From Sphingomonas sp. URHD0057 (GTDB lineage: Bacteria > Pseudomonadota > Alphaproteobacteria > Sphingomonadales > Sphingomonadaceae), in contig NZ_JIAU01000005.1 of NCBI RefSeq assembly GCF_000620665.1, forward strand, positions 549,501-613,500: a stretch of DNA of 64,000 nucleotides, read 5' to 3'. A model generated the notes under the pieces. The model was not told the DNA's origin. It saw nothing but the letters and a program-made list of their open reading frames with translations, and did no database searches. The position numbers were made by a program, and so were the translations under genes. Positions 1 through 64,000 of the stretch are shown piece by piece; position 1 is the first letter of the stretch, and each line of letters opens with the position of its first letter.

Positions 1-351
1 CGGGATATGCTTGTCGCCGCAGACGAACTCCTGCTCAGCGCGGTAAACCACCATCCCGGCGTCGGCCCCGAGCTCGCGGAAGGTGAAATGGTCGAGCTTG
101 TAGCTGGGCACCGTACAGCTGCGGCCCGCCACGCCGTTCAGCACGTAATTGCGGTCCTGAGGGCCGTCGGGCCCGTCGATCTCGACATGATCGGCGGATA
201 GATGGCGCCGCCAGAAGGCGAGATCCTTGGTCTGCCACGCCGCCCAGCTCTGTTTTTCGCGCGCGATCAGCTGCGCTTCGAGCGCCTTCGGGCTGGCCAA
301 TGCCGGTGCCGTTGCAACCAATGCGATGCCGGCGATCAAGACGAGGCGCAT
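1..351 (-). CDS. NTF2/SnoaL-like secreted protein, C-terminus cut by window edge
   Basis: At least 117 residues are visible; the 3' end lies outside the window. The start at 351 is followed by a clear signal peptide (MRLVLIAGIALVATAPALA), so the product is exported. The mature part begins with an amphipathic helix and a W-x-x-W-x-T-K-D segment near residue 38, followed by a stretch around residue 56 with H-V-E-I-D-G. This pattern resembles DUF4440/SnoaL-type NTF2 folds, which bind small ligands or act as small enzymes. Function cannot be assigned. It is transcribed in the same direction as the acetyltransferase gene that ends at 455. Confidence 0.6.
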   Translation of the reverse strand, partial: MRLVLIAGIALVATAPALASPKALEAQLIAREKQSWAAWQTKDLAFWRRHLSADHVEIDGPDGPQDRNYVLNGVAGRSCTVPSYKLDHFTFRELGADAGMVVYRAEQEFVCGDKHIP

Positions 352-454
352 GGGGCGACTCCCGCTGCTGAAGCCGCGGGCGTGCCATGCGGTGGCGCTG
401 CTCCCAAACGTACTTCGACGAGCGTGTTGCGCGGTTCGACGGCAGAAGCCGCGG

Positions 455-1597
455 TCAAAGCGCCTTTTCGTAGATCCGGTAGCGGTGGTTGACCTCGGCA
501 CCGGGCAGCTGCGCGATCGACAGCATCCCCTTATTGTCCTCGAGGATCCAGCCGAACTCGCCGTGGGTCGCGCCGTATTTCGCGGTCGCGTCGCGGCGGG
601 TGTATTCGATCATCATGAAAGCGAGCTGGCTCGCGAGGCGGCTGTGGTGGAGCTTCTTGGCGACGCCCATCAGCGGCACCCGCAGCCGGCGCGTGCGTGG
701 CTTGCGCAGGCGCCACAGGAGCTTGATGAAGTTGAATGGGAACAGCTCGCCGTTGAGGTCGGCGGTGAGCTCGTTGATGTCGGGGATGGTCAGCATGAAG
801 GCGACCGGCTCGCCGTCGATCTCGGCGATGCGCACCAGCTCCGCGAAGATGATCGGCTTCAGCTTCTTGCCCGCATAAGCGATCTCCGCGGCGGTCAGCG
901 GGACATAGCCCCAATTGGTCGACCAGGCGTCGTTCAGCAGGTTGAGGATGACCCGCGCTTCTTCGTCGAACTTCGACTTGTCGACCATGCGGATGCGCAG
1001 GTGCGGGTTGCGCTCGCCCATCGCGATCAGGCGATCGATCTTGGGGTCTTCCCAATGGGTGATGTCCAGCTCGTAGGTGAGGAGGTCCTTGGCCTTGGCG
1101 TAGCCGGCGGCCTCGATCCACGGGCGATATTCGGGGCGGTGGTGGCCCATCATCGCGGTCGGCGGCTCGTCGAAGCCCTCGATCTCCAGGCCCGGCTCGT
1201 CCCAGATCGACAGGCTGATCGGCCCCAGCGCGCGGGTCATGCCCTGGGCGCGCAGCCACTCCTCGGCGGTGGCGATGAGCGCCTCGGCCGCCTCGCCGTC
1301 GAGCGCGTCGAAAAAGCCCCACTGGCCGATGCCCTGGCCCATATGCTCCTGGACGAGGTCGTCGACCTGCGCGCTGATACGGCCGACGACGCGGCCGCCG
1401 CGCTCCGCCAGCCACAGCTGGGCGCGGGCATGCTCAAACCACGGATTCTTGCCGGGGGTGATGAGGCCGTGGACTTCGTCCTTGAGCGGCGGGACCCAGG
1501 CGGGATCGCCCTTGTACGCCTCCCACGCGAAGTCGACGAAAGCCTTTTTGTCCTTTTTGGTCTCGACCGGGCGGACCGTTACGCTGACGCTGCTCAT
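455..1597 (-). CDS. GNAT-fold N-acyltransferase-like protein
   Basis: 380 residues starting at the M-S-S-V methionine. A start 29 codons upstream is possible, but that extension looks non-conserved and would run almost into the divergent desaturase gene. The N-terminal third (residues about 5-90) contains a W-E-A-Y segment and a G-R-V-V-G-R-I strand typical of the GNAT acetyl-CoA fold, and a second degenerate GNAT-like half follows. Proteins of this size and layout are common in sphingomonads and are annotated only as N-acetyltransferases. The substrate is unknown. The stop at 455 leaves about 100 nt to the next minus-strand gene. Confidence 0.65.
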   Translation of the reverse strand: MSSVSVTVRPVETKKDKKAFVDFAWEAYKGDPAWVPPLKDEVHGLITPGKNPWFEHARAQLWLAERGGRVVGRISAQVDDLVQEHMGQGIGQWGFFDALDGEAAEALIATAEEWLRAQGMTRALGPISLSIWDEPGLEIEGFDEPPTAMMGHHRPEYRPWIEAAGYAKAKDLLTYELDITHWEDPKIDRLIAMGERNPHLRIRMVDKSKFDEEARVILNLLNDAWSTNWGYVPLTAAEIAYAGKKLKPIIFAELVRIAEIDGEPVAFMLTIPDINELTADLNGELFPFNFIKLLWRLRKPRTRRLRVPLMGVAKKLHHSRLASQLAFMMIEYTRRDATAKYGATHGEFGWILEDNKGMLSIAQLPGAEVNHRYRIYEKAL

Positions 1598-1698
1598 GAG
1601 CGCGGGGGCTAGCCGCTCGCGGCGTTCAGCGCCAGTGAACCCTTCAATCGCCACGATGAGGCCATTATCTCGGTGCACAAGCAAAGTCTCAGCAAGCG

Positions 1699-2808
1699 AT
1701 GACGAACGACACGGCGACCCTCGAGCGCAACGCGACCAACGCTGCCCCGGCGGAGGGCGCGCTCGCGCGCGTCAAAGACGACGCCGCGATGCTCAAGGCG
1801 GCGGCGAAGCTGACCCGCGACCTCAACCAGCCCAGTTCGAAAATCTATTGGGCCGACATGCTCGGCTCGGCGCTGCTCGGCTACGCCGGGCTGTTCGCGG
1901 CGATGCTTGTTCGACCGACCTGGCTGGCGGTCGCGGCCGGCCTGGTCGCGGTGCTCGCGCTGTATCGCGCGGGCTCGTTCATCCATGAGCTGACGCACAT
2001 CAAGAAGGGCGCGGTCAAAGGCTTTCGGCTGATCTGGAACCTGGCCGTCGGCGTGCCGCTCTTGGTGCCGAGCTTCATGTACGAAGGCGTCCACAACCAG
2101 CACCACGCCAAGCGCTATTACGGAACGATCGACGATCCCGAATATTTGCCGCTGGCGCTGATGCATCCGTGGAGCCTGCCGCTGTTCCTCATCGTCGCCG
2201 CGCTGGCACCGGTCGGCATGCTGATCCGCTTCGCGATCCTGGCCCCGCTGTCGCTGCTGGTCCCGAAGCTGCGGGCGGTCGTCGTCGGCCGGTATTCGGG
2301 CCTGCAGATCAATCCCAAGTTCGTGCGTCCCAAGGCCCAAGGCGACTTCGCGCGCGACTGGGCATGGCAGGAGGCGGCGTGCAGCGTATGGGCGATTGCG
2401 CTTCTGACGATGGTCGCGACCGGCGTCGTGCCGCTGCGCGACTTCCTGATCTTCCTGGGCGTCGCCTCGGGCGTGATGTTCTTGAACCAGGTCCGCACGC
2501 TCGTCGCGCATTTGTGGGAGAACGAGGGCGACCCGATGAGCGTGACGGCGCAGTTCCTCGACAGCGTCAACGTGCCGCCGCCGGGCAGCTTGCCGGCGCT
2601 GTGGGCGCCAGTTGGCCTGCGCTACCACGCGCTGCATCATTTGCTGCCGGGACTGCCCTATCACGCGCTGGGTGAAGCGCACCGCCGGCTGTGCAAGGAG
2701 CTTGAATCGGGCTCGGCCTATCACGCCTCGAGCCATCGCGGGCTTGCCCCGCTGGTCGCCCGGCTCGCGCGGAGCACGATGAGCAACCGCGCGCCCCGGA
2801 TTAATTGA
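1699..2808 (+). CDS. Membrane fatty acid desaturase
   Basis: 369-residue integral membrane protein of the fatty acid desaturase family. The three histidine boxes that bind the di-iron centre are visible: HELTH at 96-100, HNQHH at 132-136 and HALHH at 310-314. Hydrophobic segments at about 55-90, 112-128, 158-190 and 225-262 fit the family's membrane topology. It should introduce a double bond, or a related oxidation, into an acyl chain at the inner membrane; chain and position are not predictable from sequence. The last 8 nt overlap the end of the convergent DUF4034 gene. It is divergent from the acetyltransferase gene, so both promoters must lie in 1598-1698. Confidence 0.88.
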   Translation: MTNDTATLERNATNAAPAEGALARVKDDAAMLKAAAKLTRDLNQPSSKIYWADMLGSALLGYAGLFAAMLVRPTWLAVAAGLVAVLALYRAGSFIHELTHIKKGAVKGFRLIWNLAVGVPLLVPSFMYEGVHNQHHAKRYYGTIDDPEYLPLALMHPWSLPLFLIVAALAPVGMLIRFAILAPLSLLVPKLRAVVVGRYSGLQINPKFVRPKAQGDFARDWAWQEAACSVWAIALLTMVATGVVPLRDFLIFLGVASGVMFLNQVRTLVAHLWENEGDPMSVTAQFLDSVNVPPPGSLPALWAPVGLRYHALHHLLPGLPYHALGEAHRRLCKELESGSAYHASSHRGLAPLVARLARSTMSNRAPRIN

Positions 2809-3799
2809 GACCGGCGAGCGCGCGGCACTGCTGCCACGCGCTCGTGTCGCCCGGCCAGGCCGCCGCTCCATCGTCGTCCTTGAGGGCCACGAAATACTTC
2901 CGCGCCTCGTCCTTGTCCGCGAACCGGCACGCCAGCTTGGCGAAGTTCGCATAGTTCCACGGATCCGGATATCGCTGCGCGACGTCGCCCATCGCGACCT
3001 TCATCGTCGGCCAGTCGATCGCTTCCAGCCAGCAGCCGCAGGACAGGGCGCTCGCGTGCCAGTAAAGGCGGGCGTAGGCGCCCGTTCCGTCAACCTCCCG
3101 CGTAAGTTCGACCGCGTAACGCGCCAGCGCGTCGACATCCGCCGCGCTGCCGAACCACTGCGGCTGATAGTAAGTGTAGGCGTTCCAGTAGATGCCGTAA
3201 TAGGTCGGCTCCCTGGCCGTCGCCTCGTCGAGCAGCTTGCGGAACGCCTCGGGCTTGCGTCCCTCGGCGCGGTAGACGTCCTCCATCACCGCGTAATATT
3301 CGGGATCGGCCGATGCGACGTCCTTGTGCGCCCTCAGAACTGCGCCGGCCGCCTCGATGCTTTCGTGGAAGGGCTGCCACGCATCCTCGTCAACCTCCGA
3401 CGCATAGCCGCCGCCGCGGAAACACCAGGCGCGCTGGACCAGCATGTTCGCGCGGATGATGTGCGGCGCGGGGCTTGCGGGACTCGCTTTGGCCCAGTCA
3501 TCGATGAAGCTCTCGGCCGAGATCTGGCAATTGGCGGTCTCCCGCGTCGGCGGGGGAAAGGCCCGGCCCAGCCCGAGATAGAATTCTTGCAGCTTCCACG
3601 ATCCGCTCGGCGTCCGCTCCTTGTGCGAGCGGTACTCCTTCTCGACCGCGCTGAGTCCCGCAAAGTCGCGTGCCTGCACCAGCAAGTGGACGTGCTCGAA
3701 GATCTGCTTGCGAACCTCGAGCTCGCCTGCCCAGGCCGGCGCAGGAACTTGCGCCGACAGCAATAATGCAATCGCGGAAAAGAGACGCAAACCCGCCAT
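2801..3799 (-). CDS. Secreted DUF4034-type alpha-helical protein
   Basis: 332 residues from the M-A-G-L start; an upstream in-frame methionine would bury the signal peptide behind nine polar residues. The signal peptide (about residues 1-24) ends at P-A-W-A-G-E. The mature protein is helical, with six cysteines and repeated aromatic-rich helices, and resembles DUF4034 or TPR-like secreted proteins of unknown role. It converges on the desaturase gene with an 8-nt overlap of coding ends, so no room remains for a dedicated terminator between them. Confidence 0.6.
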   Translation of the reverse strand: MAGLRLFSAIALLLSAQVPAPAWAGELEVRKQIFEHVHLLVQARDFAGLSAVEKEYRSHKERTPSGSWKLQEFYLGLGRAFPPPTRETANCQISAESFIDDWAKASPASPAPHIIRANMLVQRAWCFRGGGYASEVDEDAWQPFHESIEAAGAVLRAHKDVASADPEYYAVMEDVYRAEGRKPEAFRKLLDEATAREPTYYGIYWNAYTYYQPQWFGSAADVDALARYAVELTREVDGTGAYARLYWHASALSCGCWLEAIDWPTMKVAMGDVAQRYPDPWNYANFAKLACRFADKDEARKYFVALKDDDGAAAWPGDTSAWQQCRALAGLN

Positions 3800-3886
3800 G
3801 ACTCGCCCCCGGCTTCGATTCGGCAAGCTCGTGATAGTGGGGAGAAGGTTTCGAACTGGTTTTAAGCGCCGCTTCCACGCCTCGAC

Positions 3887-4279
3887 CTATTTGGCCAGCA
3901 TGACGCTCAGCTGCTTGTCGTCGGGCCCGGCAAGAATCGCGCAATAGAGCTGGCCCGATTTGGTCGACGACGCATTGCGGAAATAGTGAACGACCTCGCC
4001 GGCGCGTTCGAGCGTCGTATCGCCGACCGTGATCTTGCGCACCGGCTCGCGGCCGATGCTGGCGAGGAAGCTGCCCCTGGCGACGAAGCAGACGACGGGA
4101 ACCGGGTGCATGTGCTCGGGCATTACCTGCCCTGGAAGGAAATCGACGCGCGTCGTTTCAACATGCGTGACGGATTTGGCGGGGGCGATCGGGAAGCTGC
4201 CGATCGGCGTGCGCACCGGGATTGGCGCCGCCGCCGCCGCACCGGCAGTCACGAACAGGACAATTGCAAGACGTCGCAT
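3887..4279 (-). CDS. Secreted cupin-domain protein
   Basis: 130 residues starting at M-R-R-L. The first 18 or so residues form a signal peptide ending in A-A-A-A-P. The rest is a single cupin beta-barrel: an H-M-H-P metal-binding segment near residues 57-60, then the G-S-F strand and the V-V-H-Y-F strand (second cupin motif) near 96-100. Such small periplasmic cupins bind a metal and a small ligand; no substrate can be given. It lies 87 nt upstream of the DUF4034 gene on the same strand and is divergent from rplQ across a 168-nt gap. Confidence 0.7.
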   Translation of the reverse strand: MRRLAIVLFVTAGAAAAAPIPVRTPIGSFPIAPAKSVTHVETTRVDFLPGQVMPEHMHPVPVVCFVARGSFLASIGREPVRKITVGDTTLERAGEVVHYFRNASSTKSGQLYCAILAGPDDKQLSVMLAK

Positions 4280-4447
4280 GATGGCTCCCCCCAAACTTGA
4301 CTTCGCGGGTCTTATCATGTTGAGGGCAGCGCGTCCGGCGGGCCGATGCGCTCGCCGTTGTCATTTGGGCTTTTGCGCAGCCGCCCGAAGAGCTGCGTGG
4401 CCGGGTCTACCTGATACGGGACCCCGACGAACGAAAGGAATGACCCC

Positions 4448-4870
4448 ATGCGCCATCGTGTTGGCCATCGTAAGCTTCAGCGCACCTCGAGCCACCGGAC
4501 GGCCCTGTTCCGCAACATGGCGGCCGCGCTGGTCAAGCATGAGCAGATCACGACCACGCTCGCCAAGGCGAAGGAGCTTCGCCCGTATGTCGAGAAGCTG
4601 GTGACCCTGGCCAAGAAGGGCGGCCTCAGCAATCGCCGGCTCGCCCAGTCCAGGCTGATGGACGAAGCTCAGCTCGCCAAGCTGTTCGACGTCATCGCGG
4701 TGCGCTACGCGGCCCGCAACGGAGGCTACACGCGCGTCGTCAAGGCGGGCATCCGCATGTCCGACGCGGCCCAGATCGCGATCATCGAGTTCGTCGACCG
4801 CGACGTCGCCGCCAAGGGCCAGGATTCGGGCCCGGTGATGAGCGACGAGGACCAGTTCGAAGCCGCCTGA
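4448..4870 (+). CDS. rplQ: 50S ribosomal protein L17
   Basis: 140 residues beginning [17 protein letters not shown], the signature N-terminus of bacterial L17, with the A-K-A-K-E-L-R-P segment at about 40-47 and the usual N-G-G-Y-T-R sequence near 92. It binds 23S rRNA in the large subunit around the peptide exit tunnel. A good Shine-Dalgarno sequence (GAAAGGA) lies 9 nt before the ATG. In most bacteria rplQ directly follows rpoA; here the preceding gene is a divergent cupin, so rplQ must be read from its own promoter in 4280-4447. The C-terminus is an acidic tail of about 20 residues. Confidence 0.97.
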
Positions 4871-4880
4871 GCGGCCTGAA

Positions 4881-6206
4881 CTAAAAGCTCCGCGTGACGC
4901 CGAAATCGAGGCGAGTGCGGCGGTAATCGAACAGCGCGATGTTGGCGCGGCTGTCGCTGTGCGTGACGCGCATCAGCGGCGTGAAGCCGGCGACGGCGGC
5001 GCGATTGAAGATCGCGCCCGCGGTCAGGTCCCAACGATGATCCCGGCGCGTCTTTCCGAACAGGAACTGCGGCTCGATCCCGCGCGTGCGGGTGTAATCG
5101 GCCTCCCCGAACAGGGTTAGCGAGCGCGACTGGTGCGCAAGCAGAAGCCCGGCGCCTGCCTGGCGCAGGCTTTCGGGGTTCACGCGGGCATTGAGCGAGG
5201 CGTAGCGCAGGGTGACGCGCGCGGTGGTCGCGGCGCTCAGGGCTCTTGTCAGGTCGGCTCCGAGGGCGGTCCGCCAGCCGTCCTGTCCCGAATTCTTTGC
5301 CACGTCCTGGTGCAGGTGCGAGCCGGTGAGGCTGATCTGGGCCTTCGGCCCAAGCGGCGCGAGCAATTCGATCTGGCCGCCGATGCCGCTCGAGAAAAGG
5401 TCGCCGCCGAACCAACGCCGCTCATAGAGCGCGGCGGGACGGACCTGCACCTTGCCGAGAAGGAACTCCGGCCCGCTGTCGAGCGCAAGCTGGACGTCGT
5501 TGAAGCGCGGCTTGGTCGAAAGATCCGCGCGAAGCCCGGCATCGGACAGCAAGGTGATCCCGCCGATCCGGTCGCGCGAATAACCGCGCAGGCTGCCGGT
5601 GAAGCCAAGCGCGGGCTGGCGCCGCGCATCGGGGTCGAGCTCGAACGGCGCGATGATGGTGTCGATGAACAGGCTCGACGTCGATCGGTTGACGTTCGAA
5701 TCCGGGCCCGCGGTCACTTCCACGGTGAGCCCGCGGCGTTTGGTCGTCCGCAGCGTGCTGGCGAAGCGGCGGACATTCTGCTCAACCTCCGGCGGCAAGC
5801 CCCAGGCTTCGGCCGCCGCGACTTGCTTTTTTGCTTCTTCGGTCTGGCCGAGCCGCGACAGGATCCGCGCGAGCTCGAGCCGGGCCGGGTTCGCGTTGGG
5901 CTGCTCGGCCAGAAGCTGGCGGAGGGCCTGAACCGCGCCCTTGAGGTCGCCGAGCTTTTCGCGGACGGCGGCGAGCCGAAACCTCGCCTCGGCGCGTAAC
6001 TCCGGATGTGGATCCTGGGTGAGCGCCTCCAATAGTTGGGCGGCGCCCGCCAGATCCCCCTTTCCGGCAAGCTCGTCCGCCGCCGCGAACAGCTGAGCGG
6101 CGGTCAGCTGTTGGCAGTTCTGCTGTCCAGCGCAGGGATCGGGAGCGGCGGTCGAAGAAGGCGGGCCGGCCGCCAGCGACGCGGCGGCGCTCAACAGAGT
6201 CAACAT
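4881..6206 (-). CDS. Slam-type outer membrane translocon (type XI secretion, DUF560-like)
   Basis: 441 residues. After a short hydrophobic leader (about 1-20) come two cysteines (25 and 31) and helical TPR-type repeats (about 33-150), then a long stretch of alternating beta strands to the C-terminus that ends in phenylalanine (T-R-S-F), the usual outer-membrane barrel signature. The barrel opens with G-P-D-S-N-V-N (167-173), the P-D-x-N-x-N motif of Slam proteins. TPR domain plus 14-strand barrel is the layout of surface lipoprotein assembly modulators, which move TbpB-fold cargo across the outer membrane. The two genes directly upstream encode such cargo, with a gap of 33 nt. The leader lacks a positive N-terminus; a CTG start up to 11 codons earlier cannot be excluded. 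Confidence 0.8.
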   Translation of the reverse strand: MLTLLSAAASLAAGPPSSTAAPDPCAGQQNCQQLTAAQLFAAADELAGKGDLAGAAQLLEALTQDPHPELRAEARFRLAAVREKLGDLKGAVQALRQLLAEQPNANPARLELARILSRLGQTEEAKKQVAAAEAWGLPPEVEQNVRRFASTLRTTKRRGLTVEVTAGPDSNVNRSTSSLFIDTIIAPFELDPDARRQPALGFTGSLRGYSRDRIGGITLLSDAGLRADLSTKPRFNDVQLALDSGPEFLLGKVQVRPAALYERRWFGGDLFSSGIGGQIELLAPLGPKAQISLTGSHLHQDVAKNSGQDGWRTALGADLTRALSAATTARVTLRYASLNARVNPESLRQAGAGLLLAHQSRSLTLFGEADYTRTRGIEPQFLFGKTRRDHRWDLTAGAIFNRAAVAGFTPLMRVTHSDSRANIALFDYRRTRLDFGVTRSF

Positions 6207-6239
6207 GCCTGCCAGTCTAGCAGGGGGCGTCGAGCAGCG

Positions 6240-7130
6240 TCAGTTCTTCTTGCCGACGATTGCCCCGGCGCCGGCACCGATCTCTTGCGTGCCCAGCGTC
6301 CGCGTGAGGGTGAACGCGCCGCCGATTTCCTGCACCTGCGGCCCGAAGAAATTGCCGTTGGCGCTGAACAGGGTCTTGGTGCCGTCCGCCGCACGGCTGC
6401 GGCTGGTTGCGTTCCAGCTCGACGTGCTCGCGTCGATGAACCCGCCGCCGGTCAGCGTTCCGAACTGGATCGTCGACCCGTTAGTGAGGTTGGTCGCGAC
6501 CGGCGTAACCGTCAGCCCCATTGTCGCGCTGCTGAAATCGGCGACGAGCCGGCCGTTGCCGGCCATGCTGTAGGTCTTGCCGCTCGGCGAGCCGGTTTGC
6601 TGCCAGGTCCCGTCGAGAATGAAATTGTAGTTGGCCGAGCCCGATCGCGGCACCGCCGACGCCGGGGTAATCGACCCGAACACGACGTAATTGTCGTTGA
6701 GCACGACTGGAGCCTGCGGGACCGGAGTCCACTTGCCGTAGGTGACGTAGGTGAGGGCGATGACCGGATTGGTCGCGCCTTGATTGAGGAGCTTCAGCGT
6801 CGCTCCCGTCGCGGTGTCACGATAGTAAGTGTAGGCCGCGCTCGACTTGGCCGCGACATACTCCGTGCGCGAGAAGCTGATGTTCTGCTGGCCGTCGTTG
6901 ACGACGTAGGTGCCCGACGTCGCGTCGTAATGGACGGTGGTCGGGTACACGTTCGCCGAAACATTATTGCGCCCGTAAACCGTGGGGTTGCCAACCGACA
7001 GTATGCCCCATTTGGCCTGGTAATCGCCGGTTTTCAGGTTCGGCGTCGGATTGGGCGTGACCGCGAGTGCGGGCGCCGCGGCGAGGCCAACGGCGATCGA
7101 AACCAGCAAAGCATTGGCGCGAATAGACAT
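6240..7130 (-). CDS. Secreted TbpB-barrel-type protein, candidate Slam cargo 2
   Basis: 296 residues from M-S-I-R-A-N, with a Sec signal peptide ending A-A-A-P-A-L-A at about 23 and no lipobox cysteine. The mature protein is almost all beta strands rich in Gly, Ser and Thr. Near the C-terminus G-N-F-F-G-P (259-264) then E-I-G-G-A-F and a final G-A-I-V-G-K-K match the C-terminal barrel of TbpB-like proteins, known substrates of Slam translocons. It is a clear paralog of the next upstream gene; shared blocks include Y-D-x-x-x-G-T-Y-V-V and I-A-L-x-Y-V-x-Y-G. Being soluble, it could be released like hemophores or held in the Slam pore. The ligand is unknown. Confidence 0.75.
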   Translation of the reverse strand: MSIRANALLVSIAVGLAAAPALAVTPNPTPNLKTGDYQAKWGILSVGNPTVYGRNNVSANVYPTTVHYDATSGTYVVNDGQQNISFSRTEYVAAKSSAAYTYYRDTATGATLKLLNQGATNPVIALTYVTYGKWTPVPQAPVVLNDNYVVFGSITPASAVPRSGSANYNFILDGTWQQTGSPSGKTYSMAGNGRLVADFSSATMGLTVTPVATNLTNGSTIQFGTLTGGGFIDASTSSWNATSRSRAADGTKTLFSANGNFFGPQVQEIGGAFTLTRTLGTQEIGAGAGAIVGKKN

Positions 7131-7224
7131 GACGCGACTCCCTTCATGCCCGTCAAAACGGCCTTTGGGGCGCATGTAAGTATTCCCAACGCGCGAAATG
7201 GTTCATCGGCGTGCGGCGAGACGC

Positions 7225-7242
7225 GTTCGACGCGCGTCGAAC
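7225..7242. promoter_or_regulatory. Perfect 18-bp palindrome between the two cargo genes
   Basis: GTTCGACGCGCGTCGAAC reads identically on both strands. It lies in the 166-nt gap between cargo 1 and cargo 2, about 95 nt upstream of the cargo 2 start. It could be a dimeric regulator site or an RNA stem that controls relative expression of the two cargo genes. Confidence 0.5.
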
Positions 7243-7265
7243 TCAGACCTTGCGAGGGGGTGTTG

Positions 7266-7291
7266 GCAGGGGAAGCCGGCGCTCCCCCTGC
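7266..7291 (-). other. Stem-loop just after the cargo 1 stop codon
   Basis: GCAGGGG (7266-7272) pairs with CCCCCTGC (7284-7291), with an 11-nt loop. On the minus strand it begins 6 nt after the cargo 1 stop and is not followed by a T-run, so it looks more like an intercistronic stabiliser or partial attenuator than a full terminator. Confidence 0.5.
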
Positions 7292-7296
7292 GAAAC

Positions 7297-8115
7297 TTAC
7301 GGGTGGCCGACGATGGCGCCCTGGCCCTGACCGCCGTTGCCGGTGATCCGGAACAGCCCGCCGACTTCCTGGGCGGCCGGACCGTAGAAGCTGCCGTTGA
7401 CGTCCATCCGGTAATGTTCCGGGTCGGCGGTGCCGGTGCCCGTGAACATGCCGCTGCGGTACGAGATGGAGCCGGTGCCGGTCATCGTCCCGAAGTTGAT
7501 CGAGCCGCTGCCGACTTCCTTGGTGCCGGTCGCGGTTTGACTGTAGGTGATCGACGCCCCAGCGAAGTTCGCGGTCAGGTTGCCGGTTCCGCTGACGGCG
7601 TAGGCGCCGTCCTTGTTGACGAAGGTGCCGTCGACGACGGTGCCGTAGGATGCGCTGCCGGTGCGCGGGATGCTCGCGGTGGGCGTGCGCGAACCCCACA
7701 CCAAATATGTGTCATTGACGCTGGTCGTGCCGCTGGCGGTCGCGGTCCGGCGCCATTGGCCGTAATCGACATAGCTGAGCGCGATCAGGGTGTTCGACGG
7801 GCTTAAGTTGAGGCGCCGGAAGCTGTTGGCCGCGGTGCCGTAGGTGCTGAAGTTGCCGGCCGACGAAACCAGGTTGGCGGGGCCAAAAGTCGCGGTCGTC
7901 GTCAGGCTTCCGGTGTCGCGCACGACATAAGTGCCCGCGGCCGAATCATAGACCACTTTGCTCGTCGCCCGCGCGTAATTGCCGTAACCCGACGCGCCGG
8001 TCGAGGTGGTCGAATATTGGACCGTCGACTGAAGCGCGGGAAGATTGACCGGCGCGGCCTCGGCCGATGCGCCAAGCAGGAGAGCGGCAGTCGCTGCAGG
8101 AATCATGATGCGCAT
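7297..8115 (-). CDS. Secreted TbpB-barrel-type protein, candidate Slam cargo 1
   Basis: 272 residues from M-R-I-M-I-P; the upstream in-frame methionine would place a charged stretch before the signal peptide. The Sec signal ends at A-S-A-E-A near residue 20 with no lipobox. The body is beta-rich with G-S-F-Y-G-P (241-246), E-V-G-G-L-F and a terminal G-A-I-V-G, the TbpB-type barrel end. It aligns over most of its length with the adjacent paralog, implying tandem duplication. First gene of the cargo-cargo-Slam operon; a 15-bp dyad sits about 95 nt upstream of the start. Confidence 0.75.
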   Translation of the reverse strand: MRIMIPAATAALLLGASAEAAPVNLPALQSTVQYSTTSTGASGYGNYARATSKVVYDSAAGTYVVRDTGSLTTTATFGPANLVSSAGNFSTYGTAANSFRRLNLSPSNTLIALSYVDYGQWRRTATASGTTSVNDTYLVWGSRTPTASIPRTGSASYGTVVDGTFVNKDGAYAVSGTGNLTANFAGASITYSQTATGTKEVGSGSINFGTMTGTGSISYRSGMFTGTGTADPEHYRMDVNGSFYGPAAQEVGGLFRITGNGGQGQGAIVGHP

Positions 8116-8210
8116 GACTTGAAACCCCTTGGGAAGATGTCGCGGAAGTAAACCCCGGTTCCTACTTTCAGTCAATCAGTCGTGGCAAAAGGTAAAGAAA
8201 AACATTTGGT

Positions 8211-8225
8211 TACGACGATCGTAAG
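8211..8225. promoter_or_regulatory. Dyad TTACGA-N3-TCGTAA upstream of the cargo operon
   Basis: TTACGACGATCGTAA is a perfect 6-3-6 inverted repeat in the divergent region between cargo 1 (start 8115, minus strand) and the small protein gene at 8338. Placement and symmetry suggest an operator; the regulator is not identifiable. Confidence 0.45.
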
Positions 8226-8289
8226 ACCTGGCTCCGGCCGCTTGGCCGTCGGCTCGAACCAGCCTGAAGGGCGGCTGGAGTCGTGAAGC

Positions 8290-8301
8290 CTGTGGATAAG
8301 T
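8290..8301 (-). promoter_or_regulatory. Extended DnaA box (TTATCCACA on the minus strand)
   Basis: CTGTGGATAAGT contains the perfect DnaA nonamer in reverse orientation. The same 12-mer occurs upstream of mraZ and just before ftsZ. GANTC sites flank it at 8278-8282 and 8312-8316. Confidence 0.6.
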
Positions 8302-8337
8302 GATAGACTGCGAGTCGCCACATCGGGGGTGGCGGGG

Positions 8338-8529
8338 ATGCTTTACTATCGGCTGTACTTCATCGACCGCTTCAGCGGTCACATCGATCACTTCCGCGAA
8401 TTCGAGGCCGCGGACGACGAGGCCGCGCTCGCGCTCGCCGAGCATTGGCGGAACGGCACCCCGATGGAATTGTGGAATCGCCATCGCAAGCTGAAGCGCT
8501 GGGATGAGATCGCGGTTACCCCGGACTGA
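8338..8529 (+). CDS. Small conserved-looking hypothetical protein
   Basis: 63 residues starting M-L-Y-Y-R-L-Y-F. A GTG three codons earlier (8329) is in frame, but the ATG is well spaced from a G-rich ribosome site. The protein is charged, with an aromatic N-terminal strand, an R-F-S-G-H-I-D-H-F segment, and a helical middle with many Ala and Glu (D-D-E-A-A-L-A-L-A). No family is recognised, but the composition and codon use are those of a real cytosolic gene. It lies downstream of a DnaA box flanked by two GANTC sites, so expression may follow the cell cycle. Confidence 0.65.
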   Translation: MLYYRLYFIDRFSGHIDHFREFEAADDEAALALAEHWRNGTPMELWNRHRKLKRWDEIAVTPD

Positions 8530-8654
8530 GTGGCAGCGACCTTTGCTTAACCGCAGCAAACGCTCGGTTCACCGTTAGTGCATCGCCGAAACGTTAGGCC
8601 CGACATGGATCGTCGTGCGTTGTGTCGGCGAACCTGAAACGAGGGAGTTTGGCC

Positions 8655-9236
8655 ATGAGGGCTATGACGAAAATCCTGGCGGGCGGCGTCGTAGCTGCCG
8701 CGCTGTTCAGTGCGGCCCCCGCGGCTGCGCAATATTATCCGGGCTATCCCGGCTACGGTTACGGCGGCAATCCGGTTGGCCAGGTGATCAACCAGGTGAT
8801 GGGCGGCGGCTACGGCTACAACGGCTATGGCAACGGCCAGTACAGCCAAGTCGCGGTCAACCAGTGCGTCGCCGCGGTTCAGCAGCGGATGAGTGGCGGC
8901 TATGCGCCCTACAGCGGCTACGGCAGCGGCTATAGCTACTATCCCTACGAGAACAGCTATCCGGGCGGCCGCGTCCTCGGCATCAGCCGGGTCGAGCCGC
9001 GCTCGGGCGGCGGCGTGACGGTTCGCGGCGTCGCCAGCAGCGGCCGTTATGGCGTGGGCTATGGCGGGCAGCAGCAGCCGGACCTGACATTCAAGTGCAA
9101 GTCAGACTACCGCGGCTATGTCACCGACGTCGACATCAACCGTGCCCAGTCGAACTACGGCTCCAACTATCAGTCCTACCAACCCTACTCACAGTACGGG
9201 AACGATTATTCCCAGTACGGCTACCGCCGCTACTAA
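8655..9236 (+). CDS. Secreted Gly/Tyr-rich protein
   Basis: 193 residues from M-R-A-M-T, preceded by GAGGGAG. A signal peptide ends at A-A-A-Q (about 24). The mature protein opens with G-Y-P-G-Y-G repeats, has two cysteines (about 72 and 150), a central ordered part (G-R-V-L-G-I-S-R-V-E-P-R and G-V-T-V-R-G) and a Tyr/Ser/Gln/Asn-rich tail with S-Q-Y-G repeats. The ordered core is probably a small beta fold closed by the cysteine pair, flanked by disordered aromatic repeats. Function is unknown; an envelope-associated role is an inference. A good terminator follows. Confidence 0.75.
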   Translation: MRAMTKILAGGVVAAALFSAAPAAAQYYPGYPGYGYGGNPVGQVINQVMGGGYGYNGYGNGQYSQVAVNQCVAAVQQRMSGGYAPYSGYGSGYSYYPYENSYPGGRVLGISRVEPRSGGGVTVRGVASSGRYGVGYGGQQQPDLTFKCKSDYRGYVTDVDINRAQSNYGSNYQSYQPYSQYGNDYSQYGYRRY

Positions 9237-9262
9237 GCGTCGATCGGGACGGGTAAAAAGGG

Positions 9263-9297
9263 ATGCGCCGGGGCCGCGAGGCTCCGGCGCATTTCTT
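9263..9297. terminator. Bidirectional terminator hairpin
   Basis: ATGCGCCGGGGCC pairs with GGCTCCGGCGCAT around a short GCGA loop with one mismatch. On the plus strand it is followed by a TTTCTT tract; on the minus strand by CCCTTTTT. It serves the Gly/Tyr-rich gene (ends 9236) and the convergent SRPBCC gene, whose stop at 9296 lies in the stem. Confidence 0.75.
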
Positions 9298-9793
9298 ATG
9301 CCGTCTGAGCAAGCTCGCGCGCGACTTCGGCCATCTGCTCGGCGCAGGTTGCCCAGCCGCTATCGAAGCCCATGGCCGCGTGGGCGTCGCGGTCCTTGGC
9401 GTTGGCGTGCATCACGGTCGCGGTATAGCGCGTCTTGCCGTCGCCCGCGTCCTCGAACGTGTGGATCGCCGTGAACGGAAAGCCGTTGCACCCGTCGTCG
9501 GCGAATTCGTTGGGGCGGTAACCGTCCTTCATCGTCGTCGACCAGACGATGCGTTCGCCCGGCGCCACCTCCAGCACGCATGCGGTACCGCTGAAGTCGA
9601 AGCCGTCGGGACCTGTCATCCGAGTATGGAATTTGCCGCCCGGCCGGAGCTCGATCTCGCATTCGGGCGTCTGGTAGGGCCGCGGCGCCCACCAGCGCTT
9701 GATATGCTCGGGGTCGGTCCACGCCCTCCACACCAGGTCGCGCGGCGCGTCGAGCGTTCGCTCGAGCTTCAGGTCGTATACGTCTTCGCTCAC
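9296..9793 (-). CDS. SRPBCC (Aha1/START-like) domain protein
   Basis: 165 residues forming one SRPBCC domain. The typical opening R-T-L-D-A-P-R-D-L-V-W-R-A-W-T-D-P and the W-W-A-P-R segment are at about 12-40, then G-G-K-F and the closing helix with W-A-T-C-A-E-Q-M. This fold has a deep hydrophobic pocket for lipids or other small ligands; members next to ArsR regulators are often called Aha1-domain proteins, with little known function. Its ATG overlaps the stop of the upstream ArsR gene by 4 nt, so the two are co-translated. Confidence 0.85.
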   Translation of the reverse strand: MSEDVYDLKLERTLDAPRDLVWRAWTDPEHIKRWWAPRPYQTPECEIELRPGGKFHTRMTGPDGFDFSGTACVLEVAPGERIVWSTTMKDGYRPNEFADDGCNGFPFTAIHTFEDAGDGKTRYTATVMHANAKDRDAHAAMGFDSGWATCAEQMAEVARELAQTA

Positions 9794-10131
9794 TTCGGAT
9801 CCTCCTGTTGGATTTCGGCGACATGGGTTTCGAAACGATCGAGCCGCGCTTCCCAGGCTGACCGCTGCTCCGCAATCCAGAATTCGGCGGCCGACAGCGC
9901 GGGGGCTTCGAGCCGAACGGTGCGGACGCGGCCCTTCTTTTCGGAGCGCACGAGGCCGCCGTGCTCGAGCGCCTTCAAGTGCTGCATGATTGCTGGCAGG
10001 GACATCGGAAAAGGCGCCGCCAGCTCCGACACCGAGGCCGGGCCGCGGCTGAGGCGAGCGAGCATCCCGCGCCGGACCGGATCGGCGAGGGCCTGAAAGG
10101 CGCGGTCGAGCTGAAGCGAATCGTTAAGCAT
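9790..10131 (-). CDS. ArsR-family winged-helix repressor
   Basis: 113 residues. The winged helix spans about 10-90, with the A-D-P-V-R-R-G-M-L opening helix and the recognition helix S-L-P-A-I-M-Q-H-L-K-A-L followed by the G-L-V-R-S-E-K-K-G-R wing. No cysteine metal-site motif is present, so it is not a metal sensor of the ArsR/SmtB type. It heads a two-gene unit with the SRPBCC protein (4-nt overlap), a pairing widespread in alphaproteobacteria, and probably represses its own operon. The promoter should lie in 10132-10190. Confidence 0.88.
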   Translation of the reverse strand: MLNDSLQLDRAFQALADPVRRGMLARLSRGPASVSELAAPFPMSLPAIMQHLKALEHGGLVRSEKKGRVRTVRLEAPALSAAEFWIAEQRSAWEARLDRFETHVAEIQQEDPK

Positions 10132-10190
10132 GTGCTTAAGTATCGCGACGGCGCGGGAGGCGCAAGACAGTTAAGCGATGACTTTAGTTT

Positions 10191-11858
10191 CTATTGGGGC
10201 CGCCGCGTCCAGGTCCAGCGGAAAGTCTCGGTCCACGGTGCGTTTGGCGTCGAGTTGAGCCGGATCGATTCGGTGTGAAGAACGGTCGAACGATCCGCCG
10301 ACGGCTGGTCCATGATCCGTTCGGTCGCGGGCGCGCCTTCGTGGTCGCCGGGGAGATAGCCGATCCAGGCCTGCTCGGCGTCGCTCCACGTCAAAGTGTA
10401 CCGCGGTTGGCCGGGCCAGTTGCTGTCGAACAGCAGCACGTCGAAGCCGGGGCTCTTGGCGTCCTTGTGAATATTGTGCTCGATGGTGCGCAGCCGGCCG
10501 TCGCGATTGCGGTAGAAGCGCACGGCGCAGCGAATGTAGGTCGATTTCAGCTCGGCCGTGCAGCCGATCGTGCTGGTTTCTCCGACGGGGGTGGCGCCCG
10601 GCTGGAAGGCTGCCGTGTACGTGCTTTGGGCAGTCCAGTTCCCGACGAGGTAGGCCATCGGCGCAAGCGGGCTGTCGGCGGCGATCGCCGAGCCGCCGGG
10701 CGCGAGCACCCGGAGCAACCGCCCGTGGTCCTCGTCGGTCAGGATATAGAGATTGCCGTCGGGTGCGACGCGGATGTCGCGAATGCGAGCCTTGAGCCCG
10801 GTCAGCCAACGGCCTTCCTCAGCCAGGAGGCCGGTCTTCTCCCCAATCCTGACCTGCGCCATCATGCGGAAGGCGAGCGAGCCGATCAGCAGGCGTCCCT
10901 CCCATTCGGGGTGGAGCGCGCCATGATAAATGGCGAGGCCCGACGGCGCGATCGACGGCGCCCAGAAGAAGCGCGGATCGGTCAACCCGTCGACATGCTG
11001 GCGATCGGTGATCAGCTCGCCGCTGTAATCGATGCCGAACGAAGCGCGCGGCCAGCCATAGTTGCGCCCGGCGACCAGCTCGTTGATTTCGTCGCCGCCG
11101 CGGGGCCCGTGCTCATGTTCCCAGATCGTGCCGGTGACGGGATCGCGGGTCAGGCCCTGGGGGTTGCGGTGACCGAGCGTCCATATCTCGGGCGCATAGC
11201 CGGCACGGCCGACGAACGGGTTGCCCGGCGGTACCCCGCCGTCGCGGGTCAGGCGCAGGATCTTGCCGAGATGGGTCGACGGGTCCTGCGCGCGGTCGCG
11301 ATAGGCGAAGCCGTCGCCGACGGTTAGCAGCAGCGTCTTGTCGGGCAGGAACAGCAGCCGCCCGCCGGGATGCGAGCTGTCCTTCTTGGCGGTGTTGGTG
11401 CGGAAGATGACGCGGCCGTCCGCGAGCCGGTCGCGCTCGAGGCGCGCCTTCCAGATCGCGGTGCGATTCTCTCCCTGCGTCCCTTCCGCAAACGCGAGAT
11501 AGATCATGTGGTTGGCGGCGAAGTCGGGGTCGAGCACGATGTCGAGGAGGCCGCTGTCCTCCTTGGCGAAGACGTTCGCCGGGCCGCCGGGCAGCGCCGG
11601 CGTCGCGCTCCCGTTGGGGGCGATGATCCGCACCCCGCCGTGCTTTTCACTAACCAGGAACGATCCATCGGGAAGGAACGCGAGCGACCAGGGGGCGGCG
11701 AGCAGCGGACCGACTTGCTCGACCTCATAGCGGTCGACCGGCGGGATCGGCACGCGATCGATCGCCACCGCCTGCTGCCGCGCCGTCAACTGCGCAAAAG
11801 CCGGGGAAATCGCCGAGCCGGCCAGCAACAAGCTGGCCCACACACTCCGGCTGTTCAT
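10191..11858 (-). CDS. Secreted PQQ-dependent sugar dehydrogenase-like protein with extra C-terminal domain
   Basis: 555 residues. The start at 11858 follows AGGAGGA with good spacing and opens a signal peptide ending in P-A-F-A-Q (about 23). Residues about 35-390 form a GSDH-type six-bladed beta-propeller: P-W-S-L-A-F-L-P-D-G, G-L-L-D-I, then L-G-H-R-N-P-Q-G-L and E-H-G-P-R-G-G-D-E, matching YliI-type aldose sugar dehydrogenases. Family members oxidise sugars using PQQ and calcium in the periplasm. From about 395 a separate domain of about 150 residues follows (G-N-W-T-A-Q-S, two cysteines), resembling a small lipocalin or DUF1579-type barrel; this identification is uncertain. It is divergent from the Lrp gene. 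Confidence 0.8.
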   Translation of the reverse strand: MNSRSVWASLLLAGSAISPAFAQLTARQQAVAIDRVPIPPVDRYEVEQVGPLLAAPWSLAFLPDGSFLVSEKHGGVRIIAPNGSATPALPGGPANVFAKEDSGLLDIVLDPDFAANHMIYLAFAEGTQGENRTAIWKARLERDRLADGRVIFRTNTAKKDSSHPGGRLLFLPDKTLLLTVGDGFAYRDRAQDPSTHLGKILRLTRDGGVPPGNPFVGRAGYAPEIWTLGHRNPQGLTRDPVTGTIWEHEHGPRGGDEINELVAGRNYGWPRASFGIDYSGELITDRQHVDGLTDPRFFWAPSIAPSGLAIYHGALHPEWEGRLLIGSLAFRMMAQVRIGEKTGLLAEEGRWLTGLKARIRDIRVAPDGNLYILTDEDHGRLLRVLAPGGSAIAADSPLAPMAYLVGNWTAQSTYTAAFQPGATPVGETSTIGCTAELKSTYIRCAVRFYRNRDGRLRTIEHNIHKDAKSPGFDVLLFDSNWPGQPRYTLTWSDAEQAWIGYLPGDHEGAPATERIMDQPSADRSTVLHTESIRLNSTPNAPWTETFRWTWTRRPQ

Positions 11859-11961
11859 CGAAATCCTCCTCGTTGGGGAGGCGAAACTTATTTGCGGTCG
11901 CCGGTGGATGCGGGCAAAAACCTCTGTCGAATGATGGATTTCGTCATTGTGGGGAAACGCC

Positions 11962-12429
11962 GTGGACGCGCTCGACCGTCGCATTTTGAGAGTGGTTCAG
12001 CAGGACTGCTCGATGAGCGCGGCGATGCTCGCGGATCGCTGCGGAACCACCGAATCGACCGTGCTGCGGCGAGTCAAAGCGCTGACGAAGGCGGGCATCC
12101 TGTCCCGCGCCGTCATGAAGGTCGCGGCCGAGAAGGTTGGCCGCGGACTGACGATCATCCTGTCGGTCAGGCTGGAGCGTGAGACGGCGTCGCAGGTGGA
12201 AGCGTTTCGGCGCAGCATTGCCGAGCATCCGGACGTGCTGAGCTGCTACTTCGTTACCGGCACCTGGGACTATCTCATCATCCTCAACGTCGGTGCGATG
12301 GGCGACTATGACCGCTTCTTGCGGGAGATGGTCGTTGGGCAGTCGGTCATGGTCGCGTCCGAAACGCATGTCGTGATCCAGGCCATCAAGGCCGACGGCC
12401 CGGTCGCGATCGACGAACCCGCGCCCTGA
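11962..12429 (+). CDS. Lrp/AsnC-family transcriptional regulator
   Basis: 155 residues from the GTG at 11962 (M-D-A-L-D-R-R-I-L); a TTG five codons upstream is also in frame. The N-terminal helix-turn-helix (about 1-60) shows L-A-D-R-C-G-T-T-E-S-T-V-L-R-R-V-K-A-L, and the C-terminal RAM domain (about 65-145) ends with a strand carrying V-V-I-Q-A-I-K. Lrp proteins form octamers that sense amino acids or similar metabolites. Divergent from the sugar dehydrogenase-type gene, with 103 nt between starts, which makes that gene a candidate target. Confidence 0.88.
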   Translation: MDALDRRILRVVQQDCSMSAAMLADRCGTTESTVLRRVKALTKAGILSRAVMKVAAEKVGRGLTIILSVRLERETASQVEAFRRSIAEHPDVLSCYFVTGTWDYLIILNVGAMGDYDRFLREMVVGQSVMVASETHVVIQAIKADGPVAIDEPAP

Positions 12430-12476
12430 CCTCCGCTTGGGTTTACAGGAGCGGCGCTCGCCACTAACCGCCCGCC

Positions 12477-14036
12477 ATGACGGTCCAGCACCCAGAATCC
12501 ATCCTCATCGTCGACTTCGGCAGCCAGGTGACGCAGCTGATCGCGCGTCGCGTCCGCGAGGCCGGCGTCTATTGCGAGATCGCCCCGTTCAACAGCGCCG
12601 ACGAGGCATTCGAGCGCTTGCGGCCCAAGGGCATCATCCTGTCCGGCGGCCCCAATTCGGTGATGTGGGAGGACAGCCCGCGTGCGCCGCAGCATTTCTT
12701 CAGTCGTGGCCTGCCCGTGCTCGGCATCTGCTACGGCCAGCAGGCGATGGCCCAGCAATTGGGCGGCCGGGTCGCGCCGTCCGACAACCGCGAGTTTGGG
12801 CGCGCCTTCATCGAGATCATCGATGAGAGCGCGCTGTTCGACGGCCTGTGGAATATCGGCGAGATCCACCAGGTATGGATGAGCCACGGCGACCGCGTCG
12901 AGCAGCTGCCCGAGGGCTTCAAGATCGTCGCCCGGTCCGAGGGCGCGCCCTACGCGATCGCGACCGACGAGGACCGGCGCTTCTATTCGACCATGTTCCA
13001 TCCCGAGGTCGTGCACACGCCCGACGGCGGCAAGCTGCTCGCCAATTTCGTCCGTCATGTGTGCGGCTGCACGGGCGACTGGACGATGGCGGGCTTCAAG
13101 GACGCCAAGATCGCCGACATCCGCGACCAGGTCGGTAGCGGTAAGGTCATCTGCGGCCTGTCGGGCGGGGTCGACAGCGCGGTCGCGGCGGTGCTGATCC
13201 ACGAGGCGATCGGCGACCAGCTGACCTGCGTGTTCGTCGATCACGGGCTGATGCGGCAAAGCGAGGCGGAGCAGGTCGTGTCGCTGTTCCGCAACAGCTA
13301 CAACATCCCGCTGGTCCACGTCGACGCCAGCAAGGACTTCCTTGGCGGTCTTGGGGGAGTCACCGATCCCGAGGCCAAGCGTAAGTTCATCGGCGCGGAG
13401 TTCATCAATGTGTTCGAAGCCGAGGCGAAGAAGATTGGCGGCGCGGACTTCCTGGCGCAAGGTACGCTTTACCCCGACGTGATCGAGAGCGTCAGCTTCA
13501 CCGGCGGACCGTCGGTGACGATCAAGAGCCACCACAATGTCGGCGGCCTGCCCGAGCGGATGAACATGAAGCTGGTCGAGCCGCTGCGCGAGCTGTTCAA
13601 GGACGAGGTGCGCGAGCTCGGCCGCGAGCTCGGTCTGCGGGAAGCCTTCGTCGAACGTCATCCGTTCCCCGGGCCGGGCCTCGCGATCCGCATTCCCGGC
13701 GAGGTCACGCAAGAAAAGTGCGACATCCTGCGCAAGGCGGACGCCATCTACCTCGAGGAGATCCGCAACGCCGGGCTGTACGACGCCATCTGGCAGGCGT
13801 TCGCGGTGCTTCTGCCGGTGCGCACGGTCGGCGTGATGGGCGACTATCGGACCTACGATTCCGTCTGCGCGCTCCGCGCCGTGACCTCGGTCGACGGAAT
13901 GACGGCGGACATTTATCCGTTCGACGCGGCGTTCCTGAGCCGCGTCGCGACGCGCATCGTCAACGAAGTGCAGGGCATCAACCGTGTCGTCTACGATTAT
14001 ACGTCCAAGCCGCCCGGCACGATCGAATGGGAGTGA
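12477..14036 (+). CDS. guaA: GMP synthase (glutamine-hydrolysing)
   Basis: 519 residues, normal length. The class I glutamine amidotransferase domain is N-terminal, with nucleophile Cys85 in G-I-C-Y-G-Q-Q and the His175/Glu177 pair in F-H-P-E. The ATP pyrophosphatase domain follows with the P-loop S-G-G-V-D-S (229-234), and the dimerisation domain ends with the invariant P-P-G-T-I-E-W-E. It converts XMP, ATP and glutamine to GMP in the cytosol. No purine riboswitch-like structure is evident in the 47 nt between the Lrp stop and the start, so it could be partly read through from the Lrp gene. Confidence 0.98.
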
Positions 14037-14043
14037 CCGCGAC

Positions 14044-14424
14044 ATGCACCGCTCGCGCATCAACGGCATATTGATCGATTGCAACGTCGACGACCTCCAG
14101 GCGGCGGCGCGGTTCTGGGCCGAGGCGCTCGGCCGCCCGGTCGACCCCGATCATCCGGGGACGCGCGGCAATTATGTAATGCTCGAGAACCGGCCGGATC
14201 AGATCAGCATCGAGATTCAGCGCGTCGAGCACGAGAGCCGTGTCCACATCGACATCGAGACCGACGACATTCCCGCGGAGGTTGCGCGGCTCGAGAAGCT
14301 CGGCGCCACGGTCGACCAGCGCCTCGAGCGCTGGATCGTCATGCGTGCGCCGAGCGGGCAGCGGTTCTGCGTCGTTCGGGTGCAGCGCGACGGCTTCGAC
14401 AAAGACGCGAATAACTGGGGCTAG
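14044..14424 (+). CDS. VOC (glyoxalase-like) protein
   Basis: 126 residues from M-H-R-S-R, 7 nt after guaA. It has the paired beta-alpha-beta-beta-beta modules of the vicinal oxygen chelate fold: A-A-R-F-W-A-E-A-L-G-R at about 21-31 and H-I-D-I-E-T-D-D at about 70-77, ending with G-Q-R-F-C-V-V-R. A glyoxalase, bleomycin-resistance or dioxygenase-like role is possible; substrate unknown. Tight spacing to guaA suggests co-transcription without implying a shared pathway. Confidence 0.82.
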   Translation: MHRSRINGILIDCNVDDLQAAARFWAEALGRPVDPDHPGTRGNYVMLENRPDQISIEIQRVEHESRVHIDIETDDIPAEVARLEKLGATVDQRLERWIVMRAPSGQRFCVVRVQRDGFDKDANNWG

Positions 14425-14454
14425 TTCGCACAGCGTCGCTGGGGGGCAATCGCG

Positions 14455-15048
14455 ATGGGGATGTTCGATTATGTGATGGTGCTGGCCTCGGTCATCATCG
14501 GCCTTGGCGTCACGCATTTGCTGACCGGCGTCGCGAGCATCATTCAGCATCCCGACCGCGGCAAGATCTACTGGATCCACCTGTTATGGGTCGCCGCGAC
14601 CTTCCTCCGCGCGATTTTTTGGTGGTGGTTCGAGTTCGCTTATTCGGGCGCGACCTGGACCTTCGGGCTGTACTTCTTCGTGCTCTGCTATGCGCTGCTG
14701 ATCTATTTGTGGTGCGCGCTGCTGTTTCCCAGGGACCTCGCCGGCTATGACGGCTACCGGGATTATTTTTACTCGCGGCGGACCTGGTTCTTCGGGGTTG
14801 GCCTTGCCGCCGATCTCGCCGACGTCGCCGATACCCTGGCCAAGGGCCTGGGGCATTTCCTCGCCCTCGGCCCGATCTACCTGATCGGCCAGGCGGTCTT
14901 GATCAGCTTTTTCATCATCGCGCTGCGGACCCGCAACGAGCGCTTCCACGCCTGCTTCGCGATATTCGCCGTGGCCTGGCTGCTGATCTATCCGCTGACC
15001 AACTTCGACACGGTTCAACAAACCGCGATTGGCGTCGCCCATCAATAG
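14455..15048 (+). CDS. Multi-pass membrane protein of unknown function
   Basis: 197 residues with about six hydrophobic helices (about 5-25, 42-60, 68-90, 110-130, 140-160, 170-188). Aromatic residues are dense in helices 2 and 3 (F-W-W-W-F-E-F-A-Y). No enzymatic motif is seen. It starts 30 nt after the VOC gene on the same strand. Similar proteins are scattered in sphingomonads without assigned function. Confidence 0.75.
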   Translation: MGMFDYVMVLASVIIGLGVTHLLTGVASIIQHPDRGKIYWIHLLWVAATFLRAIFWWWFEFAYSGATWTFGLYFFVLCYALLIYLWCALLFPRDLAGYDGYRDYFYSRRTWFFGVGLAADLADVADTLAKGLGHFLALGPIYLIGQAVLISFFIIALRTRNERFHACFAIFAVAWLLIYPLTNFDTVQQTAIGVAHQ

Positions 15049-15138
15049 CTTCGCAGGCCAAATCGCGCAAAAGGCTACGATTCAGCGATCTTAAGCCACT
15101 TCCGCCCTCCGCCTCCCTAGGTTAGTTTTGGGCTCACC

Positions 15139-15897
15139 ATGTTGGCCCCTGTCCTGACCCGGCTAAGCGAGCCGATCGGCGATGCCTGGCGTCGTCCGCT
15201 GTCGATTCTCGAGACAGTCTATGTTGGCGTGGTGCTGTTCTTGGTCGGCACTGCTTACTGCCAGCTCTATTGCGCGCTGGCGATGCCGGCGATGGACGGC
15301 ATGGCGATGCCGGTGACTTTGTCGATGTGGCGGTCGGCCGTCGAGACCGTCCCCGCGCTGATTGCATTCGAATTGTCCAAGCGCGCGCTGAGCCGTGGCA
15401 CCGACGCGCGAGCGCTTGCGGAAGTCGCCGCGGTGCTCGCTCTTTCGGCAGTCGCGGCAGCAGCGCTGACCTATGCCTGTCACGGCTTTTTCTTCCATTC
15501 GGCGATGCCGCTGAGACCGGTGATCGCGGACCGCCTGCCGGGGATCACTTTGACCGCGATCGCGATCGCCTGGGCAAGCCGACAGGCGCGGACACGCGGG
15601 CTGGCGCAGGGTGCAGCGAACGGCGCGTTGCCGCCGTCCGACTATATCGATTGGGTGCGGGCGGCGGGAAATTATGTCGAAATCCGAGTCGGCGGCCGGA
15701 GCGTGCTTCGGCGCATGACCATGGCGCAGGCCGAACAGGCGCTCGCCGGCAAGGCGTTCGTGCGGGTTCACCGCTCGCTGCTGCTCAACCGCGCGCGGAT
15801 CGCCGGCCTCGACCGCGACGAACGGCCGCGCCACGTTCGCCTGACCGATGGCAGCGTGGTCAAGGTCGGCGACGCGTACCGCGCCAATCTTCACTGA
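15139..15897 (+). CDS. Membrane-anchored LytTR-domain DNA-binding protein
   Basis: 252 residues. The first 155 carry four hydrophobic helices (about 25-48, 70-82, 92-115, 135-150), with a Met-rich loop A-M-P-A-M-D-G-M-A-M at about 48-57. A LytTR domain follows (about 165-250) with D-Y-I-D-W-V-R-A-A-G-N-Y-V-E-I, R-V-H-R-S and a final strand V-K-V-G-D-A-Y. The LytTR fold binds DNA direct repeats; here it is tethered to the membrane without a receiver domain, so the signal is sensed by the membrane part. The Met-rich loop could bind copper, which is an inference. Confidence 0.85.
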   Translation: MLAPVLTRLSEPIGDAWRRPLSILETVYVGVVLFLVGTAYCQLYCALAMPAMDGMAMPVTLSMWRSAVETVPALIAFELSKRALSRGTDARALAEVAAVLALSAVAAAALTYACHGFFFHSAMPLRPVIADRLPGITLTAIAIAWASRQARTRGLAQGAANGALPPSDYIDWVRAAGNYVEIRVGGRSVLRRMTMAQAEQALAGKAFVRVHRSLLLNRARIAGLDRDERPRHVRLTDGSVVKVGDAYRANLH

Positions 15898-15983
15898 GGC
15901 TTTCATCCCTCGATCACATTCCATTGGCTCGAATCCGATCGGCTCGGTTCATTGGTCCGAGAAGCGTTGAAGGGGATGTGGAG

Positions 15984-16430
15984 ATGATCGCAGTTCTGAT
16001 CGCGATTGCGGCCTCCGACCCGACGGTGGTCGTCCATCAGTTGATCGATGGTTGGCGGGAGGCGGATTCAGCCAAAGCCACGGCGACCTGGGCACCGCAA
16101 TTCCGGCTCTTCACGCTGCGCCAGGACGGCGATGGCAAGCGGCTCGAGGAGGACACGCCCAAACATCTTTCCAAGGCGATGGCAGGACTGAAGCCTGGTG
16201 ACTGGGACATCCGTCTCGGCGAAGCCGTGCTTCAGCAGGACGGAACCGGAATCGCGACCCTGTGGGCGCCTTACACTTTCTATATGTCGGGCAAGAAGAG
16301 TCACTGCGGCATCGAGAATTTCACGCTCTACCGCCTCAATGACGGCTGGAAGATCGTCCAGTTTGCCGACACCCATTTGTGGAACGGAAGCGAGGCGCAA
16401 TGCATCGACCGGCCTGCCGACCATCGTTAA
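15984..16430 (+). CDS. NTF2-like (SnoaL) protein
   Basis: 148 residues. The ATG follows a G-rich ribosome site. A short hydrophobic N-terminus (M-I-A-V-L-I-A-I-A-A) could be a minimal signal peptide. Next come V-V-V-H-Q-L-I-D-G-W-R-E-A-D and a strand with F-R-L-F-T-L, then L-W-A-P-Y-T-F-Y and a final strand W-K-I-V-Q-F-A-D, the cone-shaped NTF2 fold used for small enzymes or binding. Function unknown. It sits 86 nt after the LytTR gene. Confidence 0.7.
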   Translation: MIAVLIAIAASDPTVVVHQLIDGWREADSAKATATWAPQFRLFTLRQDGDGKRLEEDTPKHLSKAMAGLKPGDWDIRLGEAVLQQDGTGIATLWAPYTFYMSGKKSHCGIENFTLYRLNDGWKIVQFADTHLWNGSEAQCIDRPADHR

Positions 16431-16528
16431 ATTTTACTTATTAACCAAGCAGTTAACGCCACATGAGATATTGACGAGGCTGCGGCTTTGCGCTGAGACG
16501 GTTCCCGCTTCACTCGGGGTTTGCACAA

Positions 16529-17107
16529 ATGTCCAAATGGCGGGTTTCAATCTTGGCCGGTTTGGCGCTGCTCGCCGGTTGCTCGACGGCTCCGCAACGA
16601 GTGGCGGTGGCGCCGCCGCCGCCGCCGAAGGTCGCCAGGCCCGAGCTGCCCTATCGCTGGACGCAGGGCAACGCGCCCAAGGCCTGGGAAGAAGCGGTCG
16701 CGGTGTTCGGCCCGTTACGGCTTCGGCCCGGCCAATATCGCTGGGCGGCGACGATCCCGGAAACCGGCGATACCCATGTCGTGATCGATACCTTGACCCA
16801 GCTGCTCTACGTCTATCGCGACGACAAGCTGATCGGCGTGGCCACTATTTCCAGCGGCAAGAAGGGCCGCGAAACGCCGCTCGGCTTCTGGTCGGTAATG
16901 AACAAGCAAGTGAAGGGCTACAGCCGCAAATACGACAATGCGCCGATGCCTTTCATGCAAATGTACGATTCCAAGGGGATAGCCTTTCACGCCGGTCCGA
17001 ACCCGGGCTATCCGGCGAGCCACGGCTGCGTCCGGCTCCCGTTGAAGTTCGCGGAGAAGCTCTACACCCTGACCAAGGTCGGCTCGAAAGTCGTCATTGA
17101 AGGCTAG
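16529..17107 (+). CDS. Lipoprotein L,D-transpeptidase (YkuD domain)
   Basis: 192 residues. The lipobox L-L-A-G-C puts the lipid-modified cysteine at 18, so the protein is membrane-anchored on the periplasmic side. A proline-rich linker (28-40) precedes the YkuD domain (about 80-190) with His154 and the catalytic motif S-H-G-C-V-R (Cys167). These enzymes make 3-3 crosslinks in peptidoglycan or attach proteins to it. Its end overlaps the convergent histidine kinase gene by 14 nt. Confidence 0.92.
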   Translation: MSKWRVSILAGLALLAGCSTAPQRVAVAPPPPPKVARPELPYRWTQGNAPKAWEEAVAVFGPLRLRPGQYRWAATIPETGDTHVVIDTLTQLLYVYRDDKLIGVATISSGKKGRETPLGFWSVMNKQVKGYSRKYDNAPMPFMQMYDSKGIAFHAGPNPGYPASHGCVRLPLKFAEKLYTLTKVGSKVVIEG

Positions 17108-18140
17108 GCGACGGTTCGTCGCGACGTAGCGGAAGGTCGATCGCGGTAATCAGTCCGGGGGCATTGTCCTCGAGCCGCAGCTGGCCGTCGTGGAGGTGCG
17201 CGATGGCTTCGGCGAGCGCGAGGCCGAGGCCGGCCCCTTCGTCGGAGCGACTCGAATCGAGCCGCCCGAACCGCTTGCGGGCTTCGCCGCGGCGATCGGT
17301 CGGAATGCCGGGACCGCGATCGCCGACCTCAATGCGAAGATGCTGGTCGACCGGACGAACGGCGACGCTGATCTCACCGCCGGCGGCGCCGTAGCGGATT
17401 GCATTTTCGATCAGGTTGCTGACGGCTTGCGACAGCAATTGGCGATGGCCGAACAGGGCGACCGGCTCGCCCGGCTTGTCATAGCGCAGGATTGCGCCCG
17501 CCTCCTCGGCCAGGGGCTCGTACATCTCGACCAGCTTGGCACCGAGCTCGCGCGCGTCGAACCAGGTGAACTGGTTGCGCCCGGTGAGCGCCTCGGACCG
17601 GCTGATCTCGAGCACGGTGCTCAAAATGCGCATGAGAATGTCCGACTGGCGGAGGACGCTCGTCAGCAGCTCGTCCTGCTCGGCAGGATCGCTCGACTCC
17701 GCCGCCGCCTGAGCCGCGGCGCGGAGCCGGCTGACGGGCGTGCGCAGGTCGTGAGCTACCGAATCGGTGAGGATCCTGAGCTCGCCCATGAGCTGGCTGA
17801 TGCGATCGAGCATGGCGTTGATCTGCAACCCCAAGCGGTCGAATGCGTCGCCGCTGCCCGCCAGCGGGATGCGTTGGCTGAGATCGAGCGCCGTAATGCG
17901 GTCGGTGACCGCGACGATGCCCTTGATCCGATGACCGACATATTTGGCGACGATCCAGCCGCAGGCGAGGCCAAGCAACGCTGCCAGGACGGCCGCGACC
18001 GGAAGCGAATCCTCGAGCGCGTCGAGTAGCTGGGCATTGGTGCGCCAATGGATGAAGCCGACCACCGCGACGTTGGACAGGAGGGCGAGCAGGCCGGCGA
18101 GAAGCGCGACCCGCGCCGTGGTGGGCAGCGGCTTTTTCAT
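17094..18140 (-). CDS. Sensor histidine kinase with minimal periplasmic loop
   Basis: 348 residues. Two membrane helices (about 8-30 and 46-66) are joined by only about 15 residues, so there is no periplasmic sensor domain. HAMP follows (about 67-120), then the phosphoacceptor H130 in S-V-A-H-D-L-R-T-P, the N-box N-L-I-E-N-A, G1 G-D-R-G-P-G-I-P and G2 G-A-G-L-G-L-A. It phosphorylates the regulator encoded 2 nt upstream on the same strand. With so small an external loop it probably senses membrane state or a partner protein. Confidence 0.92.
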   Translation of the reverse strand: MKKPLPTTARVALLAGLLALLSNVAVVGFIHWRTNAQLLDALEDSLPVAAVLAALLGLACGWIVAKYVGHRIKGIVAVTDRITALDLSQRIPLAGSGDAFDRLGLQINAMLDRISQLMGELRILTDSVAHDLRTPVSRLRAAAQAAAESSDPAEQDELLTSVLRQSDILMRILSTVLEISRSEALTGRNQFTWFDARELGAKLVEMYEPLAEEAGAILRYDKPGEPVALFGHRQLLSQAVSNLIENAIRYGAAGGEISVAVRPVDQHLRIEVGDRGPGIPTDRRGEARKRFGRLDSSRSDEGAGLGLALAEAIAHLHDGQLRLEDNAPGLITAIDLPLRRDEPSPSLQ

Positions 18141-18142
18141 CG

Positions 18143-18826
18143 TCAGGCGGCGAGCATATAGCCCGCGCCCCGCACGGTGTGCAGCAACGGCTTTTCGAAC
18201 CCGTCTTCGAGCTTGCGGCGAAGGCGGCTCACGTGAACGTCGATGACGTTCGTGCCCGGATCGAAATGATAGTCCCAGACTTGCTCAAGCAGCATGGTGC
18301 GGGTGACGACGCGCCCTTCGTTGCGGGCGAAATATTCGAGCAGCAGATATTCGCGCGGCTTGAGGTCGAGCTTCCTGCCGCCGCGCTTGACGGTTCGCGA
18401 CAGCGGATCGATTTCGAGATCGCCCACGGTCAGCCGATGATCGGCCGGGTTCAGGCGCGCTTCGCGCCGCCGCAGCAACGCATTCACCCGCGCCAGCAGC
18501 TCGGCGAACGAAAACGGTTTGACCAGATAGTCGTCGGAGCCTTGCTCGAGCCCCTCGATGCGGTCGCCGACCGAGGCCAAAGCGGACAGGATGAGCACCG
18601 GCGTTTCGATCCGCGCCGCGCGCAGCGCCTTGAGCACCGAGAGGCCGTCGAGGACGGGCAGCATACGGTCGAGGATGACAAGATCGAAAGTGCCGTCGGT
18701 GGCGCGGAACAGGCCGTCCTGGCCGTTGACCGCCTGCTCGACGCTATGGCCTTCCTGGGTCAGGCCCTTGGCAAGATAGGCGGCGGTCTCGCGATCGTCC
18801 TCAACCAGCAGGATTTTTCGGCCCAT
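18143..18826 (-). CDS. OmpR/PhoB-family response regulator
   Basis: 227 residues from M-G-R-K, preceded by GGAGGG, which decides this start over an in-frame ATG 33 codons upstream. The receiver domain has the acidic pair D10-D11, phosphoacceptor Asp53 in V-I-L-D-R-M-L-P and a conserved Lys in V-K-P-F-S-F. The C-terminal winged helix (about 130-225) shows L-K-P-R-E-Y-L-L-L-E-Y and V-D-V-H-V-S-R-L-R-R-K-L. Co-transcribed with the kinase. Targets unknown; the small secreted protein genes upstream are candidates. Confidence 0.95.
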   Translation of the reverse strand: MGRKILLVEDDRETAAYLAKGLTQEGHSVEQAVNGQDGLFRATDGTFDLVILDRMLPVLDGLSVLKALRAARIETPVLILSALASVGDRIEGLEQGSDDYLVKPFSFAELLARVNALLRRREARLNPADHRLTVGDLEIDPLSRTVKRGGRKLDLKPREYLLLEYFARNEGRVVTRTMLLEQVWDYHFDPGTNVIDVHVSRLRRKLEDGFEKPLLHTVRGAGYMLAA

Positions 18827-18941
18827 GGTCCCTCCGAGATATGGTTCCCCTATCAATTCCGGGCAGTTCGAAGAAGCGGCTTCCGTGCGGCGAGCGCTGG
18901 GGAGGGGAGTCGAGTCGCGCACCACACGGAAGCCTACTCGA

Positions 18942-19187
18942 TCAGCCGCTGGTCTTAGCCGCTGGCTTCGCGGCGACCTTGGCCGACTTCTTCCTTGCGT
19001 GATGCCTTGCCTTGGCGTGGGCCTTCCGCTTGGTCGAGGTCGGAGTGACCTTGGTCGTGACCGTCGTCGTCGCCTTCGCGTTACCGGTCTTGGTCGTCAT
19101 GGTCTTGGTGCTTGTGGCCGTGGGCGCGGCAAGTCCCGGCCCGGCGAGCAACCCGACCGCCGCAACCGAAGCGATAAGTGCTTTCAT
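18942..19187 (-). CDS. Small secreted Thr/Lys/Ala-rich cationic protein
   Basis: 81 residues. Signal peptide ends G-L-A-A-P (about 21). The mature part is low complexity: Thr/Lys repeats (T-K-T-M-T-T-K-T), then a strongly basic tail with K-R-K-A-H-A-K-A-R-H-H-A-R-K-K. No fold expected. It could bind DNA, cell wall polymer or membrane; none is shown. The paralog-like gene at 19365 shares the same design. It lies 115 nt upstream of the two-component genes on the same strand. Confidence 0.65.
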   Translation of the reverse strand: MKALIASVAAVGLLAGPGLAAPTATSTKTMTTKTGNAKATTTVTTKVTPTSTKRKAHAKARHHARKKSAKVAAKPAAKTSG

Positions 19188-19303
19188 TTCTTCCTCCTGA
19201 TTCTCCCGTCACAACGCGGGGTGGCGCGCATCTACGTGCACGGAACTCACGCGCCCGTGGCCGCAAGCTTAAATGGCGTTCATTCGGGCTTTGACCGACG
19301 GGT

Positions 19304-19341
19304 GTCCGCCCGGCACCACAGGGGGTGCGTACCGGGCGGAC
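19304..19341. terminator. Strong stem-loop after the 62-residue secreted protein gene
   Basis: GTCCGCCCGG (19304-19313) pairs perfectly with CCGGGCGGAC (19332-19341), extended inside by CACC/GGTG. On the minus strand it begins about 23 nt after the stop at 19365. No T-run follows, so it may be a weak terminator or an mRNA-stabilising hairpin. Confidence 0.5.
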
Positions 19342-19364
19342 GGTCCGAGCGGCGAGGAATCCGC

Positions 19365-19553
19365 TCAGCTGGTCTTCTTCGCGGGCTTGGCGGCGAGCTT
19401 CGCCGACTTGGCCGCGGCCTTCTGCGAGGACTTGGCGGCCTTCATCTGGGCCTTGGTCTCGGTCTTGGCGGTCTTCGTGGCGGTCGTAACGGCGAGGGCC
19501 GGGGCGGCAACCATGGCGAGCGCTGCAAAGGTGGCGATCATCGTGCGATTCAT
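19365..19553 (-). CDS. Small secreted Lys/Ala-rich protein
   Basis: 62 residues. Signal peptide (M-N-R-T-M-I-A-T-F-A-A-L-A-M-V-A) ends at A-L-A (about 21). The mature 40 residues are mainly Lys, Ala, Thr and Ser with repeated A-A-K-S and A-K-P-A-K, so strongly cationic and disordered. Same architecture as the 81-residue product encoded next on the same strand, with a hairpin between them. Role unknown. Confidence 0.6.
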   Translation of the reverse strand: MNRTMIATFAALAMVAAPALAVTTATKTAKTETKAQMKAAKSSQKAAAKSAKLAAKPAKKTS

Positions 19554-19699
19554 GAGTCTAATCTCCGTTCGATTGGCTCGGATCGAGCCGGCGGCAGCCC
19601 ACTACGATGATGCGCTTCTCATTCGCCTGTCGTCTCCATTAAGATGTGTTCATCGCTCCCTTTCCGAGCGCGCATCGGGGCGCTAGGCTGGGTTCGAGG

Positions 19700-20137
19700 A
19701 TGATCGCCCAGAAGACCCGTTATGCGCTGCGTTCGCTGCTGTTCCTCGCCGAAGAGCAGGGCGGCGCTCCGGTCCAGTTGAGCCGGATCGCCGAGACTCA
19801 GCGCGTGCCCCCCAAATATCTCGAGCTGATCATGCTCGACCTGAAGAAAGCCGGGCTGGTCAAAAGCGCTCGCGGACCGAAAGGCGGGTACCAACTGTCC
19901 CGCCCCGCCGTCCAAATCTCATTCGGCGAAATCGTTCGCTCGATGGAGGGGCCGATCGCCCTGGTCTCGTGCGCCAGCGTCAACTTCTACGCGCCGTGCG
20001 GCGATTGCCATGACGAGGCGACGTGCGCGATCCGCCGCGCGTTCACCGTGCTTCGCGACCAGAGCACGGCCGTGCTCGATTCGATTTCGCTGGCGCAGGG
20101 CGCCGGTTGGGAAGAGCGCCTCGGCGGCGGCGAATAA
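19700..20137 (+). CDS. Rrf2-family regulator, probably Fe-S binding
   Basis: 145 residues from M-I-A-Q-K-T-R-Y-A-L. The winged helix (about 1-75) has the conserved G-P-K-G-G-Y-Q-L-S-R-P wing. Four cysteines follow (91, 100, 103, 109), in the region where Rrf2 proteins such as IscR and NsrR bind a cluster, so redox, NO or iron-sulphur sensing is likely. It does not match IscR closely enough to use that name. A membrane protein gene follows 12 nt downstream and is probably co-transcribed. Confidence 0.88.
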   Translation: MIAQKTRYALRSLLFLAEEQGGAPVQLSRIAETQRVPPKYLELIMLDLKKAGLVKSARGPKGGYQLSRPAVQISFGEIVRSMEGPIALVSCASVNFYAPCGDCHDEATCAIRRAFTVLRDQSTAVLDSISLAQGAGWEERLGGGE

Positions 20138-20149
20138 GGGGAATGCGCC

Positions 20150-20581
20150 ATGGATGAGCGATTCACGACGCGGCCGGTGGCGCGCTGGTTCACCCTTGCG
20201 GCCATCGGGTCGCTGCTGTTCATGCTGCTCGGTGGCGCGGTCTATGGGATGCACATCTATACCGATCCCTCCGCCCTTCCGCTCGACCAGCGCGCGATGT
20301 TCGAAGCGGAGCCGAAGTGGGTCACCTCGCTACTGGGCGTCGCGGCCCTCGTCGGCACGATCGGCGCCGTCATGCTTCTGCTGCGGCGCAAGACCGCGGT
20401 TCCGCTGCTCCTGGTGTCGCTCATCGTCGCCGTCGCCTGGGGCGTCGGCCTGTTCGCCGCGCCGCGCCTGAGGGAGCTGCTCAGCACGAGCGACATCGCC
20501 GCGGTGATCATCGCACTGGCGCTCACCTGGACGATTTACGGGTTCGCCCGCCATTCGCGGCAGCGCGGCTGGCTGCGTTAG
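20150..20581 (+). CDS. Four-helix membrane protein next to the Rrf2 regulator
   Basis: 143 residues with four hydrophobic helices (about 15-36, 58-76, 82-102, 112-130). The short Tyr-containing loop after helix 1 (G-M-H-I-Y-T-D-P-S) and the basic segments L-R-R-K and R-H-S-R-Q-R suggest cytoplasmic ends. No enzymatic motif. Twelve nt downstream of the Rrf2 gene, so it is probably controlled with it; function unknown. Confidence 0.7.
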   Translation: MDERFTTRPVARWFTLAAIGSLLFMLLGGAVYGMHIYTDPSALPLDQRAMFEAEPKWVTSLLGVAALVGTIGAVMLLLRRKTAVPLLLVSLIVAVAWGVGLFAAPRLRELLSTSDIAAVIIALALTWTIYGFARHSRQRGWLR

Positions 20582-20611
20582 GCAGGTCCTGGCACGCCGA
20601 ACCGTGCCGGC

Positions 20612-20908
20612 CTAACGAGGCTTCTTCTTGCTTTTCTTGGGCGGCGTTTCCGTCGTCGCGGGGGCTGCCTGATCTGCGGTCGCGGAATTTGCGGACGGCG
20701 TCGCGGCGGTTGCCGGTTTCGCCGGCGTCGCTGCTGCCGCCGGGGTGGCCGCGGTGCCAGTCGAGGGATCGGCGGGCTTTGCCGGAGTGGCGGGATCGGC
20801 CGGAGTTGCGGGGGTGGCAGCCGGAGGCGCCGCCGCTGGCTCGGCAAGCGCCGCGCCGGCGCCAAATCCGAACACGGCCGCGCAGATCATTAGACTGGAT
20901 GTGCTCAT
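20612..20908 (-). CDS. Secreted Ala/Pro/Thr-rich low-complexity protein
   Basis: 98 residues from M-S-T-S-S. Signal peptide ends A-A-L-A-E (about 22). The mature part consists of P-A-T-P-A-x-P repeats with many A-T-P and A-K-P units and ends with a basic K-K-S-K-K-K-P-R. This is a disordered extracellular or periplasmic chain, like a wall-spanning linker without a domain. It converges on the membrane protein gene at 20150-20581. Coding is plausible from the intact signal peptide, but low complexity limits certainty. Confidence 0.55.
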   Translation of the reverse strand: MSTSSLMICAAVFGFGAGAALAEPAAAPPAATPATPADPATPAKPADPSTGTAATPAAAATPAKPATAATPSANSATADQAAPATTETPPKKSKKKPR

Positions 20909-21051
20909 CGAAGGTCCTTTCCTGGCACCCAACTGGTTGGTGGCGTGCGGCCGATGATCCTCCGCCGGAGCGGTAAGTTCCGCCGTTGTCGACGGGCCGT
21001 GCCGCGGACAGGCTTTGCCGACCTGTCCCGCAGCGGCTAGAAGCCGCGGGC

Positions 21052-21918
21052 ATGTCGACCTTCACCATCGATACGTCGACCAGCCGGGCGACGCCGTCGC
21101 CCGTGCCGGGCAAGCGGATGACCGCGCCCTCGATCCGCGCGCGCAAGATCGACGGCAAGACCGCCGAACCGATCGTGTTGCTGACCGCCTATACGATGCG
21201 GATGGCACAGTTGCTGGACGCGCATTGCGACATGCTGATCGTCGGCGACAGCCTCGGCCAGGTCATCTACGGCCTGCCGTCGACCATCCCGGTCACGGTC
21301 GAGATGATGTGTGCCCACGGCGCCGCGGTCGTTCGCGGCAGCTGGCACGCGCTGGTCGTCGTCGACATGCCTTTCGGCAGCTACGAAGGCTCGCCCGAGC
21401 AGGCCTTCGCGACCGCTTCGCGGATGATGAAGGAGACCGGCTGCGCGGCGATCAAGCTGGAGGGCGGCGAAGCGATCGCGCCGACCGTCGCCTTCCTCAC
21501 TCAGCGGGGCATCCCGATCATGGGCCACGTCGGCCTGACGCCCCAGGCCGTGAATGTTCTCGGCGGCTATGGTGCCCGCGGACGTTCGTCCGAAGAAGCC
21601 GAGAAGATCCTTCGCGACGCGCGCGCGATCGATGAGGCGGGCGCATTCTCGATCGTTGTCGAAGGGGTGATCGAGGGTCTCGCGACGGAGGTCACGCGGG
21701 CGGTCGGCGCGCCGGTCATCGGCATCGGCGGTTCGGCGGAATGCGACGGACAGGTGCTCGTCACCGAAGACATGCTCGGCATGTTCGAACGCACGCCGCG
21801 GTTCGTGAAGCGCTACGACGATCTCGCTTCGCGGATCAGCGAGGCGGCCGCGGCCTACGCATCCGAGGTGCGCGACCGCAGCTTCCCGACGGCGGAGCAA
21901 ACCTACCAACCCAAATGA
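21052..21918 (+). CDS. panB: 3-methyl-2-oxobutanoate hydroxymethyltransferase
   Basis: 288 residues. Core motifs: [13 protein letters not shown] (metal-binding Asp), D-M-P-F-G-S-Y, I-K-L-E-G-G and M-G-H-V-G-L-T-P-Q. It makes ketopantoate from 2-oxoisovalerate with methylene-tetrahydrofolate, the first committed step to pantothenate and CoA, in the cytosol. The ATG at 21052 is chosen over an upstream in-frame ATG because the 22-residue extension is unlike the family. panC is not adjacent. A G-rich hairpin follows. Confidence 0.96.
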
Positions 21919-21922
21919 CCCA

Positions 21923-21961
21923 CCCCTGGCCCTCCCCGGGAGGAGGGGGTTGGAGGAGGGG
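21923..21961. repeat. G/C-rich intergenic hairpin repeat
   Basis: CCTCCCCGGGAGG forms a perfect stem inside a run of CCTCCC and GGAGGGG words just after panB. Related words occur at 26044-26182 and 31393-31425, so this may be one member of a dispersed intergenic family. On the plus strand a GTTTTCGTTT tract follows, so it could also end panB transcription. Confidence 0.45.
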
Positions 21962-22067
21962 TTTTCGTTTGGCGGCGCAGCCGCTAGACGATGCGGCGCC
22001 CGGTTCCGTTCATCCTGCGTAAGGAAGCGTCCGGCATGAGTTTCCCCGGCAGAGCGGACTGAGGTTT

Positions 22068-22769
22068 TTGGCGCAACCCCCTGACACGATTAACGAGACA
22101 TTCCTCCGCGAGGTCGATGAGAACCTGCGGCGCGATCAGCTGCGCGACTTCGCCATTCGGCATGGCCGCTGGCTGATCGGCGGGGTGATCCTGTTCCTCG
22201 CCGCAAGCGGCGGCTGGATCTACTGGCAGCAATATCAAGTCCAGCGCTCGGAAAGGCAGGTCGAGGAGCTGGCCCAGGTTTATACGGACATCGGCGCCAA
22301 CAAGATCAGCACCGCGCCGCAAAGGCTCGATACTCTGTCCGAAAGCGGCAAGAAGGGGGTGCGGGCGTCGTCGCTGTTCGCCCGAGCCGCGCTCGCCCTC
22401 CAGCAGAACGATCACAAGCTGGCGATCGCGAAATTCAGCGAGATCGCCTCTGATAGCGGCTTTCCCCAAGCCTATCGCGACGCCGCCCTGATCCGTCAGA
22501 CCGCGCTCGAGTTCGATACGATCAAGCCCGAGGACGTGATCGCCCGCCTCGCCCCCCTCGCGAAGCCGGGCAATCCGTGGTTCGCGAGTGCCGGCGAGAT
22601 GACCGGCATGGCGCTGATCAAGCAGGGCAAGAAGCAAGAAGCCGGGCGGCTGTTCGCGGCGATCGCCAAGGACAAGACCGTCCCGGAAGGCAACCGCGCC
22701 CGTTCCGTCCAACTCGCCAGCAGCCTTGGCGTTGACGCCGGCACGTTGCCAACCGCAACGAATCCATAG
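22068..22769 (+). CDS. YfgM-like membrane-anchored TPR protein
   Basis: 233 residues from a TTG start; no in-frame ATG lies near. Residues 1-34 are cytoplasmic and charged, one membrane helix spans about 35-53 (W-L-I-G-G-V-I-L-F-L-A-A-S-G-G-W), and the rest is a periplasmic TPR-type helical domain. This is the layout of YfgM/Tpr_21 proteins, which work with the Sec translocon and periplasmic chaperones. The neighbour bamB, 7 nt downstream, matches the conserved yfgM-bamB-der order, which supports the assignment. Confidence 0.88.
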   Translation: MAQPPDTINETFLREVDENLRRDQLRDFAIRHGRWLIGGVILFLAASGGWIYWQQYQVQRSERQVEELAQVYTDIGANKISTAPQRLDTLSESGKKGVRASSLFARAALALQQNDHKLAIAKFSEIASDSGFPQAYRDAALIRQTALEFDTIKPEDVIARLAPLAKPGNPWFASAGEMTGMALIKQGKKQEAGRLFAAIAKDKTVPEGNRARSVQLASSLGVDAGTLPTATNP

Positions 22770-22776
22770 GATCACG

Positions 22777-24111
22777 ATGACTAATTCCAAGCAATTCCGG
22801 ACCGCGATTTTGATTGCCGCGATGGTCGCGGCGAGCGGCTGCAGCGTACTCAAGCACAAAACCAAGAAGACCCCGGTCCTCGGTGAGCGCATTCCGGTCC
22901 TGACGACCGAGAGCGACGCGGCGCTGGATCCGGCGACCGCGGCGGCGCCGATGACCCTTCCGGCGGCGGTTACAAATACCGATTGGGCGCAATCGGGCGG
23001 CAACGCCTCCAAGTCGATGGGCCAGCTCGCGCTAGGCACCGCGCTCGCCAATGCGTTCACCGTCAATGGCGGCCGCGGCAGCAGCCTGACCGCCCGGCTT
23101 GCTTCCCCGCCGATCGTCGCCAACGGCCGCGTCTATACCATCGACACGCTCGGCGCGGTGCGCGCCTTCGACGCCCAGACCGGTGCGCTCTACTGGGCGA
23201 GCCAGACGCCCTACGATGAACGCAACAATACCCCGTCACTCTATGGCGGCGGGATCGCCTACGACAACGGCCGCATCTTCGCGACCAACGGTGTCGGCTG
23301 GGTCTCGGCACTGGCCGAGGGCAATGGCGGAATATTGTGGAAGGTTCGGCCCGGCGGGCCGCTGCGCGGATCGCCGAGCGTCGCCAGCGGCGCTCTTTAT
23401 GTGATGAGCCAGGACAATCAGATCTATTCGCTCAATGAGGCGACCGGATCGACCAACTGGTCGCAGGCGGCCGCGCTCGAGATCGCCGGCGTGTTTGGCT
23501 CGGCGTCACCGGCGGTGGGTCAGGGGACCGTGGTCGCGGGCTTCTCCTCGGGCGAGCTCAACGCCTATCGCTACGAAAACGGGCGGCAGGTGTGGCAGGA
23601 CACGCTGCAACGGACCAGCATCCGCACCAGCGTCTCGTCGCTGTCGGACATCGACGCCAACCCGGTCATCGACGGCGGGCAGGTGTTCGCCGTGGGGCAG
23701 GGCGGCCGCATGGTCGCGCTCGATATCACGAGCGGCCAGCGCCAGTGGGAATTGAACATTGCCGGAATCTCGACCCCGTGGGTAGCGAGCGACTGGGTGT
23801 TCGTGGTGACCGATGACGCCAAGCTCATCTGCCTGTCGCGCCTCAACGGCCACGTCCGCTGGATCAACCAGATGCCGCAGTTCCAGCATCCCAAGTCGAA
23901 GAAGGGCGAGATCGACTATACCGGGCCGATCCTGGCCGGCGGCCGGCTGATCGTCGCCGGCTCCAACGGCACCCTGATCAACGTGGATCCGGCGACCGGA
24001 TCGTACCAGAGCCAGACCCGGGTCGGCGCCGGGATCAGCCAGCCGCCGGTTGTCGCCAACTCGACGCTCTACGTCCTCGACGACCAGGGGCGCTTGCACG
24101 CGTTCAGGTAG
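22777..24111 (+). CDS. bamB: Outer membrane assembly lipoprotein BamB
   Basis: 444 residues. Lipobox A-A-S-G-C puts the lipidated cysteine at 22. The mature protein is a PQQ-like eight-bladed beta-propeller with repeated A-F-D-A-Q-T-G and A-L-D-I-T-S-G-type blade ends. BamB is a periplasmic accessory lipoprotein of the BAM complex that inserts barrels into the outer membrane. Longer than the E. coli protein because of an N-terminal linker of about 50 residues. Start chosen by AGGATC spacing. Sits between the YfgM-like gene and der, the classic order. Confidence 0.93.
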   Translation: MTNSKQFRTAILIAAMVAASGCSVLKHKTKKTPVLGERIPVLTTESDAALDPATAAAPMTLPAAVTNTDWAQSGGNASKSMGQLALGTALANAFTVNGGRGSSLTARLASPPIVANGRVYTIDTLGAVRAFDAQTGALYWASQTPYDERNNTPSLYGGGIAYDNGRIFATNGVGWVSALAEGNGGILWKVRPGGPLRGSPSVASGALYVMSQDNQIYSLNEATGSTNWSQAAALEIAGVFGSASPAVGQGTVVAGFSSGELNAYRYENGRQVWQDTLQRTSIRTSVSSLSDIDANPVIDGGQVFAVGQGGRMVALDITSGQRQWELNIAGISTPWVASDWVFVVTDDAKLICLSRLNGHVRWINQMPQFQHPKSKKGEIDYTGPILAGGRLIVAGSNGTLINVDPATGSYQSQTRVGAGISQPPVVANSTLYVLDDQGRLHAFR

Positions 24112-24149
24112 GCCGTTCCCGCGCCCGCCCGGCGCTGCTATCGGCCCCT

Positions 24150-25514
24150 ATGCCCTTGCCCATCGTCGCCATCGTCGGCCGGCCCAATGTGGGTAAATCG
24201 ACGCTGTTCAACCGGCTCGTCGGCAAGCGCCTGGCGCTGGTCGACGACCGCCCCGGCGTCACGCGCGACCGGCGCGAGGGCGATGCCAGCCTGCTCGGCC
24301 TCGAGTTTCGAGTCATCGATACCGCCGGCTTCGAGGACGAAGACCCGCAAACCCTGCCCGGCCGCATGCGCAAGCAGACCGAGGCGGCGGTGCGCGACGC
24401 CGACGTTGCCGTGTTCCTGATCGACGCGCGCGAGGGGCTGACCCCGCTCGACGAGGAGATCGGGCGCTGGCTGCGGGTCGAAACGACCCCGGTGATCGTG
24501 GTCGCCAACAAGGCCGAGAGCCGGGCCGGCGAATCCGGCATTCTCGAAGCCTTTCGGCTCGGGCTCGGCGAGCCGATCGGGATCAGCGCCGAGCATGGCG
24601 AGGGCATCGTCGACCTGTTCGATGCACTTCGGCCGCTCGTCGAGCACGAACGCTTCGAGGCGGACGACGACGAGGCGGGCGAGCATCCGCTCAAGCTGGC
24701 GATCGTCGGCCGGCCCAACGCGGGCAAGTCGACTTTGGTCAATCAGATGCTCGGCGAGGAGCGCATGATCACCGGTCCGGAAGCCGGGATCACGCGCGAT
24801 TCCATTCGTCTCGATTGGGACTGGCCAAGTCCTGATGGAAGCATCCATCGCGTCCAGCTGGTCGACACCGCGGGCCTGAGGAAGCGCGCCAAGGTCGACG
24901 ACAAGCTCGAGCGCTTGTCGGCGTTCGACACCAAGCGCGCGATCGATCACGCGGAGGTCGTGGTTCTGCTCCTCGATGCGACCCGCGGCCTCGAATCCCA
25001 GGACTTGCGCATTGCCGATCAGGTGATCGAGGAAGGCCGCGCACTGATCATCGCGCTCAACAAATGGGACGTCGCCGAGCACGCCTCGTCGCTGTTCAAT
25101 GGTGTGAAGGCCGCGCTGGTCGAGGGCTTGTCGCAGATCAGGGATGTGACGTTGCTTACGGTGTCGGGAAAGACCGGCAAGGGGATCGATACCTTGCTCA
25201 AGGTCGCGATCGAGCTCCGCGAGGCATGGAGCCGGCGGGTTCCGACCGGCGAGCTCAACCGGTGGTTCGAAAGCGCGATCGAGGCGAACCCGCCGCCGGC
25301 GCCGAAGGGGCAGCGGATCAAGCTCCGCTACATCACCCAGGTGACGTCGCGGCCGCCGACTTTCGTCGTGTTCGGCAACCGCACCGAGGAACTGCCGGAG
25401 AGCTATCGCCGCTATTTGCTGAATGCGATGCGCCGCGACCTCGGCCTTGGCGCAATCCCCTTACGGCTCGAGTTCCGTGGTCGCGCCAATCCCTTCGACC
25501 GCCAAAGAAGCTAG
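24150..25514 (+). CDS. der: Ribosome-assembly GTPase Der
   Basis: 454 residues with two tandem GTPase domains: first P-loop G-R-P-N-V-G-K-S-T (10-18) and D-T-A-G (57-60); second P-loop G-R-P-N-A-G-K-S-T (187-195), another D-T-A-G and N-K-W-D. The first domain has N-K-A-E (120-123) rather than N-K-x-D. A KH-like C-terminal domain (about 365-450) follows. Der is needed for 50S subunit maturation. It starts 38 nt after bamB. Confidence 0.97.
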   Translation: MPLPIVAIVGRPNVGKSTLFNRLVGKRLALVDDRPGVTRDRREGDASLLGLEFRVIDTAGFEDEDPQTLPGRMRKQTEAAVRDADVAVFLIDAREGLTPLDEEIGRWLRVETTPVIVVANKAESRAGESGILEAFRLGLGEPIGISAEHGEGIVDLFDALRPLVEHERFEADDDEAGEHPLKLAIVGRPNAGKSTLVNQMLGEERMITGPEAGITRDSIRLDWDWPSPDGSIHRVQLVDTAGLRKRAKVDDKLERLSAFDTKRAIDHAEVVVLLLDATRGLESQDLRIADQVIEEGRALIIALNKWDVAEHASSLFNGVKAALVEGLSQIRDVTLLTVSGKTGKGIDTLLKVAIELREAWSRRVPTGELNRWFESAIEANPPPAPKGQRIKLRYITQVTSRPPTFVVFGNRTEELPESYRRYLLNAMRRDLGLGAIPLRLEFRGRANPFDRQRS

Positions 25515-25601
25515 CACCCGCTAAGGCAAATTTTACCCTTTTCCAGCTACCACCATTGTGGTGGGACCACGCCCGAGCGATCGGGAGCAGGAAGAGCAAC
25601 A

Positions 25602-26036
25602 GTGAGCGACGAGCGTCCGGATATCGTCGATTGGGTACATTTCGAGAAGAGCCGGGCGGAGCTTGGCCCGGGTTTCATCCGCATCCTCAGTTACTTCAAG
25701 GAGGATGGGGTGAAGTCGATCGCCCAGATCGAAAGCGCGATGCGCGAGCAGAACACCACGGATTTGGTCCTTCCCGCCCACACGCTGAAAGGCGAGGCAC
25801 GCCAGCTCGGCGCCGAGCCGCTGGCCAAGATCGCCGAGCTGATCGAATCGACCGCCCGTTTCTGCGTCGAGAGCCACCGTTTCCCGGATGAGCTGGTGCC
25901 CGAGGTGGTCGAGCTTCGCCGGCTGTTCACCGACACCATCGCGCTGTTCGACAAGGAAACCAACCCGCTGCTGACGCGCGACCGCCCCGCCGGATTCGGG
26001 CGCAAGGTGGGCAATCAGGGCTTCGGCCGGATCTGA
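25602..26036 (+). CDS. Histidine phosphotransfer (Hpt) protein
   Basis: 144 residues from a GTG preceded by AGGAAGAG. A four-helix Hpt domain covers about 20-120; the phosphoacceptor is His60 in A-H-T-L-K-G-E. It relays phosphoryl groups between response regulators or hybrid kinases, but no kinase or receiver gene is adjacent, so its partners are elsewhere in the genome. The C-terminal 20 residues are Gly/Arg-rich and probably disordered. A long inverted repeat follows. Confidence 0.87.
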   Translation: MSDERPDIVDWVHFEKSRAELGPGFIRILSYFKEDGVKSIAQIESAMREQNTTDLVLPAHTLKGEARQLGAEPLAKIAELIESTARFCVESHRFPDELVPEVVELRRLFTDTIALFDKETNPLLTRDRPAGFGRKVGNQGFGRI

Positions 26037-26043
26037 ACTCTTA

Positions 26044-26182
26044 GTTCCTCCCTCGCCGAAGGCTGGGGAGGGGAACCATGCAGCGAAGACTGCATGGTGG
26101 AGGGGTTCTGACTCGACGCCAATTACCCCTCCACCAGCTTCGCTGGTTCCCCTCCCCACCAGCTTCGCTGGCCGGGAGGAAC
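26044..26182. repeat. Long imperfect inverted repeat with nested hairpins
   Basis: Two arms of about 60 nt (26044-26106 and 26123-26182) are reverse complements with mismatches, separated by about 16 nt. Arms share GTTCCTCCC, GGGGAGGGGAACC and GGTGGAGGGG. The right arm contains two copies of CCAGCTTCGCTGG, itself a hairpin; the left has the diverged CCATGCAG...CTGCATGG. It lies between the convergent Hpt and bfr genes and could act as a bidirectional terminator or a mobile REP-like element. Confidence 0.7.
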
Positions 26183-26183
26183 T

Positions 26184-26663
26184 TCAATCCTTCGCCGCTT
26201 CGCTTTGCAGCTGGATGTAGTTGGGCAGGCCCATGCGCGCGATCATCTCGAACTGCTGCTCGAGCGTGTCGACATGCTCTTCCTCATTCTCGAGGATCTC
26301 GGAGAACAGGTCGCGGCTGACGTAATCCTTGATCTTTTCGCAATGCGCGATCGCGCCGCGCAGCTGAGTCAGCGCCTCGAGCTCCAGCTCGAGGTCGGCC
26401 TTGAGGACCTCCTCGACATTCTCGCCAATGTGAAGCCGGCCGAGCATCTGGAAATTGGGCAGCCCGTCGAGGAACAGGATGCGCTCGGCTAAGCGGTCGG
26501 CATGCTTCATCTCGTCGATCGATTCGGACCGCTCGAACTGGGCGAGCTTGTGGACGCCCCAATTGTCGAGCAGCCGGTAGTGAAGCCAATATTGGTTGGT
26601 CGCGGTCAGCTCGTTCTTGAGCGCTTCGTTGAGCAGCCCGAGGACTTTGGGATCGCCCTTCAT
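26184..26663 (-). CDS. bfr: Bacterioferritin
   Basis: 159 residues of four-helix ferritin fold. Ferroxidase ligands Glu18, Glu51, His54, Glu94 and E-x-x-H at about 127-130 fit the family, and Met52 in D-E-M-K-H-A-D is the heme ligand of heme-binding Bfr. Twenty-four subunits form an iron-storage shell in the cytosol. bfd lies directly upstream on the same strand with a 69-nt gap, linking storage with iron release. Confidence 0.96.
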   Translation of the reverse strand: MKGDPKVLGLLNEALKNELTATNQYWLHYRLLDNWGVHKLAQFERSESIDEMKHADRLAERILFLDGLPNFQMLGRLHIGENVEEVLKADLELELEALTQLRGAIAHCEKIKDYVSRDLFSEILENEEEHVDTLEQQFEMIARMGLPNYIQLQSEAAKD

Positions 26664-26732
26664 TTCCGCCTCCCGCCAGTTGCGGGGCGGATGCGCTGTC
26701 AGCGGGCGGGGGTCAAGTCAGGTGGGATGACG

Positions 26733-26924
26733 TCAGGCGACCAGGCGAAGCGGCGGACGCTTGCCGCGCTCTTTGTCGATGATCTCCTGCGCGTAATCGA
26801 GGCAGCAGCCGCACTGCACGTCGCAGCCGAGGCAGGCGTAGGCCTTGTCCGGCGTTGGAGCGCCGTCGCGAGCGGCCTTGCGAACCTCGCCCTCGGTGAT
26901 GCGGTTGCAGATGCACACAATCAT
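26733..26924 (-). CDS. bfd: Bacterioferritin-associated ferredoxin
   Basis: 63 residues. Cys4 and Cys6 (V-C-I-C-N) with Cys38 and Cys41 (Q-C-G-C-C) match the [2Fe-2S] ligands of Bfd; extra cysteines at 31, 34 and 40 are present. Bfd donates electrons to the heme of bacterioferritin so that stored iron can be released. The start is fixed by the conserved M-I-V-C-I-C-N. There is no Shine-Dalgarno sequence, and a -10-like element ends only 6 nt before the ATG, so a leaderless message is likely. A candidate Fur box overlaps the promoter. Confidence 0.93.
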   Translation of the reverse strand: MIVCICNRITEGEVRKAARDGAPTPDKAYACLGCDVQCGCCLDYAQEIIDKERGKRPPLRLVA

Positions 26925-26930
26925 GCACGC

Positions 26931-26960
26931 TATATAATCGATAATGCGACTTATTCGCAA
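26931..26960 (-). promoter_or_regulatory. Candidate bfd promoter
   Basis: On the minus strand TTGCGA (26960-26955) and TATATA (26936-26931) are separated by 18 nt, fitting a sigma-70-type promoter. The predicted start of transcription falls at or beside the bfd ATG at 26924. Confidence 0.5.
26945..26959. promoter_or_regulatory. Candidate Fur box
   Basis: TGCGACTTATTCGCA is a 15-bp near-perfect 7-1-7 dyad (TGCGA/TCGCA outer halves), the geometry of Fur operators. It overlaps the -35 element and spacer of the bfd promoter, so binding would block transcription when iron is plentiful. Confidence 0.6.
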
Positions 26961-26964
26961 GTAG

Positions 26965-27627
26965 CTACTTAACCAGGCCCAGTCCAACCAGCAGCACATT
27001 GGGAATGAAGTCGACCAGGAAGTGTCCGACCATGTTGGCGAGGAGATCGCGTTTCCAAAGGTAGAAAGCGGTGAGGATCGCTCCAAGGACCAAGGCGATC
27101 ACCACGCCCGCAAGGCCTTGCCGAAAATGGAATGCGGCAAACAGCGGGAGCGATATGGCCACCGCAATCCACTTGCTGCCGGTGAGCGATTGGAGCCGCT
27201 CGATTGCATAGCCGCGGTACAAGACTTCTTCGGAAATGCCCGCGCGCACTACCGCGAGCGTCGTGACGGGAAGCGCGCGCGAGATCGACTGGCCCTCGCC
27301 GTAATGCACGCCCATCGCGCCATAGATCGCGAGGCAGGCGACGGCAGCGGCCAGGCAAGCCGCAGCCACCGCCACGGCCCAAGCCAACGAACGGCCGACG
27401 CGATCAAAGCGCAATCCAATCGAGGAGAGCGGGAGCTTTTCTCTTGTCGTTACTATCCACAACAAGAGGGCGGTGATCGCGAGGATCGCAAGCTCGCGAG
27501 CGACGATTCCGTTGGTTGCGGCCGGGTCGGGCGCGAGAACGCGGTGAAGCGTCGTCATCGCCGGAATCCCGAACAATGCGATCGCCAGGCCTAGGTAGGT
27601 CCATCGCGGTGCAGCAGCTGTCGCCAT
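26965..27627 (-). CDS. CPBP-family intramembrane protease
   Basis: 220 residues with about six to seven membrane helices. The three family motifs are present: S-E-E-V-L-Y-R-G (Glu133/Glu134 and Arg138), F-H-F at His167, and N-M-V-G-H-F at His202. CPBP (Abi, type II CAAX-like) proteins are membrane metal-independent or metal-linked proteases; several have roles in peptide processing or immunity. The substrate here is unknown. It ends 40 nt upstream of bfd on the same strand. Confidence 0.88.
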   Translation of the reverse strand: MATAAAPRWTYLGLAIALFGIPAMTTLHRVLAPDPAATNGIVARELAILAITALLLWIVTTREKLPLSSIGLRFDRVGRSLAWAVAVAAACLAAAVACLAIYGAMGVHYGEGQSISRALPVTTLAVVRAGISEEVLYRGYAIERLQSLTGSKWIAVAISLPLFAAFHFRQGLAGVVIALVLGAILTAFYLWKRDLLANMVGHFLVDFIPNVLLVGLGLVK

Positions 27628-27680
27628 GCGTGTACGTTACACAACCGCAATGACCGCGGGAAGCGTGTGCGAGCGATCGG

Positions 27681-28139
27681 CTACCGCCTCAGGTATTTCC
27701 TGGCGATGAAGGTGTAGGGGATGCCGACGAGCACGATGTGCGCGAACAATTGGGTCGCGATCGACAGTGGCTTCGGCGGCAGCGGCGCGTGGAAGCGCAG
27801 CGGGACGACCAGCCAGTTCATCGCGAAATAGGTGATCACACCCCAGGCGAGCGCTGTGCGCCACGGCGTATCGAGCAACGCCGGGCGAGCCCGGACGAGA
27901 AGCACGAAGATCGTGGCCATGATTGCCATCAGCACGAAATGGACGGCGAGCCCGAGGATCGCGCCGGCGCCGCCCATGTCCGTCGCGGCGGGGAACGGAC
28001 CGGACCCGACGGAGCGCAGCATGTCGGGGATATGGTGCCCGAACGCGACGGTCAGGATCATTGCGAAACCGATGTCGAGGGCTCCCGACACCAAAGTCGA
28101 CACGGCAATCGGCTTCACGATCGAATTGGTCATTCGCAT
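27681..28139 (-). CDS. Membrane protein of unknown function
   Basis: 152 residues with four hydrophobic helices (about 13-33, 55-82, 92-110, 125-145). Contains A-F-G-H-H-I-P near 32 and a short conserved-looking A-L-A-W-G-V-I-T-Y-F-A-M-N. No enzymatic motif; loosely like DUF1440-type membrane proteins. It lies 10 nt downstream of the DUF3052 gene on the same strand and may share its message with purL. Confidence 0.7.
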   Translation of the reverse strand: MRMTNSIVKPIAVSTLVSGALDIGFAMILTVAFGHHIPDMLRSVGSGPFPAATDMGGAGAILGLAVHFVLMAIMATIFVLLVRARPALLDTPWRTALAWGVITYFAMNWLVVPLRFHAPLPPKPLSIATQLFAHIVLVGIPYTFIARKYLRR

Positions 28140-28149
28140 TCCCCCTAGA

Positions 28150-28557
28150 TCAGCGATGTTGTTTGCGTATCACCAGCTTCAGCCCCGACCAGATGTCGTC
28201 GACCGAACAGACCTTGGTGTCGACCAGATGCATCGGCAGCGCAACCTCCCGGATCACGTCCTCGGTGATGTCGGTCGCGACCTTCGAGGCACGCTTGGAC
28301 CAGCTAACCCAGATGAAGCCGGCGCGGTCGAGCAGCGGGAGGAGTTGCTTGAGCTTGGCTGCGAGGTCCGCGCGCGCGGTGACGAAGATGTGTGCTGCGT
28401 CGATCGGCGCTTCGGGCCTGTCCAGCATTTGAAGCTGCAAGCCTTCCTCGGCGATCTCGCGCGCCACGCTCTCCGGCATATTGTCCCACCACACGCGCGT
28501 GCCGTCCTTCAAGGAGAGCTTCTTCGCCAGCGGCGTCCCGGAATAGCCGGACGGCAT
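28150..28557 (-). CDS. DUF3052-like protein
   Basis: 135 residues beginning S-G-Y-S-G-T-P-L-A-K-K-L, typical of the DUF3052 family. The domain fills the protein, with W-V-S-W-S-K at about 93-98 and D-T-K-V-C-S-V-D near the end. Soluble and cytosolic; no known activity. Its ATG overlaps the purL stop by one base (TGATG), so it is translated with purL. Confidence 0.8.
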   Translation of the reverse strand: MPSGYSGTPLAKKLSLKDGTRVWWDNMPESVAREIAEEGLQLQMLDRPEAPIDAAHIFVTARADLAAKLKQLLPLLDRAGFIWVSWSKRASKVATDITEDVIREVALPMHLVDTKVCSVDDIWSGLKLVIRKQHR

Positions 28558-30794
28558 CAGGCGAGCGCCGCGTCGGCTCCCATCAGCTTGGGGAAGAAGC
28601 CCTCGTGCGCGGCCCGGAGGTCCGCGAGGGAGATTGTCGCCTGACTGTTGTAATCACCAATGGTCAGCGCATCGCCACCAGTGACGCCGATCTGCTCGCC
28701 GACGACGCCATGGTCATTCAGTTTTTCGATCAGCGTGGTTGCGTCCTTGGACGAGACGACGACGTATACCGCCTGATCCTCTCCGAATAGCATTCCCGCG
28801 GTCGAGCCTGGATGGGTCTCAATGCGCACGTCAGCGCCAACGCTGCCTGCAAGCGCCATTTCGCCAAGCGTCACAGCAATTCCACCGTCCGAGACGTCGT
28901 GGACCGCGGTGACCCATCCGAGATCGATTAAGTCTCTTACGGCCTCGGCTGTCCGTTGTTCAGCGTCCAGATTGACCGGTGGGGGCGCGCCTTCCTTGCG
29001 ACCGTGAATCTCACTGAGCCATAGCGATTGGCCCATATGTCCGAGCGGATAACCGACGCGGTAAATGAACTCTCCCTCGGCCTTGAACCCAATCGTCGCC
29101 GACTTCTCCCAATCGTCGAACAGGCCGACGCCGCCGATCGCGGGGGTGGGGAGGATGGCGAGGCTCGAGCCGTCGTCGGCCTTGGTCTCGTTGTAGAGCG
29201 AGACGTTGCCGCTCACGACGGGGAAGTCGAGCGCCCGGCAGGCTTCGGCGATGCCTTCGACGCAGCCGACGAACTGGCCCATGATCTCGGGCCGCTGCGG
29301 GTTGCCGAAGTTGAGGCAGTTGGTGATCGCCAGCGGCTTCGCGCCGACGGCGCAGAGGTTGCGGTAGGCCTCGGCGACCGCCTGCTTGCCGCCCTCGACC
29401 GGGTCGGCGTAGCAATAGCGCGGCGTGCAGTCGGTGGTGATCGCCAGCGCCTTCTTCGAACCGTGGACGCGCACCACCGCGGCGTCGCCGCCGGGGCGCT
29501 GCACCGTGTCGGCGCCGACCGACTGGTCGTATTGCTCCCACACCCAACGCCGCGACGCTAACGCCGGCGAGGCCATGAGCCTGAGCAGGTCCGCCGCGAT
29601 GTCGGTGCTCTCGGGGATGTCGGTCAGCGGCTCGGGCGCCTTGGGGATTGCGTAGGGCCGCTCGTACAGCGGCGCCTCATCGGCGAGCGGGTCGAGCGGA
29701 ATGTCGGCGACGGTCTCGCCGTTCCACACTAGCTCCATTCGCCCGGTATCGGTCACTTCGCCGATCACCGCGAAATCGAGCTCCCACTTGCGAAAGATCG
29801 CCTCGGCCTCGCCTTCGCGGCCGGGCTTGAGCACCATCAACATCCGCTCCTGCGATTCCGACAGCATCATTTCGTAGGGCGTCATGCCTTCCTCGCGGCA
29901 CGGCACCTGGTTCATGTCGAGGCGGATGCCGACCCCGCCCTTGCTCGCCATCTCGACCGAGGAGCTGGTGAGTCCCGCCGCGCCCATGTCCTGGATCGCG
30001 ACGATCGCGTCCGATGCCATCAGCTCGAGGCACGCTTCGATCAGCAACTTCTCGGTGAACGGATCGCCGACCTGGACCGTCGGCCGCTTCTCCTCGCTGT
30101 CCTCGGAGAAATCGGCGCTGGCCATGGTCGCGCCGTGGATGCCGTCGCGCCCGGTCTTCGATCCGACATAGACGACGGAATTCCCGATACCCGCGGCCGC
30201 CGAATAGAAAATCTTGTCGGTCCTGGCGACGCCGACGGTCATCGCGTTGACGAGGATGTTGCCGTCATAGGCCGCATCGAAATTGACCTCGCCGCCGACG
30301 GTTGGGACCCCGACGCAATTGCCGTAGCCGCCGATCCCCGCGACCACGCCCGCGACCAGATGCCGCGTCTTCGGGTGATCGGGCCGGCCGAACCGCAGCG
30401 CGTTCAAATTGGCGATCGGCCGCGCGCCCATGGTGAACACGTCGCGCAGGATCCCGCCGACGCCCGTCGCCGCGCCCTGGTAAGGTTCGATGTAGGACGG
30501 GTGGTTGTGGCTCTCCATCTTGAAGATCGCCGCATCGCCGTCGCCGATGTCGATTACGCCGGCATTTTCTCCCGGCCCGCAGATCACCCACGGCGCCTCG
30601 GTCGGCAGTTTCTTCAAATGGACGCGTGAGGATTTGTACGAGCAATGCTCCGACCACATGACCGAGAAGATGCCAAGCTCGACGAGGTTCGGCTCGCGGT
30701 CGAGCGCTTTGAGGATGCGGCCGTATTCTTCCTCGCTGAGCCCATGCTCGGCGATCATTTCGGGCGTGATTTGCGAAGCTTCGAGGACGTCCAT
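28557..30794 (-). CDS. purL: Phosphoribosylformylglycinamidine synthase, subunit II
   Basis: 745 residues, the size of the small-type PurL that works with separate PurS and PurQ. Recognisable: G-L-S-E-E-E-Y near the start, [14 protein letters not shown], and the second AIRS-like half with [10 protein letters not shown] and D-V-S-D-G-G. It converts FGAR to FGAM in purine synthesis. About the last 170 codons (28600-29110) use clearly more A/T-ending codons than the rest, see findings. purS and purQ are not adjacent. Confidence 0.97.
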
Positions 30795-30914
30795 GCGCGG
30801 CGCCTTAGCGGGCGGGCCGAGCGGGGGCTAGGGCGCGGCCAATGACCTTGGAGCGACTCCGGCAACAGCAGTAAGGAGGGTGTCGCCGGGGGACTCGATT
30901 CAAGGAGCACCGCC

Positions 30915-31385
30915 ATGACCAAACCTATTCCCGAGGGATATCGCAGCGTGAACGTCATCCTGACGGTCGACGACGGCGCGAAGGCCATCGATTTCTACAA
31001 GCAGGCGTTCGGCGCCACGGAGATTTCGCGGCTGCCGATGGGCGACAAGATCGGCCATGCCGAGCTGCAGATCGGCGACACTCGATTCATGCTCAACGAC
31101 GAGTTTCCGGAACGAGGCAACCTCGGACCCAAGGCTCGCGGTGGAACCCCGACTTCGTTGCTCATCTACACCGATGACGTGGATTCGTCGTTCAAGAAGG
31201 CAATCGACGCCGGAGCGACACAGACCATGCCGGTCGAGAACCAGTTCTGGGGCGACCGCATGGGCGGCCTGACCGACCCGTTCGGCCACAAGTGGAGCAT
31301 CGCGACCCACGTCGAGGACGTCCCGTCCGAGCAGTTCGAAGAACGCATGAAGGCATCGCAGCCGAAGCAGCCCGAAACGGTGTAA
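30915..31385 (+). CDS. VOC-family PhnB-like glyoxalase protein
   Basis: 156 residues; AAGGAG lies 7 nt before the ATG. Single VOC module: S-V-N-V-I-L-T-V-D-D, I-D-F-Y-K-Q-A-F-G-A, H-A-E-L-Q-I-G and D-R-M-G-G-L-T-D-P-F-G-H-K-W at about 115-128, which is the PhnB/YdcJ-like pattern. Probably a cytosolic dimer of unknown substrate. Divergent from purL. Confidence 0.88.
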   Translation: MTKPIPEGYRSVNVILTVDDGAKAIDFYKQAFGATEISRLPMGDKIGHAELQIGDTRFMLNDEFPERGNLGPKARGGTPTSLLIYTDDVDSSFKKAIDAGATQTMPVENQFWGDRMGGLTDPFGHKWSIATHVEDVPSEQFEERMKASQPKQPETV

Positions 31386-31392
31386 GCGCGAA

Positions 31393-31425
31393 CTCCTCCC
31401 TGCCGGCGTAGCCGGTGGGGAGGAG
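31393..31425. terminator. Hairpin between convergent genes
   Basis: CTCCTCCC (31393-31400) pairs with GGGGAGGAG (31417-31425), extended by GCCGG pairs inside. It lies between the convergent VOC and serine hydrolase gene ends and shares words with the repeats at 21923 and 26044. There is no T-run. Confidence 0.5.
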
Positions 31426-31431
31426 CGAAGC

Positions 31432-33102
31432 CTACACGTCGTGCCGCAGGAACTTCTCGCCGGAGTAGATGAGGGTCTGCGGACGGCCGTCGATGAAGTT
31501 GGCGAAGCTCGCCCGCTCCGGCGACCAGCTTTCCGGCCCGACGCGCCACAAATTGTCGCCGATCCCAGTCATCGGCGTGTCCGTGCCGATCCACAGCTTG
31601 CCGCCACGCTCGACGACCACCGTGGTTCCGACCCACGGGCTGTCGTTGACGTAGCGCCCGGCGAGCTTGGCGAGCGCCTGGTTGCTCGGCGGAATGGTGC
31701 CGACGCGGCCTTCCTTGAGATAGCCGAAGCTGCCCCAGCTGGCGTGGCTGACGAAGCCCTTGGTCCGGGTGAACATGAGCGCGAATTGCCGGAACCGCGG
31801 GTGCGTCGTGCGATAGAGCTCGCCGCCCCATGGCTGGAGCGGAGCCGAGACGCCGTCGGCAACGATGGTGAGCGGAGCGCCAGGGCGCACCTCGAATTTG
31901 CCTCCTGGCCCCGAATAGCGGCCGACGTAGGCGGCGGGCGCGGCCACCTTGGTCTCGAGCGAAGGTGCGTCCGGAAGCGGCTTTCCGGCAAGCGCATTGG
32001 TCAAGGCATCGACCGCGAACCGCGTCAGCAGCCGCGGCCGGTATTCGAGGAAGCCACTGACGTTCGAGCTCGCGAAAGCGCCGACGCCGCTTGCCGTGTC
32101 GACGTGGAACGAGGATGAGAAAGCGACCATCCCGCCGGTATGGTGAAGGTAGGAGCGGCCGGCGTTGGCGACGTGCATCAGCCCGTTGCCATAGGTCATT
32201 CCGGCGGTGTCGCTGGGCACGGCGTGGGTGGTGAAGGCCGTCGCCTGCTCGGGTGACAGGCCGAGGCCGCCGCGGCCCTGCGCGGCATTGGCCAGCGTGC
32301 GCAGGAAGGGCATCATGTCTTGTGCGGTCGATGCGACGCTTCCGGCGGCAAAGGTTACGTCGACCCAGGCGCCCGGAGCAAGCGGAGCGCCGCGTGCCCA
32401 CGGCGCGGTCGGATCCGCGGCCTCGTACCCTTGCGCGTACAAGGTCCGGTCGGCGCCGACGATGGCGCCGTTGCTACGCTTCATCCCAAGCGGGCGAAAG
32501 ACGCGGTCGGCGAGCAGCTGGTCGAGCGGCTTGCCGCCGAAATGCTCGGCGAGCTTGCCGAGCATGTCATAGGCGGTGTTGGAATAATGCCAGTGCGCGC
32601 CCGGCGCGTAGGCGGTTCGCTGCCCGCCTTCGAGCCACAGCGGCTCATCCCCCGGCAGTCCCGCGACGTGATCGAGCATGTGCTGGACGCTGATCGCGTT
32701 TCCGGCGGGAAGCGGAAGTGCCGGGAGCAGGTCGCTGGCCCGGTCGGACAGGTTGAAGCGGCCCTCGCCGGCAAACTGGTGAAGCAGCGTTGCGGTCATC
32801 ACTTTGCTGATCGAGCCGATCTGGAACAAGGTGTCGGGCGTGATCGGAGTGCGCGCTTCGCGGTTCGCGTAGCCGAAGTCGAGGACCGTGGAGAAGCCGT
32901 CGGGCGCGGTGAGGCCAAGGGTCATCCCCGGGATGCCGAGATAAGCGAGATGCGCCTCGCCATGCGCGCGGATCGCTGCCAGCGCCGGCTCGAGGCCGGG
33001 CCTAGTGCCTGCGCTCGATTGCGCGAAAGCGCGAGCGCCGAGCTGGCTGCCAAGTGCGAGGCCGACCGCCCCGCGGGTGAATCCGCGCCTAGTAAGTTTC
33101 AT
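31432..33102 (-). CDS. Secreted serine hydrolase, class C beta-lactamase family
   Basis: 556 residues. The N-terminus K-L-T-R-R-G-F-T-R followed by a hydrophobic stretch to A-F-A-Q looks like a Tat signal peptide. The beta-lactamase/transpeptidase-like domain (about 45-390) has S97-x-x-K100 (S-I-S-K) and Y173-S-N. From about 420 a second, beta-rich domain follows. Relatives include esterases, D-aminopeptidases and penicillin-binding proteins, so substrate is open; resistance should not be assumed. Confidence 0.87.
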   Translation of the reverse strand: MKLTRRGFTRGAVGLALGSQLGARAFAQSSAGTRPGLEPALAAIRAHGEAHLAYLGIPGMTLGLTAPDGFSTVLDFGYANREARTPITPDTLFQIGSISKVMTATLLHQFAGEGRFNLSDRASDLLPALPLPAGNAISVQHMLDHVAGLPGDEPLWLEGGQRTAYAPGAHWHYSNTAYDMLGKLAEHFGGKPLDQLLADRVFRPLGMKRSNGAIVGADRTLYAQGYEAADPTAPWARGAPLAPGAWVDVTFAAGSVASTAQDMMPFLRTLANAAQGRGGLGLSPEQATAFTTHAVPSDTAGMTYGNGLMHVANAGRSYLHHTGGMVAFSSSFHVDTASGVGAFASSNVSGFLEYRPRLLTRFAVDALTNALAGKPLPDAPSLETKVAAPAAYVGRYSGPGGKFEVRPGAPLTIVADGVSAPLQPWGGELYRTTHPRFRQFALMFTRTKGFVSHASWGSFGYLKEGRVGTIPPSNQALAKLAGRYVNDSPWVGTTVVVERGGKLWIGTDTPMTGIGDNLWRVGPESWSPERASFANFIDGRPQTLIYSGEKFLRHDV

Positions 33103-33162
33103 TGATGATGGCCTCCGCAGCCCCGGTTGATCAAGGGCCGCGGAGACACTGTCAAGCGAGGC

Positions 33163-33495
33163 TCAGGCTTTGCAGCTCTGGCCGTTGTAGGCGATGGTCG
33201 ACGCCTTGGCGTCGCCTTTGAGCTCGGCGCCCGGCGTGACGGAGGTCCCGACCTCGTCGCGGGTCTTCTTCACGCGAGCCGTGCCGTCCGACAGCCAGTC
33301 GATATAGACGAGGCTGTTGTCCTTGCAGCGATACGACTTGCTGGCGGCGACCGAGGGCGGCAAGGCCACCGGCTCGTTCGAGACATTGGTGTCGTCCCCT
33401 TCCGGGCCGCCGGCGACGATCGTGTGGTCTTCCTTGTTACAGCCGGCTAGCGCTGCGGCCACGCCAAGGGCGATGAGCAGGGGGGTGCGAGTCAT
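33163..33495 (-). CDS. Small lipoprotein
   Basis: 110 residues from M-T-R-T. Lipobox A-A-L-A-G-C puts the lipidated cysteine near 18. The mature part has two more cysteines (about 64 and 108) likely forming a disulphide around a small beta domain (S-Y-R-C-K-D-N-S-L-V-Y-I-D-W-L). It resembles MliC-type lysozyme inhibitors in size and cysteine placement, but the match is not certain. Confidence 0.7.
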   Translation of the reverse strand: MTRTPLLIALGVAAALAGCNKEDHTIVAGGPEGDDTNVSNEPVALPPSVAASKSYRCKDNSLVYIDWLSDGTARVKKTRDEVGTSVTPGAELKGDAKASTIAYNGQSCKA

Positions 33496-33540
33496 GATTT
33501 CCGCCCTTCGCGGCGCGACGGTCAAAGTCAAGGGACGTGC

Positions 33541-33816
33541 TTGCATAATGTCGGTGTGGGACATAGCTTCGCCGACTACATGCCGTATCAAGCCGGAAGC
33601 AGCGCCCAGCGCATCCGCATCGGCCTGACCGGGCTCGCCTTCGCCTTCCTCCTCGTGCTTCTCGGCTCGATCATCAGCAAGTCGGGGCACGACAATTCGG
33701 TCAACAACGCGCAGCAGAGCGCCAGCAACGAGCCGAGCGAACCGCTCGCCGAGCTCGGCGTCGCGCCCGGCGCATCGGACGCCTCGACCAACAACCTCGC
33801 GTCCAACAAGCAGTGA
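33541..33816 (+). CDS. Small single-pass membrane protein upstream of the DUF4350 gene
   Basis: 91 residues from a TTG preceded by AAGGGA; an ATG at codon 14 is the alternative. One hydrophobic helix (about 28-47) is followed by a Ser/Asn/Ala-rich tail with no motif. The stop overlaps the next gene's GTG by 4 nt, so the two are translated together. Function unknown. Confidence 0.6.
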   Translation: MHNVGVGHSFADYMPYQAGSSAQRIRIGLTGLAFAFLLVLLGSIISKSGHDNSVNNAQQSASNEPSEPLAELGVAPGASDASTNNLASNKQ

Positions 33817-34517
33817 CGCGGGCGCGCCTGCGCGCGCTCGGCCTCGCTGTCGTCTGCCTGGCCATTGCCGCATATGCGTTTGCGCAGTTGCGGCGCCCGG
33901 CGCCAGCGTCGGAGCGGCCCGCCCTTCTGCTGCTCACCAGCTTGCCGCTGGTGTTCGGGGAGGACTTCTCGATTGAAGGCGGCGGGTCACCCGCGTTGAC
34001 TGCGCTGCAGTCGCACTATCGAGTCATTCCGGTCAGCGTCGCCAGCTCGGCCGAACTGGCTAAGGGACGGCTGCTGCTGATGGCCCAGCCATTCGCCCAA
34101 CCGGCCGAGGATTTGGTCGCGCTCGATCAGTGGGTGCGCGATGGCGGCCGCGTCCTGTTGCTCGCCGACCCATTGCTCGAGTGGCCAAGCTCACGCCCGC
34201 TCGGCGACCGTTTGCGGCCGCCGGTCATGTTCGCCGACACCGGCCTGCTCGCCCACTGGGGACTTCGCCTCGACGCTCCCGACCGGCCCGGACTGAAAGC
34301 GTCGAGCCTGGGCAATCGTCCGATCGTCACGATTTCTCCCGGTTCGCTGCACGGCGGGTGCGAGATCAGCGGGGACGGAATCGTCGCGCGCTGCCGAATC
34401 GGCCGTGGACGAGCGACGGTTGTGGCCGACGCGGATTTGCTCGACGCCGGCAATTTGGGTGGTGATGGCGCTCATAATCTTGAGGCGGTGTTGCAAGAAC
34501 TGGATGCACTGAAGTGA
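33813..34517 (+). CDS. GldG/DUF4350-like membrane-anchored protein
   Basis: 234 residues from a GTG. One N-terminal hydrophobic helix (about 7-25) then a periplasmic or cytosolic alpha/beta domain: L-L-L-L-T-S-L-P-L-V-F, L-V-A-L-D-Q-W-V-R-D-G-G-R-V-L-L-L-A-D-P and V-V-A-D-A-D-L-L-D. This resembles the DUF4350/GldG-type domain seen in uncharacterised ABC transport systems. It is co-translated with the small protein before it and ends about 283 nt upstream of mraZ. Confidence 0.7.
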   Translation: MTRARLRALGLAVVCLAIAAYAFAQLRRPAPASERPALLLLTSLPLVFGEDFSIEGGGSPALTALQSHYRVIPVSVASSAELAKGRLLLMAQPFAQPAEDLVALDQWVRDGGRVLLLADPLLEWPSSRPLGDRLRPPVMFADTGLLAHWGLRLDAPDRPGLKASSLGNRPIVTISPGSLHGGCEISGDGIVARCRIGRGRATVVADADLLDAGNLGGDGAHNLEAVLQELDALK

Positions 34518-34537
34518 TTCTAAGCGATTCGCGAGTC
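34516..34537. promoter_or_regulatory. Three GANTC sites upstream of mraZ
   Basis: GATTC at 34516-34520, GATTC at 34526-34530 and GAGTC at 34533-34537. GANTC is the target of CcrM, the cell-cycle adenine methylase of most alphaproteobacteria. Three in 22 bp is far denser than chance in this GC-rich DNA. Confidence 0.6.
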
Positions 34538-34541
34538 ACAG

Positions 34542-34553
34542 ACTTATCCACAG
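34542..34553 (+). promoter_or_regulatory. Extended DnaA box upstream of mraZ
   Basis: ACTTATCCACAG contains the perfect DnaA nonamer TTATCCACA (34544-34552). The same 12-mer, reversed, occurs at 8290-8301 and 54645-54656. It lies 5 nt after the GANTC cluster and 73 nt before the MraZ boxes. Confidence 0.65.
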
Positions 34554-34625
34554 CCTTCGGAGCGCGGAACAGGAGGGGAACGGGGCGCATCGTCCACCCT
34601 CGAAAAGGCGCGGAATTCCGCCATT

Positions 34626-34671
34626 TCCCACAGTTATCCCATAAAATCCCATAAAATCCCATTGTATCCCG
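34626..34671 (-). promoter_or_regulatory. Five phased MraZ boxes
   Basis: TGGGA words occur on the minus strand at plus positions 34626, 34637, 34647, 34657 and 34667 (the last reads GGGA), spaced 11, 10, 10 and 10 nt. MraZ binds TGGGN direct repeats one helical turn apart upstream of its own gene. The array lies 130 nt upstream of the mraZ start, in inverted orientation to the gene. Confidence 0.75.
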
Positions 34672-34800
34672 CACGGCGTTGAGTTACCAACATAGGCTGT
34701 TGCGCGGGGACTGACCCTCAAGACCAGGACACTGGCGTGGAGCGCGCGTGGATACGCGCGTCCGCGAGGGGAAAGTCGCGCGCTTCGAACGGGGAGTTGT

Positions 34801-35298
34801 TTGGGCGTGGCGCTAGAGCATCTGTTTCAGGGCAGCGCTTTGAACGCGGTCGATGCCAAGGGCCGCGTGTCCATCCCTGCATTCCTGCGCGGCGTGATCG
34901 AGCGCCGCGGCGACGCCCGCACCGTCGTCCTCGCCAAGCATGAAGCCTTCGGGTGCCTCGCCGCCTACGACCCCGCTTATGCGGCGCTGAAGCACGCCAA
35001 GCTCGAGCGCCTACTCGAGAAAGAAGAGACGAGCCCCGACGCCCAGCTCGAATATCAGCAGCGCAACCTCATCGCCTTCGCCGCCACCGAGGAAGTTCCC
35101 TACGACAGCTCCGGCCGCATCGTCATGCCCCCGATGATGCGCCGCAAGGGCGACATCGGCGACCTCGCGCTGTTCCTCGGCACCGGCGAGACGTTCCAGA
35201 TCTGGAATCCCGAGCGTCTGCTCAAAGACCCGCGCATCCCCGACGACCTCAAGGACATCGCCCGGTTTCGGCTCGAAGAACGTGGAGCCGCCTCGTGA
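34801..35298 (+). CDS. mraZ: MraZ transcriptional regulator
   Basis: 165 residues. Start TTG 34801, about 7 nt after GGGGAG; a GTG two codons later is possible. Two SpoVT/AbrB-like halves: [17 protein letters not shown] (about 11-27) and the second with [10 protein letters not shown]. MraZ forms a ring-shaped oligomer that represses the division cluster by binding TGGG repeats, and five such repeats lie upstream. Its stop overlaps the rsmH GTG by 4 nt. Confidence 0.95.
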
Positions 35299-36251
35299 CC
35301 AGCACCGGACCCCAACATGCCCCTCATGTTCCGGTGCTGGTCAAAGAGGTCATCGCCGCCCTGGCCATCCAGGGCGGCGACACCCTTGTCGACGGAACCT
35401 TCGGAGCAGGCGGCTACACGCGCGCCATGCTCCGGGCGGGGGCGGGACGAGTGATCGGTTTCGATCGCGACCCCGATGCGATCGAAGCCGGACGGTCGCT
35501 CGTCCCGGATCCGCCCCTCACACTTATCAACGAGCGCTTCAGCCAGATGGACCGAGTTCTGGCTGAACGCGGCATCGAGCAGGTCGACGCAATCGCGCTC
35601 GACATTGGAGTTTCCTCGATGCAGCTCGATCGGGCGGACCGCGGCTTTTCCTTCTCGACCGACGGTCCGCTCGACATGCGCATGAGCAAGTCGGGCCTGA
35701 CGGCGGCGGAGTATCTCAATGCCGCCGACGAAGCCGAGATCGCGCGCATTCTCAAGGACTATGGCGAGGAGCCGCGGGCACGTGCCATCGCCCGCGCGAT
35801 CGTCGCCGCGCGCCCGGTGGAACGCACCGCGGAACTCGCCGCGATCGTCCGCCGGGCCGCGGGTTTTCGCCCCGGCCAGAAGAGCGACCCCGCGACCCGG
35901 ACGTTCCAGGCCATCCGCATTCATTTGAACGCCGAGCTCGACGAGCTTCAGGACGGGCTTGCCGCGGCCGAGCGCGCTCTGCGCCCGGGCGGCCGGCTCG
36001 CGGTCGTCACCTTTCACAGTCTCGAAGACCGGATCGTGAAGCGCTTCTTCCGCGAACGGAGCGGAGGAACGCCGGCCGGCTCGCGTCACCGCCCCGTGAT
36101 TGTCGATCCCAAGGAGCCAACCTTCGAACGGATCGCCAAGCCGGTTTCCCCGGCGGAGCGTGAGTTGGCCGCGAACCCGCGGTCGCGTTCGGCGCGGTTG
36201 AGGAGCGGCGTCCGGACCGCAGCGCCGGCATGGAAAGGTGGGGTACGATGA
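35295..36251 (+). CDS. rsmH: 16S rRNA m4C1402 methyltransferase
   Basis: 318 residues from the GTG overlapping the mraZ stop. S-adenosylmethionine site [10 protein letters not shown] at about 33-42; [12 protein letters not shown] and [10 protein letters not shown] follow, all hallmarks of RsmH (MraW). It methylates C1402 of 16S rRNA. Coding in the division cluster with a 4-nt overlap to ftsL. Confidence 0.97.
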
Positions 36252-36979
36252 GCGGGCGTAGTTTCCACTCTTTGTTCATGGTGGCGAGCTGCGCCGGAGC
36301 GGCGCTTGGCTGCTATTTGGTGTCCCTTCGCGTCGCCTCGGAGCGCGCCTCGCTGGAGGACGTCGAAACCAAGATCGTCCTAGCGCAGCGCGACATGCGC
36401 GTCCTCCAGACCGAGATCGGCACGCGCGGCCGGCTGGCGCAGCTCGAGCGCTGGAACGTCAAGGTGCTGGCGCTGTCGGCGCCGGCCGCGGAGCAGTTCC
36501 TCGCCGGCAGCTTCGAGCTCGCCAAGCTGACGCAGCCCGAACACAAGATCGATTTCAATGCGCCGGTGGTGTTGGCCGCGGCGCCGGCGCCGAGCCGGAT
36601 GCCAGCGATTGGCGGCCCTGATACCGACGATTCAGGCGCGGCCGCGATGCCGCCGCCGAGCGGCCTGATCCACGAAGCAAGTTTGAAGACCGAGACGCGC
36701 GAGGTCCCGGCGAAAACGGTCGTTGCATCGTCCCTGACGACCGTCGTGAAGTCCGCGGACAGGCTGGTTACAGCGGCGAAGCCGGCCGATCGGAAATCCG
36801 CGGATAAGCCGGGCCTCGCGGCCGCCCAATCGCATGACAAGAAATCGGTGGATAAGCCCATCGAACTCGCCGCCAGGGCGGTGACAAAGCCGGTTCGGAT
36901 TGCGAAGAACGATCCGCTCGCACCGCTTCCTGACAAGCGTTTCGTCAAGCCTAACAAGGATCCAGCACCGGCCCGATGA
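36248..36979 (+). CDS. ftsL: FtsL-type division protein with long C-terminal tail
   Basis: 243 residues. Called FtsL from its position between rsmH and ftsI and from its layout: one membrane helix (about 7-27), then a coiled-coil segment (about 30-75, with L-E-D-V-E-T-K-I-V and L-A-Q-L-E-R-W-N). FtsL links FtsQ and FtsB to FtsW/FtsI at the septum. The usual FtsL is 100-120 residues; here about 150 extra residues follow, Ala/Pro/Lys-rich with repeated A-D-R-K-S-A-D-K-P-like units. 4-nt overlaps on both sides. Confidence 0.82.
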
Positions 36980-38688
36980 ACGCCCCGTCGCCCGCTCTCG
37001 TCGCGCCAAGGCCCGAGCGGCTCCGACTGGTCGGCCAGCGCCGGCAAATGCTCGCGGTCATGCACCAGCGGTTGATGTTCGGCATGCTGGTCTATGCCGG
37101 GATCATTGCCCTCATCGCGCTGCGCATCCTGTGGCTGGCGGCGTTCGGCGATCATGCCGGGCGCAAGGAGGGCGTAACCGCGCTGGTCCCGGACCGCGGC
37201 GACATCGTCGACCGCGACGGCGAGCCGCTGGCGCGGACGATCGACGCCTGGACCATTGCCGTCCATCCCGGAAAGATCATCGGCGACAAGCTCGAGATCG
37301 CACGCCGCCTGGCCGAGCTGATGCCCGAACGCAGCGAGGCGCAATATTTCGCGCTTCTAAGGTCCAACAAGCCCTTCTTCTATTTGCGCCGCCGCGCCTC
37401 CCCCACCCTGGTCGAGGCGGTCAACGCTCTGGGCGAACCTGGGCTCGCGATCCAGCGCGAGCCCGACCGGCTCTATCCGCAGACCAGCCTTGCCGCCCAC
37501 GTACTCGGCTTCACCGACATCGACGGTCATGGCGCCGCCGGGGCCGAGCGGGCGTTCGACAAATATCTGTCCGATCCGGCGACCCGCGGCAAGCCGCTCC
37601 AGCTGTCGATTTCGAGCCGGATCCAGCAGGCGCTCGAGCATGAGCTCGGCGATGCAATGGCCACCTTCTCGGCGATCGGCGCGGCCGGCGTCGTGATGGA
37701 CGTCCATACCGGCGAGGTCCTGGCGATGACCTCGATGCCGACGATCAACCCGAACACGCCGGGGCAGGGCACACCCGAGGCGCATTTCAACCGGGCGACG
37801 CTCGGCGTGTTCGAGCTTGGCTCGACGTTCAAGCCGTTCACCGTCGCGATGGCGATGGACTCCGACGTCATCAAGTCGGTCGGGCAGGTCTACAATTGCC
37901 CGGATGCGCTGCCGGTTTACGGCCATGTCATCCACGACACCCATCCGTTCGGGCGCAGTTGCACTGTCGCCGAGATCATGATGGAAAGCTCGAACATCGG
38001 CACGGCGCAGATCGCCGACCAGCTCGGCACCAGGCGGCAGAAGGCGTGGCTCAAGAAGATGGGCTTCCTCGACAAGGTCGAGATCGAGCTCGGTGAGCGC
38101 GGCCGCGCGCTCAACCCGGGGTCGCGCTGGGGACCGTTCGAGACCATGACGATCGGCTTCGGCCAGGGCATCGCGGTGGCGCCGCTCCAGCTCGCAATGG
38201 GCTATGCGACCTTGTTCGACGGCGGCATCTATCATCCGCCGACCATCCTCAAGCACGGGCCGGGCAATCCGTTGGCGCCGGGCAGGCGCGTGTTCAGCGC
38301 CGACACCAGCTATCGGATGCGGGCGATGCTGCGGCTGGTGGTGATGAAGGGCACCGGCAGGAAGGCCGACGCGCCCGGTTATCGCATCGGCGGCAAGACC
38401 GGCACCGCGCAAAAGCTGATCAACGGCCACTACAGCCAGACCGTCAACATCACCAGCTTCGCGGGTGTGTTCCCGATGGATGACCCGCGCTATGTGATCG
38501 TCGTCATGCTCGACGAGCCCAAAGCGACCAAAGAAACTTACGGCTTCACCACGGCGGGCTGGAACGTCGCGCCGGTGGTCAGCCGCACGGTCAGTCGCAT
38601 CGCCCCGATGCTCGGCGTCGCGCCCAACATGAACCGCGAACCCAACATGGGCGAGGTGCTGCCCTTCGTTCACGAAACGAAGGAGTAA
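36976..38688 (+). CDS. ftsI: Division-specific transpeptidase PBP3
   Basis: 570 residues. One N-terminal membrane helix (about 37-57), the pedestal domain beginning V-P-D-R-G-D-I-V-D-R, and the transpeptidase domain with catalytic Ser283 in S-T-F-K, S-S-N (338-340) and K-T-G (474-476). It crosslinks septal peptidoglycan with FtsW. Start overlaps ftsL by 4 nt; 7 nt separate it from murE. Confidence 0.97.
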   Translation: MNAPSPALVAPRPERLRLVGQRRQMLAVMHQRLMFGMLVYAGIIALIALRILWLAAFGDHAGRKEGVTALVPDRGDIVDRDGEPLARTIDAWTIAVHPGKIIGDKLEIARRLAELMPERSEAQYFALLRSNKPFFYLRRRASPTLVEAVNALGEPGLAIQREPDRLYPQTSLAAHVLGFTDIDGHGAAGAERAFDKYLSDPATRGKPLQLSISSRIQQALEHELGDAMATFSAIGAAGVVMDVHTGEVLAMTSMPTINPNTPGQGTPEAHFNRATLGVFELGSTFKPFTVAMAMDSDVIKSVGQVYNCPDALPVYGHVIHDTHPFGRSCTVAEIMMESSNIGTAQIADQLGTRRQKAWLKKMGFLDKVEIELGERGRALNPGSRWGPFETMTIGFGQGIAVAPLQLAMGYATLFDGGIYHPPTILKHGPGNPLAPGRRVFSADTSYRMRAMLRLVVMKGTGRKADAPGYRIGGKTGTAQKLINGHYSQTVNITSFAGVFPMDDPRYVIVVMLDEPKATKETYGFTTAGWNVAPVVSRTVSRIAPMLGVAPNMNREPNMGEVLPFVHETKE

Positions 38689-38695
38689 CCATAGG

Positions 38696-40111
38696 GTGCG
38701 CTTGTCCGACCTCGCGGACGTCCGTTCCGATTCCGAAGTCACCGGTTTTGTCATCGACCATCGCAAGGTCGCGCGCGGCAGCGTGTTCGGCGCGTTCAAG
38801 GGTGCCGTCTTCAGCGGCGAGGATTTCATCGGCGATGCGGTGGATCGCGGCGCGGTTGCGGTGGTGGCCCGGCCGGGCGCCCCGGTGCCCGACGTTCCGC
38901 ATCTGTCCGACCCCAATCCACGGCGGCTGTTCGCGAGCCTCGCTGCGAAATTCTATGCACCGTATCCCGACACGGTCGTCGCCGTGACGGGCACCAACGG
39001 CAAGACCTCGACGGTCGAGATGACGCGGCAGATCTGGCGCATGCTCGGGCACCGCTCCGCATCGATCGGGACGCTCGGCGTGACAACCTCCGACGATCAG
39101 GTGAAGACCGGCCTCACCACCCCCGACATTGTCACTTTCCTCAGCAACGTGGCCGGTCTCAAGCGGATGGGCATGACCCATGTCGCCTACGAGGCGTCGA
39201 GCCACGGACTCGACCAGTCGCGCGCCGAGGGCGTTCCGCTGGCTGCCGCCGCGTTCACCAATTTCAGCCGCGACCACCTCGATTATCACGAGACGATGGA
39301 CGCCTATTTCGAAGCCAAGATGCGGCTGTTCGAGGACCTACTGCCGCCCGGGAAGCCGGCGGTGATCTGGACCGACGATCCCAGGTCGGGCGAGGTAGTT
39401 GAACGCGCCAAGGCACGCGGACACCGGGTGATGACGGTCGGCCGCAAAGGAGAAACGATCCGCTTGGTCGAGCAATCGCCAAGCCCGCTCGGCCAGACCC
39501 TGATGCTCGAACATGACGGCAAGCCGCACCGGCTCGCGCTTCCACTGATCGGGGCCTACCAGGCCTCCAACGTGCTGACCGCGGCGGGCCTGGTGCTGGC
39601 CACCGGCGGCGAATGGAGCGCGACCTTCTCGGCAATGCAGCGCGTCGCGCCGGTGCGCGGGCGGCTCGAGCGCGCGGTGATCAGCCGCGCCGGGGTTCCC
39701 GTTTATATCGACTACGCGCACACGCCGGACGCGCTCGAGGCGGCGATCGCGGCACTTCGCCCGCACGTCGAAGGACGGCTCATCACCGTGTTTGGCGCCG
39801 GCGGCGACCGCGACCAGGGCAAACGTCCGCAGATGGGCGCGGTCGCGATGCGGCTGTCGGACGTCGTGATCGTTACCGACGACAATCCGCGCAGCGAGGA
39901 TCCGGCGCGCATTCGTGCCGATATCATGACTGGCGCTGCCGGGGCGCTGGAGGTTGGCGGACGCCGCGAAGCGATCGCCGAGGCAATCCGTCTCGCGGCC
40001 GCGGGCGACATTATCCTGGTCGCCGGCAAGGGTCATGAGACGGGCCAGATCGTCGGCGACCGCGTGCTTCCGTTCGACGATGCGCTGGTCGCGCGGGAGT
40101 GCGCGGCGTGA
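38696..40111 (+). CDS. murE: UDP-MurNAc-tripeptide ligase (meso-DAP adding)
   Basis: 471 residues from a GTG. P-loop G-T-N-G-K-T-S (99-105) and D-N-P-R (396-399), the arginine-containing motif that selects meso-diaminopimelate. Adds the third residue of the peptide stem in the cytosol. 7 nt after ftsI, 4-nt overlap with murF. Confidence 0.97.
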   Translation: MRLSDLADVRSDSEVTGFVIDHRKVARGSVFGAFKGAVFSGEDFIGDAVDRGAVAVVARPGAPVPDVPHLSDPNPRRLFASLAAKFYAPYPDTVVAVTGTNGKTSTVEMTRQIWRMLGHRSASIGTLGVTTSDDQVKTGLTTPDIVTFLSNVAGLKRMGMTHVAYEASSHGLDQSRAEGVPLAAAAFTNFSRDHLDYHETMDAYFEAKMRLFEDLLPPGKPAVIWTDDPRSGEVVERAKARGHRVMTVGRKGETIRLVEQSPSPLGQTLMLEHDGKPHRLALPLIGAYQASNVLTAAGLVLATGGEWSATFSAMQRVAPVRGRLERAVISRAGVPVYIDYAHTPDALEAAIAALRPHVEGRLITVFGAGGDRDQGKRPQMGAVAMRLSDVVIVTDDNPRSEDPARIRADIMTGAAGALEVGGRREAIAEAIRLAAAGDIILVAGKGHETGQIVGDRVLPFDDALVARECAA

Positions 40112-41493
40112 CCCCGCTCTGGACCAGCGACGAGATCGCTCAGGCGACCGGCGGGACGGCAAGCACGGCGTTCGAGGTGACCGGCGTGACCTTCGACAGC
40201 CGAGAGGTCGAGCCGGGCTTCCTGTTCATCGCCATGCCCGGCACGGTTCATGACGGCCACACGTTCGTCGACGCGGCGTTTGCGGCAGGTGCCGCCGGAG
40301 CCGTCGTCTCCCAGATAGTGAATGGCCCGCATGTGCTGGTCGACGATACCTTTGCCGCGCTCCAGGCTCTGGGACGCGAGGCGCGCCAGCGCTGCAATGC
40401 GACCATCGTCGGGGTGACGGGATCGGTCGGCAAGACCAGCACCAAGGAAGCGCTGTATGCGGCGCTCGGCCGCTGCCGGCCGGGCAAGGTCCATCGCTCG
40501 GTCAAGAGCTACAACAACCATACCGGCGTGCCGCTGAGCCTTGCCCGAATGCCGCGCGATGCCGAGTATGCGGTGCTCGAAATGGGCATGAACAACAAGG
40601 GCGAGATCGCCGGGCTGACGCGCCAGGTCCGGCCCAATGTGGCGCTGATCACCGCGATCGCCCCGGCCCACATTGAGACCCTCGGCTCGGAGGAAGCGGT
40701 CGCCGACGCCAAGGCCGAAATCTTCGAGGGGCTGGAGCCGGACGGGGTCGCGATCATCCCCAACGATTCGGCGCACCGCGACCGGCTGCTCAAGGCGGCG
40801 CGACGCCGCGCCGACCAGATCACCACCTTCGGCGGCGGCGATGCCGACGTTCATGCCGTCCACGCCGTATCGGCCGAGGGCGGCGGGAGCCTGATCAGCG
40901 CCGCGCTCCTCGAGCGCGAGCTGACCTTCACCATCTCGCAACGCGGCGAGCATTGGGTGTCCAACGCGCTCGCGGTCCTGGCGGCGGTCGAGGCGCTGGG
41001 GGAGGACGTCGCGGTTGCGGGCCTCGCGCTGGCTGATCTCGGCGGCCTCAAGGGCCGCGGCGAGCGCCACATGATCGCGGTCGATGGCGGCGAAGTGCTG
41101 CTGATCGACGAAAGCTACAACGCCAATCCGGCGTCGATGGCGGCGACGCTCAAGAGCCTGGGCGCCGAGAAGGATGTCGCACGGCGGATCGCCGTCCTCG
41201 GCCCGATGCGCGAGCTCGGCGAGCATAGCGGCGCGCTTCATGCCGGCCTTGCCCCGGCAGTGCTCGACGCGCACGTCGATGAGCTCATCCTGATCGGCGA
41301 TGAGATGCGGCCGCTGGCGGAGCAAGTGATCGGCAAGCTGTCCCTCGATCTCGCCAACGATGTCGATGAAGCAACCAAAGAGCTCGCGGCCAAGATCCGC
41401 CCCGGCGATGCAATTCTCGTGAAGGCATCCAACTCGGTCGGGCTTGCCAGGCTGGTCGAACGGATGGTCAAGGAGGGCGCATGCTCTACCTGA
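40108..41493 (+). CDS. murF: UDP-MurNAc-pentapeptide synthetase (D-Ala-D-Ala adding)
   Basis: 461 residues from the GTG overlapping the murE stop. Mur ligase fold with P-loop [12 protein letters not shown] (about 106-117), S-Y-N-N-H-T-G-V-P near 138 and E-M-G-M-N-N-K-G-E. Adds D-Ala-D-Ala to complete the pentapeptide precursor. Its last 13 nt overlap mraY. Confidence 0.97.
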
Positions 41494-42551
41494 TCGCCCA
41501 GCAGCTCGGCTTCCCCGGCGTCCTCAACCTGATCCGCTACATCAGCTTTCGCGCCGGCGCGGCGAGCGCGACCGCACTGGTCATCGGGCTGCTGCTCGGG
41601 CCGTGGTTCATTTCCTACCTGCGCGAGCGGCAGGGCAAGGGCCAGCCGATCCGCGCCGACGGCCCGCAGAGCCACCTCGCCAAGCGCGGCACGCCGACCA
41701 TGGGCGGCCTGCTGATCCTGATCTCGGTGTCGATCTCGGTCCTGCTGTGGATGGAGCTCAGCAATCCGTACGTATGGGCGTGCCTGCTGGTCACCGCCGG
41801 GTTCGGACTGATCGGCTTCCTCGACGATTACGACAAAGTGAAGAAGGCGCATCACGCCGGGCTCCGCGGCCGAACCCGGCTCGCGCTCGAATTCCTGATC
41901 GCCGGGCTGGCGACCTGGATCATCGTCCGCAATGGGACGACCAACCTCTATCTGCCGTTCGTCCAGGGTCCGGTCGTCGACCTCGGCTGGTTCTACATCG
42001 TGTTCGGCGCGTTCGTGATCGTCTCCTTCGGTAACGCCGTGAACCTGACCGACGGGCTCGACGGGCTCGCCACCATGCCGGTGATCATCGCCAGCCTCGC
42101 CTTCCTGCTGATCGCCTATCTCGTCGGCAACGCGCGGTTCGCGACCTACCTCGGCATTCCGCACATCCTCGGCGTCGGCGACTTAACCGTGCTGCTGCTG
42201 GCCATCGTCGGCGCCGGGCTCGCTTTCCTGTGGTTCAACGCGCCGCCGGCGGCGGTCTTCATGGGCGACACCGGCAGCCTCGCGCTCGGCGGCGCGCTCG
42301 GTGCGGTCGCCGTCGCCACCCATCACGAATTCGTGCTGGTGATCGTCGGCGGCCTGTTCGTGCTGGAGGCGCTTTCCGTCGTGATCCAGGTCGCGGTGTA
42401 CAAGCGCACCGGGCGGCGCGTTTTCCTGATGGCCCCGATCCACCACCATTTCGAGCATCTCGGCTGGTCCGAGCCGACCGTCGTCATCCGCTTCTGGATC
42501 GTCAGCTTCATCCTCGCGCTGGCGGGGCTGAGCACGCTCAAACTGCGGTGA
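41481..42551 (+). CDS. mraY: Phospho-MurNAc-pentapeptide transferase
   Basis: 356-residue polytopic membrane enzyme of about ten helices. Catalytic Asp pair in [19 protein letters not shown] and the cytoplasmic H-H-H-F-E triple histidine near 316-320. It makes lipid I from UDP-MurNAc-pentapeptide and undecaprenyl phosphate. 13-nt overlap with murF, 4 nt with murD. Confidence 0.98.
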
Positions 42552-43915
42552 TCACCGCGCGCGCCTTTGCCGGCAAGCATTACGCCGTCTACGGCCTCGC
42601 ACGGTCGGGGCTGGCGACCGTCGAGGCGCTGCTCGCGAGCGGGGCGAGGGTCACCGCTTGGGACGCGAAGGAGGACGCGAGGGCCGGCACTCCGGCCCGC
42701 ACGGAGATCGCAAATCTCGACGAAATCGACCTCAGCCAGTTCGACTCACTCGTCGTCACCCCCGGCCTGCCACTCAACCGCCACCCCATCGCCCAACGGG
42801 CCCGCGACGCCGGCGTTGAAATCATCGGCGACATCGAGCTGTTCGCCCGCGCCCGGCCCGAGCTGCCGCCGCACAAGGTGGTCGGGATCACCGGCACCAA
42901 CGGCAAGTCGACGACCACCGCGCTGGTCCACCACATCCTCCAGACCGCGGGCGTGCCGACGACGATGGGCGGCAACATCGGCCTGCCGATCCTGGCCCAG
43001 GACCCGCTGCCCGAGGGCGGCGTCCATGTGCTCGAGCTATCGAGCTACCAGCTCGACCTGACGCAAAGCCTTGATTGCGACGTGGCGGTGCTGCTCAACA
43101 TCACCCCGGATCACCTCGACCGGTACGGGAGTCTTGAGGCCTACCAGTCATCAAAAGTGCAGCTGCTCGACATGCAGCAGCGGCACCAGCGAGCCTTCGT
43201 CGGGGTAGCTGTACTCGCGATGGTTCCGCTCTATCGGACTGGGCACGAGCCGGCGATCGACCAAATTGAAGACGTTGCCTTTACCATCCAACCGGAGCTC
43301 TCACCCGCTAGGCGATTTGACAGTCAAGAGGACGTGACTGCGGAGATGACCGCACGGTTTGAGCGTTGGAACGCGGCTCAAGCGACTTGGCCGGCGCTCC
43401 AAGGACCCCACAACGCGCAGAATTCATGCGCGGCAATCGCGATTTGCCGAACATTGGGGGTTCACGAAGCAGTGATCGAAGAGGGCCTTCGCACTTACCG
43501 TGGCCTCCCGCACCGCATGGAGCGCGTCCGCGACAAGGACGGCGTTACCTTCGTTAACGACAGCAAGGCGACCAACCCGACCGCGACTGCTCCCGCGCTC
43601 GCCGCATTTGAAAAAATCCGTTGGATCTGCGGCGGGCAGGCCAAGACCGACAGTCTCGACGAATGTGCGCCGCACTTCGGCCATGTGCGCAAGGCCTATA
43701 CCATTGGCGAAGCTGGCGAATTGTTCGCTTCGCTCTTGTCCCCGCACATGGCCGTGGCAGAGTGTCAAACCCTGGAGCGCGCGGTGGGAGAAGCGGCGGC
43801 GGAGGCGGAGAGCGGCGACACGGTGCTGCTGTCGCCCGCCTGCGCGTCGTTCGACCAGTTCCGCGACTTCGAGGACCGGGGCGACCAGTTCCGCCAGCTA
43901 GTGGGGGCGTTATGA
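42548..43915 (+). CDS. murD: UDP-MurNAc-L-Ala:D-Glu ligase
   Basis: 455 residues from the GTG overlapping the mraY stop. P-loop G-T-N-G-K-S-T-T-T (116-124), later N-D-S-K-A-T-N-P (substrate-site motif). Adds D-glutamate to UDP-MurNAc-L-Ala. The stretch from about 43120 to 43700 ends far more codons in A or T than flanking DNA, and its central sequence looks less typical of the family, see findings. 4-nt overlap with ftsW. Confidence 0.95.
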
Positions 43916-45135
43916 TCAAGAGCATCTCGGGCCAGATCAAAGCCAAGGCCGCGCTGATCGATCCGGACCGCTACGGCCGGTCCGACACCTCGGCGCTCGG
44001 GCGCTGGTTCTGGGAAATCGACAAGGTCCTGCTGCTGCTGGTCAGCGTGCTGATCGCGATCGGGCTGATTGCCGTCGCCGCGGCCTCGCCCGCCGCCGCG
44101 GAGCGCTATTCGGGGGGCAACGTCCGCTTCAACGAGCTCTATTATTTCTGGCGCCAGCTCGCCTGGATCGCGCTCGGAGTGCCGGTAATGATCGGCATTT
44201 CGATGATGCCGCGCGAGCGGGCGCGGCGCATTTCGCTGTTCGGCGCGGCCTTTTTCTTCGGCCTGCTGCTGTTCGTGCCGATCATCGGCCCGGAGCATAA
44301 CGGTGCGCGGCGGTGGATCGAGTTCGGCGTCGGCCAGGTCCAGCCGTCCGAGTTCCTGAAACCCTTCTTCGTCATCGCCATGGCCTGGCTGCTCAGCCTG
44401 CGCGAAACGGACAAGACGCTGCCGATCTTCACGCTGTCGGCCGCGGTGACCGGCATGATCGCCTTCCTGCTGATGAAGCAGCCGGACTTCGGCAGCACGA
44501 TCATCTTCGGCTCGGTGTGGCTGGCGATGCTGGCGCTGGCCGGGGTCAACCTGCGTATCCTGATCGGCCTCGCGGTGGCGGGCGTAATCGGGGTGGTTCT
44601 CGCCTACTTCTTCTACGACGTCGCGACGATGCGCATCGACGAGTTCCTATTCGGCACCGGCGACAATTTCCAGACCCAGAATGCGATGCGCACGCTGACT
44701 GCCGGCGGCTTGTTCGGGATGGGGCCGGGCGGCGGCACGCGCAAGTTCGGGCTGCCCGAGCCGCACACCGACTACATCTTCTCGGTGATCGGCGAGGAGT
44801 TCGGCCTCATCGCCTGCCTGGCCATCGCCGCGCTCTATCTCGGGATCGTCGCGCGGGTGCTGATCAAGCTCCTCGATGAGGACAACAGCTTTGCGATTCT
44901 CGCCGCCGCTGGACTGGCGATTCAGTTCGGCCTGCAGGCGCTGATCAACATGATGGTCAACGTCCAGCTGGCGCCGTCCAAGGGCATGACCTTGCCGTTC
45001 ATCAGCTATGGCGGTTCGTCGATGCTCGCGCTCTCCATCGGCATGGGCTTGCTGCTCGCTTTCACGCGCCGGAACCCGTATCTCACGCGCTCGCCCTATG
45101 TCGTGAAGTGGAGCGGGGAGCAGCTGACCGCATGA
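43912..45135 (+). CDS. ftsW: Septal peptidoglycan polymerase FtsW
   Basis: 407 residues of SEDS fold with about ten membrane helices. E-H-N-G-A-R-R-W-I near 125-133, Q-P-S-E-F-L-K-P-F-F and the periplasmic catalytic-loop Asp region H-T-D-Y-I-F-S-V-I-G-E-E-F-G are typical. Polymerises septal glycan with PBP3. Cytoplasmic N-terminal tail of about 35 residues. 4-nt overlaps with murD and murG. Confidence 0.97.
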   Translation: MIKSISGQIKAKAALIDPDRYGRSDTSALGRWFWEIDKVLLLLVSVLIAIGLIAVAAASPAAAERYSGGNVRFNELYYFWRQLAWIALGVPVMIGISMMPRERARRISLFGAAFFFGLLLFVPIIGPEHNGARRWIEFGVGQVQPSEFLKPFFVIAMAWLLSLRETDKTLPIFTLSAAVTGMIAFLLMKQPDFGSTIIFGSVWLAMLALAGVNLRILIGLAVAGVIGVVLAYFFYDVATMRIDEFLFGTGDNFQTQNAMRTLTAGGLFGMGPGGGTRKFGLPEPHTDYIFSVIGEEFGLIACLAIAALYLGIVARVLIKLLDEDNSFAILAAAGLAIQFGLQALINMMVNVQLAPSKGMTLPFISYGGSSMLALSIGMGLLLAFTRRNPYLTRSPYVVKWSGEQLTA

Positions 45136-46292
45136 ACTTCGTCCTCGCTGCCGGAGGGACCGGCGGCCACATGGTCCCGGCCCACGCGCTCGCGGCGGAA
45201 TTGCGGAGCCGCGGGCACGGCGTGCTGCTCATCACCGACGATCGCGGCGCACGTTTTCCGGGGCTGTTCGACGGCGTGCCGGTGCTTATCCTCCCCGCCG
45301 GGCGTCTCGGTGGCGGACCGATCGGCTGGCTCAAGGCCGCTCGTGCCATCGTCAAAGGACGCGCCGAGGCCAAGCGCCTCTATCGCGAGCATCGCCCTGA
45401 CGCGGTCGTCGGGTTCGGCGGCTATCCGGCGTTCCCCTCGCTCCTCGCGGCGAGCGCGATGAGGATCCCGACTGTCCTTCACGAGCAGAATGCGGTGCTC
45501 GGCCGGGTCAACCGGCTGCTCGCCGGCGAGGCCGAAGCGATCGGCACCGCCTACGACAAGGTCGAGCGCCTGAAGCCGAAGCTTGCGAGCAAGGCGGTAC
45601 TGGTCGGCAACCCCGTCCGCCAGGAGATCGCGCGGCTCGGCGAATTGCCGTTTCCGCCGTTCGACGAGTTCGCACCGCTCAAGATCCTGGTCACCGGCGG
45701 CAGCCAGGGCGCGACCGTGCTCGGCCAAATCGTGCCCGAAGGCCTCGGCCTGCTCCAGCCGTCGCTGCGCCGCCGCTTGCAGATCGTCCAGCAGTGCCGG
45801 CCCGACGACATCGAGCGCATCCGCGGCCGCTACGCCGAGCTCGGCATTCCCGCCGAGCTGCTGACTTATATCGAGGACATGCCCGACAAGCTGGCCGACG
45901 CGCACCTCGTGATCGGCCGGGCCGGTGCTTCGACGATCGCCGAGCTGACCGCGGCGGGGCGGCCGGCGATCCTCATTCCGTTTGCTGCCGCGACCGACGA
46001 CCACCAGACCGCGAACGCGTGCGAAATGACCGAGGCGGGAGGCGCTCGCACGATCCAGCAATCGGGCTTCACCCCGACGGTACTGGCGCGCCAGATCGAG
46101 GCGATGGCCGCCGATCCGATCGCGCTCAACAACGCCGCCGCCCGGGCCTTGTCGGTCGGTCGGCCGCACGCGGCGCGCGACCTCGCCGACCTCGTCGAGC
46201 GCGTCGGCAACGGGCTCGCCCCGGTCGCGGTCGGGCCGGTGCTGACGCCGCGCGTGAAGGGTGAAGCTCCCGCCGCAGGAATGCCGGCATGA
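45132..46292 (+). CDS. murG: Lipid II-forming GlcNAc transferase
   Basis: 386 residues. G-G-T-G-G-H (8-13) for the first glycine loop, [17 protein letters not shown] and [10 protein letters not shown] are the MurG signatures. Peripheral inner-membrane glycosyltransferase that converts lipid I to lipid II. 4-nt overlaps on both sides. Confidence 0.98.
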
Positions 46293-47704
46293 TGAAGGCC
46301 TTGGGTACCGACATCGGCACGATCCATTTCGTCGGGATCGGCGGGATCGGCATGTCAGGCATCGCCGAGGTGATGCATCAGCTCGGCTACAAGGTTCAGG
46401 GCTCGGACGTCGCCGACAGCTATGTCGTCGAGAAGCTGCGCAAGAAGGGGATTTCGGTCGCGATCGGCCATTCGGCGGACAATCTCGGAGATGCGGCGGT
46501 GGTCGTCTGCTCGTCGGCAATCAAGGACGGCAATCCGGAAATGGACGCTGCGACGGAGCGGCGCCTACCGCGGGTCAAGCGCGCCGAGATGCTCGCCGAG
46601 CTGATGCGGATGCAGAAGACGGTCGCCGTCGCCGGCACCCACGGCAAGACGACGACGACTTCGATGATCGCCGCGCTGCTCGACAATGGCGGGCTCGACC
46701 CGACCGTCATCAACGGGGGCATCATCAACCGCTACGGCTCCAACGCCCGCCTCGGCAAAGGCGACTGGTGGGTGATCGAGGCGGACGAGAGCGATGGCAG
46801 CTTCTTGAGGCTCGACGGAACGATCGCGGTCGTCACCAACGTCGATCCCGAGCACCTCGAGCATTACGGCAGCTTCGACGCGGTCAAGGACGCGTTCGTC
46901 GAGTTCATCGAGAACGTGCCTTTTTACGGCCTCGCGGTGATGTGCGTCGATCATCCCGAGGTCCAGGGAGTGCTGTCTCGCATCCGCGACCGCCGGGTAG
47001 TGACCTATGGCTTTTCGGCGCTGGCCGACGTTCGCGCCGACACCGTCACTCCCGTGCCGGGCGGCAGCCGGTTCGATGCGCTGATCCTCGGACGCGACGG
47101 CGAGCGCCGGACTATCGAGGGGGTCCACGTGCCCATGCCGGGCCGGCACAACGTCCTCAATGCGCTGGCTGCGATCGCGGTCGCGCTGGAGCTCGGCCTG
47201 ACCGACGACGCGATCGCCAGCGGCTTCGAGAAATTCGAGGGGGTCAAGCGCCGCTTCACCAAGGTCGGGGAAATCGACGGCGTGATCGTGATTGACGATT
47301 ATGCGCATCATCCGACCGAGATCAGGGCCGTGTTGTCCGCCGCCCGTGAAGGCGCGGAAGGGCGCGTGATCGCGGTCATGCAGCCGCATCGTTACACTCG
47401 GCTCGAAGCACTGATGGACGACTTCCAGAATGCCTTCAACGACGCCGACGTGGTGTTCGTAACGCCCGTCTATCCAGCGGGCGAGGAGCCGATCGATGGC
47501 GTCGACGCAGCGGCGCTGGCGGAGGGGCTGCGCGCGCGCGGCCATCGCATGGTGCGCGCGGTCACCGATCTCGACGACCTCTGCACTGCGCTGCGCGATC
47601 TCGCGGCCGAAGGCGACATGGTGATTTGCATGGGCGCCGGCGACATCACCAAATGGGCGGCGACGCTGCCGGACGGCCTCGGCAAAGCGAGGTCGCGCAA
47701 GTGA
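46289..47704 (+). CDS. murC: UDP-MurNAc:L-Ala ligase
   Basis: 471 residues. N-terminal nucleotide loop [12 protein letters not shown] (about 13-24), P-loop G-T-H-G-K-T-T (116-122), D-E-S-D-G-S-F and D-D-Y-A-H-H-P-T-E. Starts the peptide stem. Start ATG overlaps the murG stop; 4-nt overlap to murB. Confidence 0.98.
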
Positions 47705-48597
47705 GCGACGTCGCGACCATGCCAAGCGTGCGCGGCAAACTCACGGCGCATGCTCCGCTGGCGCCGCTCGTCTGGTTCAAGAGCGGCGGTAGCGCCGAAT
47801 GGCTGTTCGAGCCGGCGGACGTCGAGGACCTGGCGCAGCTGCTCGCCGAGCTCGACCCGGACGTGCCGGTAATGGCGCTCGGCCTCGGCTCCAACCTCAT
47901 CGTCCGCGACGGCGGGGTTTCGGGTGTCGTGGTTCGGCTCGGCAAGGCCTTGGCTAAGATCGAGCAGTTGGACGAAACGACGCTGCGCTGCGGCGGCGGG
48001 GCAAGCGGGATTTTGGTCTCATCGACCGCGCGCGATCGCGGCATCGCCGGCCTCGAATTCCTGCGCGGCATCCCCGGTACCGTCGGCGGGTTCGTGCGGA
48101 TGAACGGCGGCGCCTATGGCCGCGAGGTCAGCGACATCCTCACCTCGGCCAAGCTGGTATTGCGGTCGGGTGAGCTGGTCGAATGGCCGCTGGAGACGTT
48201 CGGCTATACCTATCGTCACAGCGAAATTCCCGACGGCGCGGTGGTCGTGGAAGCGACGTTCCGCGGCACGCCGGGCAATCCGCAAGCGATCGGCGCGGAG
48301 ATGGACGCCATCGCTCGCGCCCGTGAGGAATCGCAGCCGCTGCGCAGTCGCACCGGCGGCTCGACCTTCAAGAACCCGCCAGGCCACAAGGCGTGGGCGC
48401 TGGTCGATGCCGCGGGTTGCCGCGGGCTTACGATTGGCGATGCCCAAGTCTCGGAAAAGCATTGCAATTTCCTCCTCAATCTCGGTAGCGCGACAAGCGC
48501 CGACATCGAGGCGCTGGGCGAGGAAGTCCGCCGCCGCGTGAAGGCGAAAAGCAACATCACCCTCGAATGGGAAATCCAGCGGGTCGGGACTGAATGA
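47701..48597 (+). CDS. murB: UDP-enolpyruvoyl-GlcNAc reductase
   Basis: 298 residues from the GTG overlapping murC. FAD fold with [26 protein letters not shown] and [10 protein letters not shown]. This is the shorter, Tyr-loop-lacking (type II) MurB form. Produces UDP-MurNAc. 4-nt overlap with ddl. Confidence 0.97.
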
Positions 48598-49535
48598 ACA
48601 GCGACATTCACATTGTCGTCCTGATGGGCGGTTGGTCTGCCGAGCGCGAAGTCTCGCTGACCAGCGGCAAGGGCGTCGCCGACGCGCTCCGGACCCGCGG
48701 TTGGTCGAACGTCACCGAGCTCGACATGGAGCGCGACGTCGCCGCCCGTCTCGCCGAGCTGAAGCCCGACGTGGTTTTCAACGCCCTCCACGGGACCCCC
48801 GGCGAGGACGGCACGGTCCAGGGCATGATGGATCTGATGGGCCTCAAATATACCCACAGCGGCCTCGAGACCTCGGTCATTGCGATCGACAAGGAGCTGA
48901 CCAAGATGGTGCTGGTGCCGCACGGCATCCGCATGCCGGTGGGGCAAGTGATCGAAAGCGAAAGCCTGTTCAGCGGCGATCCGATGGCGCGCCCTTATGT
49001 GCTCAAGCCGGTCAACGAAGGCTCGTCGGTCGGCGTCGCCATCGTCGCTCCCGATGGCAATTACGGGTCGCCGATCGGGCGCGACGTGCCCGGCCCGTGG
49101 CAGGAGTTCGACGAGCTTCTCGCCGAGCCGTTCATCAAGGGTCGCGAGCTGACCGTTGCGGTCCTCAACGACGAGGCGCTCGCGGTCACCGAGCTGCGGC
49201 CCAAGGCCGGCTTCTACGATTATGCCGCCAAATATACCGACGGGCTCACCGAGCACATCTGCCCCGCCGAGGTCCCGGACGAGATCGCGCAGGCGATGAT
49301 GGACATGGCAGCGAAAGCGCACCGCTTGCTCGGCTGCAAGGGCGCGTCGAGATCCGATTTCCGCTGGGACGATGAGCAGGGCGAGGCGGGCATCTATTTG
49401 CTCGAGGTCAACACGCAGCCGGGCATGACCCCGCTCAGCCTCGTCCCCGAACAGGGCCGGTTCAAGGGCATCGGCTACGGCGAGCTGGTCGAGCGGCTGA
49501 TCGAGGAGGCGCTCGCCAAGGGATCTGGGGCGTGA
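48594..49535 (+). CDS. ddl: D-alanine--D-alanine ligase
   Basis: 313 residues of ATP-grasp fold. L-M-G-G-W-S-A-E-R-E-V-S-L near the start, H-G-T-P-G-E-D-G-T, K-P-V-N-E-G-S-S-V-G and L-E-V-N-T-Q-P-G-M-T. Makes the D-Ala-D-Ala dipeptide used by MurF. Placed between murB and ftsQ with 4-nt overlaps. Confidence 0.97.
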   Translation: MNSDIHIVVLMGGWSAEREVSLTSGKGVADALRTRGWSNVTELDMERDVAARLAELKPDVVFNALHGTPGEDGTVQGMMDLMGLKYTHSGLETSVIAIDKELTKMVLVPHGIRMPVGQVIESESLFSGDPMARPYVLKPVNEGSSVGVAIVAPDGNYGSPIGRDVPGPWQEFDELLAEPFIKGRELTVAVLNDEALAVTELRPKAGFYDYAAKYTDGLTEHICPAEVPDEIAQAMMDMAAKAHRLLGCKGASRSDFRWDDEQGEAGIYLLEVNTQPGMTPLSLVPEQGRFKGIGYGELVERLIEEALAKGSGA

Positions 49536-50443
49536 GCGCCGCGCACGTCCGCCGGGGTGGCGGCCGCGCCAGGTCGCGCAGCCCGGCCAAGGTCGCAGCG
49601 CCGAAGAGGATCGCCAAGCGGCTTCCCGTCAATCAGGCGCGCGCCAACAAGGTAGCAGGATTGGTGTTCGGCGCCTTCCTCCTTGCGATCGGCCTTGTCG
49701 TGCTGATCGCGCTGGACATCCCGGCCAAGGCGGAGCGCGTCGCCGGCGCCGCCGTCGGCCAGGCCGGTTTCACCGTCCGCGGCTATCAGATCGTCGGGCT
49801 CAACCATATGAGCCGCGGTCCGGTCGACGAGGTCGTGACCGACGAGCTGCACCGCGCCGCCGAGCGGGCGGGGTCGAGCAAGGCGTCGCAGGCGATGGTC
49901 GACGTGGTCGCGATCCGGGAGCGCCTGATGCGGTTTGGATGGGTCAAGGACGCACGCGTCTCGCGCCGCCTTCCCGACACTTTGGTGATCGACATCGTCG
50001 AGCGCTCGCCCGCTGCTTTGTGGCAGAGCAGCGGCAAGCTTGCACTGATCGATTCCGAAGGCGTCGTGCTCGACCGCGTGCCGATCGACAGAATGCCCGA
50101 CCTGCCTTTGCTGATCGGGCCAGGCGCCAATGCTCGGGCGCAGCAGCTCGATCGCCTGATGGGCGAGGTGCCGACCTTGAAGCCGCAGCTCGCTTCGGCA
50201 ACCTGGGTCGGGGGCCGGCGCTGGGACCTCAACTTCCAGTCGGGCGAAACGGTCGCGCTGCCCGAAGGCGAGGCAGCCGCGGGCAGCGCGCTGACCAAGT
50301 TCGCCAGGCTCGACAAGTCGAGCGGCTTGCTCGGCCGCGGCATCGTTCGCTTCGACCTGCGTGTCGCGGACAAGATGATCGTCCGCCTTCCGCGCGCGCC
50401 GGGCGAGCCGATCGCGGCCGCGCCGACGCAACCGCAAGGCTAG
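49532..50443 (+). CDS. ftsQ: Division protein FtsQ
   Basis: 303 residues from a GTG. A basic cytoplasmic N-terminus (about 40 residues) precedes one membrane helix (about 42-61), a POTRA domain (about 80-150) and the beta domain with V-V-L-D-R-V-P-I-D. Bridges early and late division proteins as part of FtsQBL. 7 nt before ftsA. Confidence 0.94.
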   Translation: MSAAHVRRGGGRARSRSPAKVAAPKRIAKRLPVNQARANKVAGLVFGAFLLAIGLVVLIALDIPAKAERVAGAAVGQAGFTVRGYQIVGLNHMSRGPVDEVVTDELHRAAERAGSSKASQAMVDVVAIRERLMRFGWVKDARVSRRLPDTLVIDIVERSPAALWQSSGKLALIDSEGVVLDRVPIDRMPDLPLLIGPGANARAQQLDRLMGEVPTLKPQLASATWVGGRRWDLNFQSGETVALPEGEAAAGSALTKFARLDKSSGLLGRGIVRFDLRVADKMIVRLPRAPGEPIAAAPTQPQG

Positions 50444-50450
50444 CTGCGCA

Positions 50451-51701
50451 GTGGCCGCGCCCACCGAACGACCGCTGGTCGCCGCGCTCGACATCGGCTC
50501 GTCGAAAGTCAGCGCGATGATCGCCCGGCCGGACGGCGAGGGCCGGCTGACGGTGCTCGGCACCGGCCAGCGCGAAAGCCGCGGGGTCAAGCGCGGCTAC
50601 ATCACCGACATGGCGGCAAGCGAATTCGCCGTGCGCGAGGCGGTCGAGCTCGCCGAACGCATGTCGGGGACGACGGTCGAAGAGGTGTGGGCTGGCTACG
50701 GCGCCGGCGGCCTCGTCAGCGACGTCGCCAGCGTCGAGGCCGAGCTCGGCGGGCATCCGATCGAGCAGCCCGACATCGACGCTCTGCTCAACGCCGGCAA
50801 GAGTGCGATCGACCGCAACGGCCAGGTCGTGCTTCACGCTCACCCGGCGCTCTACACCATCGACCGCGCCCAGGGCGTGCAGCAACCCATCGGCCTCTAT
50901 GCCAACCGGCTGGGGGTCGACATCCATGTCATCGCCGCCGACCCGTCGCCGCTGCGGAACATCGACACGGTCATCCGGTCAGCGCACCTCGGCGTCAAAG
51001 CCATCGTCGCTTCGCCGATCGCGGCCGCGCTCGCCTGCCTCAGCGACGAGGAGCGCGAGCTTGGCGTGGCGCTGGTCGAGCTCGGCGCCGACGTGACGAA
51101 TGTCTCGCTGCACTTCGGCGGAATGCTCGTTGGCTTGCGCTCGGTTCCGCTCGGAGCGCGCGACATCACCAACGACATTGCCTGCGCCTTCGCGGTCCAG
51201 CGCCGCGACGCCGAGCGGCTTAAATGCTTTTACGGCTCGGCCATGACGTCCCCACGCGACAACCACGAGATGATCGAGGCGACGCAGATGAGCGCGGAGC
51301 CGGGCGTCGAGCCGATGAAGATCACGCGGGCTCAGCTGATGATGGTGATCCGCCAGCGCGTCGAGGAGCTGACCAGCGAGATCGAAGCGGCGCTCAAGGA
51401 TCTCGGCTTCACCGGCCCGGTCGGGCGGCAGGTCGTGCTGACCGGCGGCGGCGCCGATCTCAAGAACATCGCCGACTATATGCAGGGCGTGCTTGGGCGG
51501 GCGGTCCGGGTTGGCAGGCCCAAACAGCTGACGGGCCTTCCCGATGCCCACAGCGGCCCGGCATTCGCGACCCTCGTCGGTCTCGCTTTGCTCGCGTCGT
51601 CGGGCACCGGCGACATCCGCGACATCGGGCCGATCGCCCGGCAGGCGCCGAGCCGGGGCCTGATCGGTCGTTTCATGGCGGCGGTGAAGGGCGGCTACTA
51701 G
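50451..51701 (+). CDS. ftsA: Division actin-like protein FtsA
   Basis: 416 residues from a GTG. Actin-like ATPase fold with A-L-D-I-G-S-S-K-V-S at about 11-20, G-A-D-V-T-N-V-S and V-L-T-G-G-G-A-D-L; ends in an amphipathic helix (L-I-G-R-F-M-A-A-V-K) that binds membrane. Anchors FtsZ at the inner membrane. ftsZ is not the next gene, which is unusual. Confidence 0.97.
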   Translation: MAAPTERPLVAALDIGSSKVSAMIARPDGEGRLTVLGTGQRESRGVKRGYITDMAASEFAVREAVELAERMSGTTVEEVWAGYGAGGLVSDVASVEAELGGHPIEQPDIDALLNAGKSAIDRNGQVVLHAHPALYTIDRAQGVQQPIGLYANRLGVDIHVIAADPSPLRNIDTVIRSAHLGVKAIVASPIAAALACLSDEERELGVALVELGADVTNVSLHFGGMLVGLRSVPLGARDITNDIACAFAVQRRDAERLKCFYGSAMTSPRDNHEMIEATQMSAEPGVEPMKITRAQLMMVIRQRVEELTSEIEAALKDLGFTGPVGRQVVLTGGGADLKNIADYMQGVLGRAVRVGRPKQLTGLPDAHSGPAFATLVGLALLASSGTGDIRDIGPIARQAPSRGLIGRFMAAVKGGY

Positions 51702-51744
51702 CCCGCGCGCCCACGTGCTACGCTGCAAGCCGGGGGAAAAGTTT

Positions 51745-53010
51745 TTGGTCGAAGCAACGAGCGACGTGCGCAGCCGAAGCGCGGGTTTGTGGCTTACCTT
51801 GCTGCTCTCCGCGATGGTGCTGCTCAACTATGTCGACCGCGGCGCGGTCGGGATTGCCGCGCCCAAGCTCAAGGATGAGCTAATGCTTTCGGCCGCGGCG
51901 TTCGGCGTCGTCGTCTCTGCCTTCTCCTGGATTTACGCGCCGGCGCAATTTGCAGTTGGCTGGCTGTCGGATCGCTTCTGCGTCTATCGAATGATCGCGG
52001 CAGGGCTCGCGGTGTGGGCGCTCGCGACGTTTCTCACCGGCTTTGTCAACGGCTTCGCGATGCTAGTCGCACTGCGTGTCCTGCTCGGCGTCGGCGAGGG
52101 CGTCGCTTTCCCCTCGGCTTCGAAGATCATTGCCCGTCACGTAACGGCCGAGCGACGCGGACTTGCCAACAGCGCGCTTGCCGTCTCGATCGCGTGGGGA
52201 CCGGCGCTCGGGATCTTCGCCGGCGGCCTGATCCTCCGTTACTTCGGCTGGCGTCCGATCTTCATCTCCTTCGGCCTGATCACCTTGCTGTGGATCGTCC
52301 CCTGGCTGTTCGTCTCCAAGCCGCAGTGGCGCAGCTATGCTCACGGCAGCGGAAAGAATGTGCCGGTGCGCCTGGTCATGCGCAACCGCACGGTGTGGGC
52401 GATGGGCATTGGCCACATCTGCAACACGTACGGCTTCTATTTCCTGCTCGCATGGCTACCCTTGTTCCTGGTCAAGGTGCGCCACCTGTCGATCCTCGAA
52501 ATGACGACGATGATCACTGCCGCTTATGTCGTTCAAGGGTTCGGTGCACTCTTTTGGGGCTGGTATTCCGACCATCTGGTCAAACGCGGGTGGGACGAAG
52601 GTCGGCTTCGCAAGGGCCTGCTGTCGCTTTACCAATTGATTTATGCGGTCTCGATCCTTGGGATAGGGTTGTCGGTTTCGGCGCCGGCGATTCTGGCGTG
52701 GCTCGTGTTTGGCGCCCTATTCTCCGGCATCGGCGGCACCAACCCCTACGCGATCGCTCAAGTTTATGCGGGCCCGGAAGCGGCGGGCACCTGGGTCGGA
52801 GTGATGAACGGCGTTGGCAACAGCTCCGGCATCTTCGGACCGGTGCTGACCGGACTGCTGATCCAACAGACCGGCTCGTACCTTTCGGCGTTCGTGGTGT
52901 CGGCGATCATCGTCGGTTTTGGCGGCATCTGGTGGTGGGTCGCCTTGCCGCCCGTAAGACGACTCGAACTCGGTTGGGTCGATCCACAGATGCGGCTTGC
53001 CGCCACCTGA
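51745..53010 (+). CDS. Major facilitator transporter (ACS-like)
   Basis: 421 residues from a TTG that follows GGGGGAAAA at a good distance; a GTG ten codons upstream lacks such a site. Twelve hydrophobic helices; N-Y-V-D-R-G between helix 1 and 2, and G-W-L-S-D-R-F between 2 and 3, fit the anion:cation symporter group that takes up organic acids such as hexuronates or tartrate. Substrate cannot be fixed. Codon use is more relaxed than in the division genes on either side. Confidence 0.85.
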   Translation: MVEATSDVRSRSAGLWLTLLLSAMVLLNYVDRGAVGIAAPKLKDELMLSAAAFGVVVSAFSWIYAPAQFAVGWLSDRFCVYRMIAAGLAVWALATFLTGFVNGFAMLVALRVLLGVGEGVAFPSASKIIARHVTAERRGLANSALAVSIAWGPALGIFAGGLILRYFGWRPIFISFGLITLLWIVPWLFVSKPQWRSYAHGSGKNVPVRLVMRNRTVWAMGIGHICNTYGFYFLLAWLPLFLVKVRHLSILEMTTMITAAYVVQGFGALFWGWYSDHLVKRGWDEGRLRKGLLSLYQLIYAVSILGIGLSVSAPAILAWLVFGALFSGIGGTNPYAIAQVYAGPEAAGTWVGVMNGVGNSSGIFGPVLTGLLIQQTGSYLSAFVVSAIIVGFGGIWWWVALPPVRRLELGWVDPQMRLAAT

Positions 53011-53011
53011 C

Positions 53012-53185
53012 CTAGAGCGGCGGGTCGGCCGCCTGCTTGGCTCCGAACACCAGCGCGAGCGCCTCGTAATGGTCGGCCAGCTCGGTGTGGATCTCCGCCA
53101 CTTTGGGGTTGCTTGCCGCCCGGCTGAGGTCGCGCTCGGCGCGTTCTCGATCGACGAAATAGCGGGCGTAAGCTTCGTCTGACAT
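53012..53185 (-). CDS. Small hypothetical protein
   Basis: 57 residues starting M-S-D-E-A-Y-A-R-Y-F; an upstream in-frame methionine gives a 28-residue basic extension and looks less likely. The product is charged and helical (R-E-R-A-E-R-D-L and H-T-E-L-A-D-H-Y-E-A-L-A). Same general look as several short sphingomonad hypotheticals. It is read against its neighbours and ends 2 nt after the MFS stop. Confidence 0.55.
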   Translation of the reverse strand: MSDEAYARYFVDRERAERDLSRAASNPKVAEIHTELADHYEALALVFGAKQAADPPL

Positions 53186-53314
53186 TGCACCGCGCGAAAC
53201 GCGTGCTTGTGGTCTCGGTTCCGATCGGGCGCGCCGGTAATCATAAGCGGACCTGATTGTCGCCGTCACGATTTCAATTGGCGGCCGGCAACGCTCTTAC
53301 CGCAGTCTTCCGGC

Positions 53315-53668
53315 ATGAGCGAAACAGCCGAACCGAGCCTTGCGCCGTCAATCGTCAATCCATTGCGGGACAGCCGATCGATCGCCGAGGATTATCACAA
53401 TCGGCAGGTCGCCGCCGTCAACGATCATGAAATCCGAATGAGCGTGATGACCGCGGGCTTTGCCTGGCACAGCCATCCGGAATCCGATGAAGTCTTCCTC
53501 GTCATCGACGGCGAACTCGTGATCGAGTTTCAGGACCGCGAGGTGATCTTGGCCGCGGGCGATATGCTCACGGTTCCCAAGGGGGTTGTTCATCGCACGC
53601 GCCCAAGCGGATCGCGCTCGGTCAATCTGACGTTCGAACGGCGCGACGCCCTCACCATGTTCGTCTGA
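53315..53668 (+). CDS. Cupin-domain protein
   Basis: 117 residues from M-S-E-T. Cupin motif 1 H-S-H-P-E-S-D-E-V-F-L-V-I-D-G-E (about 52-67) and motif 2 G-D-M-L-T-V-P-K-G-V-V-H (about 83-94) are complete, with both histidines for metal. No signal peptide. Probably a small metal-dependent isomerase or binding protein. Followed 13 nt later by the quinone reductase gene. Confidence 0.82.
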   Translation: MSETAEPSLAPSIVNPLRDSRSIAEDYHNRQVAAVNDHEIRMSVMTAGFAWHSHPESDEVFLVIDGELVIEFQDREVILAAGDMLTVPKGVVHRTRPSGSRSVNLTFERRDALTMFV

Positions 53669-53681
53669 CGCGGGGACCGGC

Positions 53682-54317
53682 ATGAAGACGCTCGTCGTTT
53701 TGGCGCATCCCGAACGCCAATCCTTCTGCGCGGAGCTGGCGCGACGCGCGATTGCCCGGATGCAGCGCGAAGGGGACGTCCAGCTGCTCGATCTCTACGC
53801 GGAGGATTTCGATCCGGTGATCCGGCCGTCGCACTTTCCACAACGAATGTTGGCCGCTCGGTTTGAGCCGATGGTCGAGCAAGCGCATCAGGCAGCGATA
53901 GCGGACGTGACACCCGACATCGCCAGGCATCAGGCCGCGCTGGAATGGAGTGATCGGCTGATGCTCGTGTTCCCGCTCTGGTGGTGGTCGATGCCGGCGA
54001 TCCTCAAGGGCTGGGTTGACCGGGTTCTTTCGACGGACTTCGCTTATGGTTCGAGGAATCTCGATGGCCGCATCGGGATGCTGTGCGCCACCGCGGAGAC
54101 CAAGTCCGAGCGGTTCGCGCCGACAGACGGCAACAACCCGCTCCATCACATCGAGCGCGGCATCCTCAAATTTTGCGGCTTCAAGGTCGCGCCATCCTTT
54201 GTCGCCGCCGAGATCTATGACCTGTCGGACGACGACCGGCGTCAGCGTCTGAGCGATTTCGAGACTTGGATCGCCCTCCACCTGGCTTCGAGGGCAATGA
54301 CCGGAACGTCGAGTTGA
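53682..54317 (+). CDS. NAD(P)H:quinone reductase-type flavodoxin-fold protein
   Basis: 211 residues. Flavodoxin-like fold: A-H-P-E-R-Q-S-F at 8-15 (FMN binding), F-P-L-W-W-W-S-M-P-A-I-L-K-G-W-V-D-R near 96-113, the signature of MdaB/KefF-like NAD(P)H dehydrogenases. Reduces quinones by two electrons and may protect against oxidative or electrophile stress. Its stop overlaps the TTG of the next gene by 4 nt. Confidence 0.88.
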   Translation: MKTLVVLAHPERQSFCAELARRAIARMQREGDVQLLDLYAEDFDPVIRPSHFPQRMLAARFEPMVEQAHQAAIADVTPDIARHQAALEWSDRLMLVFPLWWWSMPAILKGWVDRVLSTDFAYGSRNLDGRIGMLCATAETKSERFAPTDGNNPLHHIERGILKFCGFKVAPSFVAAEIYDLSDDDRRQRLSDFETWIALHLASRAMTGTSS

Positions 54318-54658
54318 TTACCTGCGTCCTTGAATACCGCATCGATCGGGCGCGAGAGGCCGACTTCGAGCGATGGTGCCGAATGTGGCTCCGGCTCATC
54401 CCGAAGTTCGGCGGCATTCATCATGGCTACTTTTTGCCAGGCGAAGGGGCGAGCGACGTGGCGCTCGGTCTATTCTCCTTCGACAGCCTCGCGGCTTACG
54501 AGCGTTATCGTTGCGCCGCCGCGGATGACGATGAAGCGCTCGCCGCAACGCGTTTCCGGGACGAGCGCGCCGGCGTCCTCGGCTGGAACCGGTCGTTCTT
54601 CAGGCCCGTCTTGCCGGCCGAGGACAACAGCGGACCGATTTCGCCTGTGGATAAGTGA
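54314..54658 (+). CDS. NIPSNAP-like protein
   Basis: 114 residues from a TTG that overlaps the previous stop (TTGA). Start chosen because the next residues I-T-C-V-L-E-Y-R-I match the first strand of NIPSNAP dimers. Later L-F-S-F-D-S-L-A-A-Y-E-R-Y-R is the typical second part. Small ferredoxin-like fold, function generally unknown. The last five codons and stop contain the DnaA box before ftsZ, so coding and regulation overlap. Confidence 0.8.
   Translation: MITCVLEYRIDRAREADFERWCRMWLRLIPKFGGIHHGYFLPGEGASDVALGLFSFDSLAAYERYRCAAADDDEALAATRFRDERAGVLGWNRSFFRPVLPAEDNSGPISPVDK
54645..54656 (-). promoter_or_regulatory. Extended DnaA box before ftsZ
   Basis: CTGTGGATAAGT holds the perfect nonamer TTATCCACA on the minus strand. 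It lies at the very end of the NIPSNAP gene, 133 nt before the ftsZ start. A 16-nt identity with the site at 8288-8303 (GCCTGTGGATAAGTGA) is notable. Confidence 0.65.
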
Positions 54659-54743
54659 GTCTTTCGGGCGACACTTCTCCCCATATTTTTGGTCCATGTT
54701 AACTTTTTTACTTGGCTTGCGACTCGCAATGATTCAAAGATTC
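54657..54743. promoter_or_regulatory. Four GANTC sites upstream of ftsZ
   Basis: GAGTC at 54657-54661, GACTC at 54721-54725, GATTC at 54731-54735 and GATTC at 54739-54743. In Caulobacter ftsZ transcription needs CcrM methylation at GANTC. The last three lie in 23 bp, 46-68 nt before the ATG. Confidence 0.65.
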
Positions 54744-54788
54744 ATGCTGAAGGTTCAACGCGTTGCTTCCGTGAGGGGGGTTTAGGTC

Positions 54789-56129
54789 ATGAGCATCGAT
54801 TTCATGCGGCCTGAGGTCGACGAGCTTCGCCCGCGGATCAGCGTGATCGGCGTCGGCGGGGCGGGCGGCAACGCCATCGCCAACATGATGCGGGCCGACG
54901 TCCAGGGGGTCGACTTCATCGTCGCCAACACCGATGCCCAGGCGCTCAACGCCTCGCTCGCCGACCGCCGAATCCAGCTCGGCCTCAGGATCACCCAAGG
55001 CCTCGGCGCGGGGTCGCGGCCGGAGATCGGCCGGGCCGCGGCGGAAGAGACCATCGACGAGATCATCGCCGCGCTCGAGGGCGCGCACATGTGCTTCATC
55101 GCCGCCGGGATGGGCGGCGGGACCGGCACCGGTGCCGCCCCGGTCATTGCCAAGGCCGCGCGCGATCGCGGCATCCTGACCGTCGGCGTGTGCACCAAGC
55201 CGTTCGCGTTCGAAGGCTCGCGCCGCGGCCGTTCCGCGGACGCCGGCCTTCAGGAGCTGCAGCAGCACGTCGACACGCTGATCGTCATTCCCAACCAGAA
55301 TTTGTTCCGCCTCGCCAATTCGGAGACGACCTTCAAGGAAGCTTTCGAAATGGCCGACGAGGTGCTCCAGCAGGGCGTCCGCGGAATCACCGACCTGATG
55401 GTCATGCCCGGCCTTATCAACCTCGACTTCGCCGACGTCCGCTCGGTGATGAGCGAGATGGGCAAGGCGATGATGGGCACCGGCGAGGCTGACGGCGACA
55501 ATCGCGCCATCGAGGCTGCCGAGAAAGCCATCTCCAATCCGCTGCTCGACGGCGTCAGCATGAAGGGCGCCAAGGGCGTGATCATCTCGATCACCGGCGG
55601 CGAGGACATGCGCCTGATGGAGGTCGACGAGGCCGCCAGCCACATCAAGGAGCTTGTCGACCCCGATGCCAACATCATCTGGGGCTCGGCGTTCAACAAC
55701 GATCTCGGCGGCAAGATTCGCGTTTCGGTGGTCGCGACCGGCATCGAAGCTGACGCCATGGCACAACCGGCGCCCGGCAAGGTGTTCACCTTCCCGGCGC
55801 GCTCGGCGCCGGCGCCTCAGCCGGCGCCGGAACCCGCAGCTCACCAGGACGAGGCGCCGGAAGCTGATCTTGACGCCGACGGGGAAGGGGACGAGCTGCT
55901 GCTCGGCACCGACGATATCCTGACCAGCCCGGTCGGTGCTCCGCCGATCAATCCGCCCGAAGACGAGGATGACGCGGACCCGCCGACCGCTGCCGGGGGA
56001 ACCCTGTTCGAACGCATGTCGAACATCGCCCGCGGCGCCCCCAAGGCGCAGATCGATGAGGATGAGCCAGACTACAAGCGCGATCCGATCGACATTCCGC
56101 GCTTCCTGAACCGGCAGAACAACCAGTAA
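54789..56129 (+). CDS. ftsZ: Division tubulin-like GTPase FtsZ
   Basis: 446 residues. G-G-G-T-G-T-G (109-115) is the GTP signature; V-A-N-T-D-A-Q-A-L at 45-53 and D-L-G-G-K-I near 305 complete the GTPase. A disordered Pro/Ala/Asp/Glu-rich linker (about 320-430) leads to the C-terminal peptide [11 protein letters not shown] that binds FtsA and other partners. Forms the Z-ring. It has its own 130-nt control region (DnaA box, GANTC sites), a GAGGGGGG ribosome site and a strong terminator. Confidence 0.98.
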
Positions 56130-56150
56130 CGCGCCTCACCGCGCTGAGCG

Positions 56151-56177
56151 AAGGGCGGCCTCGCGGCCGCCCTTTTT
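56151..56177 (+). terminator. Rho-independent terminator of ftsZ
   Basis: GGGCGGCC and GGCCGCCC form an 8-bp perfect GC stem around TCGC, followed directly by TTTTT. It begins 22 nt after the ftsZ stop. Confidence 0.9.
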
Positions 56178-56296
56178 CGTTGGGACGGAGGTGGAAATCG
56201 CCGAAATTCGCCCGTCTCACCCGCTCCTCCGCACGGTTCGCCGTAAACCCCCTAGGCAGAAAGGCTTTGGCAAGATTCAGTGCCCCACCGGGAGGA

Positions 56297-57574
56297 ATGG
56301 TGCGGGGATCGCTAACCATATTGACGCTTGGCGCGACGCTGGCTTGCGGAGCGGCGATGGTCACGGCTGTGCCTGCGTCGGCGCAGGGCAGCTACTCCCC
56401 GTACGCCGAAACGCCGGCCGCGGCGCTGGCACGATATGTGCGCGCGCTCGCTTCCGACCCCAAGGATTTCGGCTCACTGATCGGCGCCGGCAAGGCCGCG
56501 CTCGAGCTTGGCGACAATCAGGCCGCGGCGGGGTTCTTCGCCCGGGCCGATGAGGTCAACCCGCGCAGCCCGATGCCGCAAGCGGGCATGGGGGCCGTCT
56601 CGGTCGGCAATGGTGAAGCCCAGGCGTCGCTCGCTTATTTCAGCCGCGCGCAGCAACTCGGCGCGCCGGTTGCGGTGTTCGGAAGCGACCGCGGCCTCGC
56701 GTATGACCTGCTTGGGCGGCAGCGCGATGCGCAGTCGGACTATCGCGCGGCGCTTGGCGGCCCGGACAGCGACGAAGCACGCCGCCGGTTGGCGCTCAGC
56801 CTTGCGATCAGCGGCGATAAGGCCGGCGCCCTGACGGCGATCGCACCGCTCATGTCGAAGGGCGATGCTGCCGCGGCGCGGGCGCGGGCCTTCGTTTGTG
56901 CGCTGACCGGCGATTCCAACGGCGCGATGATTGCCATCGACGCGGCGATGCCGGGCAGCTGGGCGCGCGTCCAGCCGTTCCTGCAAAAGCTTCCCGGGCT
57001 TAACGCCGGCCAGAAGGCGGCCGCCGTCAACCTCGGCATTTTCCCCGACGCCGGACAACCGGCCTATGCTTATTCGGCGCCGATCCAGAATTACGGTGTG
57101 CCGGCGGCGTCGACGGCGAGCGTCGCAAGCGATCGTTTGTCGGGGATCGACAATTTCCTGGCGCCTGCGGCGTCCGCCCCGGCGCCTTTGCCGGCGACCG
57201 AGTCGCCCAGCTGGCAGGGCCCGCCGGCGCCGGTCCAGATCGCCTACAACGCCCCGATCCCGCAGTCCGCAGTCCCGATGAAATCCGCCTCGGGATCGTC
57301 ACCTGGCAAAATCTGGCTGCAGCTTGCTAGCGGTCCGAATGCCTCGGCCCTGCCGAGCCAGTTCAATCGCGTGAAGTCGCATAACCCGGATCTGATGGAC
57401 GGCATCAAGGGCTATGTCGCCAAGAGTTCCGATCGCTCGCGGCTGGTGATCGGACCGTTCCGCGGCGCCTCGGATGCGCAGATCTTTGCCGAGGACCTCG
57501 GCTCGGTCGGCGTGAACGCTTTTCGCTGGACCAATTCCTCTTCGGACCAGATTGTGCCACTCGGCACGGAATGA
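56297..57574 (+). CDS. Secreted TPR and SPOR-domain protein
   Basis: 425 residues. GGAGGA lies against the ATG at 56297, so the GTG at the next codon could be the true start. Signal peptide ends P-A-S-A-Q (about 30). TPR-like repeats cover about 40-230, an Ala/Pro/Ser linker follows, and a SPOR domain ends the protein (about 340-425, K-I-W-L-Q-L-A-S-G and R-L-V-I-G-P-F). SPOR domains bind septal glycan stripped of peptide stems, placing it at the division site. Its stop overlaps dgt by 4 nt. Confidence 0.87.
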   Translation: MVRGSLTILTLGATLACGAAMVTAVPASAQGSYSPYAETPAAALARYVRALASDPKDFGSLIGAGKAALELGDNQAAAGFFARADEVNPRSPMPQAGMGAVSVGNGEAQASLAYFSRAQQLGAPVAVFGSDRGLAYDLLGRQRDAQSDYRAALGGPDSDEARRRLALSLAISGDKAGALTAIAPLMSKGDAAAARARAFVCALTGDSNGAMIAIDAAMPGSWARVQPFLQKLPGLNAGQKAAAVNLGIFPDAGQPAYAYSAPIQNYGVPAASTASVASDRLSGIDNFLAPAASAPAPLPATESPSWQGPPAPVQIAYNAPIPQSAVPMKSASGSSPGKIWLQLASGPNASALPSQFNRVKSHNPDLMDGIKGYVAKSSDRSRLVIGPFRGASDAQIFAEDLGSVGVNAFRWTNSSSDQIVPLGTE

Positions 57575-58734
57575 CCCTTCCCACGAGCGTTGCCGCGCAG
57601 CCTTCGCAGTCGCGCGGCAGGCTCTTTCCCGAACCGGCGTCCGGCCCCCGCGGCCCGCGCGACATTTTCCAGCGCGACCGCGATCGCATCGTCCATTGCG
57701 TGGCGTTCCGCCGGCTCCGCCACAAAACCCAGGTCTTTGTCGCCCCCGACGGCGATCATTTCCGGGTTCGGCTCACGCATAGCCTCGAAGTCGCGCAGAT
57801 CGGCCGCACGATCGCCCGCGCGCTCGGCCTGAACGAGGACCTGACCGAAGCCTTGTGCCTCGCCCACGATCTCGGCCACCCGCCGTTTGGGCATGCCGGG
57901 GAAGATGCGCTGGACGCCTCGCTCTCCGACGCGGGCGGATTCGATCACAATGCGCACACCCTGCGCATCGTGACCCGGCTGGAGATGCCCTATCCGGACT
58001 TCGACGGGCTCAACCTCAGTTGGGAAGCGCTGGAGGGGCTCGCCAAGCATAACGGGCCGGTTGGCGATCCGACCTGGGCGCTGGTTGAAGCCAATTCGAC
58101 GCGCGACCTCGAGCTTTCGACCTGGCCCAGCCTCGAAGCGCAGGTCGCGGCGATTTCGGACGACATCGCCTACGACAATCACGACGTTGACGACGGCTTG
58201 CGCGCCGGCCTCTTGCAGCTCGACGAGATCCTTCAACTCTCTCTCGTCGGCCGGCTGTGGGACGCGATCGGCGAGCGTCACCCCGGCATTGCGCTCGAAA
58301 AGCAGCAGCGGGCGCTGGTTCGCGACATGATCGGCGTAATGGTCGAGGATGTGCTTGCCGAAACCGTTCGAAGGGTGGAGCAATCCGGCGCGCAATCGAT
58401 CGATGAGGTCCGCCGCGCCGGCCGCCCGCTGGTCGGCTTTTCGGATGCGCTCGCGGAGGAAGAGGGCGAACTGAAGCGCTTCCTCTATGATCGGCTCTAC
58501 GGGTCCGCTGAGTTGGAGCTGATGCGCAACGAGACCCAGCGCGTCGTCACCAACCTGGCGGCGGCGTATCGCGCCGACCCGTCGTTGCTTCCGTCACCGT
58601 GGCAGGACGGGAGCGCCGGCATCGAGCAATTGCGAACGATCGGCGACTTCATCGCGGGGATGACCGACCGCTTCGCCATCGCCCGGCATGAGGAGCTGGT
58701 CGGTCCGGTTCAATTGCCTGCCGACCGCTTCTGA
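57571..58734 (+). CDS. dgt: dGTPase-like HD-domain triphosphohydrolase
   Basis: 387 residues. The HD metal site is made by H70 in T-H-S-L-E-V-A-Q, H99-D100 in A-H-D-L-G-H-P-P-F-G-H, and later E/D residues. Deoxyguanosinetriphosphate triphosphohydrolase-like proteins hydrolyse dNTPs to nucleoside and tripolyphosphate. Length fits the type 2 group. 4-nt overlap with the SPOR gene, 40 nt before argS. Confidence 0.95.
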   Translation: MTLPTSVAAQPSQSRGRLFPEPASGPRGPRDIFQRDRDRIVHCVAFRRLRHKTQVFVAPDGDHFRVRLTHSLEVAQIGRTIARALGLNEDLTEALCLAHDLGHPPFGHAGEDALDASLSDAGGFDHNAHTLRIVTRLEMPYPDFDGLNLSWEALEGLAKHNGPVGDPTWALVEANSTRDLELSTWPSLEAQVAAISDDIAYDNHDVDDGLRAGLLQLDEILQLSLVGRLWDAIGERHPGIALEKQQRALVRDMIGVMVEDVLAETVRRVEQSGAQSIDEVRRAGRPLVGFSDALAEEEGELKRFLYDRLYGSAELELMRNETQRVVTNLAAAYRADPSLLPSPWQDGSAGIEQLRTIGDFIAGMTDRFAIARHEELVGPVQLPADRF

Positions 58735-58774
58735 AACGTGACGGACCGCATCGCGCGCGATACAGGCGCGGGCG

Positions 58775-60508
58775 ATGTCTCTTTACGCGCAATATGCCGC
58801 GCTCCTCGATGGAGTGCTTGACGATCTCGTCGCCGACGGCGCGCTGCCGGCCGAGGTCGATCGCAGGAATGTGACGGTCGAACCGCCGCGCGATCCCGCG
58901 CACGGCGACCTAGCGACCAACGCCGCAATGGTGCTCGCCAAGCCCGCCGGGACCAATCCGCGCTCGCTCGCCGAGCTGATCAAGGCGAAGCTCGAAGCGC
59001 TGCCGCCGGTGACGTCGGTCGAGGTCGCCGGACCGGGGTTCATCAACCTGCGCCTGAAGCCGGACGCGTGGCGCGACGAGCTCAGGACCATCCTCAACGA
59101 CGGCGACGGCTACGGCGTCTCGACCATCGGCAGGAACGAGCGGGTCAACGTCGAATATGTTTCGGCCAATCCGACCGGGCCCCTGCACATGGGACATTGC
59201 CGCGGCGCGGTGGTCGGCGACAGCCTCGCGCGGATCCTCGAAGCGGCGGGCTTCCGAGTCACCAAGGAATATTATGTCAACGACGCGGGCGCCCAGGTCG
59301 ATGCGCTCGCGCGCTCGGTCCACCTCCGCTACCTTGAAGCGCTGGGCGCGGAGATCGGCGATATTCCCGAAGGTATGTATCCCGGCGACTATCTGCGGCC
59401 GGTCGGGGTCGTGCTCGCGTCCGAATATGGCGACGATTACGCCGAGGCGCCGGAAGAGCAGTGGCTGCCGCTGTTCCGCCAGTGGGCGATCCGCGCGATG
59501 CTCGATCTCATCCGCTACGATCTCGGGCTTCTCGACATCCACCACGACAAATTCTCGTCGGAGGCCGAGCTTCAGGAATCGGGCGCGGTCGAGCGGGGCA
59601 TGGCGGTGCTGCTCGACAAGGGCCTGGTCTACCAGGGCATGCTCGAGCGGCCCAAGAGCCTCGAACCGCACGACGAGTGGGAGCCGGTCGAACTGACATT
59701 GTTCCGCTCGACCCAGTTCGGCGACGACCAGGACCGGCCGATGAAGAAGTCGGACGGCAGCTGGACCTATTTCGGCTCGGACGCTGCTTACCATTGGCAG
59801 AAGGCGCAGGGCGCCGACCATCTCGTCAACATCTGGGGAGCCGACCATGCCGGGACGGTCAAGCGCGTCCAGTCGGCGGTAAAGGCGCTGACCGACGGCC
59901 GCGTCGACCTCGACGTGAAGATCATCAACATGGTCCGGTTGTTCCGCGCCGGAGAGCCGGTGAAGATGAGCAAGCGCGCAGGCTCCTTCGTGACGCTCGC
60001 CGAGGTCGTCGACGAAGTCGGCAAGGACGTCGTCCGCTTCATGATGCTGACCAAGCGCGCGGACACGCCGCTCGACTTCGATTTCGCCAAGGTCGTCGAG
60101 GCCTCGAAGGACAATCCGGTCTTCTACGTCCAATATGCCCACGCGCGGATCAGCTCGTTGAAGCGCAAGGCAGCGGATGCCGGAGTCGACCTCTCGGCGC
60201 CGGCGGATCTCGGCTTGCTCGATGACGAGGAGCTCGCGCTGGTCAAGCGCGCCGCCCAATATCCGCGGGCGGTCGAAAGCGCGGCGATGGCGCACGAGCC
60301 GCACCGCATCGCGTTTTACCTCTATGACCTGGCGGCGGATTTCCACGCCTTGTGGAACCGCGGCAACGACGATCCGGAGCGGCGCTTCCTCGTTGAAAAT
60401 AATCCACAACTTTCGCGCGCGCGGCTGGAACTCGCGCTTGGAATCGCGCAAATCATCCGGAGCGGATTGGACCTGATGGGGGTAGCCGCGACCGAGGAGA
60501 TGCGCTGA
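58775..60508 (+). CDS. argS: Arginyl-tRNA synthetase
   Basis: 577 residues. Class I signature H-M-G-H (138-141) in S-A-N-P-T-G-P-L-H-M-G-H and K-M-S-K-R near residue 397; an additional N-terminal domain (about 1-105) and the anticodon-binding C-terminus are present. Charges tRNA-Arg in the cytosol. Followed 2 nt later by a SPOR gene. Confidence 0.98.
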   Translation: MSLYAQYAALLDGVLDDLVADGALPAEVDRRNVTVEPPRDPAHGDLATNAAMVLAKPAGTNPRSLAELIKAKLEALPPVTSVEVAGPGFINLRLKPDAWRDELRTILNDGDGYGVSTIGRNERVNVEYVSANPTGPLHMGHCRGAVVGDSLARILEAAGFRVTKEYYVNDAGAQVDALARSVHLRYLEALGAEIGDIPEGMYPGDYLRPVGVVLASEYGDDYAEAPEEQWLPLFRQWAIRAMLDLIRYDLGLLDIHHDKFSSEAELQESGAVERGMAVLLDKGLVYQGMLERPKSLEPHDEWEPVELTLFRSTQFGDDQDRPMKKSDGSWTYFGSDAAYHWQKAQGADHLVNIWGADHAGTVKRVQSAVKALTDGRVDLDVKIINMVRLFRAGEPVKMSKRAGSFVTLAEVVDEVGKDVVRFMMLTKRADTPLDFDFAKVVEASKDNPVFYVQYAHARISSLKRKAADAGVDLSAPADLGLLDDEELALVKRAAQYPRAVESAAMAHEPHRIAFYLYDLAADFHALWNRGNDDPERRFLVENNPQLSRARLELALGIAQIIRSGLDLMGVAATEEMR

Positions 60509-60510
60509 CC

Positions 60511-61287
60511 ATGACCGATAGCCGAGCGGCGGTCGGATTCGACCGCCTGCCATGGCTCGCCGACGAACCGGAGCGGGAGCGGCGGCAGAGGTCGGGGCGC
60601 GAGCTTGGCGGCTGGGCGGCCGCCGGGGTGCTGCTGGTCGCAGGCGCGTCCTATTGGCTCGGCCAGCGAACCGCACCGGAACTTCAGCCGCCTGTGGCCA
60701 CGAGGTCCGTCCCGCAATCGACCACGGTGGCGCTTCCTGCGCCACAGGTAGCACAGCCGCAGGTCGAGCCGGATCGAGTTCCCCAGGTCGAACCGGCGCC
60801 AGTGCCGGCGCTCTCCGTGCCACGGCCGACGGTCGAGCGCTCTACTTCGCGCAGACGCGTAACGATTTCGCCGCGCCGATCGGCGCCGTTCGTGCGGTCC
60901 GAGCCCAAGAAGGAAAGTGGAACGACGCCGGCCGTGAGCAAGCGGGCGGCGGCCAAGCCCGCTGCGACTGTAGAGCAGCCGCTCCGCCTGTGGCCGGCGC
61001 GCATTTCGCAAGGCGCGAGCGGGCGCCTGGTGCAGATTGGCGCCTTCGGTTCGCGGCAGCAGGCCAAGCTCGGCTGGCGGCGCATGATGCGGTCTTATCC
61101 CGCCGTCGGCCGTCTCCCCGCCACGGTGGTAACGGCGCGCAATACGCACGGCCGCTATTTCTACCGCTTCCAGATCGGCACCACCTCGCAAGCCCATTCC
61201 GAGGTGTTGTGCCAGCGCATGGAGCACATCCGCTTCAGCTGCGCAGTCGTCGGCCTGCCCGGCGCCAGGAAAGCCGTGGAGCGGTGA
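60511..61287 (+). CDS. Membrane-anchored SPOR-domain protein A
   Basis: 258 residues. Cytosolic head (about 1-32) with D-R-L-P-W-L-A-D-E, one membrane helix (about 33-52), a disordered Pro/Val/Gln/Arg linker, and a C-terminal SPOR domain (about 170-245: G-R-L-V-Q-I-G-A-F-G-S-R-Q-Q-A). Binds denuded peptidoglycan at the septum; a DamX/FtsN-like role is possible. The head D-x-x-x-L-P-W-L is shared with the next protein. 4-nt overlap downstream. Confidence 0.9.
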   Translation: MTDSRAAVGFDRLPWLADEPERERRQRSGRELGGWAAAGVLLVAGASYWLGQRTAPELQPPVATRSVPQSTTVALPAPQVAQPQVEPDRVPQVEPAPVPALSVPRPTVERSTSRRRVTISPRRSAPFVRSEPKKESGTTPAVSKRAAAKPAATVEQPLRLWPARISQGASGRLVQIGAFGSRQQAKLGWRRMMRSYPAVGRLPATVVTARNTHGRYFYRFQIGTTSQAHSEVLCQRMEHIRFSCAVVGLPGARKAVER

Positions 61288-61943
61288 GCGAGCAACCTTC
61301 GGCTTATGACGACGGCCAGCTGCCGTGGCTTCAGGCCGTCGACGACGAGGACGAGCCGCGCGGCATCTCTGCCCGCAAGATGCTCGCCGCCTTGCTCGTC
61401 GTGCTGGTGGCGGCCGCCCTGGTGGCGGGAACATTCTTCTGGCTCGGCCGCCGCGACGTCGTTAGCGCCGGTCCGCCCGAGCTGATCCGCGCCGAGCCGG
61501 GGCCCTATAAGATCAAACCGCCGAATCCCGGCGGCCTCAATGTCGCGGGGGAGAGCGAGACCGCGTTCGAAACCAGCGCCGGCGAGGACAAGGATGCGCA
61601 ACTCGACCTCAACGCCGTGTCCGAGGCGCCGGTCGCCAAGCCGAAGCCCGAGCCCAAGCCGGCCGGGCCGGTGGCGGCCAAGCCGCCCGCACCTCCTGAG
61701 CCCAAGCCGTCCGGCGCGCCCGGAAGCGTGGTCCAACTGGGCGCCTTTGCCAACCAGGCACAGGCCGAGCGCGCCTGGACTGCGCTCTCGGCGCGCTTCC
61801 CGGGGGTTGCGGCAATGACCAAGCTGGTTGTGCCGTTCTCGGGCGGCATCCGCCTGCGCGCCAGTGCTGCGTCGCCAGCCGACGCGAAGCAGGTTTGCCA
61901 GACGCTCAAGGCGGCGGGCGAAAACTGCTTCGTCGCGCAATAG
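61284..61943 (+). CDS. Membrane-anchored SPOR-domain protein B
   Basis: 219 residues from the GTG overlapping the previous stop. Head with D-D-G-Q-L-P-W-L-Q-A-V, one membrane helix (about 35-55), a K-P-E-P-K-P-rich linker and a C-terminal SPOR domain (about 147-219: G-S-V-V-Q-L-G-A-F-A-N-Q-A-Q-A). Paralog in layout of protein A. May be the FtsN-type activator of this lineage, which is an inference. Confidence 0.9.
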   Translation: MSEQPSAYDDGQLPWLQAVDDEDEPRGISARKMLAALLVVLVAAALVAGTFFWLGRRDVVSAGPPELIRAEPGPYKIKPPNPGGLNVAGESETAFETSAGEDKDAQLDLNAVSEAPVAKPKPEPKPAGPVAAKPPAPPEPKPSGAPGSVVQLGAFANQAQAERAWTALSARFPGVAAMTKLVVPFSGGIRLRASAASPADAKQVCQTLKAAGENCFVAQ

Positions 61944-61954
61944 GGCGGCGCGTG

Positions 61955-62965
61955 ATGCAGGCGGCAATTTACGGTATCGAGGGGCTGGAGCTGAACGAGG
62001 ACGAGCGCTCCTTCCTGTGCGACGCCGACCCGGCGGGCATGATCATCTTCCGCCGCAACTGCGAGGACGCCGAGCAGCTGTTGCGGCTCACGGATTCCCT
62101 GCGCGAGCTGACCGGCCGCCGCGACCTGCCGATCCTGATCGACCAGGAAGGCGGCCGGGTCGCGCGCATGCGGCCTCCCGCCTGGCCGGCGTTCCCGGCC
62201 GCCGAGCGGTTCGCCCGCCTTTACCAGGCGGCGCCGTCGTCGGCGATCGAAGCGGTCCGGTCGAACGCCCGGGCGCTAGCGCTGATGCTTCGGGCGTGCG
62301 GGATCAACGTCAACTGCCTGCCCCTGCTCGATGTGCGGCAGGAGGGTGCGAGCGACATCATCGGCGACCGGGCGCTGGGTTCGGAGCCGATGCAGGTCGC
62401 TGCGCTCGGCCGTGCCGTGCTCGACGGCATGGCGTCCGCCGGTGTCGTCGGCGTGGTGAAGCACATGCCCGGTCACGGCCGGGCGTTGGTCGACAGCCAC
62501 AAGGAGCTTCCCGTGGTGACGGCGAGCGCGGACGAGCTCGAGATCGATCTGGAGCCGTTCGAGCGGCTCGCCTGGGCGCCGATGGGGATGACCGCTCACG
62601 TCGTCTACACCGCCTGGGACGCCGAGCGGCCGGCGAGCCTGTCGCCGACCGTCATTCAAGATATCATCCGTCACCGGATCGGCTTCGACGGCTGGCTGAT
62701 GAGCGACGATCTGGGGATGGAAGCCCTCGCCGGTGATTTCGCCAGCCGCGCGGCGGGTGTCGTCGCCGCCGGCTGCGACGTTGCGCTCCACTGCTCGGGC
62801 AAGATGGAGGAGATGGTCGCCGTTGCGAGCGCCGTTCCGCCGATGAGCCCCGAAAGCCACGACCGCCTCACTCGGGCCATGGCGGCCGTCATGGTCGAGG
62901 ACGATGATGGGCCCGATCTCGCCGAAGCGCTGGCGAAGCGCGACACGCTGCTGGCACTGGTCTAG
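61955..62965 (+). CDS. nagZ: Beta-N-acetylhexosaminidase
   Basis: 336 residues, family 3 glycosidase of NagZ type. K-H-M-P-G-H-G-R (169-176, catalytic-loop His) and the nucleophile Asp251 in S-D-D-L-G-M. Removes GlcNAc from muropeptides during cytosolic cell wall recycling. A GTG one codon earlier is possible. 11 nt after the SPOR gene. Confidence 0.95.
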   Translation: MQAAIYGIEGLELNEDERSFLCDADPAGMIIFRRNCEDAEQLLRLTDSLRELTGRRDLPILIDQEGGRVARMRPPAWPAFPAAERFARLYQAAPSSAIEAVRSNARALALMLRACGINVNCLPLLDVRQEGASDIIGDRALGSEPMQVAALGRAVLDGMASAGVVGVVKHMPGHGRALVDSHKELPVVTASADELEIDLEPFERLAWAPMGMTAHVVYTAWDAERPASLSPTVIQDIIRHRIGFDGWLMSDDLGMEALAGDFASRAAGVVAAGCDVALHCSGKMEEMVAVASAVPPMSPESHDRLTRAMAAVMVEDDDGPDLAEALAKRDTLLALV

Positions 62966-62967
62966 CG

Positions 62968-63726
62968 ATGGCATCCGATTTCGAGTTCGAGGAGCGCTCC
63001 GTCCGCCCATCGGACGAGCTGAACCTGAACCTCGACGGCTGGGAAGGCCCGCTCGATCTTCTGCTCAACCTCGCGCGGGCGCAGAAGGTCGACCTCGCCC
63101 AAATCTCGATCCTGCAACTGGTCGAGCAATACCTGACCTACCTCGCCGAAGCGCGCGCGCTGAAGCTCGAGATCGCAGCCGACTATCTCGTGATGGCGGC
63201 GTGGCTCGCCTACCTCAAATCCTGCCTTCTCCTGCCCAAGGACCCCGAACGGGACCCGACCTCGGAGGAGATCGCACTTCGCCTGCAGATGCGCTTGCAG
63301 CGCCTGGATGCGATGCGGGAGGCGGGGGCGCGGCTGCTGGGGCGGGATCGGATCGGCCGCGATGTGTTCGTCCGCGGCGCCCCCGAAGGATTGCGGCTGG
63401 TCCGCAAGTCGGCCTGGGTGGTGCGCGACTTCGACCTGTTCGCGGCTTACGGTGTCGTTCGCGCACGAACTCAGCCGCCAATGCACGTCGTCCATCCGCG
63501 CTCGGTCATGACGCTCGAGGAAGCGATCGACCGCGTTGCGCGAATGATCGGGACCGCGCTCGACTGGACCTTCCTCGAAAGCTTCCTGCCGGCCACTCAG
63601 GATCCGCAGTTTCGGCGCTCGGCGCTGGCCTCGAGCTTCCTCGCCATGCTCGAGCTGGCGCGGCGCGGCAGGCTCGAGTTCGCGCAGGAAGAGACATTCG
63701 GGCCGATCAAGCTCAAGGCCGCCTGA
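62968..63726 (+). CDS. scpA: Segregation and condensation protein A
   Basis: 252 residues. The kleisin N-terminal motif W-E-G-P-L-D-L-L-L-N-L-A at about 26-37, with D-Y-L-V-M-A-A-W-L-A-Y-L-K-S. ScpA joins the SMC head domains in the chromosome-condensing complex. It starts 2 nt after nagZ and its stop overlaps the scpB ATG by one base. Confidence 0.95.
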   Translation: MASDFEFEERSVRPSDELNLNLDGWEGPLDLLLNLARAQKVDLAQISILQLVEQYLTYLAEARALKLEIAADYLVMAAWLAYLKSCLLLPKDPERDPTSEEIALRLQMRLQRLDAMREAGARLLGRDRIGRDVFVRGAPEGLRLVRKSAWVVRDFDLFAAYGVVRARTQPPMHVVHPRSVMTLEEAIDRVARMIGTALDWTFLESFLPATQDPQFRRSALASSFLAMLELARRGRLEFAQEETFGPIKLKAA

Positions 63727-64000
63727 TGGACGAGTATATGCGCGCCCTCGAAGCCACTTTGTTTGCCTCGGCCAGCCCGCTGACCATCGACGAGCTGGTC
63801 GAGCATGTCGGTGAGGGCGAGGTCGAGATCGCCCTCGGCCAGCTTGCCCAGCATTACGAGGGTCGCGGGATCGATCTGGTCGAGCGCGGCGGCCGCTGGC
63901 ATTTCCAGACCGCGCCCGATCTCGCGCATTTGCTGCGCCGCACCCGCGAGGAGCCGCGCCGCCTGTCGCGGGCGGCGACCGAGACGCTGGCGATCATCGC
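63726..64000 (+). CDS. scpB: Segregation and condensation protein B, N-terminal part
   Basis: 91 codons visible; the rest is outside the window. M-D-E-Y-M-R-A-L-E-A-T-L-F-A-S-A-S-P-L-T and R-L-S-R-A-A-T-E-T-L-A-I-I-A are ScpB winged-helix signatures. ScpB dimers bind ScpA in the SMC complex. Translationally coupled with scpA (TGATG). Confidence 0.93.
   Translation, partial: MDEYMRALEATLFASASPLTIDELVEHVGEGEVEIALGQLAQHYEGRGIDLVERGGRWHFQTAPDLAHLLRRTREEPRRLSRAATETLAII

Follow-up and report, generated by a model that had tools for sequence, protein, structure and literature searches.

Organization of the locus

Positions 4881 to 8115 of the window (the whole stretch of DNA analysed, 64,000 nucleotides of Sphingomonas sp. 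URHD0057) contain three genes that, by sequence homology, constitute a type 11 secretion (T11SS) locus. Two encode putative cargo proteins, A and B, and the third a Slam-type outer-membrane protein (Table 1). Just 33 bp separate cargo B from the Slam gene. There are two terminator sites between positions 4800 and 8700, below the mean of 3.3 in shuffled sequence, and the gap between the cargo genes folds with a z-score of −1.08. A single operon of cargo A, cargo B and Slam is plausible. A TTGAC sequence 54–60 bp 5′ of the start aligns in three orthologues, which is too little for the claim of a shared motif.

Table 1. Features of the T11SS locus and its flanking genes, in window positions.
Feature	Positions	Strand	Basis
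rplQ (presumably; ribosomal protein L17), downstream synteny anchor	4448..4870	+	adjoins Slam also in L006 (L184) and L185
Slam / T11SS outer-membrane protein, 441 aa	4881..6206	-	PF04575 and TPR_19 matches
Slam barrel part (SlipAM match), residues 234–440	4887..5507	-	profile match
Slam TPR region, residues 40–135	5802..6089	-	TPR_16, TPR_19 and TPR_Slam matches
Cargo B, 296 aa; ATG 7130 after AAGGGAG, stop 6240	6240..7130	-	PF01298 and sequence
Cargo B TbpB-type C-terminal barrel	6282..6650	-	PF01298 match
Cargo B predicted signal peptide, to A-L-A, no lipobox	7062..7130	-	read from sequence; site inferred
Cargo A, 272 aa; ATG 8115, stop 7297	7297..8115	-	PF01298; orthologues in L006, L185
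Cargo A TbpB-type C-terminal barrel, residues 153–264	7324..7659	-	profile match
Cargo A handle region	7741..8052	-	no Pfam or PDB match
Cargo A predicted signal peptide, to about A-E-A, no lipobox	8053..8115	-	read from sequence; site inferred
Gly/Tyr-rich small protein gene, upstream synteny anchor	8622..9236	+	on the cargo side also in L006 (L184) and L185

The Slam protein and its putative cargos

The HMM search for DUF560 and TbpBBD domains that the first-pass annotation had suggested places the Slam and both cargos over the Pfam cut-offs. In the Slam the SlipAM domain (PF04575) scores 38.1 bits against a cut-off of 22, its match beginning at position 77 of the 288 in the profile. TPR_19 scores 42.8 bits (cut-off 25) over residues 86–135, TPR_Slam falls just below its cut-off at residues 75–128 (33.9 against 35.2 bits), and a TPR_16 match at residues 40–105 is also under cut-off. 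The protein is 58.5% identical to the Slam of the orthologous locus L006, and the present locus is the one place in the genome at which SlipAM occurs. The earlier description of a Slam-like protein of TPR repeats and barrel beside the cargos is borne out by the SlipAM and TPR_19 scores, by the adjacency of the genes and by the co-occurrence of the families described below.

Both cargos narrowly pass the 26-bit cut-off for the TbpB_B_D barrel (PF01298), with about 26.7–27.1 bits for cargo A and 26.9 bits for cargo B, and both miss the 80 bits of NCBIfam slam_lipo (NF041636; 43.9 and 33.2 bits, respectively). They share 80 identical residues over 232 aligned columns (E = 4e-33), and the F-x-G-P, E-x-G-G-x-F and final GAIVG motifs are present in each; the earlier reading of two paralogous TbpB-barrel cargos thus holds. 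TbpB_B_D is found at two places in the genome, both in this locus, and a protein search of that genome with cargo A returns itself and cargo B only.

How meaningful is the likeness to TbpB? A family profile of 315 positions, built from 24 cargos, matches the solved structures of TbpB (E = 1.4e-20), LbpB (4.5e-12), GNA2132 (1.4e-10) and hemophilin (3.7e-7). The matches with E ≤ 0.001, 28 in number, are confined to positions 121–315, the barrel side, and in TbpB, the cargo of Slam1 in Neisseria, it is the C-lobe barrel and its leading strand that align. Since the profile matches are joined by the finding of SlipAM in none of 14 control genomes, the likeness is not ascribed to chance. TbpB is a two-lobed lipoprotein, whereas the window cargos have one lobe each and no lipobox.

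By sequence, the handle resembles neither a Pfam family nor a solved structure: a profile of this region alone found no match in Pfam or the PDB (best PDB E = 0.24) and does not recover hemophilin. The N-terminal parts had earlier been called unrecognizable, and to that extent they are, but the region can be aligned, if weakly, with that of related cargos and so is not peculiar to this locus. AlphaFold models of cargo A, predicted by itself and together with two relatives, have mean pLDDT values of 32.7 and 30.6, too low to be of use.

Absence of a lipobox

Read by eye, both cargos have signal-like N-termini that end in A-x-A and lack a lipobox, and there is no cysteine in either protein, in agreement with the plain Sec-type signals of the first-pass annotation. 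The lipobox cysteine of slam_lipo is absent from both. Mature cargo B would start VTPNPTPN at the inferred cleavage site. In contrast to the window cargos, 116 of 124 cargo ORFs in the family set have a lipobox (shuffled sequences: mean 12.4, maximum 22); under a stricter rule the count is 114 (mean 5.2, maximum 10). Some of the 116 matches in the relatives are expected by chance, as the shuffle mean indicates. Of the eight ORFs without a lipobox, four have an incomplete N-terminus; the remainder comprise cargos A and B of the window and an orthologue in each of two genomes. These four complete proteins all come from the same rplQ locus, form one clade and are entirely free of cysteine. Judged from the predicted signals, the missing lipid anchor is the exceptional feature of the locus compared with its relatives, and the window cargos have most likely become soluble, secreted binding proteins.

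The clade consists of four proteins from three genomes, one of which, the genome of L006, is a bin from a metagenome (G255, completeness 67%). Monophyly of the clade has support of 95/92 in a tree of 26 cargos chosen from the 124 ORFs, and a rapidly built tree of 113 lobes also recovers it, with support of 0.882. The orthologous loci L006 and L185 have one cargo gene each, and of the 102 loci at which a Slam and a cargo stand together, 6 have at least two intact-looking cargo genes, read by eye. The suggestion of the first-pass annotation that the duplication points to two related ligands or antigenic forms gains no support from these counts. The placement of cargo B, which lies on a long branch, as the sister of cargo A is disfavoured at a borderline p-AU of 0.047.

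Distribution and correlation of Slam and cargo

How general is the pairing of Slam and cargo? Cargo homologues are present in 35 of 199 Sphingomonadaceae genomes, and all 35 are among the 61 that have a SlipAM domain. Of 122 Slam loci, 102 have a cargo within the stretch retrieved and 20 do not; among the 102, the distance to the Slam is at most 300 bp for 99 and the strand is shared for 101. A first homologue scan of genome contigs yielded one locus, L006, while 72,556 plasmid records gave one match to cargo A and four to the Slam, all in Novosphingobium. A neighbouring gene of the window (10194–11984) matched plasmids of mixed, mostly alphaproteobacterial, origin. Slam and cargo distances correlate with r = 0.56 over 96 pairs (permutation maximum 0.12); this analysis and the comparison of conserved columns used the 96 Slam loci with one long Slam and a cargo no more than 300 bp away. 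Two recurrent neighbour clusters, with representatives that are TonB receptors by Pfam, occur in 7 and 4 of 78 loci. Their recurrence was not judged to exceed background, given 22 receptor places (PF00593) in the 2.8 Mb genome of the window alone, and we have set aside TonB receptors as regular neighbours of Slam loci.

At 44 conserved columns the three clade Slams share five departures, compared with a mean of 0.46 and a maximum of 3 in 93 other, overlapping, trios of nearest neighbours. Taken singly, the Slam of the window departs at 10 columns and those of L006 and L185 at 7 each, against a mean of 2.0, and other single Slams depart as much or more (L188 16, L239 10, L240 9). Because the lipobox was lost in a single evolutionary event, the changes in the clade Slams may be a chance coincidence. 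Among the 93 other Slams of the family, 86 have arginine at position 337 (window numbering), a residue absent there from all three of the clade. Of these 93 Slams 91 stand beside a lipobox cargo, as do all seven that lack the arginine. More distant Slams were drawn from 40 loci, 13 without a cargo found and 7 ambiguous, leaving ten against ten, several from one genome or genus; Arg337 is present in 7 of the 10 that adjoin a lipobox cargo; of the 10 whose cargo lacks one, 2 or 3 have it, depending on the aligner. Positions 130, 167, 230 and 377 show no clear separation of distant Slams by cargo type, and position 337 performs better than these.

Discussion

We infer, with a probability of roughly three in four, that this T11SS locus has a Slam that exports two soluble cargos, which are freed from the cell after loss of the anchor in the ancestor of the clade. 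If the reconstituted system of Neisseria is a guide, the cargos would enter the periplasm via Sec and be cut by signal peptidase I. A holdase of the Skp type might keep them unfolded, for which one OmpH/Skp family gene is available in the genome. The Slam would then recognize the C-terminal TbpB-type barrel and move the cargo across the outer membrane; both Skp and a motif at the C-terminus that Slam reads are described in PMC9090332. The cargo would fold outside and, having no lipid, leave the surface. Cargo A is probably the cargo that the locus originally had, with cargo B as a paralogue that has since diverged. As the relatives around the clade are predicted surface lipoproteins, the soluble state is probably derived, an ancestor of this small clade having lost the lipobox. 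Soluble export that depends on a Slam is reported for HrpC via HrpB (PMC8406197) and for HphA (PMC8560813). The literature searched, some of it in extract, gave no export experiment for a sphingomonad Slam.

What might the two cargos do? It is possible, though we hold to it only tentatively, that they scavenge a nutrient or metal chelate and hand it over in trans to a TonB receptor of the genome. It is somewhat doubtful that they serve instead as adhesins, or as matrix or biofilm proteins in a surface or extracellular coat, with cargo B a diverged second form. Such a role would fit the relatives, which include proline-threonine-linked and two- or three-lobed predicted lipoproteins. A class of Sphingomonas surface proteins is described in a 2025 survey (PMC12282271), and the role would also fit the fast divergence of the cargos, which keep 52–62% where the neighbouring rplQ keeps 86–91%. 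The loss of the lipid anchor in the clade argues against a fixed place at the surface.

Narrower is the proposal that both cargos bind haem and feed it to a TonB receptor, the role shown or proposed for hemophilin, HphA and HrpC. The cargos share with these a predicted soluble form, a predicted build of one handle and one barrel, and a place beside a Slam; the hemophilin match lies in the barrel, and the genome is well provided with TonB receptors. Yet the handle profile misses hemophilin, the nearest receptor on the contig (C4) is about 149 kb from the locus, and, judged by sequence, there is no histidine at matching places (A H234, H271; B H67; L006 H155, H260; L185 H108), where HphA has two haem histidines and hemophilin one, according to PMC8560813. 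The unshared histidines and the missing local receptor weaken this reading, and we regard it as unlikely. It is also quite unlikely that the cargos stay in the periplasm beside a degenerating Slam, the pair decaying since the anchor was lost. The departures of the Slam from conserved positions and the late start of its SlipAM match would suit decay, as would the incomplete cargo ORFs of some relatives at other loci; against it, all three window genes have open frames, L006 and L185 likewise preserve an open Slam and an open cargo A with their motifs, and the correlation between Slam and cargo distances extends over the family. A mere look-alike, with two unrelated beta-rich proteins of the periplasm next to an ordinary porin of the outer membrane, gains a little colour from the narrow margin over the TbpB_B_D cut-off but is highly improbable in view of the co-occurrence, the adjacency and the profile matches to TbpB.

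The known systems closest to this locus are T11SS subclusters 1B and 1C, TbpB with Slam1 of Neisseria, and the Sphingomonas surface proteins. Sphingomonadaceae Slams were mapped in 2021 as subcluster 1C, without a characterized member (PMC8406197); there, as in the window, a Slam-type protein stands beside TbpBBD genes, the placement of the window Slam being by probable taxonomy only. Subcluster 1B (HrpB/HrpC of Xenorhabdus), HphA of Acinetobacter (with HsmA) and hemophilin have a soluble single-barrel cargo beside a Slam, as is predicted for the window locus, which differs in having no TonB receptor, no handle match by sequence and no shared histidine. The Sphingomonas surface proteins of Grossman 2025 (PMC12282271) have handle–barrel units, which the window cargos are predicted to have as well. 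They contain Pro-Thr repeats and two to three handle–barrel pairs, whereas the window cargos have one lobe each and B has only TPNPTPN after the signal. That source lists 18 lipoproteins and 12 soluble proteins, and soluble Sphingomonas cargo in general has therefore been published before. Its seven verified T11SS secretins, as of 2025, all belong to the animal-associated cluster 1.

It is a rather speculative extension that, once one ancestor in the genus had lost the cargo lipobox, the Slam lost residues needed only for lipidated cargo, the best candidate being Arg337. Should this hold, the locus would reveal how lipidated and soluble cargo are distinguished by a Slam. Related natural systems with lipobox cargo (e.g. 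L094 and L098) and without it would make the step from surface display to release open to comparison.

The window locus

The window Slam, a T11SS outer-membrane protein, matches SlipAM (DUF560) at 38.1 bits in Pfam (cut-off 22) and has TPR repeats, while each of the two cargos beside it carries one TbpB_B_D domain, at 26.9 bits in cargo B and 26.7 in cargo A (cut-off 26). The first-pass annotation had read a TbpB-type barrel in both cargos and a Slam-like TPR plus barrel protein in their neighbour, and these matches above the cut-offs bear it out. Gaps of 166 bp and 33 bp separate cargo A from cargo B and cargo B from the Slam gene. The two cargos align with 80 identities over 232 columns, and no further SlipAM or TbpB_B_D match lies elsewhere in the genome (2.79 Mb, 11 contigs).

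Features of the window at the Slam locus
Feature	Position	Strand	Remarks
Cargo A	8115-7297	-	272 aa; first in transcription order
Cargo B	7130-6240	-	296 aa; second in transcription order
Slam-type protein	6206-4881	-	441 aa; third in transcription order
DUF4034-like (below cut-off) and cupin genes	2801-4318		between desaturase and rplQ
Aligned TTGAC	8116-8200		54-60 bp upstream of cargo start in three orthologous loci

The locus is a system of known kind, since its relatives are already in print. A 2021 network has a subcluster 1C whose DUF560 proteins come largely from Sphingomonadaceae isolated from the environment, by its account without characterised members (PMC8406197), and 'Sphingomonas surface proteins' are described with two to three pairs of handle (the N-terminal cargo region) and barrel, 18 being lipoproteins and 12 soluble (PMC12282271).

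Slam and cargo across the family

SlipAM is present in 61 of 199 genomes of the same family and cargo A homologues in 35, all of which fall within the 61 when the two lists are compared by hand. We searched 127 loci (window, L006, L066-L141, L185-L193, L202-L241) with a profile grown from the window Slam; the majority had been chosen for their Slam, and five without one (L136-L140) for their cargo. Slam is found in 122 loci and both partners in 102; because most loci were chosen for Slam, the 20 with Slam but no cargo in the stretch are the misses. Of the 102 with both partners, 99 have the nearest pair at most 300 bp apart and 101 have it on one strand. Slam distances correlate with nearest-cargo distances (r 0.56; maximum 0.12 in 999 permutations, 96 pairs).

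Arrangements vary. L140 (G008:C2:627000-640000) has six single-lobe cargo genes (a lobe being one handle and barrel unit) in a row on one strand at 2498-9662, and its 13 kb stretch contains no Slam. The same genome carries three more cargo ORFs (L097, L138, L139), each with two or three lobes, and a single SlipAM match; some nine cargos may thus be served by one Slam there. In L096 (G138) five cargo ORFs, with between one and three lobes each, surround a single Slam (392-11251), and L104, L111 and L114 have fragmented cargo ORFs at the Slam locus, either decayed genes or assembly errors. Several of L066-L086 form a second branch of single-lobe cargo plus Slam, beside a SAICAR synthetase gene in 10 loci (Pfam, one representative) and, in 11, a gene that we take to resemble purQ. 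A 2025 survey also has T11SS with nucleotide synthesis genes (PMC12282271). Slam relatives 24-35% identical are on four Novosphingobium plasmid records (AP026900.1, NC_015583.1, NZ_CP117882.1, NZ_CP009292.1); one of them bears the annotation surface lipoprotein assembly modifier, and a cargo match also occurs on one of the records.

Fold of the cargos

A profile of 24 family cargos (315 positions) matches the solved structures of TbpB (1.4e-20), LbpB (4.5e-12), GNA2132 (1.4e-10) and hemophilin (3.7e-7). Every one of the 28 hits with E ≤0.001 falls within positions 121-315, and in several TbpB chains they include the strand running into the barrel. The first-pass annotation recognised no known ligand-binding domain in the N-terminal parts. 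This holds for databases, in that a profile of 33 handle regions has no PDB hit (lowest E 0.24) and none of the Pfam families matches more than one of them, but the N-terminal part can be aligned across family cargos, and it is therefore a divergent handle, not an odd domain peculiar to this locus. We infer a fold like that of the TbpB handle. Among 124 related cargo ORFs, 74 have one lobe, 34 two and 16 three.

A clade without the lipid anchor

The lipobox pattern, the lipid-anchor signal, occurs before or near the first lobe in 116 of these 124 ORFs, against a mean of 12.4 and a maximum of 22 in shuffled stretches; a stricter rule gives 114, against 5.2 and 10. Four of the eight exceptions (L104, L108, L111 at 5041, L114 at 2327) start at profile position 33 or later with no signal, and are N-terminally incomplete in the frame read. 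The other four are cargos A and B and those of L006 and L185, each with zero cysteines. They form one clade in a tree of 26 cargos (support 95/92), within which A joins L006 (100/98), then L185 (99/97), then B. The nearest outside branch is L136, a cargo that has both a lipobox and a proline-threonine linker. TPNPTPN follows the cargo B signal and may be a remnant of such a linker, which is absent from some relatives.

The Slams of this clade are also changed. Relative to 93 other family Slams, with 44 columns at least 88% conserved, all three depart at five conserved columns (R130, A167, Y230, R337 and D377, in window numbering). At 230, 337 and 377 the clade members do not share one replacement, the pattern that relaxed constraint would give. 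Other nearest-neighbour trios share at most three departures (mean 0.46; 93 overlapping trios). In single-Slam counts the clade is not alone: its members have 10, 7 and 7 (mean 2.0), and L188, L239 and L240 have 16, 10 and 9. Among 40 distant loci elsewhere in the phylum, 10 neighbours were called lipidated and 10 soluble; Arg337 is present beside 7 of the former and 2 of the latter (3 with profile alignment), though such tracking of lipidation is only a lead because the loci are not independent of one another and barrels this distant align unreliably. Arg337 is missing from 7 of the 93 family Slams, every one adjoining a lipobox cargo.

History of the locus

The gene names used here (ArsR, SRPBCC, rplQ, desaturase, GNAT) are those we presume from sequence. 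L185 (G216) runs ArsR, SRPBCC, Gly/Tyr-rich gene, cargo, Slam, rplQ, desaturase and GNAT-like gene, and L006 (read as L184; identical in length and content to contig C102 of G255, and counted once) has the same order from the Gly/Tyr-rich gene through the desaturase. The window's DUF4034-like and cupin genes are unmatched between desaturase and rplQ in L185 and in the portion of L006 compared. The TTGAC before the cargo start is a possible promoter element. By coordinates, three genomes of the genus (G000, G216, G255) have this locus type, and 8 of 71 have a cargo match of any kind; in G260 (L198) only some 500 bp separate rplQ from the Gly/Tyr-rich gene, and neither Slam nor cargo is matched.

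L006 and L185 each have a single cargo, the orthologue of A, and B is confined to the window among the three. Since B branches off ahead of the divergence among the other three cargos, it is either an ancient duplicate that the other loci have lost or a copy that diverges fast; a tree pairing A with B is narrowly rejected (p-AU 0.047).

Probable export and release

The open-licence literature searched, most subscription journals lying outside its scope, yielded PMC12282271 alone on T11SS and Sphingomonas, no study of this family, and no description of clade-level lipobox loss with a changed Slam. A haem role for the cargos is not favoured: they have no histidine at matching places, and the genome has 22 TonB-receptor places, none on this contig closer than about 149 kb.

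Slam1 moves unfolded TbpB into proteoliposomes with Skp as holdase, and Slam is proposed to read a C-terminal cargo motif (PMC9090332); a single gene of the OmpH/Skp family is present in the window genome. With HrpB, the amount of HrpC in the medium of E. coli cultures rises 9.9- to 17-fold (PMC8406197), and release of HphA is Slam-dependent (PMC8560813). By analogy, both window cargos are probably exported across the outer membrane and then released.
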